Assembly (NCBI RefSeq): GCF_013032005.1
Contig: NZ_WQBE01000008.1
Coordinates: 62,001-126,000 of the forward strand
Direction: 5' to 3'
Origin: Ruegeria atlantica
GTDB lineage: Bacteria > Pseudomonadota > Alphaproteobacteria > Rhodobacterales > Rhodobacteraceae
DNA: 64,000 bases
Shown here: piece by piece, positions 1 to 64,000 of the stretch
Layout of the letters: the number at the start of each line of letters is the position of its first letter
How positions within the stretch are numbered: the stretch's first letter is position 1
Notes under the pieces: model-generated
Database searches by the model: none
Told to the model about the DNA's origin: nothing
What the model saw: only the letters and a program-made list of their open reading frames with translations
Made by a program: the position numbers and the translations under genes

Positions 1-509
1 TGACCCTGCCGCCAATGGTGTGGCTTTATATTGGGTTTGGCCGCCAATATTTGCGCCGTGTCCAGCGTCGTGACGCCCGAGACGTGGATCGCCGCCCCAT
101 TCAGAAACGCGCCTTGTCCTTTGGCCGCAGTATACAGCAGATCGCGCAGGGGCAGGTAAATTACAGCTGCAATCACTTCGCCCTGTTCTGCAATGGCCAG
201 TGAGTGTGCCCAGGTGCGCGATCCTTCGGCAAAGCTGCGCGTGCCGTCGATCGGATCGATGATGAACACCCGGTCCTTCGTCAGCCGGTCAGTGGAATCC
301 TCGGTTTCTTCGCTCAGCCAGCCATAGCATGGCCGGGCGGCGGGCAGGCGCTGTTCCAGCATGGCGTTGACGGCCAGATCGGCCTCGGTCACCGGTCCGG
401 CGCCGTCGGGTTTATCCCAGCGCTGCGCCGTTGTGCCCGAGTATCGAGTGGCGATCTTTCCGGCCTCTAATGCGGCGTCGATCAAAAGTTGCAGGTCAGC
501 TGCCGGCAA
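1..509 (-). CDS. Inositol monophosphatase family protein, CysQ-like (3' part missing)
   Basis: The protein reads 169 residues from a TTG start at 509 and leaves the window at its left edge. It carries the metal-binding SEE at residues 66-68 and the DPIDGT motif at 85-90 of the lithium-sensitive phosphatase family, which includes inositol monophosphatases and 3'(2'),5'-bisphosphate nucleotidase (CysQ). The start is forced: an in-frame TGA lies two codons upstream and no ATG is available. It overlaps the end of pmbA by 14 bases, so the two are probably translated together. The choice between CysQ and SuhB activity is inference, because the C-terminal half is not in the window. Confidence 0.85.
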   Translation of the reverse strand, partial: MPAADLQLLIDAALEAGKIATRYSGTTAQRWDKPDGAGPVTEADLAVNAMLEQRLPAARPCYGWLSEETEDSTDRLTKDRVFIIDPIDGTRSFAEGSRTWAHSLAIAEQGEVIAAVIYLPLRDLLYTAAKGQGAFLNGAAIHVSGVTTLDTAQILAAKPNIKPHHWRQG

Positions 510-1842
510 GTGTCATTCCTTCGATCAGCACCGACGGAACCACCCGCGACAGATACGGGCGCGCGTCGTTTGCCGGGATGATCCGTTTCAACATATCGCG
601 CAGGTTACCCGCGATGGTGCATTCGTTGACCGGATGCGTGATCTCTCCGTTCTCGACCCAAAACCCTGATGCACCGCGTGAATAGTCACCTGTGTTTGGG
701 TTGATGGTCGAGCCGATCATAGATGTCACCAGCAGCCCGGTACCCATGTCGCGCAGCAAGTCCTGGCGGCTGTGTGTGCCTTGGGTCAGGCTCAGGTTCC
801 AGTTGCTAGGCGAAGGTGGCCCCGACACGCCGCGCGCGGCGTTACCGGTTGAGGTCATGTCCAGCTTGCGCGCGCTGGACAGATCAAGCGTCCAGCCGGT
901 CAGCACGCCGTTTTCGACAATGGCGCGCCGCTGCGTTGCCAGTCCTTCGGCGTCGAAGGGGCGCGAGCCTGCGATGCGTGGGCGGTGCGGGTCTTCGATC
1001 AGCGACAGGTGGTCAGGTAACACCTGTTCGCCCAGACAGTCCTTAAGCCAAGACGCGCCCCGCGCGATAGCCGCACCATTGCTGGCCCCCAGCAGGTGAC
1101 CGATCAGCGAGGATGAGATGCGTTCGTCAAACAGCACCGGAAATGTGCCGGTGGTGGGTTTCTGAGCCCCGACCAGCGCCACAGCACGTTCACCTGCGGT
1201 GCGGCCGATTTCCTCGGGGCTGCGCAGGTCGCTTTGAAAGGTGCGGTTGTCGCCGTCATAGTCGCGCTCCATCCCGGTACCTTCGCCCGAGATCGCCACG
1301 CATGTGGTCGAGCGGCTGCTGCGGGCATAGCCACCGGAAAAACCGTTGGTTGCTGTCAGATGTACACGGTGCGTGCCATAAGCCGCCGCTGCATCGGATA
1401 CTTGCGATACGCCGTGAACCGACAGTGCCGTAGCTTCGGCTGCTAGCGCGTCATGCAGCAGGTCTTCGGCCGCTGGTTCCGGGGTGGGGTCGAACAATTC
1501 CAATGCGGGCAGATCCCAATCCGTGGCCAACTGCGCCGCATCGGCCAGCCCGGTGAACGGATCTTCGGGGGCTTCGCGGGCCATGGCCACGGCGCGCTCG
1601 GCCATCGCGGTCAAGGTTTCCGGGCGGCTGTCAGAGCTGGACACGATCGCCTGCCGTTGGCCCAGGAACACCCGCAGGCCAAGGTCAGTACCCTCGGACC
1701 TTTCGGCATGTTCCAGCGCCCCGCTCCGCACTTCGACCGAAACCGAAGAGCCATCGATCACAATAGCATCCGCCGCGTCGGCCCCGGCATTGCGGGCCGC
1801 GTCCATCAAGGATTGGCTGATGTCTTCAGGTGTTAGGGTCAT
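496..1842 (-). CDS. pmbA: TldD/PmbA family metalloprotease subunit
   Basis: This 448-residue protein matches PmbA (TldE) in length and layout. The family works with TldD as a heterodimeric protease that removes leader peptides, as in microcin B17 maturation, and degrades unfolded peptides in the cytoplasm. Recognisable stretches include the N-terminal region with GTDLGLRVFLG and the C-terminal part with NPNTGDYSRGASGFWVENGE. No tldD partner is seen in the window, which is common because the genes are usually unlinked. The stop overlaps the TTG start of the downstream phosphatase gene. The ATG at 1842 is the natural start of the family alignment. Confidence 0.92.
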   Translation of the reverse strand: MTLTPEDISQSLMDAARNAGADAADAIVIDGSSVSVEVRSGALEHAERSEGTDLGLRVFLGQRQAIVSSSDSRPETLTAMAERAVAMAREAPEDPFTGLADAAQLATDWDLPALELFDPTPEPAAEDLLHDALAAEATALSVHGVSQVSDAAAAYGTHRVHLTATNGFSGGYARSSRSTTCVAISGEGTGMERDYDGDNRTFQSDLRSPEEIGRTAGERAVALVGAQKPTTGTFPVLFDERISSSLIGHLLGASNGAAIARGASWLKDCLGEQVLPDHLSLIEDPHRPRIAGSRPFDAEGLATQRRAIVENGVLTGWTLDLSSARKLDMTSTGNAARGVSGPPSPSNWNLSLTQGTHSRQDLLRDMGTGLLVTSMIGSTINPNTGDYSRGASGFWVENGEITHPVNECTIAGNLRDMLKRIIPANDARPYLSRVVPSVLIEGMTLAGS

Positions 1843-2081
1843 GCGGCCTCCGGTTTTATTGCATTGGACCTAGCCTTGGACCGCCCGTCCCGCAAGACCT
1901 CTGGGCAGATAGATCACAGGTCAGACCCCTTAGTTTGGCCCAAATTCAGATGGGGCAGCCGAAGGGTTTACATTTCCGTATAAACTTTCATTAGTTGGGA
2001 CGCATTACAGATTTCCGGGTGACGATCGCAACAGATTGAAACTTTCACCCGGGCAAGTGAAGGCAAATAGGAGAGCTTGGC
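1843..2081. other. Intergenic region between pmbA and the ATP-grasp gene
   Basis: These 239 bases separate divergent genes and hold no credible coding frame. A short inverted repeat, GTTTA / TAAAC, lies near 1966-1985 in an AT-richer patch that could hold the promoter of the plus-strand gene. A small TTCAC / GTGAA hairpin at about 2044-2060 sits just before the ribosome binding site. I see no terminator or RNA gene. Confidence 0.4.
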
Positions 2082-3008
2082 TTGGCTCAGTTTTTCGTAG
2101 TTGATTTTGACGAGCCGCATGTCGTTGCCGCGGGCAAAGGGTCGAGCAATATCATCAGCCATTTCACAAGGGTTCTTACCAAGCTGCAAGTCCCTGCTGA
2201 AGTTTTGCCTTTCCGGGAACTGATTGAGCGCGGCCCGACAACAGATCCGAAAAGCTATGTTTTGCTGCATTACAACGAGCTTTTCGTCGTTCAGCATCAA
2301 AAAGTAGACTGGCTGCGTGCACGTGAAACAGAGCTTGCTGCTCTGGGTCACAAGGTCCTGCATTCTGTTGAACATGGGCGCGTCATTGGCCACAAAGTCC
2401 GCCAGAACAAGGTTTTGACGGCCGCGGGTGTTCCCATGCCTAGGTTGATTGAGGCGGGTGACAGTTTCGGCACTGTTTTTTCGAACGAAGTGTCAAACGC
2501 GCATGTTCCGGTGCAACTCGTGAGTGACGAAAGGGAATTGGATTCCACGCGGTACAACACCGATTACATCAATTGCAAATACGAATACAAAGGTAAGCCC
2601 TGGCATGTATCCATTCGTGCCATGGCGGTAGGCGAACAGGTCCTGTTTTCGTGGATAAGAACCGGAAAAGGACTCAATGTCCGAACTCGGGGGACGCCGG
2701 TTGATGCTGAAATGCTAACACATTTTCACGACCTACTGATCAAACCCAATATTGACCAAATCCGCGACATCGCGAAAAGCGTCAAGAATGCTGTGGGAGT
2801 CGGGCTTTACGCGCATGACATTCTTCCATGCGCAGAAACCGGGGAATTTTTTCTGTGTGAGACCAACTTCAAATTTTATGAGGGGATGTACCGGTTCCAC
2901 ATGCAGAGCATTGCTAAGGATCTGCCGACACCCGCGTATTTTAATGGTCGAACCGCCGGACGGCGTATCGCACGAGCTCTAGTCCACGAGTTGGATTTGC
3001 AGACCTGA
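2082..3008 (+). CDS. Orphan ATP-grasp-fold protein, possible ligase
   Basis: I do not recognise a named family for this 308-residue protein, but it has the layout of an ATP-grasp enzyme. A lysine-bearing segment near residues 105-121 (KVRQNKVLTAAGVPMPR) resembles the start of the nucleotide-binding fold, and DIL at 246-248 followed by ETNFKF at 260-265 resembles the metal-binding acid/Asn end of RimK-like ligases. ATP-grasp ligases join a carboxylate to an amine or thiol; the substrate cannot be read here. The start is TTG at 2082, supported by an AGGAG about eight bases upstream. Base composition is lower in G+C than the neighbours (bases 2461-2520 are exactly 50%), and the gene stands alone with its own hairpin terminator, which suggests acquisition by transfer. 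Confidence 0.6.
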   Translation: MAQFFVVDFDEPHVVAAGKGSSNIISHFTRVLTKLQVPAEVLPFRELIERGPTTDPKSYVLLHYNELFVVQHQKVDWLRARETELAALGHKVLHSVEHGRVIGHKVRQNKVLTAAGVPMPRLIEAGDSFGTVFSNEVSNAHVPVQLVSDERELDSTRYNTDYINCKYEYKGKPWHVSIRAMAVGEQVLFSWIRTGKGLNVRTRGTPVDAEMLTHFHDLLIKPNIDQIRDIAKSVKNAVGVGLYAHDILPCAETGEFFLCETNFKFYEGMYRFHMQSIAKDLPTPAYFNGRTAGRRIARALVHELDLQT

Positions 3009-3018
3009 GTCAGTTAGC

Positions 3019-3050
3019 GGGCGAAGCTCTGGTAATATTGAGCTTCGCCC
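3019..3050. terminator. Hairpin between convergent genes
   Basis: A perfect 11-base-pair stem, GGGCGAAGCTC at 3019-3029 with GAGCTTCGCCC at 3040-3050, encloses a 10-base AT-rich loop. It lies between the convergent stops at 3008 and 3058. There is no strong T-run, so termination efficiency is uncertain. Confidence 0.6.
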
Positions 3051-3057
3051 CCCAACA

Positions 3058-4581
3058 TCACTTGATGCGCTGACCGTTGGCCAGTATCTGGCCATCTTCC
3101 GTGAACTCGATTTTCGAGTTCAGCGTATCCGGTTCGTCGCCGGGTACGGCCATCAGGCCCATCATCATCCGCGCACCCATCGCGTCGCTTTCGCCGATCA
3201 CGCCCATGGTGATCAGCGTGTCGATCAATGCGTTGGCGCCCGCCAGCTGAAGGTTCGCCACGCCGGCCGGGGTCGGCAGCCCGTCGAACTCCTCGGTGCT
3301 GGAATTGTCGAAAGTAAAGTCCGCGTCACCCGTCAATTTAGCTCCGACCATTGAGACCAGCAATTCGTTGATCTTCAGCGAGTTCAACTCACCCGGTGCT
3401 TCGCCTGATGTTTCCAGAGCCTCGATAGCGGCCGGATCGAAGAAGTTCGTCAGGATTTTTGCGGTTCCGGTGGCGTCCAGCGCGATCGTTGCCGGGTCGC
3501 GCGGCAGGGCGCCTGCCGGGTCGAAGATGCTCCACAACACGTCCGACATGGTGAAATCGGTTACGTTGACCGACAGTCCAAAGGGTTGCTCTTCTTCGGA
3601 TTGCTGCACCGGGAATTCGAACCCTAACCCTGTCTTGGCCATTGCCATCTCGATTGGGAACGGCAGCTCGGCCGTAGTCACGGCGAGGTTTGCGCTGTTT
3701 TGTTCGACATCATAAGCCAGACGCTGATCGTCCAAGCTGGCGCCGAACCGGCCACCTTCGGATTGGGTGGCCATCGAAAATGCCTGACCTTCGCTCGTCC
3801 CTTCAATCGCGGCCTGACCCGAGGCATAGGTGAACAGACCCGAGAATGAGACCCCGCCGTTGAAGAAGGATTGCGGATCGGTGCCGTCGAAATCTTCGGG
3901 GATCACGCTGGTGCCTTCGAAGGTCAATTGGTTCATCGACCCGTTGATCTTGCCATCATCTGACCCTTCGGGATCGGTGAATCCCAGATCATAGATCAGC
4001 CCGGCGGCGGTCATTTTCTGGTCCACTGTGCGGGTTTCGCCGATCTTCATCCGCGAATCTCCGGACAAGTCGGTCAGTTTGAAATCCATGGCCAGCATGT
4101 CGTTGGGCAGGGTCTCATCCTCGACCTGTACGCCACCCAGTTTCAGACCAAGTGTGGGCGCGGAATAGTCATAAGTCATATCGTCCGGTTGGCCCGAAAC
4201 GACCATCTCAAGCCCGGTATGGTAGTACTCGATATCAACGGAAAACGCCTCGCCCTCTTCCTCACCGGACAGGGTCATGGGAAAGCTTTCGGGGAAACCG
4301 ATGCTGACTGTGCCGTCACCATTTTCAGTCAGGGTCATCTGCGGGACGGTCATTTTGAACGATCCGTCCGTGTCCGGCGAAGACAAGGCAACAATCATAT
4401 CGGTGATCGTGGTCACCCCGCCCGAGATGGATTGTTCCGCCGAAACCGTATAGCCCATCTGGGACAGGTAGGCCTGCCAATCATCCCAAACCTGCTGGGC
4501 GGTGACATCGGCGAACGCGCCCTGAGTGACAACGGCATAGGCCAGAACTGCGCCGCTGCTGCGGCGGAGGAAAGCGGACAT
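3058..4581 (-). CDS. DUF2125 domain protein, secreted or envelope
   Basis: This 507-residue protein begins with a signal-peptide-like stretch (MSAFLRRSSGAVLAYAVVTQGAFA) and is otherwise acidic and rich in beta-strand-like alternation. It resembles the alphaproteobacterial DUF2125 family of predicted periplasmic proteins, whose function is not established. The ATG at 4581 is preferred over an upstream extension because it places the signal peptide at the N-terminus and has a purine-rich AAGAAGGG just upstream. It is monocistronic, divergent from the SDR operon and convergent with the ATP-grasp gene. Confidence 0.75.
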   Translation of the reverse strand: MSAFLRRSSGAVLAYAVVTQGAFADVTAQQVWDDWQAYLSQMGYTVSAEQSISGGVTTITDMIVALSSPDTDGSFKMTVPQMTLTENGDGTVSIGFPESFPMTLSGEEEGEAFSVDIEYYHTGLEMVVSGQPDDMTYDYSAPTLGLKLGGVQVEDETLPNDMLAMDFKLTDLSGDSRMKIGETRTVDQKMTAAGLIYDLGFTDPEGSDDGKINGSMNQLTFEGTSVIPEDFDGTDPQSFFNGGVSFSGLFTYASGQAAIEGTSEGQAFSMATQSEGGRFGASLDDQRLAYDVEQNSANLAVTTAELPFPIEMAMAKTGLGFEFPVQQSEEEQPFGLSVNVTDFTMSDVLWSIFDPAGALPRDPATIALDATGTAKILTNFFDPAAIEALETSGEAPGELNSLKINELLVSMVGAKLTGDADFTFDNSSTEEFDGLPTPAGVANLQLAGANALIDTLITMGVIGESDAMGARMMMGLMAVPGDEPDTLNSKIEFTEDGQILANGQRIK

Positions 4582-4720
4582 TTGAGAACCCTTCTTGATC
4601 AAATTTGCCGGCATCGTCGTGCCTGAGACCGCAGGCGTCAAGGGGCAAGGGCTGGACCCTTTCCCCGTTGGCACGGTAAAGATTCACACAATCTAAAAAC
4701 AACGGAGGTACAGGGTCCAT

Positions 4721-5464
4721 ATGCAGGGTAAAACCGTACTGATAACAGGGGCCAGTCGTGGCATCGGGGCCGAGGCGGGGCGCGTATTTGCCGCAGCGGG
4801 GGCAAATGTCGCGCTAGTGGCCCGTAACGTCGACCAGATTGATGCGCTGGCTGCTGCATTGGGTGACAATGCTATCGCGCTGCAATGCGATGTCAGCGAT
4901 TTTGCGCAGGTCGAACAGGCCGTTGCGGATTGTATCGACCGTTTTGGCGGGCTGGACGTTTTGATCGGCAACGCGGGTGTCATTGATCCGATCTTTCACT
5001 TGTCCAATGCCGATGTCGCCGCGTGGAGCCAGGCAATCGACATCAACCTCAAAGGTGTCTTCTACGGAATGCGCGCCGCGTTACCGGTTATGCGCGCGGC
5101 GGGCGGGGGCACGGTGATCACGGTTTCTTCGGGCGCGGCGACAAACCCGATCGAGGCGTGGAGCCACTACTGCGCCTCGAAAGCCGGGGCTAAAATGCTG
5201 ACCGAATGCCTGCATCTTGAAAATTCAATGCACGGTATTCGTGCTATGGGCCTGTCGCCGGGCACCGTGGCCACGGATATGCAGCGGGTGATCAAGGCGA
5301 GCGGCATCAATGCCGTTAGCCAGCTGGATTGGGATGATCACATTCCTGCCGATTGGCCTGCACGGGCATTGCTGTGGATGTGTTCGACGGATGCAGATGA
5401 GTTTCTGGGCTCAGAAATCTCGCTGCGACGCGAAGATATCCGGCAAAGGGTAGGGCTGACGTGA
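4721..5464 (+). CDS. Short-chain dehydrogenase/reductase (SDR)
   Basis: This 247-residue classical SDR has the cofactor motif TGASRGIG at residues 9-16, NAG at 84-86, catalytic Ser near 136-137, Tyr150 and Lys154 (YCASK). Such enzymes oxidise or reduce alcohols and ketones with NAD(P)H in the cytoplasm. It is the first of three tightly overlapping genes with an enoyl-CoA hydratase-like protein and a VOC-fold protein, which suggests a small catabolic unit; the substrate is unknown. A CGGAGG lies about 12 bases before the ATG. Confidence 0.88.
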   Translation: MQGKTVLITGASRGIGAEAGRVFAAAGANVALVARNVDQIDALAAALGDNAIALQCDVSDFAQVEQAVADCIDRFGGLDVLIGNAGVIDPIFHLSNADVAAWSQAIDINLKGVFYGMRAALPVMRAAGGGTVITVSSGAATNPIEAWSHYCASKAGAKMLTECLHLENSMHGIRAMGLSPGTVATDMQRVIKASGINAVSQLDWDDHIPADWPARALLWMCSTDADEFLGSEISLRREDIRQRVGLT

Positions 5465-6069
5465 TCAAACTAACCAAGAAGGACGGGTTGTGGACGGTCA
5501 CACTCAACAACCCGCAAAAGGCCAATGCACTGACCGAGGTGATGCTGAGTGAGCTGGTTGAGATCGCCGAAGCTGCTAATGAGGCGCGGGCCCTGATCCT
5601 GACAGGTGAGGGTAAAGTGTTCAGCGCCGGGGCCGATCTGGATGAGGTCCGTGCGGGACTGGCGACCTCGGATCTGTGGGAGAGGTTGTCAGGCGCCATC
5701 GCGGCCTTGCCGTGTCTGACGGTGGCTGCTTTGAACGGGACGCTGGCGGGCGGTGCCAACGGGATGGTGCTGGCCTGTGACCTCCGAATCGCGGTGCCGC
5801 AAGCCAAGTTCTTTTATCCGGTGATGAAGCTGGGGTTTCTGCCGCAACCCTCGGACCCGGTGCGTATGGCTGCCCTGATCGGGCCATCACGCACCAAGAT
5901 GATTCTGATGGCCGGTCAAAAGATCACGGCAGAGGAAGCGTACGGTTTCGGTCTGGTCGACCGGGTTGTCGACCCTGATCAACTGATGCCAACGGCGCAT
6001 GAACTGGTGGCAGACAGCCTGGTCGCCGATCCCCGAATTGCCGCTGGAATCGCAAGGATGTGCCAATGA
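5461..6069 (+). CDS. Short enoyl-CoA hydratase/isomerase family protein
   Basis: The 202-residue product has the crotonase fold signatures: SAGADLDEV near residues 57-65 for the first oxyanion-hole strand and AGGANGMVLACDLRIA near 97-112 for the second. Crotonases usually hydrate or isomerise acyl-CoA thioesters. It is shorter than the typical 255-270 residues; the C-terminal helical trimerisation region is cut short after about residue 170. It starts with GTG at 5461 and overlaps the SDR stop by four bases, so translation is coupled. The exact reaction cannot be assigned. Confidence 0.82.
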   Translation: MIKLTKKDGLWTVTLNNPQKANALTEVMLSELVEIAEAANEARALILTGEGKVFSAGADLDEVRAGLATSDLWERLSGAIAALPCLTVAALNGTLAGGANGMVLACDLRIAVPQAKFFYPVMKLGFLPQPSDPVRMAALIGPSRTKMILMAGQKITAEEAYGFGLVDRVVDPDQLMPTAHELVADSLVADPRIAAGIARMCQ

Positions 6070-6803
6070 AATTGTCCGCCGTGCTGCTGCGTGTTGCCGA
6101 CCCCAAGCAACTGACTGATTTTTATATGGATGTTCTGGGTATGACGGCGCGTGCGCAGGGGGCGAATTATCGCATTGGCTATGGTGGGCAGGACGCGGAC
6201 CTACTGCTGATGCCGGGTGGGGGCGGATATGCCCACGATGGTGGACAGCGGTATTGGAAGATCGGTATTACCGTGCCCGATGTTGACCTGGCCGTTTCTC
6301 ATCTGCGTGAAAAAGGCGTCGAGGTCTCGGAGCCGAAACAGTTCCGCGACATCGGCTATATGTGCCACCTGAAAGACCCCGAAGGGTTTGTGATCGAGCT
6401 ACTGCAACACGACTTTCAGGGCAACCGTTCCGATAACGCAGCCGACCCTGCCGCACCATTCGCCAAAGCCTGCATCGGCCAGATCACCTTGCGGACAGGG
6501 GACATAGCCGCCGAGGATGCGTTCTGTCGGGCGCAAGGCATGCGACTGCTTTCAGTGCAGGATGTGGCCCAATACGGGTTCGACCTGCATTTCTATGCCT
6601 TCACCGATGATGTGCCGCCTAATCAGGACCTTTGGTCCGTTGAGAACCGCGAATGGCTTTGGAAACGTCCCTATACCACGTTGGAATTCCAGCACATCGC
6701 CGGGGCGCAGTTTGCGTCGGCGCCGGATTACAGGGGGTTAGAGGTTCAGGGGCTGTCGACGTCCCTGAGGGATGCTTTTGGTGATCCGGTGCGGCCTGGC
6801 TGA
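6066..6803 (+). CDS. VOC (glyoxalase-fold) family protein with two modules
   Basis: The 245-residue protein starts at ATG 6066 in a classic ATGA overlap with the preceding gene; a GTG two codons upstream is less likely. Residues 1-120 form a clear vicinal-oxygen-chelate module, with VADPKQLTDFYMDVLGM at its start and KDPEGFVIELLQHDF at its end. Residues about 135-230 look like a second, more divergent module. VOC proteins include glyoxalase I, dioxygenases and epimerases that use a metal. The operon with an SDR and a crotonase suggests breakdown of a small carbonyl or aromatic compound, but no reaction can be named. Confidence 0.8.
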   Translation: MKLSAVLLRVADPKQLTDFYMDVLGMTARAQGANYRIGYGGQDADLLLMPGGGGYAHDGGQRYWKIGITVPDVDLAVSHLREKGVEVSEPKQFRDIGYMCHLKDPEGFVIELLQHDFQGNRSDNAADPAAPFAKACIGQITLRTGDIAAEDAFCRAQGMRLLSVQDVAQYGFDLHFYAFTDDVPPNQDLWSVENREWLWKRPYTTLEFQHIAGAQFASAPDYRGLEVQGLSTSLRDAFGDPVRPG

Positions 6804-7100
6804 TCAGCGCACACGTCGTTTGCCCGGAACTTTCGACCGAAATCCGGGTGGTCGATTGCGCACCCAGATCAGGAATTTTTCTAGTCGCGGATGGGCACGC
6901 AAGGCCTCGACCGTGTTGAAAGTGCGGGCCAATTCACCCTCGGTCAAGGTGGCGTGGATTTCTTTGTGGCAAATCACGTGCAGCAAAACCGTGGGTCCGC
7001 CCTTGCCCCCTTTGAGTTTTGGGATCAGATGGTGCAGGCTGCCGCCCCCATCCGGGATGGGGCGGTCACAGAGCGGGCAGATCGGATCGCTGTCTGACAT
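6804..7100 (-). CDS. Small HNH endonuclease-type protein
   Basis: The 98-residue protein carries a zinc-ribbon-like CPLCDRPIP near its N-terminus, the paired HH of HHLIPKLKGG, and HVICHKEIH further on, which together form an HNH beta-beta-alpha metal motif. Such free-standing HNH proteins are predicted nucleases of unknown role. The ATG at 7100 places the first cysteine pair at residues 8-11. It directly abuts the VOC gene stop in convergent orientation and is divergent from the flavoprotein gene, with about 48 bases between starts. Confidence 0.75.
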   Translation of the reverse strand: MSDSDPICPLCDRPIPDGGGSLHHLIPKLKGGKGGPTVLLHVICHKEIHATLTEGELARTFNTVEALRAHPRLEKFLIWVRNRPPGFRSKVPGKRRVR

Positions 7101-7148
7101 GGCAGGTACAGATTTGCGCTGGATAGCGTGAAAGGCAAGGGGACGGAC

Positions 7149-8330
7149 ATGGCGCAGGCAGTGGTGATCGGGGCCGGACCCGCAGGCCTGATGGCGGCAG
7201 GGGAACTGGCCGCTGCTGGCCATGACGTGATGGTGGCCGAGGCCAAGCCATCAGTCGCACGCAAGTTTCTGATGGCGGGCAAGTCGGGTCTAAACCTGAC
7301 CAAGGACGAACCGTTCGAAACTTTGCTGCAATCCTACGGAGAGGCGGCGGAGTGGCTGCGTCCGATGATTGCTGAGTTCGACGCCGCCGAGGTGCAGGAC
7401 TGGGCGCGGGGTTTGGGGCAGAAGCTGTTTACCGGCTCGACCGGGCGGGTTTTCCCGACAATGATGAAAGCCTCGCCGCTGTTGCGCGCATGGCTGAGGA
7501 GGCTTGAGGGCGCGGGCGTTCGGATACAAACCCGCTGGCGTTGGTTGGGATGGGACGGCGATGCGCTGATTTTCGACACGTCTGAAGGTACACAGAGCCT
7601 GAAGCCGGATGTGACCATTCTGGCGCTGGGCGGGGCCAGCTGGGCGCGGTTGGGGTCAGACGGTCAATGGGCGGATATCTTGCAACAGAAAGGCGTCGCG
7701 CTGACACCCTTCGCCCCGGCGAATTCCGCCTTGTCCGTTGACTGGAGCCCCCACATGACCCCGCATTTCGGCGCGGCGCTGAAATCGGTGCGTTGGATGG
7801 CCGGAGAGCTGGACAGCCGCGGAGAAGCCACGATATCGGCAACGGGGCTTGAGGGCGGCGGGTTGTATTCTTTGACCCCGGCTTTGCGCGCCGGTGCGGA
7901 CCTGTTAGTCGATCTTGTGCCCGATCTGGACGCAGCGGCGCTACAGTCGCGGTTGGATGCAAAGAAATCCAAGACCACACTGTCACAATGGCTGAAGAAG
8001 TCATTGAAGCTGCCGCGGCAAAAGATTGCGTTGTTCCATGAGATGTCGAAACGTTGTGGATTGCCGCAATCCTCTGAGGCCACTGCACTCAAACAACTTC
8101 CTGTTTCCGGGGCAGTCCTGCGCCCGATGGATGAAGCCATTTCAACGTCGGGTGGGGTCAGATGTACAGCGCTGGACAAGGGGCTAATGCTGACCGCAAT
8201 GCCCGGCGTGTTCTGTGCCGGAGAGATGCTGGATTGGGAAGCTCCGACCGGGGGCTATCTGCTGACCGCTTGCATGGCGACTGGGCGATGGGCCGGGCGT
8301 TCGGCTGTGGATTGGTTGCGCACCGGTTAG
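7149..8330 (+). CDS. BaiN/PP_4765-type NAD(P)/FAD-dependent oxidoreductase
   Basis: The 393-residue flavoprotein has the dinucleotide motif GAGPAGLMAAGELAAAG at its N-terminus and MPGVFCAGEMLDWEAPTGGY near its C-terminus, the arrangement of the HI0933/BaiN family. The physiological substrate of the subfamily is unknown. ATG 7149 is chosen over an upstream GTG (7128) because it has an AAGG-type ribosome binding site and puts the FAD motif at residue 4. The last codons overlap the convergent holA gene by four bases. Confidence 0.8.
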   Translation: MAQAVVIGAGPAGLMAAGELAAAGHDVMVAEAKPSVARKFLMAGKSGLNLTKDEPFETLLQSYGEAAEWLRPMIAEFDAAEVQDWARGLGQKLFTGSTGRVFPTMMKASPLLRAWLRRLEGAGVRIQTRWRWLGWDGDALIFDTSEGTQSLKPDVTILALGGASWARLGSDGQWADILQQKGVALTPFAPANSALSVDWSPHMTPHFGAALKSVRWMAGELDSRGEATISATGLEGGGLYSLTPALRAGADLLVDLVPDLDAAALQSRLDAKKSKTTLSQWLKKSLKLPRQKIALFHEMSKRCGLPQSSEATALKQLPVSGAVLRPMDEAISTSGGVRCTALDKGLMLTAMPGVFCAGEMLDWEAPTGGYLLTACMATGRWAGRSAVDWLRTG

Positions 8331-9355
8331 CGGGATCGGGCCAGCATAGCCAGACGGATCATTGCCCGTTCCACCAGCGCCATGGCAGGCGCAGACTGCC
8401 CAGCTGAGCGCAGTGACAGGTCAGTATCAGTCAGAACTGTCAGAGCCGTTTGCAACTTCGGTGCTCCCCAGCCCTGGGCCTGCCGTAAAATCCGGTCACG
8501 GCGTTTGCCATAGACCGGTGGCCGCAGCTTGCCGATGCCCTGTGCCGCCCCGCCGGGGTCCGAGGCACAGGCATACAATGTGCGAAAGTGCCGGGTTGCG
8601 CCGATACACAGGCTGACCGCATTGGTGCCCTGTGATTGCAGCCGTCGGATCAGCGGACCGATCTCTCCGGCGCGGCCTTCAGCCACCACGTTCAAAACAT
8701 CATCCAGCGCGGCCTCGGTCGAGCGGGGCGCGCAAGCTTCGATATCCTCGATGGCCAGTTCGGAACTGTCTCCACGTTTATAGAGCGACAGTTTTTCAAT
8801 GGTTTGCGTGAAGTCTCCGGGGCTGATCCCAGTGGCCAGCTCAGCAAGGGCTGACATCGAATCGCGAGGGATGTTCTGCAACCTGGCCTGTGTCAGAATC
8901 CGTTCGATCTCGGCCCGTGAGGGCGGATCGTCATAAATGCCGACAGCATAGGCAGCGGGATGCGCCTCGAACGCTTTGCGGATTTTCGAGCTGGGTTTCA
9001 ACTGCCCGGCGGTGACGATGATCTGGGCATCACCAGGGGCCCAGTCTTCGAACGCGGCGATGATTGCGGGGGCGGCGGTGTCGGTGGTGTCTTCGACGAA
9101 TACGGCGCGGGGGCCTGGGAAAAACCCCACGGCCTTGACCGCATCCAACAAAAGTGCGGGATCGCCGCGCAAATCCGTGCCCGGAATGCGGGTCAGGCGC
9201 ATTTCCTCTTCGGCATTGGCGCCCAGAAGTGCCGACAGAACCTGCTGGCGTTTCAGTGCCACGCGCATCGTATCCGCACCATAAATCAAGAGCCCGGCCT
9301 TGTCGGCGTCGGGCCGGGCGAAATACCCTTCAGCCTCGCGCGGGCTGAGCTTCAT
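8327..9355 (-). CDS. holA: DNA polymerase III subunit delta
   Basis: The 342-residue protein matches the delta subunit of the clamp loader, which opens the beta clamp and loads it at primed templates. The N-terminal RecQ/AAA-like region (YGADTMRVALKRQQVL) and the C-terminal collar region (GKLRPPVYGKRRDRILRQAQ) are typical of alphaproteobacterial HolA. It overlaps the lptE stop by four bases, giving the common order leuS-lptE-holA. Confidence 0.92.
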   Translation of the reverse strand: MKLSPREAEGYFARPDADKAGLLIYGADTMRVALKRQQVLSALLGANAEEEMRLTRIPGTDLRGDPALLLDAVKAVGFFPGPRAVFVEDTTDTAAPAIIAAFEDWAPGDAQIIVTAGQLKPSSKIRKAFEAHPAAYAVGIYDDPPSRAEIERILTQARLQNIPRDSMSALAELATGISPGDFTQTIEKLSLYKRGDSSELAIEDIEACAPRSTEAALDDVLNVVAEGRAGEIGPLIRRLQSQGTNAVSLCIGATRHFRTLYACASDPGGAAQGIGKLRPPVYGKRRDRILRQAQGWGAPKLQTALTVLTDTDLSLRSAGQSAPAMALVERAMIRLAMLARSR

Positions 9356-9843
9356 GAACCAAGGCCTGGCGCAGCATAGAGTTCGTTTACGATCTGATCC
9401 GATAGGATCGCCATCAGCCGTTTGCGGGCGTCGCGTTCGTCCGCCAGCGTGGACACTGTTGATCCGGCGGCAGAATAGCTGACGAAATTCTCGACCGTGC
9501 CCGAGGCAATGACCTGACCGGTCTCGTTTGATTTGAGCGTGTAGCTCGACCTGCCTTCGATGGTATAGCGGTTGGTTTCGTTCGTCGAAGTGATCGCTGA
9601 CCGCTGGAAAGCAATCGAGACGGTTACATTCAGATTGTATTCGCTGCCCGAGGTCGCGCTGCGCCCCAGCCGCTGTTCCAGATTTTGGACCAGCAAATAG
9701 GTGTCGACCGAGTTTGGCGCTGAAACGGCGACCTTGCCGTTCAGGGCCGCACCCGAACCACCGGGAGCGTAGACCGGTTCAAAGCCGCAGGCAGCCAACA
9801 CCAGCGGTATCATCAACAGGATTCTGCGGTTAAACAACGACAT
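9352..9843 (-). CDS. lptE: LPS-assembly lipoprotein LptE
   Basis: The 163-residue protein has a lipoprotein signal with lipobox LAAC near residue 19, followed by [10 protein letters not shown], the hallmark start of mature LptE. LptE plugs the LptD barrel and helps insert lipopolysaccharide into the outer membrane. Its position between leuS and holA, with 14-base and 4-base overlaps, is the conserved arrangement in proteobacteria and confirms the assignment. Confidence 0.9.
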
Positions 9844-12367
9844 TTACGATCCGGCCCGGGACAACAATAACCTTCTTAGGCGCATTGCCATCCAGCGCCT
9901 TTTGCACAGCTTCGATGCTGAGCGCGATTTTTTCAACCTCGTCCTTCGCCATATCCTTGGCCACGCTGATTTCCGCGCGGCGCTTGCCGTTGATCTGAAT
10001 CGGCAGGGTCACCGTGTCGTCGACCAGCATCGCCTGATCCGCAACGGGCCATGGGGCTACCGCCACCAAGCCTTCGCCGCCTTGATGTGCCCAGATGTCT
10101 TCTGCAATGTGCGGCGTCATCGGCGACATCAGCTGCGCCAGCGTTTTTATTGCCTGCTTTTGCGCCGCAGCGCCAGCTTTGGATTTTGCCAGCGTATTGG
10201 TGAAGGCGTAGAGTTTCGCGATCGCTGCATTGAAGCCAAAGCTCTCAACGCCAAGGGTAACGTCGTGGATGGTCTTGTGCATCTCGCGCAAAAGCTCTTG
10301 ATCGCCTTCCCCTTCGGCTGCTGGGTTCATGGCCCCGATCTTGTCGCAGAGGTTCCATACCCGGTTAAGGTGCTTATAGGCGGCCTCGGCCCCGGACGCG
10401 GTCCATTCCACATCGCGCTCGGGCGGCGAATCGGACAGCACGAACCAGCGCGCGGTGTCGGCACCGAACGCCGAGATAATGCTGACCGGGTCGACCACGT
10501 TCTTCTTGGATTTCGACATCTTGGCCGAAGGGATGATCTCGACCTCGGTGCCGTCTGCCAGTTTGCCGTCGGTCACATCCTCGGGCAGGTGATAGACCGG
10601 GCGGCCGTTTTCGTCGCGGGTCTGGTAAATCTCGTGGGTCACCATGCCTTGGGTGAACAGCGCATCGAAAGGTTCGATGGCCTTTTTGGGCAGATGGCCC
10701 GTGATGTTCATCGCCCGCGCGAAGAAGCGGGAATAGAGCAGGTGGAGAATCGCGTGCTCAATGCCGCCGATATACTGGTCCACATTCATCCAGTATTCGG
10801 CCTCGGCCAGATCAGTGGGCGTTTCGGCGCGCGGGGCGGTGAAGCGGGCGAAATACCACGACGAATCGACAAACGTATCCATCGTGTCGGTTTCGCGTCT
10901 GGCCGGGGCGCCGCAGTTCGGGCAGGAACAGTCGCGCCAGGTCGGATGACGGTCCAGCGGGTTGCCTGGTTTGTCAAAGGTGACATCATCGGGCAGCCGG
11001 ACCGGCAGGTTCTCTTTCTTCTCGGGCACCACACCGCAGCTGTCGCAATGGACAACGGGAATCGGGCAACCCCAATAGCGTTGGCGGGAAAGGCCCCAGT
11101 CTCGCAGGCGGTATTTGGTGACGCCTTCGCCCCAGCCTGCCTTTTCGGCAAAATCCACGGTGGCGTTGATAGCCTCATCACCCGTGGCTTCGGTGAGGCC
11201 CGCGAAATGGTTCACCCAACGGACTTTTTCGGTCTTGGGTGGCACGAAGGCGGTTTTGTCGACCGGAGTGGCGTCATCCAGCGCAAAGAACGTATCGACC
11301 ACGGGCAGGCCGTATTTGCGGCAGAAATCCAAGTCGCGCTGGTCATGCGCGGGGCAGGCAAAGATCGCGCCCGTGCCATAGTCCATCAGGATGAAGTTGG
11401 CGATCCAAACTGGCAGTTCCCAGCTTGGGTCCAGCGGGTGCTTGACGCGGATCCCGGTATCGTAACCCAGCTTTTCAGCCGTTTCGATGGCTTCTTCGGT
11501 GGTGCCACCTTTGCGACATTCAGCCACGAATTCAGCAACTTCGGGGTTCTCGGCTTCCAATTGCTTAGCAATCGGGTGATCCGGCGAGATGCCCACAAAC
11601 GACGCGCCCAGCAGCGTGTCGGGGCGCGTCGTATAGACGGTGATCGGTTCGCCTCCGTCCGTGCGCTCGAACCCGAATTGCAGGCCGCGTGACTTGCCGA
11701 TCCAGTTTTCCTGCATCAAGCGGACCTTTGCGGGCCAGTTTTCCAACGTGTCCAGTGCGTCGAGCAGTTCCTCTGAATAGTCCGAGATCTTGAAGAACCA
11801 TTGGGTCAACTCGCGGCGTTCAACCAACGCGCCCGAGCGCCAGCCGCGCCCTTGTTCCACCTGCTCGTTGGCCAGAACGGTCATGTCGACCGGGTCCCAA
11901 TTCACAACGGCGTTCTTGCGGTAAACAAGCCCAGCATCGAGCATATCCAGAAACAACGCCTGTTGCTGGCCGTAATATTCTGGGTCACAGGTTGCAAACT
12001 CACGCGACCAATCGATCGACAGGCCCAATGGCTTCATTTGCCCCCGCATGTCGGCGATGTTCCCGTAGGTCCAGTCTTTGGGGTGGCCACCGATGGCCAT
12101 AGCGGCATTTTCCGCAGGCATTCCGAAGGCGTCCCAACCCATCGGGTGCAATACGTTGTGGCCGGTCGCCAGTTTGTGTCGCGCGATCACGTCGCCCATC
12201 GTATAGTTGCGCACATGTCCCATATGGATTCGGCCCGACGGGTAAGGGAACATCTCAAGCACATAGTATTTCGGCTTGTCCGCCTTGTGGTTGGCGGTGA
12301 AGATTCCGGCCTTGTCCCAGGCCTCTTGCCATTTTGCTTCGATTTCGTTGGCCGAGTAGCGAGACAT
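9830..12367 (-). CDS. leuS: Leucyl-tRNA synthetase
   Basis: The 845-residue class I synthetase charges tRNA-Leu. The HIGH-type signature appears as [13 protein letters not shown] around residue 42-54 and the KMSKS loop as [13 protein letters not shown] near residue 620. The CP1 editing domain, with [14 protein letters not shown], and the anticodon-binding C-terminus are intact, so the enzyme looks full length. It is the promoter-proximal gene of the leuS-lptE-holA operon; a terminator hairpin separates it from the DUF3576 gene upstream. Confidence 0.97.
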
Positions 12368-12389
12368 TGTACGGTCCTTCGTGAATGAA

Positions 12390-12411
12390 AACGCCGGGTA
12401 GGAACCCGGCG
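12390..12411 (-). terminator. Intrinsic terminator after the DUF3576 gene
   Basis: ACGCCGGGT and ACCCGGCGT form a perfect 9-base-pair stem with a four-base loop. Read on the minus strand it is followed by TTTTC, so it would stop transcription coming from the DUF3576 gene just before leuS. Confidence 0.75.
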
Positions 12412-12439
12412 TGGTATTAGTGTGATTTTCGACGAGTTG

Positions 12440-12925
12440 CTAGAACTTGTTGTCCGCAATGCGCAACTGACGGGCGCGGGACAGGATTGCATCTTCGACT
12501 GCGCGGGTCGTGGCCGCACTGACCGGGGCGCCACCGCTGGTCTGCAGCGAGACCGACAGAGACCGCGCCGCCAGGGCCGGGTCACTGATGTGAACTGTCG
12601 CGCGATACTGCCGCCCTCCACCCGGAGGTGTGCCGTACCCGGTCACGATTACCCCGGTAAAGGGATCAACTTCCTGAACCGGCAGGAAATTCAATACATC
12701 CAGCGACGCCGTCCAAAGATAGCGATTCACATTTGTGATCTGTTCAGCATTGGCCGTGTTGAACACATCCCAGATGGTCTCGCGATTCGGATCGTTGAGC
12801 TGGCGCTCATCGGTTTTACCCGCATCGAGATTCGTAGTGTACTCGGTTGGTGCGGCCCGATTCTGTCCGCAGGCGGACACGGCAGCAGTCATTATGATCA
12901 AACCGAAAATCGTCTGCAGGCGCAT
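12440..12925 (-). CDS. DUF3576 domain lipoprotein
   Basis: The 161-residue protein has a signal peptide ending in a lipobox-like VSAC near residue 19 and then the conserved core with ETIWDVF, NRYLWTASLDVLNFLP and DPFTGVIVTGYGTPP of the DUF3576 family. Members sit next to leuS in many alphaproteobacteria and are predicted outer-membrane lipoproteins of unknown function. It is divergent from the porin gene and upstream of leuS, separated from it by a hairpin terminator. Confidence 0.82.
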   Translation of the reverse strand: MRLQTIFGLIIMTAAVSACGQNRAAPTEYTTNLDAGKTDERQLNDPNRETIWDVFNTANAEQITNVNRYLWTASLDVLNFLPVQEVDPFTGVIVTGYGTPPGGGRQYRATVHISDPALAARSLSVSLQTSGGAPVSAATTRAVEDAILSRARQLRIADNKF

Positions 12926-13208
12926 TATCGACTGGTCCTGTTCACTTTGGTCAACGTTGTCAATTGTTACTCCTAGACAAGGACCCGTTCAGCAACAACC
13001 CTATTATTGTCACATATCAGTGGTCGTAGGGCTTACCGATGCCCAAAAACAGACTGTGGCATCCTTGCACCAATTTTCCCTCAATGCAGCCGAGTCATTT
13101 ATGCCAAGCTTGCGTGTTGGGGGCAAAAAGAGCGAAACGGTTCCCGTGCTGAGACATGTGCTGAGGCATGTGTCGAGTAGAAAAACTTTTGAAACCGAGG
13201 GAAACAAG
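12926..13208. other. Divergent promoter region and porin leader
   Basis: This is the longest gap in the window (283 bases), between the divergent DUF3576 and porin genes. It contains adjoining palindromes CAACGTTG and CAATTG near 12951-12965 and a tandem 12-base repeat at 13146-13169. The stretch from about 13000 to 13208 probably forms a long 5' leader of the porin messenger. No open frame with a ribosome binding site is convincing here. Confidence 0.5.
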
Positions 13209-14282
13209 ATGAAAAAAGTTCTCTTCGCATCGACAGCTCTGATTGCAACCGCAGGTGTTGCAGCGGCTGATTCCGGTGTAAACTTGAGCGGTTATGGCCG
13301 TTTCGGTATTGGCTACGTTGAAGATCGCGCCAATGCGACCGGCGTAACTGCTGCCACTCTGACCACCGTGAACGGCGGAACAACAGCAGGTGTCATCCCG
13401 ACCTTTGCTGATTCCGACGACGCGATCCTGGTATCGCGCTTCCGTCTGAACATCGACGGTTTCACTGAAACCGACGGTGGCGTTCGCTTTGAAGGCCGTG
13501 TTCGTCTGCAAGCCGACGAAAACTCGTCGACCGGCGAGGCCAACTCCGCTGGCCTGAACGGCGCGCGCTTCTCGGTTATCTACGGTGGTCTGCGTGTTGA
13601 CGCCGGCAACGTTGCCGGTTCGTTCGACAACCTGGCAAACTACTACGGTAACGAAGTTGGTCTGGAACTGTTCGCAGGTCAGTATTCGGGTGTTGACTAC
13701 AGCTTCCTGTCGTACACCTCGACCGGTTCGGGCGCGAACGCAGTGTTCTTCCAGTACGCAGTTGGCGACTTCGCTTTCGGCGCATCGTATGACCAGCGCA
13801 CCATCTTCCTGAACGACGGCCTGGGCGGCACCATCGACGCCGACCGTTGGGACGTGAGCGCGACCTACACCTTCAACAACATCACCGCAGCTATTGCTTA
13901 TGGTCAAACTGACGCTGGTGTTTCGGGTGTTTCGGATCCAGAACTGCTGGTTTTCACCCTGGGTGCTGAATTCGGCGACTTCTCGGGTACCCTGTTCGTG
14001 GCTGACGAAGACAATACCGCTCCTGCTCTGATCGGTACTCGCTTCTATGAAACCGACGGCACCGCTTGGGGTGTGTCGGGTGCCTATAACCTGGGCGCAG
14101 CAACCACCCTGCTGTTCACCTACGGTGACGGTAGCGCGGACGCTGACCTTCAGCAGATTGCTATCGGCGCAAGCTATGACCTGGGCGGCGGCGCGTCGCT
14201 GGTTGGTGGTATCGGCCGCAACGATTGTTCGGTTTGCGAAGACTCCATCCAGGCTGACTTTGGTGCAATCTTCAACTTCTAA
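13209..14282 (+). CDS. Rhodobacteraceae-type general porin
   Basis: The 357-residue outer-membrane protein begins with a clean signal peptide (MKKVLFASTALIATAGVAAA) and continues with alternating beta strands such as LSGYGRFGIGYVED, ending in the phenylalanine-terminal strand AIFNF that BAM recognises. It forms a diffusion channel of the Rhodobacter porin class. Codon use is visibly biased toward a restricted C-ending set, as expected for an abundant protein. Two cysteines in a CSVC context near residues 341-344 are unusual for a porin loop. A strong terminator follows, so the gene is monocistronic with a long leader. Confidence 0.93.
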   Translation: MKKVLFASTALIATAGVAAADSGVNLSGYGRFGIGYVEDRANATGVTAATLTTVNGGTTAGVIPTFADSDDAILVSRFRLNIDGFTETDGGVRFEGRVRLQADENSSTGEANSAGLNGARFSVIYGGLRVDAGNVAGSFDNLANYYGNEVGLELFAGQYSGVDYSFLSYTSTGSGANAVFFQYAVGDFAFGASYDQRTIFLNDGLGGTIDADRWDVSATYTFNNITAAIAYGQTDAGVSGVSDPELLVFTLGAEFGDFSGTLFVADEDNTAPALIGTRFYETDGTAWGVSGAYNLGAATTLLFTYGDGSADADLQQIAIGASYDLGGGASLVGGIGRNDCSVCEDSIQADFGAIFNF

Positions 14283-14304
14283 GTTGGGTTGAACCGCAAG
14301 GTTT

Positions 14305-14337
14305 AAGGGCAGGTCTTCGGACCTGCCCTTTTCTTTT
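14305..14337 (+). terminator. Strong intrinsic terminator of the porin gene
   Basis: A 10-base-pair stem, AAGGGCAGGT with ACCTGCCCTT, closed by C-UUCG-G, is followed by a T-rich tail. The UUCG tetraloop makes it unusually stable, which fits a highly transcribed gene. Confidence 0.93.
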
Positions 14338-14384
14338 TTGCCGACATGGTGTTTTCCTGCGCTGAAAGCAGATTGAGGAAGCTT

Positions 14385-15044
14385 ATGTCGCTGCAAGATA
14401 TCACTGCCCGTATTTCCAAAGCCGAAACTGCCGCCGGGCGGCCTGCCGGTTCTGTCAAACTGATCGCCGTATCAAAAGTGCAGCCGAACGAACGTGTGCA
14501 GGCTGTTCTGGAGCAGGGCCATCGGTGTTTTGGTGAAAATCGGGTTCAAGAGGCCGTAGGTAAATGGCCGGGTTTCATGGAGCAGTTCGCCGACATTGAT
14601 CTGCATCTGATTGGCCCGCTTCAAACCAACAAGGCCCGTCAAGCGATTGAGCTGGTCAACTCTATCCACTCGGTGGACCGGCCCAAGCTGGCCAAAACGC
14701 TGGCGCGGCTGGCACAAGAGGTCGGCACCTGCCCGGATCTGTTCATTCAGGTCAATACCGGGGAAGAGGATCAAAAGGCCGGTATCCTGCCTGCCGAGGC
14801 GGATACGTTCATTGCAGAATGCCGGGGGCTGGACCTGCCGATCCAGGGATTGATGTGTATCCCACCCGTCGATGAGGAACCCTCACTGCATTTCGCACTG
14901 CTGGCGAAAATAGCCGAGCACAACGGCCTGACTGGTCTATCGATGGGTATGAGCGGTGATTTCGAACAAGCCATCGCATTGGGGGCGACCCATGTGCGCG
15001 TTGGCTCGGCCATTTTTGGCGAACGGGTCAGGCCGCAGGAATGA
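14385..15044 (+). CDS. YggS/PLPBP family PLP homeostasis protein
   Basis: The 219-residue protein matches the single-domain PLP-binding family: LIAVSKVQ carries the lysine that forms the internal aldimine, and CFGENRVQEA, HLIGPLQTNK and GLSMGMSGDFEQAI follow in order. The family buffers pyridoxal phosphate and affects amino acid homeostasis, with no known catalytic activity. The ATG at 14385 has GAGGAAG upstream. Its end overlaps the convergent transpeptidase-fold gene by 17 bases. Confidence 0.92.
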   Translation: MSLQDITARISKAETAAGRPAGSVKLIAVSKVQPNERVQAVLEQGHRCFGENRVQEAVGKWPGFMEQFADIDLHLIGPLQTNKARQAIELVNSIHSVDRPKLAKTLARLAQEVGTCPDLFIQVNTGEEDQKAGILPAEADTFIAECRGLDLPIQGLMCIPPVDEEPSLHFALLAKIAEHNGLTGLSMGMSGDFEQAIALGATHVRVGSAIFGERVRPQE

Positions 15045-15528
15045 TCAAACTCGTGCCCGGCGAGACGCGGCGCGCGATCCAATGCAGGTGATCACGGCGA
15101 AAGGCAACGCAGCCCTCGGTCGGGTATCCGGGGCGCCGCCATTGATGAATAAAGATCGCTGATCCGTGACCCGGTATGGCATTGGGCCAGTTCCAATCGG
15201 TGATCAACACCAGATCATACAGCGGATCAGCGCGGCGCAGCTTTTCATGGCTAAAGTCATAGGGCGCGCTGACCAGATTATTGTACTGGTCGTCCCGCCC
15301 GTCATCCGACCAAAGATCGCGCGGACCGATGGGAATCGCCCAAGGGGCCGGTTTGGCCATGCGATCTGGCCGGTACAGCATCCCCACGATGTGATGTACG
15401 CCCGTGGGCGTGGCGCCATCCCCTTCGCGTTTTGCGTGGCTCAACCCACCTTTGCCGATTGTGCAGGGAAAGACCCGCCCGGCAAATCGTACTCCGCGCG
15501 GTGTCAGGACCAGATCATTCGGCGTCAC
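15028..15528 (-). CDS. L,D-transpeptidase (YkuD-fold) family protein without signal peptide
   Basis: The 166-residue protein has the catalytic-type motif HGSAIFIHQ followed by PTEGCVAF, matching a YkuD domain with Glu in place of the usual Ser/Thr-His before Gly-Cys. L,D-transpeptidases cross-link peptidoglycan or attach proteins to it in the periplasm, yet no signal peptide or membrane anchor is visible from the GTG start. That start overlaps the ribA stop by four bases, so the gene is the second of a ribA operon. The link to riboflavin synthesis, if any, is not evident. Confidence 0.78.
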   Translation of the reverse strand: MTPNDLVLTPRGVRFAGRVFPCTIGKGGLSHAKREGDGATPTGVHHIVGMLYRPDRMAKPAPWAIPIGPRDLWSDDGRDDQYNNLVSAPYDFSHEKLRRADPLYDLVLITDWNWPNAIPGHGSAIFIHQWRRPGYPTEGCVAFRRDHLHWIARRVSPGTSLIIPAA

Positions 15529-16619
15529 AGCAGATGCCCGGACTTGGCCGCTTTGGTCGCAAGATATCCGCGGTTATGGGCGGTTTCGCCAACCTTCAGC
15601 GGCACGCGCTCGGTCACGGCGATACCGGTCTTCTCCATCATCGCGATCTTTGCCGGGTTGTTGGTCAGCAACCGGACCGAGTTGAACCCCAGAGATTTGA
15701 GAATGTCCGAACCCAGCCTGAAATCCCGCTCATCATCCTCGAACCCTAACCGATGATTGGCTTCGACTGTGTCGAACCCCTGATCCTGCAGGAAATAGGC
15801 GCGCATCTTGTTGGCAAGGCCAATACCGCGCCCTTCCTGGTTCAGATACAGCAGCACCCCGGCCCCTTCCCAACCCATCTGAGCCAGCGCACCACGCAAT
15901 TGCGGACCGCAGTCGCATTTCAGACTGCCCATAAGGTCTCCGGTAAAACAGGCCGAATGCAAACGGGCCAATACCGGCTTGTCCCGGTCCGGGCGCCCGA
16001 TCTCGACGGCATAGTGTTCTTCGCCACCATCTTCGGGGCGGAATACGTGCAACCGGCCGGCCTCGGACACTTCCATCGGCAGGCGGGCGGCAACCACAGC
16101 ATGAAGCTCACTGCGATCGGCCAGATGTGGCGCAGCGCGGGTGTGGTCAATGCATGTCAGGCCATGTGCCGCTGCAAAGCCACGCCCATCCTCAATGGGC
16201 ATCACAACGGCTGCGGGTAGCAATCGCGCCGACTTGGTGAGGGCGATTGCGATGCGGTGCAGGTTGGCGTTGCCCTGACGTTCGGTCATCAGGGGGCCCT
16301 TCATCGGAGCGTTCAGGTCGTCTGACGGATCGGCCACCGCCTGCACCCAGGTCATATCGGCATCGGCAGGGATAATCACACGCGCCAGATCGCCATCATA
16401 AGACCGGGCCTTCAGCGTTTCCGCCCGCCGCACAGTGACAGCAACCACCGGGTCGCCACCAAGCCCGCGCAGATCCGCGAGCCGTTGCGCGCTCAGGGTC
16501 TCAGCCGCGATGGCCAGCACGCTGAACCCGCTGTCGTCGGTCAATGCGACGGGAACCCCCATGCGCAGATCGGCGCGGGCCCGCGCCAGCAATTCTGAAA
16601 TATCCGGGATCAGACTCAT
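15525..16619 (-). CDS. ribA: GTP cyclohydrolase II with N-terminal extension
   Basis: Residues about 185-364 are a full GTP cyclohydrolase II, the first step of riboflavin synthesis. Zinc ligands Cys224, Cys235 and Cys237 have the same spacing as in E. coli RibA, and YLNQEGRGIGLANK follows. The first 180 residues lack the acidic DHBP-synthase signature, so this is not a working RibBA fusion on the evidence here; the region looks like a degenerate RibB-like domain seen in related alphaproteobacterial proteins. The start codon is preceded by a small hairpin that exposes AGG in its loop. Confidence 0.9.
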   Translation of the reverse strand: MSLIPDISELLARARADLRMGVPVALTDDSGFSVLAIAAETLSAQRLADLRGLGGDPVVAVTVRRAETLKARSYDGDLARVIIPADADMTWVQAVADPSDDLNAPMKGPLMTERQGNANLHRIAIALTKSARLLPAAVVMPIEDGRGFAAAHGLTCIDHTRAAPHLADRSELHAVVAARLPMEVSEAGRLHVFRPEDGGEEHYAVEIGRPDRDKPVLARLHSACFTGDLMGSLKCDCGPQLRGALAQMGWEGAGVLLYLNQEGRGIGLANKMRAYFLQDQGFDTVEANHRLGFEDDERDFRLGSDILKSLGFNSVRLLTNNPAKIAMMEKTGIAVTERVPLKVGETAHNRGYLATKAAKSGHLL

Positions 16620-16623
16620 CTAT

Positions 16624-16636
16624 GTTACCCTGTAAC
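16624..16636 (-). promoter_or_regulatory. Small hairpin over the ribA ribosome binding site
   Basis: GTTAC-CCT-GTAAC is a perfect inverted repeat just upstream of the ribA ATG. On the minus-strand messenger the three-base loop reads AGG and sits at ribosome-binding-site distance, so the hairpin could modulate ribA translation or be a protein operator. Confidence 0.4.
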
Positions 16637-16666
16637 GTTCAAGCCTTGCTGTAGCCTGATACGGCA

Positions 16667-16683
16667 GAAATGTGAAACATTTC
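16667..16683. promoter_or_regulatory. 17-base palindrome between ribA and the response regulator
   Basis: GAAATGT-GAA-ACATTTC has seven-base perfect arms and lies midway between two divergent genes. It has the size and symmetry of a dimeric regulator site. No cognate protein can be named. Confidence 0.45.
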
Positions 16684-16780
16684 CTCTACCTTGGACACGA
16701 GGGCGTGAGACAATTGCAGCAAACCTTGTTGATTGCATCTTCCGCGCGCAAGTGGTGGAAAAGGCTTAGGAGGACCGCAC

Positions 16781-17467
16781 ATGGCTCAGCTCAAGAAAAT
16801 TCTGCTGGTGGATGATGACGAAGACCTGCGCGAGGCGCTTAGCGAGCAACTTGTGATGACCGAGGATTTCGACGTGTTCGAAGCCCATGACGGTCAGTCC
16901 GCGATGGAACGGGCGCGTGAAGCGATTTACGATCTGGTCATTCTGGACGTTGGTCTGCCGGATACCGATGGGCGCGAGCTGTGCCGCCTGATGCGCAAGC
17001 AAGGTGTAAAAAGCCCGATTCTGATGCTGACCGGCCATGACAGCGACGCAGATACCATCCTGGGCCTGGATGCCGGTGCCAACGACTATGTCTCGAAACC
17101 GTTCAAGTTTCCCGTGCTGCTGGCCCGTATCCGTGCCCAGCTGCGCCAGCATGAGCAATCCGAGGATGCGGTGTTCGTTTTGGGGCCGTACACGTTCAAG
17201 CCTGCGATGAAGATGCTGATCACCGAAGAAGATCGCAAAATCCGGCTGACCGAAAAAGAAACCAATATTCTCAAGTTCCTGTACCGTTCGACCGATGGCG
17301 TGGTTGCCCGCGACGTTCTGCTGCATGAGGTCTGGGGTTATAACGCCGGTGTCACCACCCACACGTTAGAGACGCATATCTATCGTCTGCGCCAGAAAAT
17401 CGAGCCCGATCCGTCAAATGCGCGCCTTTTGGTCACAGAATCGGGTGGATATCGCTTGGTCTCTTAA
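16781..17467 (+). CDS. OmpR/PhoB-type response regulator, orphan
   Basis: The 228-residue protein has a receiver domain with the acidic cluster Asp11-13, phosphoacceptor Asp56, Thr84 and Lys106, followed by a winged-helix DNA-binding domain from about residue 130 that ends in LLVTESGGYRLVS. ATG 16781 follows a strong AGGAGG seven bases upstream. No histidine kinase is adjacent. The protein resembles widely conserved alphaproteobacterial regulators such as CenR, an envelope regulator, but that match is from memory and not proven here. A possible FNR-type box and small RNA lie just downstream. Confidence 0.9.
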   Translation: MAQLKKILLVDDDEDLREALSEQLVMTEDFDVFEAHDGQSAMERAREAIYDLVILDVGLPDTDGRELCRLMRKQGVKSPILMLTGHDSDADTILGLDAGANDYVSKPFKFPVLLARIRAQLRQHEQSEDAVFVLGPYTFKPAMKMLITEEDRKIRLTEKETNILKFLYRSTDGVVARDVLLHEVWGYNAGVTTHTLETHIYRLRQKIEPDPSNARLLVTESGGYRLVS

Positions 17468-17478
17468 CTCGTTGTGGA

Positions 17479-17492
17479 TTGACGTGGATCAA
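17479..17492 (+). promoter_or_regulatory. FNR/FnrL-like box
   Basis: TTGAC-GTGG-ATCAA fits TTGA-N6-TCAA, the core of the FNR/FnrL oxygen-sensor site. A TAGATT at 17515-17520 lies 32 bases from the box centre, as expected for a class II FNR promoter with a start near 17527. The TTGACG could also serve as an ordinary -35 hexamer. Confidence 0.45.
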
Positions 17493-17526
17493 AGTGATAC
17501 TCTGGATACGTAATTAGATTACTCCC

Positions 17527-17600
17527 AACCCGCGCATGTCCGGGTTATGACATGCACCTCCCTGTTGGACTGCCGGGCCTGATGGCCCGGCCTTTTTTTG
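17527..17600 (+). ncRNA. Candidate small RNA with pseudoknot-capable 5' end
   Basis: Between the response regulator stop and the terminator lies a structured stretch with no open frame. AACCCG (17527-17532) can pair with CGGGTT (17541-17546), and GCATGTC (17534-17540) with GACATGC (17549-17555); the two helices interleave, giving either an H-type pseudoknot or two alternative hairpins. A pyrimidine-rich ACCTCCCT (17556-17563), able to pair with ribosome binding sites, separates this from the terminator hairpin. It may be a roughly 72-base RNA or only the 3' untranslated region of the regulator gene. Confidence 0.4.
17572..17599 (+). terminator. Intrinsic terminator
   Basis: GCCGGGCC and GGCCCGGC form a perfect 8-base-pair stem with a TGAT loop, followed by C and seven T. 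It ends either the response regulator transcript or a separate small RNA. Confidence 0.93.
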
Positions 17601-17658
17601 AAACAAGCTGGGTCGAAGATACAAATCCGATGGCCAGATTTGCTCCCTCAAACACAGT

Positions 17659-18114
17659 TTAGCTGGTGCCGTCGTTTTCCAGAACGGTACCGTAGGTTAT
17701 GCCGCTGCGCAGGCTACGAAAATCAGCATAAATCTTGCCATCTTCAAATGTGGCATCGATCAACCCGTTGACCTGGCGGTCTTCTCCGACCCGGGTTTCA
17801 ACCATGGCGATTGAACCAGTGCCATCGCGGCTGATTGTCCCGGTAACCTGACCTTCGTTCCACCGGTCCGAGCCGATCCGGCTCCATTTGCTGGTTCCCC
17901 AGAACGCATTGTCCTGTTGTTCTTTGATCTCAAGAACCCACTCAGATTGATTAAAACGCGGGGCTCCGTCGCTGTGTTCGTTGGGCAGGGCCGCAACGGT
18001 GTGGGTGCCGCTCCAGACGCCGCGCAAATCAGGTGTGTTTTCCGCAACTGCATGGGTTGCAAAGGCAAGGGTGCTGGCCAGCGCGGCGGCGCCAAGTGTC
18101 TTGAATCTGGTCAT
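17659..18114 (-). CDS. Hypothetical secreted protein, lipocalin-like barrel
   Basis: I do not recognise this 151-residue protein. It has a signal peptide (MTRFKTLGAAALASTLAFATHAVA) and a mature part of short beta-strand-like segments beginning DLRGVWSG, with repeated glycine turns, which resembles small periplasmic beta-barrel domains. It has no cysteine in the mature part. It stands alone, convergent with the candidate small RNA and divergent from xthA, with a GGAGG-type ribosome binding site just upstream of its ATG. Confidence 0.7.
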   Translation of the reverse strand: MTRFKTLGAAALASTLAFATHAVAENTPDLRGVWSGTHTVAALPNEHSDGAPRFNQSEWVLEIKEQQDNAFWGTSKWSRIGSDRWNEGQVTGTISRDGTGSIAMVETRVGEDRQVNGLIDATFEDGKIYADFRSLRSGITYGTVLENDGTS

Positions 18115-18338
18115 GGTTTCCTCCGTTTTCTAGTCACAAATGTTGGGAACCGCTGTTCTGATTTCCATGCTGGCGACGAAACATAAACAGGATTTAACCT
18201 GCGCTTTATGTTGCGAACGGTGTGGTGGATTGAGCCCGTTTGCCCTCAAAACCAAAAACTGGCTCAGGACATTTTTTTCTCGTGGCACCGGCGGAAACGC
18301 CACGCTAACCTGCGCCAATTGCGACAGAGGAATCCCCC

Positions 18339-19127
18339 ATGCCCTTTACACTTGCCACCTGGAACATCAACTCGGTCCGCCTGCGCGAGCCTATCGTGCT
18401 GAAATTGCTGCAGGAGGAAGCGCCGGATGTTCTGTGTCTGCAGGAGTGCAAGTCGCCGGTTGAAAAGATCCCGACCGAGGGGTTTGCCGAGCTGGGCTAC
18501 ACCCACATGATCGCACGTGGGCAAAAGGGGTATAACGGCGTCGCCATCCTGTCTCGGCTACCAATGGAAGAGGTCGGCGACAAGGATTTCGCGGGTCTCG
18601 GTCACGCGCGACACATTGCCGGACGGTTGGAAAACGGGGTCACAATCCACAATTTCTATGTCCCGGCTGGTGGCGACGTGCCGGATCGTGAAAAGAATGA
18701 GAAGTTCGGGCAAAAGCTCGACTACCTCAGCGACATGCGCGATTGGTTCCATACGGAAAAGCCGGAAAAATCCATTCTGGTGGGGGATCTGAACATCGCC
18801 CCGCGCGAGGATGACGTCTGGTCGCACAAACAACTGCTCAAGGTTGTTTCGCACACACCGATCGAGGTCGAAGCGCTGGCTGAAACCCAGGATGCAGGCG
18901 GTTGGGTTGATATCACCCGCCAGGATATTCCCGAGGGGCAATTGTACAGTTGGTGGTCCTATCGCGCGCGCGATTGGGACGCCGCTGACAAGGGGCGGCG
19001 GCTGGATCACGTCTGGGCCACGCCCGATATCTCGAACGCGGGCCACTCCAGCCGCGTCCTGCGCGACGCGCGCGGATGGGAAAAACCCAGCGACCACGCA
19101 CCCGTTTTTGCCAGTTTTGACCTGTAA
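18339..19127 (+). CDS. xthA: Exodeoxyribonuclease III
   Basis: The 262-residue protein is an AP endonuclease/3'-exonuclease of base-excision repair. It has the conserved TWNINSVRLRE start, LCLQECK with the catalytic Glu, LVGDLNIAPREDDVW, RLDHVWATPD and the final SDHAPVF with the catalytic His. All active-site elements are present. It leads a loose plus-strand run with a thioredoxin-TPR gene, a LON-domain gene and a Trm112-like gene. Confidence 0.95.
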   Translation: MPFTLATWNINSVRLREPIVLKLLQEEAPDVLCLQECKSPVEKIPTEGFAELGYTHMIARGQKGYNGVAILSRLPMEEVGDKDFAGLGHARHIAGRLENGVTIHNFYVPAGGDVPDREKNEKFGQKLDYLSDMRDWFHTEKPEKSILVGDLNIAPREDDVWSHKQLLKVVSHTPIEVEALAETQDAGGWVDITRQDIPEGQLYSWWSYRARDWDAADKGRRLDHVWATPDISNAGHSSRVLRDARGWEKPSDHAPVFASFDL

Positions 19128-19203
19128 TTACGCAACTCTGCCCTTGGTTTCCGCTGCCAGCGGTTGCATATAGGGCGCAAGTTCGAACCGGAGAGTGAAA
19201 ACC

Positions 19204-20121
19204 ATGGATCTTCTGAACGCCGCAGCCAGCCCCGAGGCCACCGATCTGATCAAGGACGGGTCCGAGGCGACCTTTATGGTCGACGTGGTCGAGGCCTCTC
19301 AGGAAACGCCTGTCATCGTTGATTTCTGGGCGCCTTGGTGCGGGCCATGCAAGACGCTGGGGCCCGCCTTGGAAGAAGCTGTAACCGCTGCCAAGGGTGC
19401 GGTGAAGATGGTCAAGATCAACGTGGATGAGGCGCAGATGATCGCGTCGCAAATGCGCATTCAGTCGATCCCGACCGTTTATGCCTTTTTCAAAGGTCAG
19501 CCCATCGACGGGTTTCAGGGCGCGCAGCCGGGTTCGGAAATCAAAGCTTTTGTTGATCGTGTGATCGAAGCCGCGGGCGGCGAAAGCCCCGGTGGGCAGC
19601 TGGATGATGCGGTCGAAGCTGCCGAAGATATGCTGGCCGATGGCGCCGCTGTTGATGCGGCCCAAACCTTTGCTGCGATTTTGGGCGAAGATCCGAACCA
19701 TGCCGGGGCTTACGGCGGGCTGGTTCGCGCACACATCGCGTCAGGCGATTTGGAACAGGCCGAAGCCATTCTGAACGGCGCACCTGCCGAGATTTCTACC
19801 TCGGCCGAGGTGGAGGCGGCGCATGCGCAGCTGGAACTGGCCAAGCAGGCCGCTGATGCCGGTCCGGTGGCCGAACTGACCGCTGCGGTCGAGGCTGATC
19901 CCGACAACCTTCAGGCCCGGTTCGATCTGGCGCAGGCACTGCACGCCAATGGCAATGTGGAGGAGGCCGTGGCGCAGTTGCTGGACCTGTTCCGCCGTGA
20001 TCGCGAATGGAATGACGGTGCCGCCAAGGCGCAGCTGTTCACCATCTTCGACGCGCTAAAACCCAATGATCCGATCGTTCTGAACGGGCGGCGCAAGCTC
20101 AGCTCGATGATATTTGCCTAA
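19204..20121 (+). CDS. Thioredoxin-TPR co-chaperone, YbbN/CnoX-like
   Basis: The 305-residue protein has an N-terminal thioredoxin domain with an intact WCGPC and a C-terminal alanine-rich tetratricopeptide region from about residue 125. E. coli CnoX (YbbN) of this design protects substrates from overoxidation and hands them to GroEL. Unlike E. coli YbbN, which has SxxC, this protein keeps CxxC and could be redox active. ATG 19204 is preferred over a GTG three codons upstream because the GGAG at about 19190 is correctly spaced only for the ATG. Confidence 0.85.
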   Translation: MDLLNAAASPEATDLIKDGSEATFMVDVVEASQETPVIVDFWAPWCGPCKTLGPALEEAVTAAKGAVKMVKINVDEAQMIASQMRIQSIPTVYAFFKGQPIDGFQGAQPGSEIKAFVDRVIEAAGGESPGGQLDDAVEAAEDMLADGAAVDAAQTFAAILGEDPNHAGAYGGLVRAHIASGDLEQAEAILNGAPAEISTSAEVEAAHAQLELAKQAADAGPVAELTAAVEADPDNLQARFDLAQALHANGNVEEAVAQLLDLFRRDREWNDGAAKAQLFTIFDALKPNDPIVLNGRRKLSSMIFA

Positions 20122-20148
20122 TTCGGGATCAGAGCTACACTCGGATAC

Positions 20149-20790
20149 ATGATGCATCCCGCTGATCTGCCGGAAACGGTATCCGTTTTTCCATTGCCGG
20201 GGGCGCTGTTGTTGCCCCGCTCGCGCCTGCCGCTGCATATTTTCGAGCCGCGCTATCTGCAGATGCTGGACGACGCACTGAAAACGCAGGAGCGGCTGAT
20301 CGGCATGGTGCAGCCGAACCCATGTCACAGCAACGAAGATAAGCTGCACCAGATCGGCTGTGCTGGGCGTGTGACGCAATTTTCGGAAACCGAAGATGGC
20401 CGTTACCTGATTACCCTGACCGGGATTTCACGGTTCCGCGTCCAATCCGAGTTGGACGCCTTTACGCCTTACCGGCGCTGTGCCGTGTCGTGGGGTGGGT
20501 TTGATCGGGATTTGGGCCGGGCCGAGATGGACGATAGTTTCGACCGCAGCGCATTTTTGGGCTTGTTGGAACGGTTTTTCGCCTCGCGCCAGCTTTCGAC
20601 CGATTGGGATACGTTGAAAGATGCAGATGATGAGTTGCTGGTGAATTCACTGTCGATGCTGCTGGATTTCGATCCCGAGGAAAAACAAGCGCTGCTTGAG
20701 GCCCCCTGTCTGCGCACCCGGCGCGAGACACTAACGACACTGATAGAATTCGCCATGCGCGGCGGCACGAATGAGGAAAAACTGCAATGA
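20149..20790 (+). CDS. LON peptidase N-terminal domain protein
   Basis: The 213-residue protein consists only of the substrate-binding domain found at the N-terminus of Lon protease, beginning [24 protein letters not shown]. It has no ATPase or protease domain. The function of these free-standing domains is unknown. Its stop overlaps the start of the Trm112-like gene by four bases, and that pairing is common in alphaproteobacteria. Confidence 0.88.
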
Positions 20791-20972
20791 CCGAGCCCCA
20801 ACACCCTTTCGACCGGCATATGCTTGAGGCTCTGATTTGTCCGCAGACGCACACGACTTTGCACTACGATGCCGACAAGCAGGAACTGGTGTCCAAGGCG
20901 GCCAATCTGGCCTTTCCGATCCGAAATGGGATTCCGGTGATGTTGGTCGATGAGGCGCGAGAACTAGACTAA
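20787..20972 (+). CDS. Trm112/UPF0434 family small protein
   Basis: The 61-residue protein has the LEALICPQT start and [19 protein letters not shown] end of the Trm112-like family. In eukaryotes and archaea Trm112 activates methyltransferases; bacterial homologues may do likewise, but their partners are not established. Only one of the usual metal-binding cysteines is visible. It is translationally coupled to the LON-domain gene and overlaps the end of the convergent hydroxylase gene by four bases. Confidence 0.9.
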
Positions 20973-22195
20973 ATCGCGCGACCCTGCAGCAGTTTTGGCA
21001 GGTCTCCGGTCAGCCCGGCGGCCTCACGCACGAAGCCACGGCGCAGGCCGGGCAGCGATCCCACAATTCCCATTCCAATGTCGCGTCCGATCCGCAGCAA
21101 TGGGTTGTCGTTGGAAAACAGCTTGTTGAACACGTCTGTCGCCATAGCCAGCGCCGCCGTGTCGAACCGCCGCCATTCCTGATAGCGTTCCAGCACCAGG
21201 ACAGATCCGATATCCTCGCCGCGCCGCCCGGCCAGTGTTAGCACCTCGGCCAGAGCCCCGACATCGCGCAGACCCGCGTTCAGGCCTTGCCCCGCGATGG
21301 GGTGCATGCCGTGGGCGGCGTCTCCGACCAGAGCCATTCGGTCGCCAATGAAGGAATTGGCGATGGTCAGGTTCAGCGGATAGGTGAACCGGTCGCCCTG
21401 CAGGCGGATATCGCCCAGAAAATCTCCGAACCGGGGGCGCAGGACCTGCAGGTACTCGTCTTCGGGCAGGGTGTTGATGTGCTGGGCCGTCTCAGTCCGT
21501 TCGCTCCAGACGATCGAACTGCGATTGCCGGTCAGGGGCAGAATGGCTAGCGGGCCGGGTGGCATGAAGAACTGGTGGGCAACGCCGTGGTGGGGCAGGT
21601 CATGTTCGATGGCGCAGACCAGTGCGGTCTGGCCGTAATCCCAGCCAGTACGCTTGATGCCCGCCCGCGTGGCGGTCCCGCTGCGGCGACCGTCGCAACC
21701 GACCAGCATTGAACCGGTCAGTGTGGTGCCGTCGTCCAAGGTCAGCGTCACGCCGGTCGCATCGCAATTCTGCGCGACAACGGTTCTGCCGCTGATTTCT
21801 GTGATGCCTTTTTCCTCGGCCATGGCGCTCATAAAGGCGCGGCGCAGGTGACGGTCTTCGACCATGTAGCCCATCGGACCTTCTTCGATCTCGGCATGGT
21901 CGAAATGCATGAAGAACGGGGATGGCCCAACGCCTGCATGCCCATCGGTCACCTTGATTTCCAACATCGGCTGGGCGTGTTCGGCCACGCGATCCCAGAC
22001 CCCGATCGCATCCAGCAACCTTTGAGAGGCCAGCGCCAGCGCATAGGCACGCCCATCAAAGGCTGCGTTCTTGCGCACTTTTTCCGCCAGCGCGTCAATC
22101 ACGGTGACCGAATGGCCGGTCTGCGCCAGCGCCAAAGCCAATGCCGGGCCGTTTAGGCCGCCGCCCACGATCAGGATATCCGAGGTTTGTTCCAT
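20969..22195 (-). CDS. UbiH/UbiF/VisC family FAD-dependent hydroxylase
   Basis: The 408-residue flavoprotein monooxygenase has the Rossmann motif [19 protein letters not shown], the central DGRRSGTA motif and the C-terminal FAD motif [17 protein letters not shown]. Members hydroxylate the ubiquinone ring at the membrane. Which ring carbon is modified cannot be told from sequence, since alphaproteobacterial enzymes vary in regiospecificity. ATG 22195 places the FAD motif at residue 9. It is divergent from the amidase gene. Confidence 0.88.
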
Positions 22196-22285
22196 GCCCC
22201 GCAATATGCGCGCCCATTCGGGATTGTCCATGTGCGGTCCTGTCGCTACCGTCCGTCAAAGCGCAATTTTTTCAAGGGGGCGGTG

Positions 22286-23614
22286 ATGCAGGATTGGCTG
22301 ACCATGACGGCGTGTGATCTGGGTCGGGGCATCGGTATGGGGCGGATTGACCCGGTGGAATTGACCGAAACATACCTGTCGGCCATCGACGAACATCCCC
22401 ACAGCGACCGAATCTATGCCCGTGTCACCCATGATCGCGCTAGGTCTGAGGCGGCAGCGGCGCAAGCCCGCGCCAAGCAGGGGCAGCGCCTGTCGCTTTT
22501 GGATGGGGTGCCGATCAGTTGGAAAGACCTGTTCGACACTGCCGGTATCGGAACCGAGTCCGGGTCGGCCCTGCTGAAAGGTCGGGTGCCGGAAGCTGAC
22601 GCGGTCGTGGTGCGCAACGCCACCGCGTTGGGGGCGGTCTGTCTGGGCAAAACCCATATGAGCGAGCTGGCCTTTTCCGGCCTCGGCCTGAACCCAATTA
22701 CTGGCACGCCGCCCTGCGTCGATGATGTGGACGCGGTGCCGGGTGGATCCTCGTCTGGTGCCGGGGCATCGGTGGCCTGGGGATTGGCGGCTGGCGGGAT
22801 CGGCTCGGACACCGGCGGATCGGTCCGCATCCCCGCGGCCTGGAACAACTTGGTGGGGCTTAAAACCACCGCCGGACGGATCAGCCTGGAAGGTGTAGTG
22901 CCCTTGTGCCTGCGATTCGACACCGCCGGTCCGCTGACCCGGTCGGTTGAGGATGCCGCGCATATGCTGGCGCTGTTGGAAGGAGGTACACCGGCGGACC
23001 TGCGGGGGGCCAGCCTGAAAGGTCGGCGCTTTGCTGATCTGCAGAACGTCGCCAAGGACGACCTGCGCGATGCGCCCCGCAAAGCTTTTGACGACGCTGT
23101 TGACCGGTTGCGCGATGCTGGCGCGGAAATCGTGCCATTGGAAGTGCCCGAACTGGATGAGGCGATGGGGCTTTCGGGCATTCTCTACACCACCGAAGCC
23201 TATGGCTTGTGGCGCGACGTGATCGAGGCGAACCCTGACGCCATGTATCCCGAAATTCTGGCTCGGTTCCGTGCAGGCAAGGATACCTCTGGCCCCGATT
23301 ACGTCGCCGCATGGTCCAAACTGAAAGCCTGCCGGGCCGCTTGGGATGCGGCAACCTCTGGCTTTGACGCCGTTCTGGCCCCGACAGCCCCCATTCTGCC
23401 ACCGAATCTGGAGCGGTTGATGACGGATCACGACTATTACGTCACCGAAAACCTGCTGGCTCTGCGCAATACGCGGATTGGCAACCTGATGGGGCTTGCA
23501 GCCCTGACCCTGCCCACCGGCACCCCCGGTTGTGGGCTGATGATGTTAGGTTATCCGGGCTCGGAAGAAGTGCTTTTGCGACTTGGATCAGCAGCCGAAG
23601 CAGCATTGGCCTGA
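22286..23614 (+). CDS. Amidase signature family protein
   Basis: The 442-residue protein has the Ser-cisSer-Lys layout of the amidase signature family: Lys in GVPISWKDLFDT, the serine-rich VPGGSSSGAGASVA and GSDTGGSVRIPAAWN. It hydrolyses a C-N amide bond of an unknown substrate. The absence of a gatB neighbour and the poor match to the GatA C-terminus argue against tRNA amidation. ATG 22286 follows AAGGGGG. It lies upstream of the aminotransferase and ftsK genes in the same direction. Confidence 0.85.
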   Translation: MQDWLTMTACDLGRGIGMGRIDPVELTETYLSAIDEHPHSDRIYARVTHDRARSEAAAAQARAKQGQRLSLLDGVPISWKDLFDTAGIGTESGSALLKGRVPEADAVVVRNATALGAVCLGKTHMSELAFSGLGLNPITGTPPCVDDVDAVPGGSSSGAGASVAWGLAAGGIGSDTGGSVRIPAAWNNLVGLKTTAGRISLEGVVPLCLRFDTAGPLTRSVEDAAHMLALLEGGTPADLRGASLKGRRFADLQNVAKDDLRDAPRKAFDDAVDRLRDAGAEIVPLEVPELDEAMGLSGILYTTEAYGLWRDVIEANPDAMYPEILARFRAGKDTSGPDYVAAWSKLKACRAAWDAATSGFDAVLAPTAPILPPNLERLMTDHDYYVTENLLALRNTRIGNLMGLAALTLPTGTPGCGLMMLGYPGSEEVLLRLGSAAEAALA

Positions 23615-23723
23615 ATGCCACAATCCCCTGATTCGGCACCTCTTTGTCTGGACGAAGCGGGGTGCGGCCTGTAATCTGCTAAAAAAACGGGGCGAAAATG
23701 ATCCCGATATTGAGGCAGCAGTT

Positions 23724-24905
23724 ATGAATTTCCCCGAGCGGTTTTCGAACCTACCGGAATACGCATTTCCGCGTTTACGCACCCTGTTGGACCACCATCA
23801 GCCGGGCGGAGACGTGATTCACATGACCATCGGCGCCCCGATGCATGACTTCCCGGCTTGGGTGACGGATGTGATCATGGAAAACGCTGCTGGGTTTCAG
23901 GGCTATCCGCCAAACGAAGGCTCGCCCGAGCTGCGTGGCGCGATCACCGACTGGATCAAGCGCCGCTATGGTGTGGCGATGGACCCCGAAACCAACGTGA
24001 TGGCGCTGAACGGCACGCGTGAGGGGTTGTATAACGCCGCCATGGCGCTGTGCCCGGAACAGAAGAACGGCCAAAGACCGGTCGTCCTGTGCCCAAACCC
24101 GTTTTATCAGGTCTATATGGTCGCCTCGATCTCGGTTGCGGCCGAGCCGGTCTTTGTGCCTGCGACCGCCGCGACCGGTCATCTGCCCGATTACGCTGGA
24201 TTGCCCGAGGACGTGCTGAACCGCACCGCTGTGGCCTATATCTGCTCACCCGCCAACCCGCAGGGGGCCGTGGCCTCGCGCGATTATTGGGCCGAGCTGA
24301 TCCAATTGGCCGAGAAATACGATTTCCGCATCTTCGCGGATGAGTGTTATTCCGAGATTTACCGCAATGATGCCCCAGCCGGGGCCTTGACCGTAGCGCA
24401 GGAACTGGGGGCTGATCCCGAACGGGTCACCCTGTTCAACTCGCTGTCAAAACGGTCCAATCTGGCAGGGCTGCGGTCCGGCCTGATTGCGGGCGGGCCT
24501 GAGACGATCAAACGGGTCAAGCAGTTGCGCAGTTACGCGGGCGCGCCCTTACCAGCCCCCTTGCAGGCCGCAGCGGCACGGGTTTGGGCGGATGAGGCGC
24601 ATGTCGCTGAGAACCGCGCGCTGTATCAGGAAAAATACGCGATTGCCGATGAGGTATTTGCCAATGTTCAGGGTTACATGCCGCCAGAGGCGGGGTTTTT
24701 CCTGTGGCTACCTGTCGAAAACGGCGAAGAAACCGCATTGAAGCTTTGGCAGCAGACCGGGGTACGGGTGCTGCCGGGCGCATATCTTTCTCAAGGCGAT
24801 CCGGGGCAAAACCCGGGCGAACAATTTATCCGGGTCGCCATGGTGGCCCCAAAAACAGAGATGAAGCGCGGGCTGATCATGCTCCGCGACTGCATCTATT
24901 CGTGA
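23724..24905 (+). CDS. Class I/II aminotransferase, DapC-like
   Basis: The 393-residue PLP enzyme carries [12 protein letters not shown]-type sequence, CSPANPQG, the aspartate-bearing ADECYSEIY and the PLP lysine in [14 protein letters not shown]. These segments resemble succinyldiaminopimelate aminotransferase (DapC) of Bordetella, which serves lysine and peptidoglycan precursor synthesis. That fits a lysine route with dapA elsewhere in the window, but alphaproteobacterial genomes hold several similar paralogues, so the substrate is inference. It ends 14 bases before ftsK. Confidence 0.8.
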
Positions 24906-24919
24906 GGTACGAGGGCAAA

Positions 24920-27823
24920 ATGGCATCTTATAACGCGCGCAACCGCGATCCATTGCTGGACAGCACGACTCAGGCCGCGATTGAGCGGCGCAGCAAAGAG
25001 CTGATCGGGATCGCCCTGATCCTGCTGGGCCTGGCCGCCGCTGCGATGATCTGGTCCTACACGCCGGATGATCCGAATTGGATGGTTTCAACGGACGCGC
25101 CGGTGCAAAACTGGATGGGGCGGATTGGTGCCTCAATCGCCGCACCTTTGTTCATGATCGTAGGTTGGGGCAGCTGGAGTATCGCGCTGGTGCTGATCGG
25201 CTGGGGCGTGCGCTTTGCTGGGCATTTCGGCGAGGAGCGCGCGGTTGGCCGCCTGATCTTTGCGCCGATCTGGATTGCTATAGTCTCGGTCTATGCCGCG
25301 ACGCTGGTGCCGGGGGAGGCGTGGCGTGCGACCCACAGCTTTGGTCTGGGTGGCCTGTTTGGCGATACCGTAATGGGCGCGCTTCTGACGCTGCTGCCGA
25401 TTTCCTCGCATTTCATGGTCAAGCTGATGTCACTGGCCATGGCTGCTGGGATGTTGGCGCTGGGTGTTTTTGTGCTGGGTTTCACCAAAGCGGATGTGCG
25501 CAAGGGCTTCCGCGCCTTCTTGCTGGGCTTGGTCATGTCCTATGACATGCTGATGAACCTGCTGGGCCGTGGGGCCACTGCCACCGCGCAGGCCGCTCGC
25601 GACCGTCGCACGCAGTGGGAGGAACGCAAGGCCGCCCGTACGGAAGCGGCGGAAGCCGTGTTTGACGATGATCTGGCCTATGCCGATCCGGTGTTCGAAG
25701 AGCCGGACTATGACGAACCCGAGCCCGCAAAGCCGGGCTTGTTGGCGCGGATGCCCAACCTGATCCGCCGTCCCGATCCGATGATCGAGCCCGAGCTGGT
25801 CGATCCTGAACCCGTTGCTGGGTTTGACGAAATGCCGGGTGAGGATCGTATCCGATCCAAGATCTCTGCCGCTGTGCGCAACCGCAAGGTCGCGATCGGC
25901 GAAATGACCCCCGAGCCTGATCCGAACCTGCCGCTGACCAAGGGGCGGGGCCGGGGGCCCGATCCGCTGATCCTGAACCCCAGAGGTGGCGACGAGCTGC
26001 CGCCCGAACCGCCGATGACCTCGGCTGGACTGCCGCCGGAACCGATGCTGACAGCAGAACCTGCGCCCGAATGGCAGCAAGAACCGCTGCATCAGGATTT
26101 TGCGTCCGAGCCGGATTTCGAAGACGAAGCCGTGTTCGAGGATGCGCCACAGTCTGAACCCGCGTCGCAGCAGCGCCCTGCGATGAAAATCCCGGTGGCC
26201 GAGCCGCGCAAACCGGTGGTGGCACAGCCCGTGCGCCGGACCCCGCCGCCCTCGCGCCGCGCTCAGGCCGAGGCACAGCCGACCTTGTCCTTCGAGGAAC
26301 GGCATTCCGATTTTGAATTGCCGCCGCTGAGCCTGTTGTCCAACCCCGCCAGCATTCAGCGCCATCACCTTAGCGACGAGGCGTTGGAAGAAAACGCGCG
26401 GATGCTTGAAAACGTGCTGGATGACTATGGCGTCAAGGGTGAGATCACCAGCGTCCGCCCCGGCCCGGTTGTCACCATGTACGAACTGGAACCGGCGCCG
26501 GGCCTGAAAGCCAGCCGTGTGATCGGTCTGGCCGACGACATTGCCCGTTCGATGTCGGCGTTGTCGGCTCGGGTTTCGACTCTGCCGGGCCGCTCGGTGA
26601 TCGGTATCGAACTGCCGAATGAAAACCGTGAGATGGTGGTTCTGCGCGAAATTCTGGCCAGCCGAGATTTTGGTGACGGTAACCATGCGCTGCCTCTGGC
26701 GTTGGGCAAGGATATCGGTGGCGAGTCCGTTGTGGCGAACCTGGCCAAGATGCCTCACTTGCTGATCGCGGGGACCACCGGGTCCGGTAAGTCGGTAGCG
26801 ATCAACACCATGATCCTGTCGCTGTTGTACAAGTTGTCACCGGACGAATGCCGCCTGATCATGATCGATCCGAAGATGTTGGAACTGTCAGTTTATGACG
26901 GCATCCCGCATCTGCTGTCGCCCGTTGTAACCGACCCGAAAAAGGCGGTTGTGGCCCTGAAATGGGTCGTGGGCGAGATGGAGGACCGCTATCGCAAGAT
27001 GTCCAAGATGGGCGTGCGTAATATCGCGGGCTACAACGGCCGTGTGAAGGACGCGTTGGCCAAGGGCGAGTTGTTCAGCCGCACGGTCCAGACCGGGTTC
27101 GATGACGAAACCGGCGAACCGATGTTCGAGACCGAAGAATTCGCCCCCGAGTCGATGCCCTATATCGTTGTCATCGTCGACGAGATGGCCGACCTGATGA
27201 TGGTAGCGGGCAAAGAGATCGAAGCTTGCATTCAGCGTCTGGCGCAAATGGCGCGGGCCTCGGGCATTCACTTGATCATGGCTACGCAGCGTCCCTCGGT
27301 CGATGTGATCACCGGTACGATCAAGGCGAACTTCCCGACCCGGATTTCGTTCCAGGTGACCTCGAAAGTCGACAGCCGCACCATTCTGGGCGAAATGGGT
27401 GCTGAACAACTGCTGGGGCAGGGCGATATGCTGTATATGGCCGGTGGGGCCAAGATCACCCGCTGCCACGGGCCATTTGTCTCGGACGAAGAGGTCGAAG
27501 AAATCGTCAATCACCTGAAACAGTTCGGCCCGCCGGATTACATGAGCGGCGTTGTCGATGGACCGGCAGATGAGAAGGCTGACAATATCGATGCCGTTCT
27601 GGGTCTGAACACGGGCGGCAATACGAACGGCGAAGATGCCCTCTATGATCAGGCCGTGGCGATTGTGATCAAGGATCGCAAATGCTCGACCTCATACATC
27701 CAGCGGAAACTTGCCATTGGCTACAACAAGGCCGCGCGGTTGGTTGAGCAGATGGAGGACGAAGGCGTTGTTTCTTCTGCAAATCACGTCGGTAAGCGGG
27801 AAATCCTCGTCCCCGAGCAGTAG
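24920..27823 (+). CDS. ftsK: DNA translocase FtsK
   Basis: The 967-residue protein has four N-terminal membrane segments in residues about 28-195, a proline- and acid-rich linker, a motor domain with Walker A GTTGSGKS at about 618-625 and Walker [13 protein letters not shown] near 751-762, and a C-terminal gamma winged helix from about 905 that reads polar KOPS sequences. FtsK links septum formation to chromosome dimer resolution. The start with GAGGGCAA upstream directly follows the aminotransferase stop. lolA follows with 39 bases between, as in many alphaproteobacteria. Confidence 0.96.
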
Positions 27824-27862
27824 GATATTTAATAACAAGGGCAAAGCGCTTATCTGGGTTTT

Positions 27863-28459
27863 ATGAAACAGATTGCTTTTGCCCTTGCTCTGACCCTGGC
27901 CGCACCTGCCGCCTGGGCGGCCGACAAACTGCCATTGTCGCAGATATCCAATTATCTGAACGGTCTGAATACCGTTGAGACGACATTCACTCAGGTCAAT
28001 GATGACGGCTCGTTGAGTACCGGCAAGCTGTGGATGCAGCGGCCGGGCAAGATGCGGTTCGAATATGATCCGCCCAACAGTGCCGTTGTTCTGGCCAATA
28101 CGGGCACGGTGCAAATCTTTGACCCCAAGTCGAACCAGCCGCCCGAGCAATACCCGCTGAATCGGACACCGCTGTCACTGGTGCTGGCGCGTAACGTGAA
28201 CTTGGGGCAGGCAAATATGGTTGTGGCTCATGACTTCGACGGCACCGCCACAGTTGTCACCGCCCAAGACCCGAAAAATCCCGATAGCGGACGGATCGAG
28301 CTGATGTTCACCGACAACCCGGTTGAGCTGCGCAAATGGGTGATCCATGACAATGCGGGCACGAAAACAACCGTGCTGTTGGGTCAACTGGATACAGACA
28401 GCAACCTGAGCCGAGATCTGTTTACCAAAGCGAAAAGAAGCGGATCAGGCAATCGCTGA
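27863..28459 (+). CDS. lolA: Outer-membrane lipoprotein carrier LolA
   Basis: The 198-residue periplasmic protein has a signal peptide (MKQIAFALALTLAAPAAWA) and the LolA core: NYLNGLNTVETTFTQV, GKLWMQRPGKMRFEYDPP and DPKNPDSGRIELMF. LolA shuttles lipoproteins from LolCDE to the outer membrane. The position after ftsK is conserved in alphaproteobacteria and supports the call. It converges with a transglycosylase gene 12 bases further on. Confidence 0.93.
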   Translation: MKQIAFALALTLAAPAAWAADKLPLSQISNYLNGLNTVETTFTQVNDDGSLSTGKLWMQRPGKMRFEYDPPNSAVVLANTGTVQIFDPKSNQPPEQYPLNRTPLSLVLARNVNLGQANMVVAHDFDGTATVVTAQDPKNPDSGRIELMFTDNPVELRKWVIHDNAGTKTTVLLGQLDTDSNLSRDLFTKAKRSGSGNR

Positions 28460-28471
28460 CCCGCGTTCTGG

Positions 28472-29053
28472 TCAATAGCGGCAACCGGACAGTTGCGCTT
28501 GGTAAAGTTTGGCGCGCGCATCCACATCATTGGCGACATTCAGCAACCAGGTCTTGCTATAGTGGCTGCCCCGGGCATAGCCGGTGTGGCCTTCGTGATA
28601 GGCTAGATACTGGTTGCGGGTGTCGCTGGGGTGAATGCCGTTCCGCTGATAACTTTTGTTCATATACCAGCCGATAAAGTCAGACGCATCGCGGATACGG
28701 TCACGCTTGGCCCGGCGCTTGCCGGTCTCGCGCTGGTATTCATCCCAGGTGCCATCCAACGCTTGACTGAAGCCATATGCGCTGCTCTGCCGGCCCATCG
28801 GAATCACACCCAGAACGTAATTATGCGGCGTGCGTGCGTCATGCTTATAGCGGCTTTCCTGATAGATCGTCGCCATTTGTACATGAACCGGGACGCCCCA
28901 TTTGCGCTCGGTGCTCTTAAAGGCCTTCATATAATCGGGCCGTTCGCGCGCAATGCTGCACGCGTCATTCAATTTGCTGGGTGGTTGCTTGGATCCACCA
29001 CCACAGGATGCCAAAAGCAGCACCCCGAAGAGTACGATAAGAATTCTGCTCAT
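28472..29053 (-). CDS. Lytic transglycosylase-like lipoprotein (SLT domain)
   Basis: The 193-residue protein has a lipoprotein signal with lipobox LLASC and a single lysozyme-like domain with catalytic-type Glu in YQESRYKHDAR, followed by SAYGFSQALDGTWDEYQ and YLAYHEGHTGYARG. It matches the small SLT-type transglycosylases that cut peptidoglycan glycan strands, probably from the outer membrane. It lies alone, 60 bases upstream of the AEC transporter stop in the same direction. Confidence 0.87.
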   Translation of the reverse strand: MSRILIVLFGVLLLASCGGGSKQPPSKLNDACSIARERPDYMKAFKSTERKWGVPVHVQMATIYQESRYKHDARTPHNYVLGVIPMGRQSSAYGFSQALDGTWDEYQRETGKRRAKRDRIRDASDFIGWYMNKSYQRNGIHPSDTRNQYLAYHEGHTGYARGSHYSKTWLLNVANDVDARAKLYQAQLSGCRY

Positions 29054-29113
29054 GTGCCTCGTGCCTTTTTTCTTTATTCTAGCGCAGATTGAGCGTTTAG
29101 GGAATCACAATCG

Positions 29114-29995
29114 CTACAGAATAATCGCGAGAATTATAGGTAATGCGCCCACGGACAACGCTGTTGAGACCATGACCATCCCGGCAACCGCGTCGGAATC
29201 GGCATCGAACCGCTCGGCCAGCAAGTAAGAGGTTACTGCCACCGGAGTACACATCTGCAGCACCAGAACGCCAAAGGCCACGGCTTCGAGTTTGAAGATC
29301 AGCGCAACAGACCAGCCCAGGGCGAAACAGACAGCCAGTTTAAGAAATGACAGCCAGACCGCCTGACTCAGCCGGTGCGTTGTCAGCCGCGCAACCGCCA
29401 CGCCCAGCGTTATCAGCATCAGGGGCACTGCCATCTGGCCCAACAATTCCAATGTGTTAGTCAGAAACAGGGGCGTCTGCCATCCGCGCCACAAAAACAC
29501 CGCCCCCAATAGGGTGGCCCAGACCATCGGTTCGCGCACGACTTTGCCGAACGCGCCTTTTCCGGCCACAAGGTAGATGCCGTAAGTAAACGAAAACAAC
29601 GCTGTTACTGACAGGAAAATGACCGCATAGCCCAACCCGGCCTGGCCAAAGGCGAAAATGCACAAAGGAAGACCCAAATTTCCGGTATTTCCGAATATCA
29701 GCGGCGAAAGATAGGTGCGCTGTTCAAGTTTCAGCCCCCGGACGATCAGCCAGAAGACCGCTGCCATCACCAGATTGGCAACGATTGTCGCAACGGTAAA
29801 ACGGGAAAGATCGCCGCCCGGAATGTCGGTTTGCATCAGCGCCACAAAGATCAGGCTGGGCACAGCAAGGGTCATGGCAAAGCGTGTGACGAATTGCAGG
29901 CGATACTCGAATCCCAGCTTGACCCAAGCAAAACCGATGCCCGCCAGAATAAACACCGGGGCCACGATTTCGAATACTGTCAGCAAGAGGTTCAC
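29114..29995 (-). CDS. AEC (auxin efflux carrier) family transporter
   Basis: The 293-residue membrane protein has about ten hydrophobic segments in the two-bundle layout of the AEC/BASS fold, with NTGNLGLPLCIFAFG as the family's first conserved stretch. Bacterial members carry organic acids such as malate or malonate; the substrate is unknown here. It starts with GTG at 29995 and is divergent from hspQ. Confidence 0.87.
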   Translation of the reverse strand: MNLLLTVFEIVAPVFILAGIGFAWVKLGFEYRLQFVTRFAMTLAVPSLIFVALMQTDIPGGDLSRFTVATIVANLVMAAVFWLIVRGLKLEQRTYLSPLIFGNTGNLGLPLCIFAFGQAGLGYAVIFLSVTALFSFTYGIYLVAGKGAFGKVVREPMVWATLLGAVFLWRGWQTPLFLTNTLELLGQMAVPLMLITLGVAVARLTTHRLSQAVWLSFLKLAVCFALGWSVALIFKLEAVAFGVLVLQMCTPVAVTSYLLAERFDADSDAVAGMVMVSTALSVGALPIILAIIL

Positions 29996-30075
29996 AGACT
30001 GTTTCCCTTATTTACGGATCAATGATTGGCATTTCGGCCCGGAAAGAGGTAGTAAGTTCAATGGGGGCATAAACT

Positions 30076-30402
30076 ATGCTGAAGACACACGCCAAGTACG
30101 GCCTGGGACAGATCGTCCGTCATAAAAAACATCCCTTCCGAGGGGTGATTTTTGACGTGGACCCCGAGTTTGCGAACACGGAAGAATGGTATCAGGCCAT
30201 CCCCGAAGACAGCCGCCCGGTCAAAGATCAGCCGTTTTACCACTTGTTGGCGGAAAACGACCAATCCTTCTATGTGGCTTATGTTTCTGAACAAAATCTG
30301 ATCGCTGACCAGTCGGGCGAACCGGTCGAACACCCCGATATCCCCGATATGTTCGGCCCGTTCGAAAACGGCGCCTATCCGCTCCATTTCCATCTGAACT
30401 GA
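30076..30402 (+). CDS. hspQ: Heat shock protein HspQ / hemimethylated-DNA-binding fold
   Basis: The 108-residue protein matches HspQ: KYGLGQIVRHKKHPFRGVIF at the start, then PEDSRPVKDQPFYHLL and YVSEQNLI. In E. coli HspQ binds hemimethylated DNA and is also a specificity enhancer for Lon protease. No sigma-32-type promoter is obvious upstream, so heat regulation is not shown here. It stands alone, divergent from the AEC gene and convergent with ggt. Confidence 0.9.
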   Translation: MLKTHAKYGLGQIVRHKKHPFRGVIFDVDPEFANTEEWYQAIPEDSRPVKDQPFYHLLAENDQSFYVAYVSEQNLIADQSGEPVEHPDIPDMFGPFENGAYPLHFHLN

Positions 30403-30427
30403 AGGTGCTTGGCCGGGCGTCGGCCCG

Positions 30428-32005
30428 TCAGTATCCAAGGGCGCACCCGTCTTTTCGCGGATCGCTTGCGCCTTGCAAAACGCCATCCTCACAGATTCGA
30501 ATAGCTTGTGCGCCACCCAATGGCGTTTCTGGAATCTCTACAGTGTGTCCCAAATCACGCAATTGTTGGGCGGTGCTGGGCGAAATTCCGCGTTCCAGCT
30601 TTAATACGCCATTGTCGGCAAAGGCGCGCGGTGCCTCGATGCTGACCTGAAGGCCCAACCCGTGGTCCGTCAAATTTGACACAAACCGGGCGTGGCCGGT
30701 GGGTTGATAGGCGCCACCCATCACGCCGAACGGCATCAGCACACGACCATTTTGCGTCAACAGCCCCGGAATGATTGTGTGCATGGGGCGTTTGCCGCCG
30801 CCCAGTTCATTCGGATGACCCGATTGCAGGGTAAAGCCTGCGCCTCGGTTTTGCAGCAGAATGCCGTATTTTTCGGATGCGATCCCCGAGCCGAAGCTGT
30901 GAAAGATGGAATAGATCAGCGAAACCGCCATTCTGTCCCGATCCACAACGGTGATATAGACGGTGTCCTTGTGAATAGCCTCGGTCAGTGGGGCGGCGGC
31001 GGGCATGGCGCGTTTCGGGTCGATTAGCGCAGCCAGCCTGTCGGCCACATCCTGATCCGTGAACCGATCCGCATGTGTTGTATGATCGGGATCGGCGATA
31101 AAGCGGTTGCGCGCGTCATAGGCGAGTTTCGAGGCTTCTGCCTCGATATGCAGACGCTGCGCCTCGAACGGGTCCATGCTGACAAGGTCGAAGTTCTTGA
31201 GGATATTCAGCAAAAGAATGGCCGTGGCGCCCTGGCCATTTGGTGGATGTTCAACCAAATCCAACCCATTGTAGTCGCCGCTGACAGGCTGTGTTTCAGT
31301 GCATGCGGTGGCCAGAAAATCCTCAATCGTGTGAACGCCGCCCAGTTGGGTGAGTGCAGCGACCATGTCCTCGGCGATGTCACCGGAGTAAAACGCATCC
31401 CGCCCGGTACGAGCAATCTGGCGCAAGACTTCGGCTTGCCCGCGAGAGTGAAACACCTGCCCAGTCTTAGGAGCACTGTCATTAATCAGGTATTGCGTCC
31501 GCGCGGCCCCCTGTAGAGTGGCTGCCCCCGTTTCCCAATCAAACGCCACCCTTGGGGCAACCGGCACCCCAGCTTCGGCATAGTGAATGGCGGGTTGCAA
31601 AATGGCCTCAAGCCCCAGTTTGCCTTCGGTTTGCGCCAGATGACAGAACGCATCGACGGCGCCGGGAACGGTTACAGCGTCTGCTGTGTTCAAAGGCACT
31701 TTTGTCAGCCCCTGCGACCGCAGTTTTTCTGCGTTAGCTGCTGCAGGCGCGCGGCCCGAACCATTCAGGGCGCGTATCTGATCCTCACCCGCCCGGTTGT
31801 ACAGCACGAAACAATCGCCGCCCAGCCCGGTCATCTGAGGTTCACAAATACCCAACAGCACCGCCCCGGCGATGGCGGCATCCATTGCGTTGCCACCCTG
31901 GGTAAGAATGTCCACAGCGACCTTTGCGGCCAAGGGATGCGACGTGGCGCACATCCCTTCGGTCGCCAGAACTTCGGATCGACCCGGTGAGTGAAAATCC
32001 CGCAT
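30428..32005 (-). CDS. Gamma-glutamyltransferase family protein
   Basis: The 525-residue protein has the family start ATSHPLAAKVAVDILTQGGN and GLGGDCFVLYN, and a predicted processing threonine in HKDTVYITVVD at the start of the small subunit. Family members cleave gamma-glutamyl bonds of glutathione or acylated compounds after self-processing. There is no clear signal peptide at ATG 32005, so a cytoplasmic Ntn-hydrolase role on another amide, as in cephalosporin-acylase-like members, is possible. It has its own upstream region of 210 bases holding a long inverted repeat. Confidence 0.86.
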   Translation of the reverse strand: MRDFHSPGRSEVLATEGMCATSHPLAAKVAVDILTQGGNAMDAAIAGAVLLGICEPQMTGLGGDCFVLYNRAGEDQIRALNGSGRAPAAANAEKLRSQGLTKVPLNTADAVTVPGAVDAFCHLAQTEGKLGLEAILQPAIHYAEAGVPVAPRVAFDWETGAATLQGAARTQYLINDSAPKTGQVFHSRGQAEVLRQIARTGRDAFYSGDIAEDMVAALTQLGGVHTIEDFLATACTETQPVSGDYNGLDLVEHPPNGQGATAILLLNILKNFDLVSMDPFEAQRLHIEAEASKLAYDARNRFIADPDHTTHADRFTDQDVADRLAALIDPKRAMPAAAPLTEAIHKDTVYITVVDRDRMAVSLIYSIFHSFGSGIASEKYGILLQNRGAGFTLQSGHPNELGGGKRPMHTIIPGLLTQNGRVLMPFGVMGGAYQPTGHARFVSNLTDHGLGLQVSIEAPRAFADNGVLKLERGISPSTAQQLRDLGHTVEIPETPLGGAQAIRICEDGVLQGASDPRKDGCALGY

Positions 32006-32070
32006 GACATTATTCCCCGATTGAACGCGCCGAAGGTATCGCGCAGTCCGGGGTTGTCCAGTCAAATCAA

Positions 32071-32130
32071 AGGGAAGTTCCTCGGCGCCGTTCACTGGGT
32101 GGGGGCTGTGACACGTGGCGCCGAGGGAAG
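32071..32130. repeat. Inverted repeat flanked by short direct repeats
   Basis: CTCGGCGCC at 32081-32089 and GGCGCCGAG at 32117-32125 form perfect nine-base arms around a 27-base spacer. AGGGAAG occurs just outside both arms (32071-32077 and 32124-32130). It lies upstream of the ggt promoter side and downstream of the anti-sigma gene. No transposase or T-run accompanies it, so its nature is open. Confidence 0.5.
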
Positions 32131-32216
32131 CTATCTGAGCTACAGGTACTGTTTTGCCCTTTGTTTGGGGCGTTACAATGGTTCGATCTGGGCCTTATTG
32201 TGACGTTTTCTTGCCG

Positions 32217-32657
32217 TCAGACAGGTTCTGGAAAGTCAAAGCGCAGCGACAAACGGTTACAACCATTGCTTCGTTCATAGCGGATATCGCTGGTCAGTTC
32301 ATGGATTAGAAACCAGCCGAACCCACCTTCGGGCAGGTCTTCGATGGTCGATCCCAATGATGCCGGGATGCCGTCAGGTACCCGAAATCCGGGTAACGGG
32401 TTGCCGGTGTCCGAGATCAAAATCTCAAGCCAGTTCTGATGCAGGCGGCACCGAACCTTCACCTTGGCCGGAGTTATGTCGGCATAGGCGTGTTCGACCA
32501 CATTATTGATTGCTTCGGCCAGCGCGATTTTTACATCACCCGCCTTGTGCGCCGGAAGCCCATGCGTCGCCAACCCCCGGCTGAGTTGCGCGATCCCGTC
32601 ACTGGCCTCAGTCTCAGTTGCTGCGAAGCTCAGATCTAAACACTTGCCGTTGTACAT
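32217..32657 (-). CDS. RsbW/SpoIIAB-type serine kinase / anti-sigma factor
   Basis: The 146-residue protein is a stand-alone GHKL ATPase domain with N-box EAINNVVEHAY at residues 49-59 and a G-box around DTGNPLPG at 83-90. Such proteins bind a sigma factor or other target and phosphorylate an STAS partner. The STAS gene lies 32 bases upstream in the same operon, making a partner-switching pair. No sigma factor or PP2C phosphatase gene is adjacent, so the target is unknown. Confidence 0.87.
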   Translation of the reverse strand: MYNGKCLDLSFAATETEASDGIAQLSRGLATHGLPAHKAGDVKIALAEAINNVVEHAYADITPAKVKVRCRLHQNWLEILISDTGNPLPGFRVPDGIPASLGSTIEDLPEGGFGWFLIHELTSDIRYERSNGCNRLSLRFDFPEPV

Positions 32658-32689
32658 GGGCGTCGCGCCTATTCAGATAGTCAATTAGG

Positions 32690-33028
32690 TCAATCCGCGG
32701 AGGTCGACAGGGCATCATCCAGGGTTGGATATAGTTTGAACACCGTGTCCATACGGGTCAGGCGGAAAACCTTTTCAACAAAAGGGTGCAGCCCTGCCAG
32801 GTCCAGCCTGCGCTCATTTCCAAGCTGTTTCATCGAGGCGACGATTGCACCTAAGCCACTTGAATCTATGAACTCGACACTGGTCAGGTCCAGCACCACG
32901 CGTGTGGCCCCGCCTTCGGCCTGATTGCGCATATCTTCCTTGAACTGGATGGCCATGGCCGCATCAATCCGGTCGGAATGCACTTTGATAATTTGGGTTG
33001 CGTCGGTCGTTGTGCTGGTCAAGGCCAT
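32690..33028 (-). CDS. STAS domain anti-sigma factor antagonist
   Basis: The 112-residue protein is a single STAS domain with the phosphorylation site in VEFIDSSGLGAIV (Ser56/Ser57). In the known RsbV/SpoIIAA scheme the unphosphorylated form captures the anti-sigma kinase and frees its target. It is the first gene of a two-gene operon with the kinase. It is divergent from the thiolase gene across about 100 bases. Confidence 0.9.
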   Translation of the reverse strand: MALTSTTTDATQIIKVHSDRIDAAMAIQFKEDMRNQAEGGATRVVLDLTSVEFIDSSGLGAIVASMKQLGNERRLDLAGLHPFVEKVFRLTRMDTVFKLYPTLDDALSTSAD

Positions 33029-33129
33029 GCGCGACGGTCCTCTAATATGAAACTCGCTAGTAGAAATACGCTAGACGACAATTCTTACCATTCGGTATCC
33101 ATCAAAGCTGAAAGAGGAGGATCATCGCG

Positions 33130-34302
33130 ATGAAACAGGTTGTTATCGCGGGGGCGGCGCGGACGCCCATGGGCGGGTTTCAGGGTATGTTCGACGGTAT
33201 TGCCGCTGCTGAATTGGGCGGGACCGCCATTCGTGCTGCGCTGCACGGCGCGGGCGCTGATACGGTCGACGAGGTGCTGATGGGCTGTGTTCTGCCCGCC
33301 GGCCAGGGCCAGGCCCCGGCACGACAGGCCGGATTTGCGGCGGGATTGGGTGAAGAGGTGCCCGCAACAACCCTGAACAAGATGTGCGGGTCGGGAATGA
33401 AGGCTGCCATGATCGCCTTTGACCAGATTGCTCTGGGTCACGCTGATACGATGATCGCAGGTGGCATGGAGAGTATGACCAACGCCCCTTACCTGTTGCC
33501 GAAAATGCGCGGAGGTGCGCGCATCGGGCATGGTCAGGTGGTTGACCATATGTTTCTGGACGGCCTCGAGGACGCCTATGACAAAGGCCGCCTGATGGGC
33601 ACCTTCGCCGAGGATTGCGCCGAAGCCTATCAATTCACGCGAGAATCGCAGGACGAATACGCGCTGCAGTCGCTTTCCAACGCCCTGTCCGCACAGGAAA
33701 GTGGTGCCTTCGAGGGTGAGATCACACCTGTTACCTCCAAGACCCGCAAGGGCGAGGTCACTTTTGCCCAAGATGAACAGCCGCAATCCGCCCGGCCAGA
33801 TAAAATCCCGACGCTGAAACCTGCCTTTCGTAAGGATGGGACGGTCACGGCAGCCAATTCGTCATCGATTTCTGACGGGGCAGCCGCGTTGCTACTGGCT
33901 TCGGCTGAGGCGGCCGAAGCGCAGGGCCTGACTGTGCGTGCCCGGATCATTGGTCATGCCAGCCACGCGCAGGCCCCGGGTTTGTTCACGACCGCGCCGG
34001 TTCCGGCCGCACAGAAACTACTGTCGAATATCGGCTGGTCCAAAGATGACGTCGACCTGTGGGAGGTGAACGAGGCCTTTGCCGTTGTACCCATGGCCTT
34101 TATGCACGAAATGGGCCTGTCGCGCGACAAGGTGAACGTAAATGGCGGGGCCTGCGCTTTGGGGCATCCAATCGGCGCCTCGGGCGCTCGGATCATGGTC
34201 ACTCTGCTCAACGCGCTGGAAAAGCGGAACCTCAAACGCGGCGTGGCTGCCATCTGCATCGGTGGCGGCGAAGGCACGGCCATCGCCATCGAACGCGTTT
34301 GA
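33130..34302 (+). CDS. Acetyl-CoA C-acyltransferase (thiolase)
   Basis: The 390-residue enzyme has nucleophile Cys86 in LNKMCGSGMKA, the NGGACALGHPIGASGAR motif with the catalytic His, and the final CIGGGEGTAIA carrying the second Cys. Thiolases cleave 3-ketoacyl-CoA in beta-oxidation or condense two acetyl-CoA for polyhydroxyalkanoate or mevalonate routes. No beta-oxidation partners adjoin, so the direction is not shown. A GAGGAGG precedes the ATG at good distance. Confidence 0.93.
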   Translation: MKQVVIAGAARTPMGGFQGMFDGIAAAELGGTAIRAALHGAGADTVDEVLMGCVLPAGQGQAPARQAGFAAGLGEEVPATTLNKMCGSGMKAAMIAFDQIALGHADTMIAGGMESMTNAPYLLPKMRGGARIGHGQVVDHMFLDGLEDAYDKGRLMGTFAEDCAEAYQFTRESQDEYALQSLSNALSAQESGAFEGEITPVTSKTRKGEVTFAQDEQPQSARPDKIPTLKPAFRKDGTVTAANSSSISDGAAALLLASAEAAEAQGLTVRARIIGHASHAQAPGLFTTAPVPAAQKLLSNIGWSKDDVDLWEVNEAFAVVPMAFMHEMGLSRDKVNVNGGACALGHPIGASGARIMVTLLNALEKRNLKRGVAAICIGGGEGTAIAIERV

Positions 34303-34356
34303 CGCTTGGGTTTATTCCACATACTGCGGGATAAACCTTTTCCAAAGAGCTCAATC

Positions 34357-34809
34357 ATGACCGCCGATTACGACACGCTTGCTAAAACCATCGCCGCCCT
34401 GACCGAAGGTGAAACGGATCAGGTTGCCCTAATGGCGACAATTACCTGCGAGGTGCATCACGCCGATGACCGGTTCGACTGGACTGGCTTTTATCGCGTG
34501 ACCCAGCCCGGTTTGTTAAAGATCGGTCCCTATCAGGGTGGGCACGGCTGTTTGGTCATCCCGTTCGACCGGGGCGTCTGTGGTGCTGCCGCGCGGACTG
34601 GCGAAGTGCAGCTTGTGCCGGATGTCGAAGCCTTTCCGGGTCACATCGCCTGTGCGACGTCCACCCGGTCAGAATTGGTGCTGCCAGTGCGGGACGCATC
34701 GGGAAAGGTGATAGCGGTGTTCGACATCGACAGCAATCAGCCGGACGCATTTACCGATCAGGACGCCACAGCGCTTGGCGCCATTCTGACCGACGTTTTT
34801 GCAAGATGA
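34357..34809 (+). CDS. Free methionine-(R)-sulfoxide reductase (GAF domain)
   Basis: The 150-residue GAF-domain protein has Cys65, Cys75 and Cys99 with the same 10- and 24-residue spacing as the three redox cysteines of E. coli fRMsr (Cys84, Cys94, Cys118), within GHGCLVIPFDRGVCG and GHIACATSTRSELVLP. It should reduce free methionine-R-sulfoxide with thioredoxin, an oxidative-stress function. It is monocistronic and followed by a perfect palindrome before the convergent SHOCT gene. Confidence 0.9.
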   Translation: MTADYDTLAKTIAALTEGETDQVALMATITCEVHHADDRFDWTGFYRVTQPGLLKIGPYQGGHGCLVIPFDRGVCGAAARTGEVQLVPDVEAFPGHIACATSTRSELVLPVRDASGKVIAVFDIDSNQPDAFTDQDATALGAILTDVFAR

Positions 34810-34811
34810 AT

Positions 34812-34835
34812 TCAGCCGGGACATGTCCCGGCTGA
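34812..34835. terminator. Perfect 24-base palindrome between convergent genes
   Basis: TCAGCCGGGACA is followed directly by its reverse complement. As RNA it forms a 10-pair stem with a CATG loop. It lies three bases after one stop and 27 before the other, as expected for a shared terminator, though the T-run is weak. Confidence 0.6.
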
Positions 34836-34862
34836 TTGATGTTCAAAAAGGGTCGCGATTTA

Positions 34863-35258
34863 TCAGCTTGCCAGGATCTTGGCCTTTTGCGCGGCGAATT
34901 CCTCTTCCGTCAGGTGGCCGCTCTCCTTGAGCTTGGCTAGCCGTTCCAATTCATCCGCGGCGGATACGCTCGCGACCGAGCGGATGTAATCCTTCTGCGC
35001 CTCTTCTATCTGATTCATGGTCTCGACATTGTGCTGGTGCATCTTATCCCCGCGCACGATGAGATAGCACAGCACGCCCAACCAGGGGATCAGGATCACA
35101 AAGGCGATCCACAACGCTTTGCCACCGCCGCTCAGGTCCTTTGAGCGGAAGACATCGGCAACGACCGAAATCATCACCCAGAACCAGGCAACCATCAGGA
35201 ACAACCAGAAGATTGACCAGACTATATCGAAGAAACCGATCCCATTTTCCATATTCAT
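34863..35258 (-). CDS. Small membrane protein with PLDc_N-like and SHOCT domains
   Basis: The 131-residue protein has two hydrophobic segments (IVWSIFWLFLMVAWFWVMIS and ALWIAFVILIPWLGVLCYLI) joined by a short loop, like the PLDc_N membrane domain, then a C-terminal SHOCT motif (ELERLAKLKESGHLTEEEF). SHOCT segments are thought to mediate oligomerisation; function is unknown. ATG 35258 is chosen for its AAGGG upstream. The AT-rich 105 bases upstream probably hold the promoter and include a TCTCTG-CGCA-CAGAGA hairpin at 35285-35300. Confidence 0.78.
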   Translation of the reverse strand: MNMENGIGFFDIVWSIFWLFLMVAWFWVMISVVADVFRSKDLSGGGKALWIAFVILIPWLGVLCYLIVRGDKMHQHNVETMNQIEEAQKDYIRSVASVSAADELERLAKLKESGHLTEEEFAAQKAKILAS

Positions 35259-35363
35259 CCAACCCTTTGCATAAAAAATAGAAATCTCTGCGCACAGAGA
35301 CACCTATTTGTAACAGACAGTTGGCGATATGGTTAGATATTGTTTTAGGTGAATATAATATTT

Positions 35364-35645
35364 TTAGAGTAGTTTTTCCGAGGCTTCGGTCACCACCAAG
35401 AATACTAGAATCATTTGAACTCCAGTTATCGCGAACAGCCAGACTGAGAACCCGCGTTTGCGGGTTTTGTGCCTGAAAATCCATCGCCCGACCACTGCGC
35501 CGGGGCTGCCACCAAGCGCGGCCAGCCATAATAGGCGGCGTTCCGGCACCCGGTTTTTGCGCCGTCGTGCGCGGGCCTTGTCCCAGCCAAAGGCCAATAG
35601 TGTCAGGGTGTTGATCCCCCATAAATAGATCACTGCAATCCACAT
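35364..35645 (-). CDS. DUF1294 small membrane protein
   Basis: The 93-residue product has the DUF1294 pattern: a first membrane segment, then GWDKARARRRKNRVPE, LGGSPGAVVGRWIFRHKT and a second pair of hydrophobic stretches. The function is unknown. ATG 35645 gives the family's normal length, but an in-frame ATG at 35717 would add 24 residues; neither has a clear ribosome binding site. The gene is divergent from the XRE-cupin regulator, and palindromic sites lie between them. Confidence 0.72.
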   Translation of the reverse strand: MWIAVIYLWGINTLTLLAFGWDKARARRRKNRVPERRLLWLAALGGSPGAVVGRWIFRHKTRKRGFSVWLFAITGVQMILVFLVVTEASEKLL

Positions 35646-35718
35646 GCGAAAGGCATACCAAGCAAACTGATCAAGTGAAATGAAAAAACTCTTGGAAATT
35701 TCATGATTCTCAGCCATC

Positions 35719-35743
35719 GTGAAAAAGGAGAGGATATTTTCAC
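35719..35743. promoter_or_regulatory. Palindromic operator before the XRE-cupin gene
   Basis: GTGAAAA and TTTTCAC form perfect seven-base arms 11 bases apart, ending 19 bases before the regulator's GTG start. A weaker TGAAAT / ATTTCA pair lies at 35676-35703. HTH-cupin regulators commonly repress their own promoters at such sites, so autoregulation is the natural guess. Confidence 0.55.
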
Positions 35744-35762
35744 AAGAATCGGAGCGGCCCTG

Positions 35763-36332
35763 GTGAATACCCAAGCCCCCCACAGCGCGACACTTGGTGC
35801 GGATATCCGCGCCCTGCGCAAGGCGCGAGGGTTGACCTTGACCGAGATTGCAGCGCGGCTGAACCGGTCGGTCGGATGGCTCAGCCAGGTTGAGCGCGAC
35901 ATGTCCGATCCCTCGATCTCGGACCTGCGCCAGATTGCTGAGTGTCTGGGTGTGCCGATGTCGATGCTGTTTGCGCATTCCTCGGTGCCGGTGGCCGAAC
36001 AGGGTTATGTGGTGCGCGCCGGATCGCGCCGTCCGATGGGCTCGGGTGAGGAAGGGTTGATCGAAGAATTGCTTTCGCCCGATCTGACTGATGATTTCGA
36101 GATGGTACATTCCACATTCGAGCCACGCTCCAGCATGCAGAAACCGGCCAATCGGCCGACGCAAGAGGTTGGTTACATGATCTCTGGCCGATTGGATCTG
36201 ACCATAGGCTCCAACCAGTTCACGGTGGGGCCGGGTGACAGTTTCCGCATCCGGCATGAACCCTATCAATGGGACAACCCCTATGATGAGCCCGCCGTGG
36301 CCATCTGGGTCATCGCCCCGCCGGTGTACTGA
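35763..36332 (+). CDS. XRE-family regulator with C-terminal cupin domain
   Basis: The 189-residue protein has an N-terminal helix-turn-helix (residues about 12-65: RALRKARGLTLTEIAARLN, then WLSQVERDMSDPSISDL) and a C-terminal cupin from about 115 with GPGDSFRIRHEPYQW. This two-domain family controls uptake and catabolism of amines and amino acids, sensing the ligand in the cupin barrel. GTG 35763 is selected because GGAG lies eight bases upstream and the palindromic operator precedes it. It overlaps the LysE gene by one base and probably governs the run that follows. Confidence 0.87.
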   Translation: MNTQAPHSATLGADIRALRKARGLTLTEIAARLNRSVGWLSQVERDMSDPSISDLRQIAECLGVPMSMLFAHSSVPVAEQGYVVRAGSRRPMGSGEEGLIEELLSPDLTDDFEMVHSTFEPRSSMQKPANRPTQEVGYMISGRLDLTIGSNQFTVGPGDSFRIRHEPYQWDNPYDEPAVAIWVIAPPVY

Positions 36333-36955
36333 TGAGTTTCGAGGCCTGGACCATATTCGCGCTGTTTTGGGTAGTGTTCGTAACTACGCCTGGGCCGAAT
36401 GCGGTCAATTGTATTTCGAATGGGATGAGCCTGCCGTTTCCAAAGGCGATGCTTGGCGTTCTGGCAATCCTGACGCAGGCCAGCGCGTTTCTGATCCTGT
36501 CAGCGCTGGGTGTGACCGCGCTGATCGCGGCCTCTCCAACCGGGTTCTTCATCGCAAAGCTGGTGGGCGCGGGTTTCCTGATCTGGGTGGGTATTCGTGG
36601 CTGGATGAATGCTACGAAACCTGCGCCAGTTTCGGAACGGCCTGCACGTCATGTCTATCTGCACGCGCTGGCCGTGGCGACGATCAACCCCAAAAGCGTG
36701 GCTGGATATCTGGCGGCCTTTTCGCAATTCGTGCAGCCCGAGGTGCCGATCTGGCAGCAGATGGGGGTGATCATGCCCACCGCGCTGGTCATCACCACGC
36801 TCAGCTATACCGGGTTCACCTTGCTGGGTGCGCTGATGGGCAAGGCGGCACTGGGGGCGGTGTTCAACATCTGGGTGCGCCGGGTCATGGCGACCTGTTT
36901 CATCATCTATGGCGTGTTGCTGGGGGCCAGCTCCACGCCCGCAACAAGGGGGTAA
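36332..36955 (+). CDS. LysE/RhtB family exporter
   Basis: The 207-residue membrane protein has about six hydrophobic segments and the family start TTPGPNAVNCISNGMS. LysE-type proteins export amino acids and related compounds. It is coupled to the regulator gene by a TGATG overlap and followed at once by the GFA gene. Its exported compound may be an intermediate or analogue of the pathway encoded downstream; this is inference. Confidence 0.88.
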   Translation: MSFEAWTIFALFWVVFVTTPGPNAVNCISNGMSLPFPKAMLGVLAILTQASAFLILSALGVTALIAASPTGFFIAKLVGAGFLIWVGIRGWMNATKPAPVSERPARHVYLHALAVATINPKSVAGYLAAFSQFVQPEVPIWQQMGVIMPTALVITTLSYTGFTLLGALMGKAALGAVFNIWVRRVMATCFIIYGVLLGASSTPATRG

Positions 36956-36959
36956 TGAC

Positions 36960-37340
36960 ATGCAAGCCGGTTCCTGCCTGTGCGGCGCGGTCGCGTTCAC
37001 GATTGACGGAGAGTTGTCGCCGCCCTCGGCCTGCCATTGCGGTCAGTGCCGCAAGCAATCAGGGCATTATTGGTCTTCGACCTCGACCAATCAGGACAAC
37101 CTCAGCTTCGCTGCCAGCGATACGCTGAACTGGTTCCGTGCCTCGGACATTGCTCGGCGTGGCTTTTGCAACGCCTGCGGTTCGTTCCTGTTTTGGCAGC
37201 ACAATGACGAAGACACGATTTCGATTTCCATGGGCGCACTGGATGAGCCCACAGGACTGCACCTCGCCCGGCATATCTTTGTCGCTGACAAGGGCGATTA
37301 CTACGACATCACAGACGATCTGCCCCAACGGGCACAGTAA
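36960..37340 (+). CDS. GFA family protein (glutathione-dependent formaldehyde-activating fold)
   Basis: The 126-residue protein has the zinc-binding cysteines of the Mss4-like GFA fold: CLCGAV, CHCGQCRKQSG and CNACGS. The founding member binds formaldehyde with glutathione, though its catalytic role is disputed. Its place directly before a demethylating DMGDH-type gene, which would release formaldehyde or methylene-folate, makes a role in formaldehyde handling plausible. It starts five bases after the LysE stop. Confidence 0.85.
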   Translation: MQAGSCLCGAVAFTIDGELSPPSACHCGQCRKQSGHYWSSTSTNQDNLSFAASDTLNWFRASDIARRGFCNACGSFLFWQHNDEDTISISMGALDEPTGLHLARHIFVADKGDYYDITDDLPQRAQ

Positions 37341-37355
37341 CAAGGATCAAGACCA

Positions 37356-39806
37356 ATGAGCGATTTTCCGACAAAAGCCCGCGTGGTTGTTATCGGTGGC
37401 GGTGTGGTGGGAGCCTCCTCGCTGTACCATCTGGCCAAGAAAGGCTGGACCGACTGCGTTCTGCTGGAAAAGAACGAGCTGACCGCAGGCTCGACCTGGC
37501 ACGCGGCGGGTAACGTACCGACTTTCTCGACCTCATGGGCGATCATGAACATGCAGCGGTACTCGACCGAGCTGTATGCGCGGCTGGGTGAAGAAGTCGA
37601 CTATCCGATGAACTATCATCAGTCCGGCTCGATCCGTTTGGCGCACAGCAAAGAGCGGATGCAGGAGTTTGAGCGTGCCATGTCGATGGGCCTGTACCAG
37701 GGCATCCCGATGGAGATGTGGACCCCAGAAGAGGCCAAGGAACGCTATCCCTTCCTTGAAACGCATGATCTTGAGGGCGTGCTGTATGATCCGACCGATG
37801 GTGACATTGACCCGGCGCAGTTGACACAGGCGTTGGCCAAGGGTGCCCGCGACATGGGACAAAAGATCATCCGGTTCTGCCCGGCAACCGGCGTGACCCA
37901 GCATGATGACGGCACCTGGACCGTACACACTGACAAGGGCGATATCGCCTGTGATTATGTGGTCAACGCTGCTGGATATTACGCGCAACGCGTGGGTGAG
38001 TGGTTCAAGCCTTACGGTGGCCGCACTGTGCCCGCGATGGTCATGAGTCACCAGTACCTGCTGACCGACGAAATCCCCGAGGTTGAAGAATGGTCCAAGG
38101 AAAACGGCGGCAAGAAGCTGCCGCTGCTGCGCGACGTAGATATCTCGTACTACCTGCGGCAAGAGAAGCACGGTTTCAACCTTGGCCCGTATGAGCCCAA
38201 CTGCAAGGGCCACTGGATGAGCGAAGACGACCCGATGCCCGAAGATTTCTCGTTCCAGCTTTGGAATGACGATCTGGATCGGATTGAGGACATCGTCACC
38301 GACGCGATGGAGCGGGTGCCGCTGATGGCAACCTCGGGCGTTGGTCGCGTGATCAACGGCCCGATTCCTTACGCGCCGGACGGTCTGCCACTGATTGGCC
38401 CAATGCCGGGCGTCAAAAACGCGTTCGAGGCGCACACCTTTACCTTCGGCATCGCGCAAGGCGGTGGTGCAGGCAAAGTGCTGGCCGAATGGATTGTCGA
38501 TGGTCACACCGAATGGGATATGTGGGCCGTCGATCCGCGCCGCTATACCGATTACACCGATCAGGATTACTGCAACCAGAAAGGGCTTGAGGTCTATGGC
38601 AACGAATACGCCATGCACTATCCCCAACACGAATGGCCGGCCGCACGCGACAAGAAACTGTCGCCGGTCCACGCCAAGGTGAAGGAACTGGGCGGCGTCA
38701 TGGGAGTATATAACGGTTGGGAACGGGCCAACTGGTTCGCACAACCCGGCGATGACACCTCGCTTGAAGCCACCCATACCTGGGGCCGCTCGGGCCCGTG
38801 GGAGCAGCGCGTCAAAGAAGAATGCGAGGCTGTACGCGACCATTGCGGTGTGTTGGATCTGCCGGGCTTTTCGCGCTTTATGGTCAAAGGCGAGGGCGCG
38901 GCCGAGGCGTTGCGCGGGCTGGTCGCGGGTGGTCTGCCCAAGGTCGGCCGCATCAATCTGGTGTATATCTCGGACGATCGGGGCCGGATCCTGACTGAGA
39001 TGTCCTGCCTGCGTTTGGGCGAGGATGAGTTCGTCATGATAACGGCCGCGACGGCGCAATGGCATGACCGCGATATTCTGGTGAATGCGATGCCTGCTGG
39101 TGTTTCGGTCGAGGATGTCACCACCACACGCGATACACTGATCGTCACCGGACCGAAATCGCGGGATATCCTGTCGGGTTTGACGGATGCCGATCTGACC
39201 ACAGGTTGGCTGACCCACCAAGCGGCCACCGTCGCCGGGCAACCTGCCTATTTGATCCGAGTGTCTTTTGCCGGCGAGCTGGGCTGGGAAGTGCATGCCC
39301 TGAACGAGCATATGCCTGCGATCTATGACGCGATCATTAATGCCGGGGCCAAGCCGTTTGGTATGTATGCCTTGAATTCGCTGCGGATCGAAAAGGGATA
39401 TCGCGCCTGGAAAGGCGACCTGTCGACCGACTATTCGCTGCTGGAAGGTGGACTGGGGCGGTTCGTCAAGCTGGACAAGCCGCAGGACTTCCCCGGCAAG
39501 GCCGCGATCCAGAACGAAAAACAGCAGGGCGTGAAGAAATCCTTTGTCACCCTGACTGTGGACGCAGGCGATTGCGACGCACCCTACATGTCTTGCATTT
39601 GGCAGAATGGTGAGATCGTTGGCGAAACCACCTCGGGCGCATGGGGCTACCGTGTTGGCAAATCCATTGCGCTGGGCATGATCAAGGCCGAGCTTGCCAA
39701 CCCCGGCACCGAACTTGAGGTCGAAATTTACGGCCGGAAATGCCGCGCCGTGGTAGAAGAGGATCAACCGCTGTGGGATCCTCAGAACGAGCGGCTGCGC
39801 GCCTAA
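37356..39806 (+). CDS. DMGDH-like FAD dehydrogenase fused to GcvT domain (first copy)
   Basis: The 816-residue protein has an N-terminal FAD/DAO domain with GGGVVGASSLYHLAKKG and GSTWHAAG, whose His matches the covalently flavinylated residue of mammalian dimethylglycine dehydrogenase. Residues about 440-800 form a folate-binding GcvT domain with RIEKGYRAWKGDLSTDY. Such enzymes oxidatively demethylate N-methyl amino acids and pass the one-carbon unit to tetrahydrofolate. The exact substrate is unknown. It is followed by a cupin, an MDR enzyme and a homocysteine methyltransferase in close order. Confidence 0.88.
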   Translation: MSDFPTKARVVVIGGGVVGASSLYHLAKKGWTDCVLLEKNELTAGSTWHAAGNVPTFSTSWAIMNMQRYSTELYARLGEEVDYPMNYHQSGSIRLAHSKERMQEFERAMSMGLYQGIPMEMWTPEEAKERYPFLETHDLEGVLYDPTDGDIDPAQLTQALAKGARDMGQKIIRFCPATGVTQHDDGTWTVHTDKGDIACDYVVNAAGYYAQRVGEWFKPYGGRTVPAMVMSHQYLLTDEIPEVEEWSKENGGKKLPLLRDVDISYYLRQEKHGFNLGPYEPNCKGHWMSEDDPMPEDFSFQLWNDDLDRIEDIVTDAMERVPLMATSGVGRVINGPIPYAPDGLPLIGPMPGVKNAFEAHTFTFGIAQGGGAGKVLAEWIVDGHTEWDMWAVDPRRYTDYTDQDYCNQKGLEVYGNEYAMHYPQHEWPAARDKKLSPVHAKVKELGGVMGVYNGWERANWFAQPGDDTSLEATHTWGRSGPWEQRVKEECEAVRDHCGVLDLPGFSRFMVKGEGAAEALRGLVAGGLPKVGRINLVYISDDRGRILTEMSCLRLGEDEFVMITAATAQWHDRDILVNAMPAGVSVEDVTTTRDTLIVTGPKSRDILSGLTDADLTTGWLTHQAATVAGQPAYLIRVSFAGELGWEVHALNEHMPAIYDAIINAGAKPFGMYALNSLRIEKGYRAWKGDLSTDYSLLEGGLGRFVKLDKPQDFPGKAAIQNEKQQGVKKSFVTLTVDAGDCDAPYMSCIWQNGEIVGETTSGAWGYRVGKSIALGMIKAELANPGTELEVEIYGRKCRAVVEEDQPLWDPQNERLRA

Positions 39807-39823
39807 CCCCTGTCGGAGGAGCC

Positions 39824-40300
39824 ATGAGCAAGCGATATTCCAAATTGGGGCCCGGTGAGGGTCCCAACTATGACTGGGAAAACGACCATACGTTCGTAAA
39901 GGTTTCGGCCCGGGATACGAATGGCGCCTATACGCTCATGGAAGACAATCTGAAGGCCAGCTTTGCGCTTGGCCTTCATCGCCACGATACCCATGCCGAG
40001 TCCTTCTATTTCTTGGAAGGTGCAGTGGATTTCTATGTCGACGGTGACTGGCATCGATGCGGTCCGGGTACCACGATGCATGTCCCGCCAGGGGTTCCGC
40101 ATGCTTGTCGCGTGGCCGATGGGGCACCGGCGCGGATGCTGATGATTTTTCAGCCTTCGGGGTTTGACGGTTTCCTTGCAGAACTTTCGACTATGACCAA
40201 CGCCGATTTCGCTGATGAGGCTAAGATGGCAGCACTAAACGCCCGCTATGACATCATCCCGATGGGTCCCGTTCCGTCGCATCCAGACGATCAGGCATAA
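39824..40300 (+). CDS. Small cupin domain protein
   Basis: The 158-residue protein is a single cupin with the metal ligands in LHRHDTHAESFYFLEG and a later His in PPGVPHAC. Cupins of this size may be dioxygenases, isomerases or ligand-binding proteins. The GGAGGA before ATG 39824 is strong. It sits between the DMGDH-GcvT and MDR genes with 12-17-base gaps, so it is probably part of the same catabolic operon; its reaction is unknown. Confidence 0.83.
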   Translation: MSKRYSKLGPGEGPNYDWENDHTFVKVSARDTNGAYTLMEDNLKASFALGLHRHDTHAESFYFLEGAVDFYVDGDWHRCGPGTTMHVPPGVPHACRVADGAPARMLMIFQPSGFDGFLAELSTMTNADFADEAKMAALNARYDIIPMGPVPSHPDDQA

Positions 40301-40312
40301 AGGCAGTATCTG

Positions 40313-41365
40313 ATGACGACACCCACAGTCATGTCCGGCGTTTTTCTGACCCAACACGGCGGACCCGAGGCATTGGAATGGCGCGACGACCTTCCGGTAC
40401 CGCAACCGGGTCCGGGGCAGGCGCTGGTTCGGGTGTTGGCCGCCGGGGTGAACAACACGGATATCAATACGCGGGTCGGCTGGTATTCCTCGGATGTGAC
40501 AGGCGCGACGGATTCTGTTGATCAGGACGTCGATGCCGGAGGTTGGGGCGGTGCGCTGCAGTTTCCACGCATTCAGGGTGGTGATCTGTGTGGTGTCGTT
40601 GAACAAGTGGGTTCAGGGGTGGCGTTCCAACCGGGCCAACGCGTGACCTGCCCGATCAACCTGCCCCGCCCCAGACCCGGTCACCCGACCGGTTTCGTTG
40701 CGCTGGGCTCGGAGTTGGACGGCGCATTTGCGCAATACTGTCTGGTTGAGGCGGATGATCTGTATGACGTCAGCGCCTCGCCCCTGTCTGACGTGGAAAT
40801 CGCCGCCATCCCCTGCGCTTTTGGCACGGCCGAGAACCTGCTGGCCCGCGCAGGTGTGACCTCGGGGCAAAAGGTGCTGATCACCGGCGCGTCAGGTGGC
40901 GTCGGTCTGGCGGCCGTACAGCTGGCGGTGTTGCGGGGGGCAACCGTCTGGGGCGTGTCCAGCCCGTCCAAGGCCGAAGTGGTCAAATTGCAGGGCGCCG
41001 CGGATACGTTCGACCGTGATGCCGCACTGCCAGCCGATATGTTCGACGTGGTGATCGACGTTGTGGGCGGCCCGGCATGGCCCGGCCTGATCCTGGCGTT
41101 GAAACCGGGTGGACACTACGCGGTTTCCGGTGCCATCGCCGGCCCGATCGTAAAGGCCGACCTGCGAGATATCTATTTGCGCGACATCACCATTCACGGC
41201 TGTACGCATCAGGCGTTCGAGGTGTTCGGACGGCTGGTTGAGATGATCAATGGCGGGCGCATCATGCCCTTGATCGCAAAGACTTATCCGCTAAAGGACA
41301 TCGCAACCGCGCAGGCTGATTTTCAATCCAAGGCGTTTGCGGGCAAACTTGTGCTGATTCCCTGA
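40313..41365 (+). CDS. MDR-family zinc-free quinone-oxidoreductase-like enzyme
   Basis: The 350-residue protein belongs to the medium-chain dehydrogenase/reductase superfamily: QHGGPEALEWRDDLPVPQPG at the start and the cofactor motif GASGGVGLAAVQLA in the middle. Catalytic zinc ligands of classical alcohol dehydrogenases are not visible, which places it near quinone oxidoreductases and enoyl reductases using NADPH. It lies between the cupin and methyltransferase genes and is likely co-transcribed with them. Confidence 0.85.
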   Translation: MTTPTVMSGVFLTQHGGPEALEWRDDLPVPQPGPGQALVRVLAAGVNNTDINTRVGWYSSDVTGATDSVDQDVDAGGWGGALQFPRIQGGDLCGVVEQVGSGVAFQPGQRVTCPINLPRPRPGHPTGFVALGSELDGAFAQYCLVEADDLYDVSASPLSDVEIAAIPCAFGTAENLLARAGVTSGQKVLITGASGGVGLAAVQLAVLRGATVWGVSSPSKAEVVKLQGAADTFDRDAALPADMFDVVIDVVGGPAWPGLILALKPGGHYAVSGAIAGPIVKADLRDIYLRDITIHGCTHQAFEVFGRLVEMINGGRIMPLIAKTYPLKDIATAQADFQSKAFAGKLVLIP

Positions 41366-41377
41366 ATAGGATGAGAT

Positions 41378-42271
41378 ATGGCGGATATCACTCTTCTGGA
41401 TGGCTCAATCGGACAGGAACTGGTCAAGCGCAGCGGGGACCGGGCCACGCCTCTGTGGTCGACGCGGGTGATGATCGACTATCCCGAACTGGTGGGTGAC
41501 GTACATGACGACTACTTTCGTCGTGGTGCGACTGTCGCCACCACAAACACCTATGCCGTCCACCGCTCGCGTCTGGTGCGCGTGGGGATGGAGGATCAGG
41601 TCGCAAATCTGATCGACACTGCCCTGACCCAGGCAGAACGAGCATGTGCAGGAACCAGAGGGCGGATTGCCGGATCGCTAGGGCCGCTATTGGCTTCGTA
41701 CCGACCCGACCTGAACCCTGACCCGACAGATGCGGCGAATAAGTTTCGGGAGCTAGTGTCGCTGATGGCCACGCGCGTCGATCTTTTCCTGATTGAAACG
41801 GTGTGTTCGGTGCAGGAAGCCCAAGGTGCTTTGCGCGGGACAGAGGGCTGCGGCAAACCTGTCTGGCTGGGGCTGTCGGTGATGGATGAGGACGGAACCC
41901 GCCTACGCTCGGGCGAGCTGTTGAGGGATATCGAACCGGTTGTGGCACGCTTTGCGCCGGACGCCATCTTGATCAACTGTTCGCGTCCCGAGGCGATTCC
42001 CGCGGCGCTGCCGATCATTGCGCAGATGGGCCGCCCGTTCGGGGCCTATGCCAACGGGTTCACCGGAATATCAGAAGGATTTCTGAAAGACGCACCCACA
42101 GTCGATGCATTGGAACAACGTCAGGATCTTGGACCTGATGCCTATGCCGATCACGCCATGGCCTGGGTGGCGCAGGGGGCGACGATTGTGGGTGGCTGTT
42201 GCGAAGTTGGCCCGGATCACATCGAAACGCTGGCCGGCCGGCTGCGCGCAGCCGGCCACCGGATTGTCTGA
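41378..42271 (+). CDS. Homocysteine/betaine S-methyltransferase family protein
   Basis: The 297-residue barrel protein has the zinc ligands Cys201 (INCSRPE) and the Cys274-Cys275 pair (GGCCEVGP) of the homocysteine S-methyltransferase family, with LLDGSIGQEL at the start. Members transfer a methyl group from betaine, DMSP or S-methylmethionine to homocysteine. Next to DMGDH-type enzymes this suggests removal of the first methyl group of a fully methylated substrate. The length matches the family. The substrate is inference. Confidence 0.88.
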   Translation: MADITLLDGSIGQELVKRSGDRATPLWSTRVMIDYPELVGDVHDDYFRRGATVATTNTYAVHRSRLVRVGMEDQVANLIDTALTQAERACAGTRGRIAGSLGPLLASYRPDLNPDPTDAANKFRELVSLMATRVDLFLIETVCSVQEAQGALRGTEGCGKPVWLGLSVMDEDGTRLRSGELLRDIEPVVARFAPDAILINCSRPEAIPAALPIIAQMGRPFGAYANGFTGISEGFLKDAPTVDALEQRQDLGPDAYADHAMAWVAQGATIVGGCCEVGPDHIETLAGRLRAAGHRIV

Positions 42272-42281
42272 GGAAAAGGCG

Positions 42282-43253
42282 ATGCGGACACGTTTGGACA
42301 ATTTACCGCAGACACAGCAGCACTTCGATATCCTTGTGGCACCCGGCTATGTGTTGTTGGAACTGGCCTCGCTGGTCGAAGTTCTGCGACTGGCCAACCG
42401 CGTCTGTCCGACCCCTCCGTTCACCTATGCCTATCGGTCACTGAAAGGCGGCCCGATTTCCAGCAGCAGCGAGGCGATGGTTCAAACTGATCCTGTCCCG
42501 GCGCAGCCCAAGGCGGATTACCTGTTCGTGATCGGCAATTCTGACCCGGATCACCCCGACCTTTCGCTGGGGCGTGTCGTGTCGAGCTATACGTTCCGCG
42601 GGGCCAAGGTGTTCCTTCTGGCCGAGGCCGCCAGCCGCTATATCAACGAACACGGCACGGGCGACATGGCGACCCATTGGGAGAACGCCTCGTTCCTGCG
42701 TGAGCGCGGCGCCCGGTTCGAGGCCAAGCTGTCCATTGCCACCGAACAGGGCGCGGTGGTGACCTGTGCCGGGATGGAGGCGACAACAGATGTGGCGCTG
42801 GCGGTGATCGGTCGCCATATCTCGGGACCTGCCAAGATGACGGTGGCCGATATCATGCTGCATGAAAACATCCGCGATTTTTCATCAATGCAGCCGTTTT
42901 CCGGGGCGAAACTGACCGCGACGGGCGACGCCAGACTGGATCAGTGCATCAAGCTGATGCAGGCCAACATTGAAGACCCGATGCCAATCCATCAGATCGT
43001 CGAGTCGCTGCACCTGTCGAACCGGTCGCTAGAGCGGAAGTTCAAAACCTTTTTCGGTACCACGCCCAATGGATTCTATCGTGAAATGCGACTGGCCAAG
43101 GCAAATAACCTGCTGCTGAACACCACAATGAGCGTTCGTGAAATCGGGCTTGCCTGCGGCTTTCCCAACGGTTTTTCCTCGGTCTACAAAAGCTTCTTCG
43201 GGGTTACGCCCTTTGTTGTAAGGCGGGAAAAACGGGCCGCGATACAACGGTGA
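42282..43253 (+). CDS. GlxA-type AraC-family regulator (DJ-1/PfpI plus HTH)
   Basis: The 323-residue protein has an N-terminal DJ-1/PfpI-like sensing domain (residues about 14-185) and a C-terminal AraC double helix-turn-helix (about 220-315) with LHLSNRSLERKFKTFFGTTP and ACGFPNGFSSVYKSFFGVTP. Relatives such as GbdR activate glycine betaine and dimethylglycine catabolism. It starts ten bases after the methyltransferase stop. Direct repeats lie between it and the second DMGDH-like gene, a likely target. Confidence 0.88.
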   Translation: MRTRLDNLPQTQQHFDILVAPGYVLLELASLVEVLRLANRVCPTPPFTYAYRSLKGGPISSSSEAMVQTDPVPAQPKADYLFVIGNSDPDHPDLSLGRVVSSYTFRGAKVFLLAEAASRYINEHGTGDMATHWENASFLRERGARFEAKLSIATEQGAVVTCAGMEATTDVALAVIGRHISGPAKMTVADIMLHENIRDFSSMQPFSGAKLTATGDARLDQCIKLMQANIEDPMPIHQIVESLHLSNRSLERKFKTFFGTTPNGFYREMRLAKANNLLLNTTMSVREIGLACGFPNGFSSVYKSFFGVTPFVVRREKRAAIQR

Positions 43254-43274
43254 AAATCGCCAATACAGTGACGG

Positions 43275-43317
43275 TTTTGGCGCATTTATTGTCGATCTTC
43301 CGTGGCATTTTGGCGCA
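43275..43317 (+). promoter_or_regulatory. Direct repeats before the second dehydrogenase gene
   Basis: TTTTGGCGCA occurs twice, at 43275-43284 and 43308-43317, 33 bases apart or about three helical turns. Paired same-orientation sites on one DNA face are the usual target of AraC-family proteins, and such a regulator is encoded just upstream. Confidence 0.5.
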
Positions 43318-43343
43318 AACCTGACACATCGGAGATTCTCAGG

Positions 43344-45797
43344 ATGGTTGATCTTCCCAGCAAGGCCAAAGTGGTCATCATCGGCGGCGGCGTCATCGGA
43401 TGCTCGGTCGCATATCATTTGACCAAGAAGGGCTGGAACGACGTTGTGCTGCTGGAGCGCAAGCAACTGACCAGCGGCACCACATGGCATGCCGCCGGTC
43501 TGATCGCGCAGCTGCGCGCCACGGCGAACATGACCAAGTTGGCAAAATACAGTCAGGAGCTTTACGGCTCGCTTGAGGAAGAGACCGGTGTGGCCACCGG
43601 TTTCAAACGCTGCGGGTCGATCACCGTGGCGTTGACCGAAGAGCGCAAGGAAGAAATCTATCGCCAGGCCGCCATGGCTCGCGCTTTTGGGGTGGAAGTC
43701 GAAGAGATTTCCAACGAACGCGTTCAAGAACTGTATCCGCATATCAACCTCGAAGGTGTGACGGGCGCGGTTTACCTGCCGCTGGACGGGCAGGGCGATC
43801 CGGCGAACATTGCGCTGGCTTTGGCCAAGGGCGCACGCCAACGCGGTGCGGTTGTCAAAGAGCGGGTGAAGGTTGCCGATATCGTCAAGCAGGGCCGCAA
43901 GGTGACCGGTGTCGATTGGGTTGCGGATGACGGCAGTGCCTCGGGTCATATCGAATGCGACATGGTGGTGAACTGTGCGGGAATGTGGGGGCATGAGGTC
44001 GGTCGCATGGCGGGCGTCAATGTCCCGCTGCACGCGTGCGAACACTTCTATATCGTCACCGAGAGTATTGACGGGTTGACCCAGTTGCCGGTGCTGCGGG
44101 TGCCGGATGAATGCGCCTATTACAAGGAAGACGCAGGAAAAATCCTGCTAGGGGCCTTTGAGCCCAACGCCAAGCCATGGGCGATGAACGGCATCCCTGA
44201 CACGTTCGAGTTTGACCAGCTGCCTGAAGATTTTGATCACTTCGAACCGATCCTCGAAGCTGCATGTGAACGGATGCCGATGTTGGCCGAGGCCGGTATC
44301 CATACCTTCTTTAACGGACCGGAGTCTTTCACACCCGATGATGCATACCATCTGGGTCTCGCGCCCGAGATGGACAATGTCTGGGTTGCCGCGGGGTTCA
44401 ACTCGATCGGTATCCAGTCCGCCGGTGGCGCGGGTATGGCGCTGGCTGAATGGATGGATACGGGCGAGAAGCCGTTTGATCTGGGCGATGTGGACATCAG
44501 CCGGATGCAGCCTTTCCAGGGCAATAAGCAGTATCTGTTTGAACGCTCTAAGGAAACGCTGGGCCTGCTTTATGCCGACCACTATCCCTATCGCCAGAAA
44601 GCCTCCGCGCGGGGTGTGCGGCGGACCCCGTTCCACCATCATCTGCTGGAACAGGGCGCCGTGATGGGCGAATTGGCTGGTTGGGAGCGCGCCAACTGGT
44701 TTGCCAATGAAGGGCAAGAGCGAGAATACCATTACAGCTGGAAGCGCCAGAACTGGTTCGAGAACTCGGCCACCGAACACCACGCCGTGCGTGAGAATGT
44801 GGGCATGTACGATATGTCCTCGTTCGGTAAAATCCGCGTCGAAGGACCGGATGCTGAGAAGTTCATGAACTATGTCGGCGGCGGCGACTATTCGGTGCCG
44901 AATGGCAAGATCGTCTATACTCAGTTTTTGAACCGCACCGGCGGGATTGAGGCGGACGTGACCGTCACCCGGTTGACGGAAACTTCCTATCTGGTGGTCA
45001 CTCCGGCGGCGACTCGTCTGGCGGACCAATCCTGGATGATGCGTCACGCACGCAACTTCAACGTGGTCATCACCGATGTCACCGCGGGCGAGGGCGTTCT
45101 GGCCGTTATGGGCCCGAATGCGCGCGCGCTGCTTGAAAAGGTCTCGCCCAGCGATTTCTCGAACGCAATAAACCCGTTTGGCACCGCGCAGGAGATTGAG
45201 ATTGGCATGGGCCTCGCCCGCGCGCATCGCGTGACCTATGTGGGTGAGCTTGGTTGGGAAATCTATGTTTCATCCGACATGGCAGGACACGTGTTTGAAA
45301 CCCTGCATGAGGCCGGGCAGGACATGGGTCTGAAACTGTGTGGCATGCATATGATGGACAGCTGCCGGATCGAGAAGGGCTTCCGCCATTTCGGCCATGA
45401 CATCACCTGTGAGGATCACGTGGTCGATGCGGGCCTGGGCTTTGCCGTGAAGGTCGACAAGGGCAGCGACTTTATCGGCCGCGAGGCGGTGATTGCGCGC
45501 AAGGAAAACGGGCCCAAAAATCGCCTGGTGCAGTTCAAATTGACGGACGCCGAACCGCTGCTGTTCCACAACGAACCGATCATCCGGGATGGCGAATATG
45601 TGGGCTATCTGAGTTCAGGCAACTATGGCCACACGTTGGGTGGTGCCATCGGTCTGGGCTATGTCCCGTGTGAGGGTGAGAAGGCAGCAGATGTGCTGGC
45701 CTCGACTTATGAGATCGACGTGTGCGGCGTAAAGGTCCAGGCAGAGGCATCGCTAAAGCCGATGTACGACCCGAAATCCGAACGTGTTAAAGCGTAG
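43344..45797 (+). CDS. Sarcosine/dimethylglycine dehydrogenase-like GcvT fusion (second copy)
   Basis: The 817-residue protein has the same FAD/DAO plus GcvT layout as the first copy but differs widely in sequence. GGGVIGCSVAYHLTKKGWND and TSGTTWHAAGLIAQLR resemble sarcosine dehydrogenase most, including the flavin-binding His. The C-terminal part has RIEKGFRHFGHDITCED and VDAGLGFAVKVDK of the GcvT domain. It would remove a later methyl group than the first copy and load tetrahydrofolate. ATG 43344 has GGAG upstream, and a further N-terminal extension would run into the direct repeats. A terminator follows. Confidence 0.88.
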   Translation: MVDLPSKAKVVIIGGGVIGCSVAYHLTKKGWNDVVLLERKQLTSGTTWHAAGLIAQLRATANMTKLAKYSQELYGSLEEETGVATGFKRCGSITVALTEERKEEIYRQAAMARAFGVEVEEISNERVQELYPHINLEGVTGAVYLPLDGQGDPANIALALAKGARQRGAVVKERVKVADIVKQGRKVTGVDWVADDGSASGHIECDMVVNCAGMWGHEVGRMAGVNVPLHACEHFYIVTESIDGLTQLPVLRVPDECAYYKEDAGKILLGAFEPNAKPWAMNGIPDTFEFDQLPEDFDHFEPILEAACERMPMLAEAGIHTFFNGPESFTPDDAYHLGLAPEMDNVWVAAGFNSIGIQSAGGAGMALAEWMDTGEKPFDLGDVDISRMQPFQGNKQYLFERSKETLGLLYADHYPYRQKASARGVRRTPFHHHLLEQGAVMGELAGWERANWFANEGQEREYHYSWKRQNWFENSATEHHAVRENVGMYDMSSFGKIRVEGPDAEKFMNYVGGGDYSVPNGKIVYTQFLNRTGGIEADVTVTRLTETSYLVVTPAATRLADQSWMMRHARNFNVVITDVTAGEGVLAVMGPNARALLEKVSPSDFSNAINPFGTAQEIEIGMGLARAHRVTYVGELGWEIYVSSDMAGHVFETLHEAGQDMGLKLCGMHMMDSCRIEKGFRHFGHDITCEDHVVDAGLGFAVKVDKGSDFIGREAVIARKENGPKNRLVQFKLTDAEPLLFHNEPIIRDGEYVGYLSSGNYGHTLGGAIGLGYVPCEGEKAADVLASTYEIDVCGVKVQAEASLKPMYDPKSERVKA

Positions 45798-45806
45798 TCA
45801 AAAAGT

Positions 45807-45833
45807 CGGGGCGCTGTGGCGCCCCGCTCGATT
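45807..45833 (+). terminator. Terminator after the second GcvT-fusion gene
   Basis: CGGGGCGC and GCGCCCCG form a perfect 8-pair stem with a TGTG loop, followed by CTCGATTTT. It closes the long plus-strand run that begins at 35763. Confidence 0.75.
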
Positions 45834-45955
45834 TTGGTGCCTGCCTGTATTGGCACGACGTATCAGATTTCCTGATGACCCTCTTCACAGTTTTCGCGGT
45901 TTCCAAGCTAGTCTGATTTGCCGTAGAGAAATACGGTATCAGTCGGAGACCCGCC

Positions 45956-46861
45956 GTGGCAGACGCCCCCCTACCATCGAACAATGCAGACACGCCCAAA
46001 GGGCTTGCGCTGGCTGTGACGGCCTATGTCCTGTGGGGATTTTTACCCCTGTATATGAAGGCACTGTCGCACGTTGGCCCGGTTGAGATTGTTGCGCATC
46101 GCGTCATCTGGTCGGTACCTGTGGCCGGGTTGTTGCTTGTGGCGCTGGGGCGTACGCGGGATCTGAAGGCGGCGCTGGTAAACCCAAAGATGTTAGGGAT
46201 GGCTTGCCTGACGGCAGCGCTGATCTCGGTGAATTGGGCAATCTATGTCTGGTCGATTGCCAATGACCGGGCTTTGGATGCTGCGCTGGGATATTACATC
46301 AACCCGTTGTTCAGCATTGCGCTGGGCGCGGTTCTGCTGCGCGAGCCGTTGACGAAAACGCAACTGATGGCAGTGGCGATTGCGGCCCTTGGAGTGCTGG
46401 CTTTGATCATCGAGGCGGGTAGTCTGCCGTGGCCAGCACTGGGGTTGATGGTAACGTGGGGATTTTATGCCTTTTTCAAGCGGTCACTGCCCATTGGCCC
46501 CAACCAAGGCTTTTTGCTTGAGGTCCTGATCCTGCTGATCCCGGCGTTGATGTACGTCACGTGGTTGGGTGTGAAAGGTACTGGCAATTTTGGGGTGGGT
46601 GCATCGGAAACCTTGCTGCTGGCTGCGGCAGGGGTGGTGACGGCGGTGCCCCTGCTGGTTTATGCCAATGGGGCCAAGCTGGTACGGTTGTCGACCATGG
46701 GTATTCTGCAATACATCGCTCCGACCATGATTTTCATCACCGCCATTACCGTGTTTGGTGAGCAGATCGACCGTGGGCGCATGATTGCATTTCCTCTGAT
46801 CTGGACGGCTCTGGTGGTGTATTCGATTCCGATGATCCGGCAGATGCGGGCTCAGGCCTGA
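45956..46861 (+). CDS. rarD: EamA family transporter RarD-like
   Basis: The 301-residue membrane protein has about ten hydrophobic segments, with LAVTAYVLWGFLPLYMKALS at the start and YFINPLFS-type sequence (YYINPLFSIALGAVLL), which match RarD. RarD was named for chloramphenicol sensitivity in some bacteria, but its natural substrate is unknown. The GTG start at 45956 follows CGGAGA. A CCGTA-GAGAAA-TACGG hairpin sits at 45921-45936 in the leader. Its stop overlaps the convergent SGNH gene by ten bases. Confidence 0.87.
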   Translation: MADAPLPSNNADTPKGLALAVTAYVLWGFLPLYMKALSHVGPVEIVAHRVIWSVPVAGLLLVALGRTRDLKAALVNPKMLGMACLTAALISVNWAIYVWSIANDRALDAALGYYINPLFSIALGAVLLREPLTKTQLMAVAIAALGVLALIIEAGSLPWPALGLMVTWGFYAFFKRSLPIGPNQGFLLEVLILLIPALMYVTWLGVKGTGNFGVGASETLLLAAAGVVTAVPLLVYANGAKLVRLSTMGILQYIAPTMIFITAITVFGEQIDRGRMIAFPLIWTALVVYSIPMIRQMRAQA

Positions 46862-47556
46862 CGTAGAATACGGGCCGCCTCTTCGGCCCAGATCGCGTAG
46901 GTTTTTGGACTTGGGTGATACCCGTCCGGCGCGACCAGTGCCGGATCGTCGGCCAGATCCATCGCCAGATACCGCGCCTGCGCGAAGCTGGCCGCAACAT
47001 GCCGTAGGCCCTGATCCAACCGTCTTGCCTGATGGCCTAAGACCCAGGCCAGCGGCTGCGGCAGGGCCGGGAACCGGTTCATCTGCGGTACCGCTGTGAC
47101 GGCCAATCGTTTTACGCCCAGAGGGCCGGTCAAAAGCTTCAACAATTGGGTCTGGCGGTCCACGAAGCGCTTGTACGTCACGCCGCGCGTCACGTCATTT
47201 ACACCGAGCGCTGTCACTGCCATGTCGAACTGGTCGCTCAGGCCGCGCAATCGGTCAATCGTATCCTGAGTTGTGTGTCCAGTGGTGGCCTCAAGCCGCC
47301 ATTCGACCGTGTAGTGACTTGCCAATCGGGACACGAGATGCCCGGACAGCGCTTGCGCCTGTGTCCCCGCACCGACCCCGGCGGCCGAGCTGTCGCCCGT
47401 GATCAGCAAACGCAGTCGGGGCCCACGCCCGTCGCGCCCTTCGCGCGGGCCAATTGGTTCCGGCAGCAATTGGGCGTTGCGGCGCACCGACAGGCCCTGC
47501 ATCGCCAGAACCGGCAGTAAGGGCACGCGCAACAGCTGATCTGGGGCAAAAGGCAT
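46852..47556 (-). CDS. SGNH/GDSL-type hydrolase
   Basis: The 234-residue protein has block I with the nucleophile in LLITGDSSAAGVG, GVNDVTRG with the oxyanion Asn, and DGYHPSPKTY with the catalytic Asp-x-x-His. It should hydrolyse an ester or carbohydrate acyl bond. Residues 1-45 may act as a short N-terminal extension; no clear signal peptide is seen. It ends opposite rarD and follows the NTF2-like gene closely. Confidence 0.85.
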   Translation of the reverse strand: MPFAPDQLLRVPLLPVLAMQGLSVRRNAQLLPEPIGPREGRDGRGPRLRLLITGDSSAAGVGAGTQAQALSGHLVSRLASHYTVEWRLEATTGHTTQDTIDRLRGLSDQFDMAVTALGVNDVTRGVTYKRFVDRQTQLLKLLTGPLGVKRLAVTAVPQMNRFPALPQPLAWVLGHQARRLDQGLRHVAASFAQARYLAMDLADDPALVAPDGYHPSPKTYAIWAEEAARILRQA

Positions 47557-47558
47557 GG

Positions 47559-47969
47559 TCAGTTGAGCGTGTTCTTGAATTCTAGGAACCGCGCATCGGT
47601 CATGATCCGCGCCATCATCGCCTCGCGCAGGGCACCGATGGTTTTGTGGGGGCGCATGACGACCTCGAATTCCTGGATCAGCCCATCATCGTTCAGGGTG
47701 ATCAGATCGACACCCACCGCATCCAGGTCACCGACCTTGCACTGAAACTCCAACGCCCAGTCCTTGCCCGCACCCATCACACGGCGATAGCGGAAGTCCG
47801 AGAACACTTGCCCCACGTGCCCCAGTACCGCCGCCACCGGTGCGCGCCCTGTCCAGGTGCTGTAATAGGTGGGCGGTGAAAACCGCACATCCTCGGCCAA
47901 CAACTCGTGGATCAGGCTTTCATCGCCCTTGGCCACCACTTCTTGCATGTGTTTGATCGTGGGGTGCAT
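47559..47969 (-). CDS. SnoaL/NTF2-like family protein
   Basis: The 136-residue protein has the cone-shaped NTF2-like pattern: an N-terminal helix (MHPTIKHMQEVVAKGDESLI), a strand with DVRFSPPTYY and a sheet ending in GLIQEFEVVMRP. Members act as isomerases, hydratases or ligand binders. No catalytic residues can be assigned. It is two bases upstream of the SGNH gene and divergent from the pseudouridine synthase gene. Confidence 0.75.
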   Translation of the reverse strand: MHPTIKHMQEVVAKGDESLIHELLAEDVRFSPPTYYSTWTGRAPVAAVLGHVGQVFSDFRYRRVMGAGKDWALEFQCKVGDLDAVGVDLITLNDDGLIQEFEVVMRPHKTIGALREAMMARIMTDARFLEFKNTLN

Positions 47970-48066
47970 GGTCTCTCCTTCCGTATTGGAGCGAGAGTTG
48001 CTGAACCGTTCCGTTCAGGCAAGCGCGACGTTGCGGGAGGTCGCGCGCTGCGATAGGCAGACGCGC

Positions 48067-48714
48067 ATGAGCGAGACCTATGATCCCCCGATGACCCCCT
48101 TGGACGTGTTGCACGAGGATGCGCAGCTAATTGTGGTGAACAAGCCCTCGGGCTTATTGTCCGTGCCCGGGCGGGGCGAGCATCTGGCCGATTGCTTGCT
48201 GACGCGGGTTCAGGCGACGTTTCCGCAAGCGCTGTTGGTACATCGGCTGGATCGGGACACTTCCGGCGTCATGGTCTTTGCTCAGACACCACACGCTCAG
48301 CGGCATCTGAGCATGCAGTTCGAAAATCGTCAGACCCGCAAGACCTATGTGGCGCGCGTCTGGGGGCGGGTCGAGGACAAGACTGGAACCGTCGATCTGC
48401 CGCTGATCGTGGACTGGCCCAACCGCCCGCTTCAGATGGTGTGTCATGAGACCGGCAAAGCGGCCGTCACCGACTGGCGCGTGGTCAAGCATGAAGGCGA
48501 AACAACCCGCATGCGGTTGTTTCCAAAGACCGGTCGGTCGCACCAACTTCGGGTACATATGCAGGCGCTGGGTCACCCGATCCTGGGTGACCCGTTCTAT
48601 GCCGAAGGTGCAGCGCGGCAATTCCCGCGCCTGATGCTGCATTCCGAAGAGCTACGCCTGAAAAGCCCCGAAGGCGGGGTTGCAATGAAGTTTCGCGCCA
48701 AGGCGGATTTCTGA
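48067..48714 (+). CDS. RluA-family pseudouridine synthase
   Basis: The 215-residue protein lacks an S4 domain and has the catalytic motif HRLDRDTSGVMVFAQ with the active-site Asp, then RKTYVARVWG and TGRSHQLRVHMQALGHPILGD. Size and layout match RluA, which modifies U746 of 23S rRNA and U32 of some tRNAs. The target is inference. An inverted repeat CTGAAC / GTTCAG at 48001-48018 lies in the divergent promoter region. Confidence 0.88.
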   Translation: MSETYDPPMTPLDVLHEDAQLIVVNKPSGLLSVPGRGEHLADCLLTRVQATFPQALLVHRLDRDTSGVMVFAQTPHAQRHLSMQFENRQTRKTYVARVWGRVEDKTGTVDLPLIVDWPNRPLQMVCHETGKAAVTDWRVVKHEGETTRMRLFPKTGRSHQLRVHMQALGHPILGDPFYAEGAARQFPRLMLHSEELRLKSPEGGVAMKFRAKADF

Positions 48715-48716
48715 TC

Positions 48717-48902
48717 CTAAGCCGTGCTGGTCCAGAACAGTTTCAGATTGCCCAGTGAAAACCGCTTCGCTCGTTTCTTAGGGGCGCAAGGTCGGCGAGC
48801 GGCCATGATTTCGCGTTCGATTTCAAAGGCACGCAGGGTGTGATCCTGCGCCCAGCGGTCCAATTTCAGGGTCATCATCACGTGATTGTCGCGGCTTGGC
48901 AT
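48717..48902 (-). CDS. Small basic hypothetical protein
   Basis: The 61-residue protein is rich in Arg and Lys (RRPCAPKKRAKRFSLG) and has no recognisable domain. ATG 48902 has a good AGGAG. It is divergent from a WYL-type regulator, and a palindrome lies between them, so it may be under that regulator's control. The single Cys and basic stretch could bind nucleic acid; this is speculation. Confidence 0.6.
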   Translation of the reverse strand: MPSRDNHVMMTLKLDRWAQDHTLRAFEIEREIMAARRPCAPKKRAKRFSLGNLKLFWTSTA

Positions 48903-48944
48903 GGGAATTCTCCTTTCAACTGATCCCAAGTCTGGCCCATCACT

Positions 48945-48964
48945 CCTGACACCACCCTGTCAGG
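48945..48964. promoter_or_regulatory. Palindromic operator between small protein and WYL regulator
   Basis: CCTGACA and TGTCAGG form perfect seven-base arms with a six-base spacer, 40-60 bases before the regulator's ATG. It overlaps the likely promoter of both divergent genes, so autorepression and control of the small gene are plausible. Confidence 0.6.
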
Positions 48965-49004
48965 GGGGTGTGCTAGTGTGTCAGCAGATCAATCGGAGAC
49001 CCCC

Positions 49005-49697
49005 ATGCGCCGTTCGACACGCCTGTTTGAAATCATCCAGATTTTGCGTTCAGCCGAAGCGCCGGTGACGGCCGAGATGTTGGCAGAAAAGCTGGAGGTG
49101 TCCGCGCGCACTGTCTATCGCGACATTGCGGCCCTTCAGGCGCAACGTACCCCGATCGAGGGAGAGGCTGGTGTCGGCTATCTGATGCGGCGCGGCTATG
49201 ACCTGCCACCGCTGAATTTCGATGCCGAAGAGGTCGAGGCCTTGTGGGTCGGCCTGTCGATGCTGGCACGGACCGGAGATAGCACGCTGCAGCAGGCCGC
49301 CGACCGGGTGTGCCGCAAGATCGAGGCGTTGCGCGTGCCGACAGACTGGTTGCAGGTTGCCCCATGGGGGGCGCCGATGGATGATCCTGAAAAGGGTTGC
49401 GTACCGGTTGTGAACTATCGCGAGGCCATCCGGAACGAGCGCAAAATCCGCATCACCTATGTCAACGCCAACGAAGATCGGACCGAACGGATCGTCCGGC
49501 CCGTTGCGCTGATCTATCATATCGAATGCACCATGCTGGCCGCGTGGTGCGAGTTGCGGAACGGCTTCCGCCATTTCCGTACCGACCGTATCTGGGCCTG
49601 TGAGTTGATTGACGATCACTTTTGCGGGCAGGGTGAGCCGTTGCGCGCGATCTGGCAGGAACAGAATCACTGGGATGTCCCCACAGGTACGTCGTAG
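49005..49697 (+). CDS. YafY-type HTH and WYL-domain transcription regulator
   Basis: The 230-residue protein has an N-terminal winged helix (LFEIIQILRSAEAPVTAEML, then VSARTVYRDIAALQAQ) and a WYL domain from about residue 130 with RKIRITYVNANEDRTERIVRP and LIYHIECTMLAAWCELR. WYL proteins sense nucleic-acid ligands or small molecules and often control stress or defence genes; the ligand is unknown here. No defence gene is adjacent. The palindrome upstream and the divergent 61-residue gene are its probable targets. Confidence 0.87.
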   Translation: MRRSTRLFEIIQILRSAEAPVTAEMLAEKLEVSARTVYRDIAALQAQRTPIEGEAGVGYLMRRGYDLPPLNFDAEEVEALWVGLSMLARTGDSTLQQAADRVCRKIEALRVPTDWLQVAPWGAPMDDPEKGCVPVVNYREAIRNERKIRITYVNANEDRTERIVRPVALIYHIECTMLAAWCELRNGFRHFRTDRIWACELIDDHFCGQGEPLRAIWQEQNHWDVPTGTS

Positions 49698-49815
49698 GTG
49701 GCAGGTATTTGCCGATTTCACTTGATTGTTGCTTGAGCCCACCTGCGGGCAACGCGATATACTGCGCCAAACAATACGCGCCCGAAGAACGGGCGCCGGA
49801 GCAGAAGGTGATATC

Positions 49816-50487
49816 ATGACGATTTCCAAATTTGTTTTGTCTGCCGGGCTATCCTCGGCTCTGGTCTTGGCGGCCTGTACGGACCCTGGCACGCTGAACC
49901 TGCCATCCGACCCCAATCAGAACACCAGACAAGGTGCGATTCTGGGCGGTCTGGTCGGGGCCGGAGTTGGCGCCATTGCAAACGACTCGGATCCGCTGTT
50001 GGGCGCGCTGGCAGGTGGTGCTATCGGTGCTGCAGGTGGTGGTCTGGTCGGCAACCAACTGGACAAGCAGGCGGCGGAACTGCGTCAGCAGCTGGCCAAT
50101 CAGGGCATCACCGTCACCAATGCCGGAGATCGCCTGATCGTCACCGTGCCGAATGATATCAGCTTTGACACTGACAGCGCGACCGTGCGCCCGGCGCTGC
50201 GCGCCGATCTGGTGCGGGTAGGGCAGAACCTGACGCGGTATCCGAACTCGAACATTCAGGTCATCGGCCATACCGACAGCGATGGCGAGGCGTCCTATAA
50301 TCAGGCCCTGTCCGAACGCCGTGCACGGTCCGTGGCAGATATTCTGCAGGCCAATGGGGTGAGCAGCGCCCGTCTCACGACTATCGGGCTGGGGGAAAAC
50401 CGCCCCGCTGCGTCGAACCTGACGCCCGAAGGCAAGGCCCGCAACCGCCGGGTTGATATCGAGATTGTCCCCAGCGGCCAAACCTGA
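49816..50487 (+). CDS. OmpA-family lipoprotein with glycine zipper
   Basis: The 223-residue protein has a lipoprotein signal with lipobox VLAAC, a glycine-zipper stretch (GAILGGLVGAGVGAIAND, GGAIGAAGGGLVG) and a C-terminal OmpA domain with VIGHTDSDGEASYNQALSERRA and NRRVDIEIV that binds peptidoglycan. It resembles YiaD. Its leader has a GCGCCCG-AAGAA-CGGGCGC hairpin at 49778-49796, and TTGAGC (49733) with TATACT (49758) is a possible promoter at suboptimal spacing. A strong terminator follows. Confidence 0.88.
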   Translation: MTISKFVLSAGLSSALVLAACTDPGTLNLPSDPNQNTRQGAILGGLVGAGVGAIANDSDPLLGALAGGAIGAAGGGLVGNQLDKQAAELRQQLANQGITVTNAGDRLIVTVPNDISFDTDSATVRPALRADLVRVGQNLTRYPNSNIQVIGHTDSDGEASYNQALSERRARSVADILQANGVSSARLTTIGLGENRPAASNLTPEGKARNRRVDIEIVPSGQT

Positions 50488-50493
50488 CGAAAC

Positions 50494-50518
50494 GGGGCAC
50501 CTGCGGGTGCCCCTTTTT
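50494..50518 (+). terminator. Terminator of the OmpA-lipoprotein gene
   Basis: GGGGCACC and GGTGCCCC form a perfect 8-pair stem with a TGCG loop followed by five T. Confidence 0.92.
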
Positions 50519-50601
50519 CGCACATTGACTGCGCGTCACATGGGCTTTGGTGCGCGCGTGCTTTGGGCTAGCTATTGGGAAACCCAAACCGGAGTTCCCC
50601 A

Positions 50602-51144
50602 ATGTCCGCACCAATCCTTCTGAGCCTGTCCGGTTCGCTGCGTCAAAGCGCCACCAACCGCAAACTTCTGCGCGAGGCGGCGCGGCTGTTCGACCCCGGC
50701 ACCCATATCGAAGCCGACCTGAACCTGCCGCTCTATGATGGCGATCTGGAGGATGGTGAAGGCATTCCCGCGCCTGTTCAAACTCTGGCCGATCAGATCG
50801 CGCAGGCGCATGCGGTGATCATTTCCACACCCGAATACAACAAAGGCCCGTCAGGCGTGCTGAAAAACGCGTTGGACTGGGTCAGCCGAACCGAAGGCCG
50901 CCCCTGGGCTGACAAGCCGGTCGCCGTGATGTCGGCGGCGGCGGGTCGTGCCGGGGGTGAGCGCGCGCAGATGGTGTTGCGTGGCTATATGGTGCCGTTC
51001 CAGCCGCGCATCCTGCAAGGGCCCGAGATCCATTTGGCCAACAGCTCTAACGAGTTTGATGAACATGGAAAACTGACCAGCGACCGCTATGAAAGCAGCT
51101 TGCGAACCCTGATGGAGAAGCTGCGGGCCGAGGCGGGGTTCTAA
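50602..51144 (+). CDS. NADPH-dependent FMN reductase family protein
   Basis: The 180-residue flavodoxin-fold protein has SLSGSLRQSATNRKLL as the phosphate loop and STPEYNKGPSGVLKNALDW as the second FMN motif. Members reduce FMN, quinones or chromate. GGAG precedes the ATG. It lies between the OmpA lipoprotein terminator and a MaoC-type gene with 38 bases between; shared transcription with the latter is possible. Confidence 0.88.
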   Translation: MSAPILLSLSGSLRQSATNRKLLREAARLFDPGTHIEADLNLPLYDGDLEDGEGIPAPVQTLADQIAQAHAVIISTPEYNKGPSGVLKNALDWVSRTEGRPWADKPVAVMSAAAGRAGGERAQMVLRGYMVPFQPRILQGPEIHLANSSNEFDEHGKLTSDRYESSLRTLMEKLRAEAGF

Positions 51145-51182
51145 CGCTTGTTCACACAGGTCGGGCTGCCTAATCTACGGCC

Positions 51183-51980
51183 ATGGCAGAGGAAATTCAG
51201 ACCGATTTGATCGACCCGGCCCGTGCCGCAGCATTTCAGGTGGCGCTGGGGCAGGAGGGGACGGTGACCGACGGAACGCCGCTGCCACCGTTTTTCCATC
51301 AGCTCTATTTCTGGTCCCCTCGCCCGCCGTCCCAATTGGGCCGTGATGGTCACCCCAAGGTTGGCGGGCTGATCCCCGATATGGGATTGCCGCGCCGGAT
51401 GTGGGCTGGGGGACGCTTGGAATTCAATGCGCCCTTAATCGCAGGCCGTAGCGCAAAGCGTCGGTCGATCTGCGACAGTGAAACCTCAAAAAAAGGGCGC
51501 AGTGGGCCGCTGGGATTTGTGACTTTACGGCATGAAATCTGGCAGGGGGATACCCATTGTCTGACCGAATGGCAGGATCTGGTGTACCGTCAGGACCCTT
51601 CGCCAGATCAGGTCAAGCCCGCCCCACCCACGGCGCGCACCGATGAAACCGACCGGCACGAGGTCACGTTCGATTCCACCTTGCTGTTTCGCTATTCGGC
51701 GCTGACCTTCAATGGCCACCGTATCCATTACGATCTGGATTATGCCCGCGATGTCGAAGGTTATGCCGGACTGGTCGTGCATGGCCCGCTGCTGGCGCAG
51801 CTGCTGATGTTGTTTGCCGAAGAATTGATGGGGCCTTTGGCGCGGTTCTCGTTCCGTGCAACCGCGCCGTTGATGCATTTTGAAACCGCGACCTTGTGCC
51901 GGGAAGGGCAAACCCTGTGGGTGAGCGGCCCCGATGGGCGGCAATGTATGATCGCCGAAGCTGTTGCCCGGTCAGAGTGA
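51183..51980 (+). CDS. MaoC-like dehydratase (HTD2 / mesaconyl-C4-CoA hydratase type)
   Basis: The 265-residue protein looks like a fused double hot-dog dehydratase. Its C-terminal half has FRYSALTFNGHRIHYDLDYA, close to the hydratase-2 motif carrying catalytic Asp/His, then GYAGLVVHGPLLAQLLM. The N-terminal half has RMWAGGRLEFNAPL. Homologues hydrate 3-carboxyacryloyl-type CoA esters or act in mitochondrial fatty acid synthesis. The substrate is inference. Its end overlaps the convergent DAO gene by nine bases. Confidence 0.83.
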   Translation: MAEEIQTDLIDPARAAAFQVALGQEGTVTDGTPLPPFFHQLYFWSPRPPSQLGRDGHPKVGGLIPDMGLPRRMWAGGRLEFNAPLIAGRSAKRRSICDSETSKKGRSGPLGFVTLRHEIWQGDTHCLTEWQDLVYRQDPSPDQVKPAPPTARTDETDRHEVTFDSTLLFRYSALTFNGHRIHYDLDYARDVEGYAGLVVHGPLLAQLLMLFAEELMGPLARFSFRATAPLMHFETATLCREGQTLWVSGPDGRQCMIAEAVARSE

Positions 51981-53006
51981 GGCTTCGGGCCGGAAATCGT
52001 CGGGGATGTTATCGCGTCCGTCCAGAACCAGATCGGCCATGGCCTCGGCCACTTTGGGTGCCATGCCAAAGCCGATCTTGAAGCCTCCATTGGCGATGAA
52101 CTGCCCCTGATGTAGCGGGTGTTCCCCCAGCATCGGGGCACGACTTTTGCTGCGGGGGCGCACACCGGCCCAGCGGTCGATGACCTCTGCCCCATGCAAT
52201 ACAGGCACCGCGCGGGTGGCGCGATCCAGCACATCATCCAGCGCGGCATCCGTACTGGCCGGGTCATCATATTCGCGTTCCGAGGTCGAGCCGATCGCCA
52301 GTGTGCCATCCGCATGGGGGACGATATGGATCGCATCCGCAAACAGCTGTGGCACTTCCCCAGCATCGAACCGCAACAGCGCAGCCTGTCCCTTGACGCC
52401 ATTGCCGGCTGTTTTGCCGAAGGCTTGGCTAAGTTCCAGCAATCCGGCCAGACCAGTGGCATGGACAACCTGCCCCTTGTTCGGCGCGTCTCTCACCACC
52501 TCGACACCCATCACCGCAAGCGCAGAAACCAGCGCAGCGCAGGCGCGGCGGGGGTGCATCCGGGCACTTAGCGTATCGTGGATCACGAAACCGGTTGGGC
52601 TGGGTGGGCACCATGACCCAAGCGTATCAGTCGCAACAACACGCCATTCGGCGTGACCCTGCCACAGCTTGTCCGCCGTAACCGCGCGGGCATGGGCAAG
52701 CTCCAATGTGCGGGCGTCAGTGACGGGCTGCAACCGGCCCAGACGCGCATACCCGGCGGAAACCCCGCCGGTGGCTTCGACCTGTTTCCAGAAGGGTTCG
52801 GCCAGGATCAGGCTGTCGAATTGAAAGGCCTTCTTGGCGTTCCAGTTTTCGGGCACATGCGGGGCCAACGCGCCGACCAAACCACCGCTGGAGCCTGATC
52901 CGGGACCGAACGGATCGACAACCTGCACCTTGGCGCCGCGCCGGGCGCAGGTCCAGGCAATGGACAGGCCAAAGATGCCCGCGCCACGCACCGTTACATC
53001 GACCAT
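51972..53006 (-). CDS. DAO-family FAD oxidoreductase, possible MnmC C-domain equivalent
   Basis: The 344-residue protein starts with the FAD motif VRGAGIFGLSIAWTCARRGA and has a DAO C-terminus with WAGVRPRSKSRAPMLGEHP and FKIGFGMAPKVAEAMADL. It is head-to-head with mnmD, 55 bases between starts. In enterobacteria MnmC is one polypeptide with an MnmD methyltransferase domain and a DAO oxidase domain, so this gene may supply the separate oxidase half that converts cmnm5s2U to nm5s2U. A generic glycine-oxidase-like role cannot be excluded. ATG 53006 is favoured by AAGGGG spacing. Confidence 0.8.
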   Translation of the reverse strand: MVDVTVRGAGIFGLSIAWTCARRGAKVQVVDPFGPGSGSSGGLVGALAPHVPENWNAKKAFQFDSLILAEPFWKQVEATGGVSAGYARLGRLQPVTDARTLELAHARAVTADKLWQGHAEWRVVATDTLGSWCPPSPTGFVIHDTLSARMHPRRACAALVSALAVMGVEVVRDAPNKGQVVHATGLAGLLELSQAFGKTAGNGVKGQAALLRFDAGEVPQLFADAIHIVPHADGTLAIGSTSEREYDDPASTDAALDDVLDRATRAVPVLHGAEVIDRWAGVRPRSKSRAPMLGEHPLHQGQFIANGGFKIGFGMAPKVAEAMADLVLDGRDNIPDDFRPEASL

Positions 53007-53061
53007 TGCCATTCCCCTTATCCTTGTTCAGTGTCGCGCCGCTTAGCTACAGGATTCCCCG

Positions 53062-53727
53062 ATGGCAGACCAGCGCGCCGAACTGACATGGACCGAGGAT
53101 CAGATCCCGGTCTCGGACCGTTTCGACGATCCTTATTATTCGTTGCAGAACGGGTTGGAGGAAACGCGGCATGTCTTTCTGGCGGGTAATGATCTGCCCG
53201 CGCGATTTGCGCCGGGGTTTCGTATCGCCGAGTTGGGTTTTGGCACGGGTCTAAACATGCTGACTGTGTGGTCCGAATGGGAGAAAACTGGCCAAACCAC
53301 GCCCCTGACCTTCACCAGTTTCGAAGCCTTTCCGATGACGCCCGAGGACATGTCCCGCGCAATGGCATCGTTCCCCGAATTGACACCGTGGAGCGACCGT
53401 TTTCTGGCGCAGTGGCAGAGTGGCGGGTGCGATCTGGGGACCCTGCGCCTTGAAGTGATCGAGGGCGACGCTCGTCAGACATTGCCTGACTGGGCTGGTC
53501 GGGCAGATGCATGGTTTCTGGACGGGTTTTCCCCGGCAAAGAACCCTGAATTGTGGGGGGCTGATCTGATGCAGCAGGTGGCGGATCATACGGCAGCCGA
53601 GGGCACAGCAGCCACCTACACTGCCGCCGGATTTGTGCGGCGCGGGCTGGAAGAGGCGGGCTTTACCGTCGCCCGAACCCCCGGCTATGGCCGCAAGCGT
53701 CATATGACCCGGGCGCGCAAGCCATGA
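53062..53727 (+). CDS. mnmD: tRNA U34 methyltransferase MnmD
   Basis: The 221-residue protein matches the N-terminal methyltransferase domain of MnmC: LEETRHVFLAGNDLP, the SAM motif AELGFGTGLNMLT, and AWFLDGFSPAKNPELWG, followed by TYTAAGFVRRGLEEAGFTV. It would methylate nm5s2U34 to mnm5s2U34 in tRNAs for Lys, Glu and Gln. It is free-standing, and the candidate oxidase half is divergent next door. Its stop overlaps the DMT transporter start by four bases. Confidence 0.9.
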   Translation: MADQRAELTWTEDQIPVSDRFDDPYYSLQNGLEETRHVFLAGNDLPARFAPGFRIAELGFGTGLNMLTVWSEWEKTGQTTPLTFTSFEAFPMTPEDMSRAMASFPELTPWSDRFLAQWQSGGCDLGTLRLEVIEGDARQTLPDWAGRADAWFLDGFSPAKNPELWGADLMQQVADHTAAEGTAATYTAAGFVRRGLEEAGFTVARTPGYGRKRHMTRARKP

Positions 53728-54593
53728 CGCAGCAGAATAACGTGCGGGCCGGAATTGGCCTGATGATCGCGGCCACCATCGTGTTTGCCTTGCAGGACGG
53801 TATCTCGCGCCATCTGGCCGGGACCTACAACACCTACATGGTTGTGATGATCCGCTACTGGTTCTTCGCCGCGTTTGTCATTGCGCTGGCAGCGCGCGCG
53901 CCGGGCGGGTTACGGGCCGCAGCGCAGACGAGCCAGCTTGGGCTACAGGTGTTTCGTGGCGTCTTGCTGGCGGCAGAGATTTGCGTGGCCGTGTTTGCGT
54001 TCACCGTTCTTGGCCTGATCGACACGATGGCTGTGTTTATCTGTTATCCATTGCTGGTCGCAGCCTTAAGCGGACCGGTGCTTGGTGAGAAAGTAGGTTG
54101 GAGACGCTGGTCCGCTATTGGTGTCGGTTGCATTGGGGTTCTGATCATCCTGCAACCCGGGGTCGGGGTGTTCAACCCGTGGGCCATCGTTCCGCTCATA
54201 TCCGCGCTGATGTTTGCACTCTATGGTCTACTGACCCGGTTCGCTGCCCGTAAGGACAGTGCGGCCACCAGCTTTTTCTGGACTGGAATTGCGGGTGCTG
54301 TTGCGATGACTTCGGTGGGAATGTGGTTCTGGGAACCGATGGCCCGCCCGGACTGGGTCTGGATGGCGGTGTTGTGTGTCAGCGGCGTGTTAGGCCACTG
54401 GCTGCTGATCAAATGCTATGAGATGGCCGAGGCCAGCGCGGTGCAGCCCTTTGCCTATTTCCACCTGGTCTGGGGTACGATTTTGGGCATCACGGTCTTT
54501 GGCGAGGCGCTGCGGCCAGAGGTCGTTCTGGGCGCAGCTTTGGTCGTGGCGGCGGGTCTGTTCACCCTATGGCGCGAACGACGCCAGGGTTGA
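53724..54593 (+). CDS. DMT-superfamily EamA transporter
   Basis: The 289-residue membrane protein has ten hydrophobic segments in two EamA repeats (first with VFALQDGISRHLAGTYN, second beginning near residue 150). Substrates of this family are metabolites and amino-acid-like compounds; none is implied here. It is coupled to mnmD by an ATGA overlap. Its 3' end overlaps the convergent slt gene by 27 bases. Confidence 0.86.
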   Translation: MTQQNNVRAGIGLMIAATIVFALQDGISRHLAGTYNTYMVVMIRYWFFAAFVIALAARAPGGLRAAAQTSQLGLQVFRGVLLAAEICVAVFAFTVLGLIDTMAVFICYPLLVAALSGPVLGEKVGWRRWSAIGVGCIGVLIILQPGVGVFNPWAIVPLISALMFALYGLLTRFAARKDSAATSFFWTGIAGAVAMTSVGMWFWEPMARPDWVWMAVLCVSGVLGHWLLIKCYEMAEASAVQPFAYFHLVWGTILGITVFGEALRPEVVLGAALVVAAGLFTLWRERRQG

Positions 54594-56531
54594 GCCGACC
54601 AATTCCTGCGAGAAGGGGATCGGCAGAGCGGGCTGGCCCAGGCGCGCGCGATAGACCGGCAGGCTTTCGGCCACACGCATCACGTAGTTGCGCGTCTCGC
54701 TGAACGGGATCGTCTCGATCCAGTCGACCACGTCAATCTCACCGGCGCGGGGATCGCCATATCGATCCATCCACGATATCGGACGGCGCGGCCCGGCATT
54801 ATAGCCTGCGGCCATCATCACAACATTGCCGTTGAAATCCTCTGCCAGCCCGGACAGGTAATTGGCGCCCAGCTTGGCGTTGTATTGCCAGTCCGAGGTC
54901 AGCTTGATTGTCTTGTGACCGCTGAGAATTCCCAGCTCCTTAGCTACCAGTTGTGCTGTGGCAGGCATCACCTGCATCAGCCCGCGCGCGCCCGCGCCGC
55001 TGATCACCACCGGGTCGAACTCGCTTTCGCGACGGGCGATGGCCAAGGTCATCTCTTTCGCCATGGGCAGGCCCATATCGGCTACCGGATGCACCGGGTA
55101 ATAGGCGGCGGGCAGAACAACGCCCGTTTTCGCCGCCCGTTTGGCGATCATCACCGCCAGATGCGGCTCCTTGAGTTCGATCACCAGATCGCCCAATTGC
55201 GTCGCCTGCACCTGATCCAGTTCTTCTACTAGATGGGTTAGGAAGCGTTCGGACAGGTTATCTTCGCCCGCACGCAACAGCAGCAGCCCGGCTTCCAACA
55301 CGCTGGAGTCGGCAAACTCCGCCTGTTTCCAATGCGGCGCGCGGCGAGGGTTGGCCAATTCGCTGTCAAACGGTCGTCCAATGCGTTCAGCCGCCAACAG
55401 GCCATAGAACGACGTCTGGTAATCCGCGCCCATCGCATAAGCTTCATAGGCTTTGTCGACATCGCCTTGCGCGCTATAGGCCCGACCCAGCCAGTATCCG
55501 CCGCGCCCTTTCGAGATCGGAGACTGCACCGCGCCTGAAAAGTTCTGGAAATGCCGCACGGCTGTGGCCGGATCGTTCAACTTGCGCAGGGCCAAGAACC
55601 CCGCCAGCCATTCCAGATCGGCATAGGCATAGCCCATTTCCGGCGTCATGTGATGGTTCGCAGCGATCTGGTAGGCGCGATTCACGTCGCCATTGCGCAT
55701 CTCAAGCCGGGCCAGACGGCGGCGGCCCTCGGCCCATTTGTCAGGTTCACCCAGCGCCTCAGGCCCGGTCGAGCGTGCCAACATCAGGTCAATTGCGCTG
55801 TCGTCCAGCTCTTTCCGGTCGCGCCAGACAAAACGGTCAAAGGCCAACCCCGGCGCGTCGGCCAGGGATTTCGGAACGGCTGCAACCTTGCCATCGACGC
55901 CGGGCAGGCGTTTTTGCAGGGCAATCCGCGCTTCGGCCAGCTTGCGCTGATCGGCACTGACCAAGGGCAGCATCTGCCCCGCGCTGACCAAGTGGTTGTC
56001 CCACAGCATCCGGTCCAGCCGCGCCGCGTGGTGGGGTTTCAGCAGTTTGCTGAAATTCTCAAGGTAATTCTTCTGCAGACCCTTACCCATCGGCATGGTG
56101 CGCCATGCAGCTACAATGTCAGCCTCGGCATCACCTTCGCGCCCCTTGGCCATCAAGGCGACAGCATAGTTCAGCGCCCCTTCGGCGGTTTGCGGCGGTA
56201 CGTCGGCGTAGAATTTCAAGACCCGATCGGGATCAGCACCGGTAAAGACCGGCTCGCTTTTGCGCCTCAGCCAGGCCAGACCCGGCCAATCCGGTCGGCG
56301 TTCCAGAAACACCAGCACATCGCCAGAGCTGCCATAGCCTTCGCGCAGCCAGTGCCAGACAATGATATCGCGGCTGACCGACCCCCGATTGCCCGAAACC
56401 CGCAGGGCGGCATTCCAGTCGCCCTTACGCATTTCGTTCATCCCGGCCCGCAGATCACCGACCGAGTCGGCCTGCGCTTGCCCCATTGACCCAAGAATCA
56501 TTGCTATCAAAAGCGCTAGAACGCGTGTCAT
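54567..56531 (-). CDS. Soluble lytic murein transglycosylase, Slt70-like
   Basis: The 654-residue periplasmic protein has a signal peptide ([21 protein letters not shown]), a long helical superhelix with TPR-like segments over residues about 25-470, and a C-terminal SLT domain with catalytic-type Glu near 501 in [24 protein letters not shown] and [16 protein letters not shown]. It cleaves peptidoglycan glycan strands with 1,6-anhydro product formation. The gene is divergent from dapA. ATG 56531 gives the shortest clean signal peptide; two in-frame ATGs upstream are possible. Confidence 0.9.
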
Positions 56532-56665
56532 GCCTTGCATTTCCCAACCAACCAAGGATAGAGCCATTCAGGATAAACCTTGTGCCGACGGTATCAACTC
56601 ACATCGCCATGATTGTGACGATCCTTGGGCACAAAAAACACAAACTGCACACTAAGGAGCGTGTC

Positions 56666-57538
56666 ATGTTCAAAGGCTCAATGCCAGCCCTCGTCACACC
56701 GTTTTCAAACGGCGAGTTGGACCTGAAGACGCTCAAACACTTGGTGGAATGGCAGATTCAGGAAGGCTCGACCGGGCTGGTTCCTGTGGGCACCACCGGT
56801 GAAAGCCCGACCCTTAGTCATGAAGAGCATGAAACCGTTGTGGAAGAGGTGGTCAAAGCGGCCGCTGGTCGTGTTCCGGTTATCGCCGGGGCGGGGTCGA
56901 ATAACACGGTTGAGGCAATCCGCTTTGTGCGATTCGCAGAACGGATCGGTGCCGATGCGGCACTGGTGGTGACGCCGTATTACAACAAGCCGACCCAAAA
57001 GGGTCTGGTGGCACATTTCCGTGCGCTGCATGATTGCGCCGATATTCCGATCATCATCTACAACATCCCCGGTCGGTCGGTCGTCGACATGACCCCGGCA
57101 ACCATGGGTGAACTGGCTGAATTGCCGCGCATCGTGGGCGTCAAGGACGCCACTGGTGATCTGGCGCGCGTCAGCCAGCAGCGTGCGACTTGTGGGCCCG
57201 CGTTCTGCCAACTGTCCGGCGAAGACGCGACCGCGCTGGGCTTTAACGCGCATGGCGGTGTTGGCTGCATATCGGTGACCGCGAATGTCGCACCGAAGCT
57301 TTGCGCCGAGTTCCAGCAGGCAACGTTGGCAGGCGATTTTGCCAAGGCGCTGGAATATCAGGATCGCCTGATGCCCCTGCACGAGGCGATTTTCCTCGAG
57401 CCGGGTCTGGTCGGGGCAAAATACGCGCTTAGCAAACTGGGTCTGTGCAGTGACGAGGTCCGCTCGCCTCTGACACCGCTGGAAAACAACACCAAGGCCG
57501 CTATTGATGCCGCAATGGCCCATGCCGGTCTGATTTGA
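56666..57538 (+). CDS. dapA: 4-hydroxy-tetrahydrodipicolinate synthase
   Basis: The 290-residue enzyme condenses pyruvate and aspartate semialdehyde in the lysine and diaminopimelate pathway. It has GTTGESPTL at residues 42-50, Tyr132 and Schiff-base Lys160 in [10 protein letters not shown], matching E. coli DapA positions within one residue. AAGGAG precedes the ATG. The 134-base leader contains a TTGTGCC / GGCACAA pair enclosing other short complements, possibly structured. A DapC-like gene lies elsewhere in the window. Confidence 0.95.
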
Positions 57539-57614
57539 TCCCAGCCTGGCCGGGTGGTTTCACCCGGTTGGCAATCCCTTGGAAAAGACGGATTGGCCTG
57601 TCAGGCTAAAAAAG

Positions 57615-57638
57615 AAGGGGGCTGAGAGCCCCCTTTTA
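57615..57638. terminator. Bidirectional terminator between dapA and soeC
   Basis: AAGGGGGCT and AGCCCCCTT form a perfect 9-pair stem with a GAG loop. T-rich tracts follow on both strands (TTTTATT on plus, CTTCTTTTTT on minus), so it can end both convergent transcripts. Confidence 0.92.
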
Positions 57639-58511
57639 TTATCGTTTTCCGTAGTACAGCCCGACGACGTGTTCGGCCTGTGCAAAGAATAGCCATCGGG
57701 AAATTGCAACGCCGGTCAGATGGGATAGGACGGCGAGCAATGCCAGTATGTGATGGAATGGCAGCATCAACAGGATCAGCGGTACGAAAATGGCCAACGT
57801 GAACGAGATGATCCGCAGCTTTTCGGCGTGTTTGCGCCCGACCACGTGGACGAATTCGCGCAGCAGATAGTTGGTGCCGGTATGGGGTGGTTCAAACGCC
57901 CGAACCGAACCGCGCCCGCCCAGGCCTGTAGCGGTGCCCAGATCAGTGCCGGATTGGACAAAGGCCTTGTCCCCTTGCCGCCAGTACATCAGTTGCACCG
58001 CGCCGGCGATCAACAACAACGGCATCGCCCAAGCAAGTTGCCCGGACAGAAGCGCCCCGCCCGCAAGGCTGAAGCTGAGGAACATGGTGGGTGTCAGCTT
58101 CATGTTCCAGCGCGGGATGGTCTTGAGCTGGGTATAGATCATCGATGTCGTGAACACTGTTGCCAGTGAGAACAAGGAACCGAGAACGCCCAGAGCGCCC
58201 CAGCGCTGCCCAAAAAACACCGCGCCGATGGCGTAAAGCCCCATCAGGACTAGGGCGATGACTGCGCACCAGCCTTCACGGCTGAGCCAGCTTGACCGCC
58301 ATTGCGTAAAAGCCTTCATCGCGCGTTCCGGGTGGCCCAGGTGGAAGGTCGAGGCCAGCAAGCCGCCGACGGAAAGACCAAAGCCGATGGCAAAAAGCGC
58401 AAAGGCGACCCAGCCGGTGACGACGGGCAAGCCGAGGCCGAGGAAAAACAGCAGGCCAAAACCCAGGCCCGAGAGGGTGGTGAAGACGATGACGGAAGGT
58501 GCGGGATGCAT
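57639..58511 (-). CDS. soeC: Sulfite dehydrogenase membrane anchor subunit (DmsC/NrfD-like)
   Basis: The 290-residue protein has about eight membrane segments in the DmsC layout, starting VIVFTTLSGLGFGLLFFLGL. In the SoeABC system the anchor passes electrons from cytoplasmic sulfite oxidation to the quinone pool. It starts one base inside the soeB stop, so the three soe genes form one operon. Assignment to sulfite rather than DMSO chemistry rests on the neighbouring exporter and pta genes. Confidence 0.85.
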   Translation of the reverse strand: MHPAPSVIVFTTLSGLGFGLLFFLGLGLPVVTGWVAFALFAIGFGLSVGGLLASTFHLGHPERAMKAFTQWRSSWLSREGWCAVIALVLMGLYAIGAVFFGQRWGALGVLGSLFSLATVFTTSMIYTQLKTIPRWNMKLTPTMFLSFSLAGGALLSGQLAWAMPLLLIAGAVQLMYWRQGDKAFVQSGTDLGTATGLGGRGSVRAFEPPHTGTNYLLREFVHVVGRKHAEKLRIISFTLAIFVPLILLMLPFHHILALLAVLSHLTGVAISRWLFFAQAEHVVGLYYGKR

Positions 58512-59260
58512 CAGAGCTTCTCCAGAGTTTTGTCGAGCCAGCCAAGGAATCCTTTGGGTTCTTCGGCGACCGGGGCCAGCAGCGGGGCCAGAATGTCGAT
58601 CTGATCCTCGATCTGATCCTTGGGCCTGGGTGGCAGATATTTGTTGACGGGTTTGGTGCCCATTTCCGGCATCAGGTCCATGCCCTCACGCTCAGCCACC
58701 AGTTTGCTGACGTCGCTGTCAGGATCGCCAAGATCACCGAAATGCCGGGCCCCGGCGGGGCAAGTGCGCACGCAAGAGGGGACACGATCCACCTCGGGCA
58801 GGTTCTCGTTGTAGATGCGATCAACGCACAGGGTGCATTTCTTCATCACACCTTCCGCCTGATCCAGCTCGCGCGCGCCATAAGGGCAGGACCACGCGCA
58901 TAGGCCACAGCCGATGCAGTCGCTTTCATTGACCAGAACGATGCCATCCTCGACCCGCTTATAGCTGGCCCCGGTGGGGCACACGGTGACGCAGGGCGCG
59001 TCTTCGCAATGCAGGCAGGATTTGGGGAAATGGATCAGCTGTGCGTGACCCTCATCCGGTGTCACCTCGTAGGAATGCACACGGTTCAGGAAGGTGCCCG
59101 ACGGATTGGCGCCATAGGCATCCTGATCCGACAGCGGCGCGCCATAGTTTTCGGTGTTCCAGCCTTTGCAGGAAATCACGCAGGCATGGCAGCCAACGCA
59201 GGTGTCCAGGTCGATAACCAGACCCATCTTACGTTCGGTGGATTGGGGGAGTTGGGTCAT
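58511..59260 (-). CDS. soeB: Sulfite dehydrogenase iron-sulfur subunit
   Basis: The 249-residue protein has four ferredoxin-type cysteine groups: CVGCHACVISCKGWN, CLHCEDAPCVTVCPTGA, CIGCGLCAWSCPYGARE and CTLCVDRI with CVRTCPAGAR. It relays electrons from the molybdenum subunit to the membrane anchor. ATG 59260 gives an ATGA overlap with soeA and puts the first cluster near residue 21. No Tat signal is present, fitting a cytoplasm-facing complex. Confidence 0.89.
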   Translation of the reverse strand: MTQLPQSTERKMGLVIDLDTCVGCHACVISCKGWNTENYGAPLSDQDAYGANPSGTFLNRVHSYEVTPDEGHAQLIHFPKSCLHCEDAPCVTVCPTGASYKRVEDGIVLVNESDCIGCGLCAWSCPYGARELDQAEGVMKKCTLCVDRIYNENLPEVDRVPSCVRTCPAGARHFGDLGDPDSDVSKLVAEREGMDLMPEMGTKPVNKYLPPRPKDQIEDQIDILAPLLAPVAEEPKGFLGWLDKTLEKL

Positions 59261-62076
59261 TTGCCTACCTTCCACGCCAGATCTTTCGGGCCGGTTCCCA
59301 CCGGCGATTTTATAGGATCGAATTCCGGTTGGCTTTCGGCGTCACCCGGGGCTTCGGCTTTTTCGATTTTGACCTTCAGGTCGAACCAGGCGGCCTGACC
59401 GGTAATGGGGTCGGAGTTGGCCCACCGCATGCCATCGCCTTTCGGCGGCATCAGCTCGTGAATCAGATGGTTCAGCAGGAAGCCTTTGGTGGCCTCGGGC
59501 GCGTCCTCTTGCAGGGCCCAGGCGCCTTTGCGCTTGCCGATGGCGTTCCAGGTCCAGACGGTGTTTTCATTCAGCGCTGCCATTTCCATGACCGGCACCG
59601 TGATTGCCCCATGCGGCGAGCTGACCTTGGCCCAGTCACCATCCTGCAGCCCGTGCTCGCGCATCAGTTTGGTCGGGACATAAAGAGGGTTGCGCCCGTG
59701 CAACTGGCGCAGCCAAGCGTTCTGGGTGCCCCAGCTATGGTACATTGCCATAGGGCGTTGGGTCAGGGCGTTGACGGTGAAACCTTCGTTGCCTTGTTGA
59801 TCGGTCTCGTACCAGATCGGCAGCGGGTCCATCGTGTCCTTGATGCGCTGGCGCAGATGCTCGGGTGGTTGCCTCTCACCATGGCCTTCGGCCGCCAGTT
59901 GGAATTTGCGCATCGGTTCCGAATAAAGCTGGAAAAGGTAAGGTTGCGGGCTGTCATAGATACCCATGCCCACGGCCCAGTCCTGATAGGCTGCGTTCCA
60001 AGGTTTGTAGTAATCCGCACCTTCGGGAATATGCGCGACATAGAAGCCGCCGTTGTCGATATAGCGGTTCAATTGTTCCGGGTTGACCTCACCACGCCCT
60101 TCCTTGTCGCCATCTGGGCCACGGAAACCGGCCAGCGGGCCAATGCCCGGGCGGCGTTCGTGGTTGACGATGTAGTCGGCATAGTCCTTCCACTTGGCGC
60201 TGCCATCTTCGTTGGTGAAGCCGGGCAGGTTCATGCGGTTGGCCAGTTCGATCAACACCGACTGGAACCCGCGGACGTCGCGATCGGGTTCGATCACCGG
60301 CCAGCGGATCGCATCGGCGGCGGCATCAGCCTCGCAGATTGGACGGTCCAGAAGCGAGATACAGTCATGCCGTTCCAGATAGGTGGTGTCGGGCAAGACC
60401 AGATCGGCATAGGCCACCATTTCCGAGGAATAGGCATCGGAATAGATGATGTTCGGAATGACGTAATTTCCGTCATCATCTTTGGCGGTCAGCATTTCCA
60501 TCACGCCTTTGGTGTTCATGGACGAGTTCCACGACATGTTTGCCATGTACATAAACAGCGTGTCGATCTTGTAGGGATCACCCGCAGCAGCGTTTGAAAT
60601 CACCATATGCATCAGCCCGTGGGCCGACATCGGGTTTTCCCAGGTGAACGCCTTGTCGATGCGAATGGGGCTGCCGTCATCGTCCAGCAGCAGATCGTCG
60701 GGACCGCGTGGAAAGCCCAGATGCGGCCCGTTCAGCGGTCGGCCCGGACGGCGGTCGCCATGCGGTGTCGGGTGCGCCTCGACCGGTTTGGGATAGGGCG
60801 GTTTGAAACGGAAACCTCCGGGCACTTCGACAGTGCCCAGCAGGATTTGCAGAACGTGCAGCGCGCGGCAGGTCTGGAACCCATTTGCATGGGCCGATAC
60901 CCCGCGCATCGAATGGAAGCTGACCGGACGACCGATCATCTTGGAGTGCTTCTCACCCCGGAAATCGGTCCATTCGTGGTCCAGTTCGATTGCTTCGTCA
61001 AAGGCAACACGGGCGATTTCGGCCGCGATGGCGCGGATGCGTTGCGCCGGGATGCCACAGCGTTCGGCCACGGCCTCGGGCGCGTTGTCGTCGCTGAGGT
61101 ATTTGTCCGCCATCAGGTGGAAGACCGGGCGGTGGGTGACGCCATCTTTTTCGTAAGTCGCCGACAGGTCAGGGCGCACACCCGGCTTGTCAAAGGCGGT
61201 CAGCTCGCCTGTGGTGCGGTCGATCACCAGCGGTTTTCCATCGGCGTCGCGCAGGAACAGGCCTTTCTCGGGGCCTTCGGCGGCATTCACCAGAACCGGC
61301 GCGTTGGTGTAGCGGCTGAGGTAATCAAGGTCGATCTTGCCCGCCTTCATCAGCACGTGGATCAGCGACAGGATGAACAGCCCATCGGTGCCCGGCGTGA
61401 TCCCGACCCAATCATCGGCCACAGCGTTATATCCCGAACGGATCGGGTTGACCCCGATCACCCGCGCGCCCCGTGCCTTGATCTTGCCAAGGCCCATCTT
61501 GATCGGGTTGCTGTCATGGTCCTCGGCCACGCCGAACAGCATGAACAGCTTGGTGTGATCCCAGTCAGGCTGACCGAATTCCCAGAACGCACCACCCATC
61601 GTATAGATGCCGCCCGCCGCCATGTTGACCGAGCAGAAACCGCCATGGGCCGCATAGTTTGGGGTGCCGAAATTCTGTGCCCAGAAGCTGGTGAAGCTCT
61701 GGCTTTGATCGCGACCGGTGAAGAAGGCCAGTTTTTGTGGCGCGGTTTCGTGCAACTCGTTCAGCCAACCGACGGCAGTGCTGATCGCTTCGTCCCATTC
61801 GATCTCGCGAAACTCACCCGAGCCGCGCGGACCAACTCGGCGCAGCGGCTTGCGCAGCCGCGACGGCGCGTTGACCTGCATGATCCCGGCCGAGCCCTTG
61901 GCGCACAAAACGCCCTTGTTCACCGGGTGATCACGGTTGCCTTCGATATAGGCGACCTTGCCGTCTTTCATATGAACGTTGATACCACAGCGGCAGGCAC
62001 ACATGTAACAGGTGGTGCGCCGAACCTCGTCCGAGACTTTAGGGCTGGTGTCTATCTTCGGTTGCTGGATGGTCAT
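59257..62076 (-). CDS. soeA: Sulfite dehydrogenase molybdopterin subunit
   Basis: The 939-residue protein belongs to the complex iron-sulfur molybdoenzyme family. It has an N-terminal 4Fe-4S motif in CYMCACRCGINV with Cys at GVLCAKG, and large bis-MGD-binding regions. There is no twin-arginine signal peptide, which separates it from DmsA and supports cytoplasmic SoeA, oxidising sulfite to sulfate. The order soeA-soeB-soeC downstream of an exporter and pta matches gene blocks linked to taurine and other sulfonates in roseobacters. Confidence 0.87.
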   Translation of the reverse strand: MTIQQPKIDTSPKVSDEVRRTTCYMCACRCGINVHMKDGKVAYIEGNRDHPVNKGVLCAKGSAGIMQVNAPSRLRKPLRRVGPRGSGEFREIEWDEAISTAVGWLNELHETAPQKLAFFTGRDQSQSFTSFWAQNFGTPNYAAHGGFCSVNMAAGGIYTMGGAFWEFGQPDWDHTKLFMLFGVAEDHDSNPIKMGLGKIKARGARVIGVNPIRSGYNAVADDWVGITPGTDGLFILSLIHVLMKAGKIDLDYLSRYTNAPVLVNAAEGPEKGLFLRDADGKPLVIDRTTGELTAFDKPGVRPDLSATYEKDGVTHRPVFHLMADKYLSDDNAPEAVAERCGIPAQRIRAIAAEIARVAFDEAIELDHEWTDFRGEKHSKMIGRPVSFHSMRGVSAHANGFQTCRALHVLQILLGTVEVPGGFRFKPPYPKPVEAHPTPHGDRRPGRPLNGPHLGFPRGPDDLLLDDDGSPIRIDKAFTWENPMSAHGLMHMVISNAAAGDPYKIDTLFMYMANMSWNSSMNTKGVMEMLTAKDDDGNYVIPNIIYSDAYSSEMVAYADLVLPDTTYLERHDCISLLDRPICEADAAADAIRWPVIEPDRDVRGFQSVLIELANRMNLPGFTNEDGSAKWKDYADYIVNHERRPGIGPLAGFRGPDGDKEGRGEVNPEQLNRYIDNGGFYVAHIPEGADYYKPWNAAYQDWAVGMGIYDSPQPYLFQLYSEPMRKFQLAAEGHGERQPPEHLRQRIKDTMDPLPIWYETDQQGNEGFTVNALTQRPMAMYHSWGTQNAWLRQLHGRNPLYVPTKLMREHGLQDGDWAKVSSPHGAITVPVMEMAALNENTVWTWNAIGKRKGAWALQEDAPEATKGFLLNHLIHELMPPKGDGMRWANSDPITGQAAWFDLKVKIEKAEAPGDAESQPEFDPIKSPVGTGPKDLAWKVGK

Positions 62077-62100
62077 CTGGCGTCCTTCTGTCGGGGCGGA

Positions 62101-63132
62101 TCAGGTCAGGAAAGTTATTCCGGCTAGGATAATTCCTGCAATGAAAAGAGTTTCTAAGACGATCAGGGCAATGGCTGCGCCGCCGACCGACAAGATTTGT
62201 TTCAGGTTGGTCTTCATGCCGACCGCCGCGATGGCGATCAGCAGCAGCCACCGCGATGCCTGGCTAAGCAGTTCAGTGATGAAAGGCGGGATCAGGCCGA
62301 ACGAGCTGGCGGTAGCCAGAACAAGAAAACCAAGGACAAAGCCCGGAAGGATCGGGGGCCGTTTGCCGGTTTCATCCATTTCAGCAACGCCGCGGATGAT
62401 CAGCGACGCGACCAGAACCACCGGGGCCAGCATCGCCACACGGATCAGTTTCACCAGCGTTGCAGTATCGCCGGTCTGTTCCGAGATCGAAAAGCCTGCG
62501 CCGACCACTTGCGCCACGTCGTGGATCGTACCGCCCAGAAACACGCCCCCTGCGACATCGCTCATGCCCAGAATGCGCACTAAGATCGGATAGGCGATCA
62601 TCGCAATGGTCGATAGAACGGTGACGCCCAGAACGGTAAAAATCAGGCGCTCTTCGGATCGTTCATCCTTGGGTAGAATGGCGCTGATGGCCATCGCGGC
62701 AGAGGCCCCGCAAATCGCGACAGAACCGGCGGTCAGAAAGGCAAAGCGCCATTTGTGGCCAAAGAATCGGGCAACCAGAAGGCCAAAGCCAATTGTTGCT
62801 AGAACCCCGCCCACGACCAGAGCGATCAGGTCCCAGCCCAGCCCCATCATCAGCGTCATTGAAACCCGAACACCCAACAGCGCCACGCCCAGGCGTAGCA
62901 GCGATTTTGCGGCAAAGCCGATACCAGGGACGGTTTTACCCTCTTCCCCCAAAAAGCTAAGCGCAATGCCCAAAAGTAGAGCCATCAGCATGGCTGGCGT
63001 CGCGTAATGCTCAGACAGGAATTTGGCAGATACGGCAACGATGATCGCCACCAGAATGCCCGGGAAAAGGGTGCGGGCCTTTTGGGTGGCGTTTACACCG
63101 ACAAGATTTGAAATCTGGGTCATGGCCAGCAT
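62101..63132 (-). CDS. YeiH/UPF0324 family putative sulfate (sulfite) exporter
   Basis: The 343-residue membrane protein has about ten hydrophobic segments with LLRLGVALLGVRVSMTLM, GGTIHDVAQVVGAG and ICGASAAMAISAIL, signatures of the putative sulfate exporter family that includes TauZ and SuyZ of sulfonate-degrading bacteria. It is 24 bases upstream of soeA and 71 bases downstream of pta on the same strand. It would rid the cell of sulfate or sulfite released from organosulfonates; the ion transported is not proven. Confidence 0.87.
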   Translation of the reverse strand: MLAMTQISNLVGVNATQKARTLFPGILVAIIVAVSAKFLSEHYATPAMLMALLLGIALSFLGEEGKTVPGIGFAAKSLLRLGVALLGVRVSMTLMMGLGWDLIALVVGGVLATIGFGLLVARFFGHKWRFAFLTAGSVAICGASAAMAISAILPKDERSEERLIFTVLGVTVLSTIAMIAYPILVRILGMSDVAGGVFLGGTIHDVAQVVGAGFSISEQTGDTATLVKLIRVAMLAPVVLVASLIIRGVAEMDETGKRPPILPGFVLGFLVLATASSFGLIPPFITELLSQASRWLLLIAIAAVGMKTNLKQILSVGGAAIALIVLETLFIAGIILAGITFLT

Positions 63133-63203
63133 TTATTCGACGGTCCTTCCTGACGCAGCGGCGTCATCGGCGAGTATGCCGCCGAAGTTATGCTGGTTCC
63201 GGA

Positions 63204-64000
63204 TCAGCATGTCTCGGGCTCGGCATCGTCGTGCTGGGCCTGAACAGCGGTCACTGCAATCATGTGCAGAACATCATCTGCCGAACAGCCGCGTGACAGG
63301 TCGTTTGCTGGTTTCGCCAGTCCTTGCAGAACCGGCCCGATGGCCTCCGCCCCGCCAATACGCTGTGCGATCTTGTAGCCAAGGTTCCCGGCATCGAGAT
63401 TCGGGAAGACAAACACGTTGGCTTGCCCTTTCAACGGCGAATCCTTGGCCTTTTTGCTGGCAACATCGGGCACGTAGGCGGCGTCGAACTGCAGCTCTCC
63501 GTCGATCAGCAGATGCGGGCTTGCGGCTTTGGCGATCCGGGTGGCTTCGACAACCTTGGAAACTTTGGGATGGTTGGCGCTGCCGCCTGTGGAAAAGGAC
63601 AGCATGGCAACACGGGGTTCTTGGCCGGTCAGTGCGTGGTACGACGCCGCCGATGCCTGCGCGATTTCGGCCAGTTCCCGTTCGTCGGGATCAACAACCA
63701 GACCGCAATCGGCAAAGATGTGAACACCCTGAACCGCGTGGTGGTCGCGGTCATAGATCATCAAAAAGAAGCTGGACACCATATGGGCGTCGGGCGCTTT
63801 GCCAATGATCTGCAAAGCGGCGCGCACAGTGTCCGAGGTGGTTTCAACAGCACCGCCGACGGTACCATCAGCCAGTCCCAGGTGGACCAGCATGGCGGCA
63901 TAGTTCAGGCGGCTTCTGATCAGTTTCTGCGCGTTCTCTGGCGTCATGCCCTTGTGCTTGCGCAGCTCATAATAGGTCGTGGCGAACCGATCTGTATGGG
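63204..64000 (-). CDS. pta: Phosphate acetyltransferase (5' end beyond window)
   Basis: The visible 265 residues are the C-terminal majority of a roughly 330-residue phosphate acetyltransferase: FATTYYELRKHKGMTPENAQ at the window edge, ADGTVGGAVETTSDTVRAAL and VFPNLDAGNLGYKIAQRIGG. The reading frame is open to the right edge, so the start is missing. Pta turns acetyl phosphate into acetyl-CoA. In sulfonate degraders a pta of this type follows xsc, whose product is acetyl phosphate plus sulfite. An xsc gene just outside the window is expected but not seen. Confidence 0.92.
   Translation of the reverse strand, partial: HTDRFATTYYELRKHKGMTPENAQKLIRSRLNYAAMLVHLGLADGTVGGAVETTSDTVRAALQIIGKAPDAHMVSSFFLMIYDRDHHAVQGVHIFADCGLVVDPDERELAEIAQASAASYHALTGQEPRVAMLSFSTGGSANHPKVSKVVEATRIAKAASPHLLIDGELQFDAAYVPDVASKKAKDSPLKGQANVFVFPNLDAGNLGYKIAQRIGGAEAIGPVLQGLAKPANDLSRGCSADDVLHMIAVTAVQAQHDDAEPETC

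Follow-up and report, generated by a model that had tools for sequence, protein, structure and literature searches.

A conserved roseobacter operon with two DMGDH-GcvT fusions and a homocysteine methyltransferase, probably for the later steps of glycine betaine demethylation

Glycine betaine is an abundant marine osmolyte that roseobacters consume, and several parts of its demethylation are already in print. In R. litoralis, three adjacent genes (RLO149_c039090, RLO149_c039100 and RLO149_c039110) for a sarcosine dehydrogenase (SARDH), a homocysteine S-methyltransferase and a dimethylglycine dehydrogenase (DMGDH) were proposed in 2011 to act on glycine betaine; the accessible part of the same paper reports that external dimethylglycine (DMG) is not used by R. 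litoralis or R. denitrificans (PMC3141670). For R. pomeroyi, the available excerpt of a 2015 study gives SPO3400 as a DMGDH and SPO3396 as a sarcosine dehydrogenase, four tags apart (PMC4744692). MtgBCD(E) has been described as a glycine betaine methyltransferase and split methionine synthase. According to the accessible text of that work, genes for the later demethylation steps often lie near mtgBCD in marine bacteria, and R. pomeroyi proteomics finds the enzymes predicted for DMG and sarcosine demethylation at raised levels on betaine, choline and carnitine, with no locus tags given in the main text (PMC12478193).

Here we compare these systems with a locus in the window, the whole 64,000-nucleotide stretch of DNA that was analyzed, from a Ruegeria-like genome. 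ORF calls place nine closely spaced genes on the + strand at 35,703-45,797, just as an earlier sequence-only reading had described a tightly packed same-strand run, and Pfam agrees with the domain names that it had given. The block begins with an XRE-cupin regulator (35,703-36,332; HTH_31 and Cupin_2), for which the ATG at 35,703 is a possible start instead of the GTG at 35,763. Then come a LysE/RhtB-type exporter (36,332-36,955; PF01810, 63.5 bits), a GFA/CENP-V domain protein (36,960-37,340; PF04828, 72.5 bits), the DMGDH-GcvT fusion dmgA (37,356-39,806), a small cupin (39,824-40,300; Cupin_2, 55.2 bits), a quinone-oxidoreductase-like MDR-family reductase (40,313-41,365; ADH_N and ADH_zinc_N), the homocysteine S-methyltransferase hmt (41,378-42,271; PF02574, 191.8 bits), a GlxA/AraC-type regulator (42,282-43,253; HTH_18), and the second fusion, dmgB (43,302-45,797). 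The starts of the GFA protein (36,960), the cupin (39,824) and the GlxA regulator (42,282) are revised and probably right. With revised starts, the first eight genes are spaced by -1 to 17 bases at their seven junctions, and the gap before dmgB is 48 bases from its GTG start, or 90 from the alternative ATG at 43,344.

The block had also been read as ending in a terminator. There is a GC-rich hairpin with 8 GC pairs at 45,807-45,826, a possible terminator; its + strand T tail is weak (CTCGATTTTG), and such sites are not in excess across the region (13 vs. 10.7 ± 3.7 in shuffles). An Rfam search of the whole window at gathering thresholds reports no riboswitch upstream of the block; the only hit, SorX, lies outside it.

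Comparing the gene order across relatives was the check set by the sequence-only reading. The loci were chosen via hmt, in a family sample and a named set that share genomes. We observe dmgB in 49 of the 77 family-sample loci fetched around hmt homologs; by simple arithmetic, a random gene in a 4.4-Mb genome would have about a 0.3% chance of lying no more than 6 kb from a given gene. Where hmt and dmgB are both present (49 family-sample and 64 named loci), dmgA accompanies them in 45 and 63 loci, and the XRE regulator in 42 and 59. The recurring core order xre-dmgA-hmt-dmgB is conserved, and it is kept at hmt identities down to about 43% and dmgB identities down to 63%; several named loci show dmgA and hmt matches that adjoin with zero gap. 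Loci with xre-dmgA-dmgB and without hmt are also found, and hmt is a core member in many clusters of the family. The other genes are patchy: GFA is present in 26 of 49 and 47 of 64 loci, LysE in 18 and 42 (using an identity floor of 22%), MDR in 11 and 30, GlxA in 8 and 30, and the small cupin, which is rare outside Ruegeria, in only 2 of 77 family-sample and 6 of 80 named loci. Each of the five accessory genes is lacking in many otherwise intact loci, and the comparison does not support the proposal that the nine genes make up one pathway. Could the run simply be a chance assembly of unrelated catabolic genes? The patchiness of the accessory genes would agree with that, while a core order that persists at such divergence, and dmgA-hmt pairs without any gap, go against it. 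For the nine genes taken together we find it highly improbable; for the core it is already refuted, and it stands for the accessory genes only.

The two fusions are indeed unlike enzymes, as had been claimed: they are 33% identical and fall in separate clades of the tree (support 100/100 for dmgA and 100/99 for dmgB). All four domains (DAO, FAO_M, GCV_T and GCV_T_C) score above the Pfam cut-off in both, which gives them the full domain layout of rat DMGDH (4p9s) and Arthrobacter DMGO (1pj5). The WHAAG motif, whose His is presumably the site of FAD attachment, is found in dmgA, dmgB and rat DMGDH, and the His/Tyr residues that we take to be the active site of DMGDH-type enzymes (HQY/HFY and YY) align with DMGO. 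Identity to rat DMGDH is 37-38% for dmgA and 32-33% for dmgB, values from which specificity is not predictable. Moreover, the genome contains nine full-length fusions. Against rat DMGDH, paralogs on contigs C12 (560 bits) and C1 (558 bits) outscore dmgA (540 bits), with another on C8 at 528 bits, and we rejected best similarity as a ground for calling dmgA a DMGDH. Against Arthrobacter DMGO, dmgB scores 422 bits vs. at most 298 for the other eight. We regard dmgA as a probable DMGDH and dmgB as a probable sarcosine (or DMG) dehydrogenase, a label that comes from published annotation and partly from a GPESFTPD-type motif, which we assume to be characteristic of mammalian SARDH.

With nine fusions in one genome, three of them beside MttB-like genes, substrates are probably divided among them, and the operon could demethylate some other N-methyl amino acid or betaine (for instance alanine-type, beta-alanine or proline betaines), with LysE exporting the product. 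Some neighborhoods would suit another N-methyl amino acid: at two loci dmgA and dmgB occur with an aminotransferase, and at two others dmgB without dmgA sits beside a TauD dioxygenase. In addition, 145 of 149 family genomes carry the alpha subunit of heterotetrameric sarcosine oxidase, beside which a second enzyme for sarcosine seems superfluous; at that frequency, sarcosine oxidase was also uninformative as a complementary marker. Nevertheless, LysE is missing from 31 of the 49 family-sample loci, and what lies next to dmgB in other genomes points toward glycine betaine.

Outside the family, 8 of 17 fetched dmgB loci keep dmgA, and 6 of these 8 have an MttB gene near, on the same strand. One such MttB, when searched, is closest to PDB 2qne (208.6 bits; labeled a putative methyltransferase) and 9yce (208.5 bits; a glycine betaine methyltransferase), ahead of a trimethylamine methyltransferase (170.8 bits). 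Against this link, 11 of the 17 class loci have no MttB near dmgB, and the same holds for 17 of 20 family loci that lack hmt. The best matches to the searched MttB, 63% in R. pomeroyi and 62% in the window's genome, each lie 27-28 kb from the single small B12-binding frame of their genome. The spacing of the published MtgB2 (SPO2134) and MtgC (SPO2160) fits this pair; a similar distance of about 27 kb separates another MttB pair of R. pomeroyi (1.459 and 1.486 Mb), and that organism has no MttB match at the place expected for MtgB1 (SPO2108). Judged by distance only, the match fits MtgB2. As a further example, a dmgB homolog (41-42%) in a 1.4-Mb genome has as neighbors an OpuAC glycine betaine binding protein, a choline-kinase-like protein and a GMC oxidoreductase, a setting that the other two small-genome dmgB loci do not share. 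Taken with the linked MttB, this makes a substrate other than glycine betaine rather unlikely.

The cysteines that the sequence-only reading had picked out in hmt (Cys201, Cys274 and Cys275) are invariant across 19 aligned sequences, the window's included, and hmt thus has the three zinc-site cysteines of BHMT. Its closest solved structure is E. coli MmuM (5dml), an enzyme for S-methylmethionine; the zinc cysteines of the two align, and both are of the short one-domain form. Against the MmuM-type model hmt scores 132.6 bits, below the cut-off of 215. It is not MtgE either (30% identity; 58.3 bits against the MtgE/PRK07534 model NF005718, cut-off 338), and the genome's own MtgE is located on contig C1. 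Two other ideas about hmt were rejected. Four homologs had seemed to contain an internal TGA suggestive of selenocysteine, and each TGA is the terminal stop; and hmt is not a strict replacement for MttB, since seven hmt loci also hold mttB. In one genome there is no MtgE match at 1e-40, and hmt might be its sole methionine synthase, though it also encodes another S-methyltransferase besides a short MetE-like frame; MetH was searched for in seven genomes.

Since the gene set and its order match BHMT-DMGDH-SARDH, one could see here a whole mammal-like pathway, with hmt as a true BHMT and dmgA and dmgB doing the rest. We take the aromatic residues of the BHMT betaine site to be Trp44, Tyr77 and Tyr160. 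In the alignment of hmt with 1umy, the donor-site Trp is kept as Trp27, but Tyr77 becomes Ala60 and Tyr160 becomes Thr141; across the 19 sequences these two places hold A/C/T and T/S, so hmt lacks the complete aromatic site, and it aligns best with MmuM. The missing residues do not exclude activity, because P. inhibens Bmt, of a type said in print to lack betaine-binding residues, was active in vitro on both betaine and DMSP (PMC12366255). As given in the accessible text, R. pomeroyi mtgC mutants neither grew on nor consumed glycine betaine, even with methionine, and the mtgC and mtgD mutants show that the bulk of betaine demethylation in that organism does not run through hmt (PMC12478193). 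The xre-dmgA-dmgB loci that do without hmt also count against the mammal-like pathway, which we consider unlikely. That hmt takes a first methyl group from a betaine-like donor is possible. More tentatively, hmt might represent a third type of homocysteine methyltransferase, distinct from both BHMT and MtgE, which links the demethylation of betaine-type compounds to methionine production within a DMG/sarcosine operon, receiving the methyl from betaine directly or from the MtgC corrinoid protein. If so, roseobacters would have a folate-independent methionine branch, one that could come and go next to MttB.

For the accessory proteins, the sequence-only reading had proposed formaldehyde handling by GFA and end modification by the cupin and MDR enzymes. 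We find no evidence for either, since these genes are absent from many intact loci, and with 21.9 bits the GFA protein stays far below the cut-off of 234.55 of the S-(hydroxymethyl)glutathione synthase model TIGR02820, which leaves a formaldehyde role unsupported. The MDR reductase reaches 121 bits against the PIG3 model (cut-off 296.8). The best of the 20 models listed for the GlxA regulator is GbdR (NF052371), at 127.2 bits against a cut-off of 480; by sequence it can be called GbdR-like only.

The reading that we favor, with a probability of roughly 0.66, is that the block is the operon by which roseobacters carry out the later steps of glycine betaine demethylation, with the MtgB first step elsewhere and hmt as a methionine side route. 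The cobalamin-dependent MtgB system, whose genes lie in another part of the genome, would take off the first methyl. dmgA would then take one methyl off dimethylglycine to give sarcosine, and dmgB the last methyl off sarcosine to give glycine, in both cases as 5,10-methylene-tetrahydrofolate. Beside this bulk route, hmt, as a zinc homocysteine methyltransferase, most likely would move a betaine-derived methyl onto homocysteine to make methionine, either straight from an onium donor or by way of the corrinoid protein. The XRE and GlxA proteins may act as local regulators. The gene set with its order and conservation, the domains and the two separate clades are observed directly; we infer these substrates, the direction, and the roles of hmt and the regulators. 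The failure of R. litoralis and R. denitrificans to use external DMG, the paralogs whose scores against rat DMGDH rival that of dmgA, and the nearly universal sarcosine oxidase speak against this reading. Of the stepwise demethylation originally proposed, the DMGDH-type later steps are supported by the conserved order and the MttB neighbors, the involvement of all nine genes is not, and the substrate is likely to be ordinary glycine betaine. The conserved core could serve as a marker for the pathway, and assigning the DMG and sarcosine demethylases among the nine fusions, together with the role of hmt, would turn similarity annotation into a tested pathway.

The open-access texts consulted contain no direct test of the operon's genes and, among the matches listed, no description of hmt beside MttB or of the accessory genes. 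The core itself is in print, with hmt, DMGDH and SARDH in the accessible parts of PMC3141670 and the DMGDH and SARDH pair in those of PMC4744692; the sequence-only reading had known of no described pathway with the exact set of nine genes. The block is a conserved roseobacter operon, not a unique one. As far as the accessible text goes, the R. litoralis set is described as three genes, without the window's accessories, its orthology being deduced from order and domains rather than sequence. In R. pomeroyi SZCCDBG043, the run is xre-gfa-dmgA-mdr-hmt-glx-dmgB-rarD; unlike the window, it has no cupin or LysE, and since exactly three genes (mdr, hmt and glx) lie between dmgA and dmgB, it fits SPO3400 and SPO3396, with tags matched by count and not by DSS-3 sequence. 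The MtgBCD(E) system, as presented in the available text of PMC12478193, belongs to the same pathway as the block. The nine genes include no MtgB, MtgC or MtgE, unlike that system, whose kind of MttB accompanies dmgA-dmgB elsewhere among the alphaproteobacteria.

The nine genes between 35,703 and 45,797 (forward strand) lie almost contiguously on one strand, as the sequence-only reading had described and as our reading of the open reading frames in the window bears out. Their order by Pfam is XRE-cupin regulator (xre), LysE, GFA, the first DMGDH-GcvT fusion (dmgA), cupin, MDR reductase (mdr), homocysteine S-methyltransferase (hmt), GlxA/AraC regulator (glx), and the second DMGDH-GcvT fusion (dmgB); among the matches listed, none of the nine proteins reaches a curated NCBIfam cut-off. 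The terminator proposed to follow the block stands only in part: a GC-rich hairpin is present, but its T tail is weak, and such sites are no commoner than in shuffles. The next gene after the hairpin is the transporter gene rarD. Over dmgA, on the reverse strand, runs a 744-aa open reading frame (37533-39767) that is probably an artefact of GC-rich DNA. Upstream, at 30428-34809, we find a gamma-glutamyltranspeptidase, a HATPase/STAS pair, a thiolase and a GAF-domain protein, and proteins like these recur near the operon in relatives. Elsewhere in the window, at 17527-17598 (forward strand), lies SorX, the singlet oxygen resistance small RNA, scoring 76.8 bits against a gathering threshold of 46.6.

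Of the 149 genomes of the family (Rhodobacteraceae) sample, 78 have an hmt homolog at E <= 1e-40. These give 79 places, of which 77 were fetched as loci; the two left out are the one in the window and a fragment at a contig end in genome G102. Named genomes were also scanned with an hmt profile. Among the best 80 of 566 matches, which were kept and may lack the window's own record, Ruegeria species are the nearest (R. denitrificans, 89%). The two sets share genomes, and the loci of both were chosen by hmt. We observe dmgB, at 55% identity at least, in 49 of the 77 family-sample loci; among the 28 that lack it are some short contigs and some hmt homologs that stand alone, such as that of G035. 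Among the 80 named loci, 64 have dmgB. When hmt and dmgB occur together, dmgA is near in 45 of 49 family-sample loci and 63 of 64 named ones, and dmgA together with xre in 41 and 59, respectively. The complete set of eight non-cupin genes is found in 4/49 and 13/64, and a cupin homolog in 2/77 and 6/80. Based on these co-occurrence counts around hmt (in the overlapping sets of 49 and 64 loci), the core is xre-dmgA-hmt-dmgB and the remainder is accessory. The gene order expected to be conserved across relatives is conserved for the core, but the other genes of the nine are patchy.

As for dmgB, matches at E <= 1e-200 occur in 103 of the 149 family genomes, with 96 genomes at 60% identity or above. 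Of the 27 family genomes that have dmgB at this identity and no hmt, 20 were fetched; dmgA is kept in 15 of these loci and xre in 12, some loci stopping at contig ends. What lies between dmgA and dmgB is mdr, glx, an aminotransferase, a 202-aa protein with no Pfam match, or nothing. The unit that persists across family loci without hmt is xre-dmgA-dmgB.

The two fusions are indeed unlike, being 33% identical and falling in separate supported clades of a 44-row tree. The Ruegeria genome itself holds nine full-length DMGDH-GcvT fusions. In the tree, dmgB is set apart from the other eight and adjoins the Arthrobacter enzyme DMGO, a long branch whose placement is flagged as unsure, and dmgA is placed among the genome's paralogs. 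Three paralogs match rat DMGDH with 560, 558 and 528 bits versus 540 for dmgA, so similarity alone does not prove dmgA to be the dimethylglycine (DMG) enzyme. Three further fusions lie beside MttB-like methyltransferases in the same genome (L131 on contig C8, L133 on C27 and L135 on C4), and MttB plus DMGDH is therefore a repeated module there.

When 289 genomes of the class were searched, 80 had a dmgB-type match at E <= 1e-190. Outside the family, we fetched 17 of the 24 genomes with dmgB at 60% or above, plus three small genomes at 41-43%. In 8 of the 17 dmgB loci dmgA is kept, and in 6 of these 8 an MttB gene is close by on the same strand. Three such MttB proteins (loci L239, L249 and, within the family, L230) match PF06253; the L239 protein, the one searched against solved structures, has as its nearest entries 2qne and 9yce, a glycine betaine methyltransferase. 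Seven hmt loci contain mttB too, in orders such as dmgA-hmt-dmgB-mttB or dmgA-mttB-hmt-dmgB, at a distance of 3-4 kb in two of them. L230 (1336-17229) carries dmgA-aminotransferase-dmgB, then a PEP-mutase-like gene and mttB, then a further run that we take to resemble beta-hydroxyaspartate cycle genes. At L250 and L254, xre-dmgB is followed by a TauD-type dioxygenase with no dmgA match (L250 also has a class-I glutamine amidotransferase); this dioxygenase is perhaps a different first demethylation step. At L255, in a 1.4-Mb genome, the neighbours of a dmgB homolog (41-42%) are an OpuAC-type glycine betaine binding protein, a protein resembling choline kinase and a GMC oxidoreductase; by eye, no betaine-type neighbours were seen at the other two small-genome dmgB loci (L256, L257).

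The best match to the L239 MttB reaches 63% in R. pomeroyi and 62% in the window's own genome (next best 38% and 51%), and in both it lies 27-28 kb from the sole small B12-binding frame. R. pomeroyi MtgB2 is SPO2134 and MtgC is SPO2160, 26 tags apart (PMC12478193); from the distance, we infer that the best match in R. pomeroyi is MtgB2. A second R. pomeroyi MttB pair is likewise ~27 kb apart, and no MttB match was found at the expected place of SPO2108.

The closest solved structure to hmt is MmuM, and the three zinc cysteines pointed out from the sequence are invariant in a 19-sequence alignment. Compared with the BHMT structure 1umy, the Trp is retained and two other compared positions are Ala and Thr, presumably corresponding to the betaine-site Tyr77 and Tyr160. 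Betaine may nevertheless be the donor, because P. inhibens Bmt is active with both DMSP and betaine in vitro (PMC12366255, 2025). MtgE is a different protein from hmt and is encoded separately in this genome; MtgE matches are found in 143 of the 149 family genomes. R. pomeroyi mtgC and mtgD mutants do not grow on betaine even with methionine (PMC12478193), so most of the betaine flux in that species does not pass through the local hmt. Its predicted role is most likely coupling to methionine synthesis. A MetH search over seven genomes, including family genomes without an MtgE match, found MetH-sized homocysteine-domain frames (1262-1293 aa) in four of six such family genomes (G023, G083, G088, G094), and these four have no hmt or dmgB match. 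The 2.4-Mb family genome G136, also without an MtgE match, keeps the hmt cluster and has a second S-methyltransferase.

The sequence-only reading knew of no described pathway with such a set, and here it has to be corrected: the core, at least, is already in print, for R. litoralis in 2011 (PMC3141670) and, as SPO3400 and SPO3396, in 2015 (PMC4744692). At the R. pomeroyi locus L175, from a strain other than that of the locus tags, exactly three genes separate dmgA from dmgB. Bhmt, DgcA and SoxBDAG were predicted for Rhodobacteraceae in 2020 (PMC7574528), and a BHMT was assigned to Palleronia sp. LCG004 by annotation (PMC11638410). The first step was reassigned in 2025 to MtgBCD, whose genes are often neighboured by those of later steps (PMC12478193). 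The function predicted for the block is most likely the DMG and sarcosine steps of glycine betaine catabolism, and the nine-gene block is the Ruegeria copy of the published gene set.
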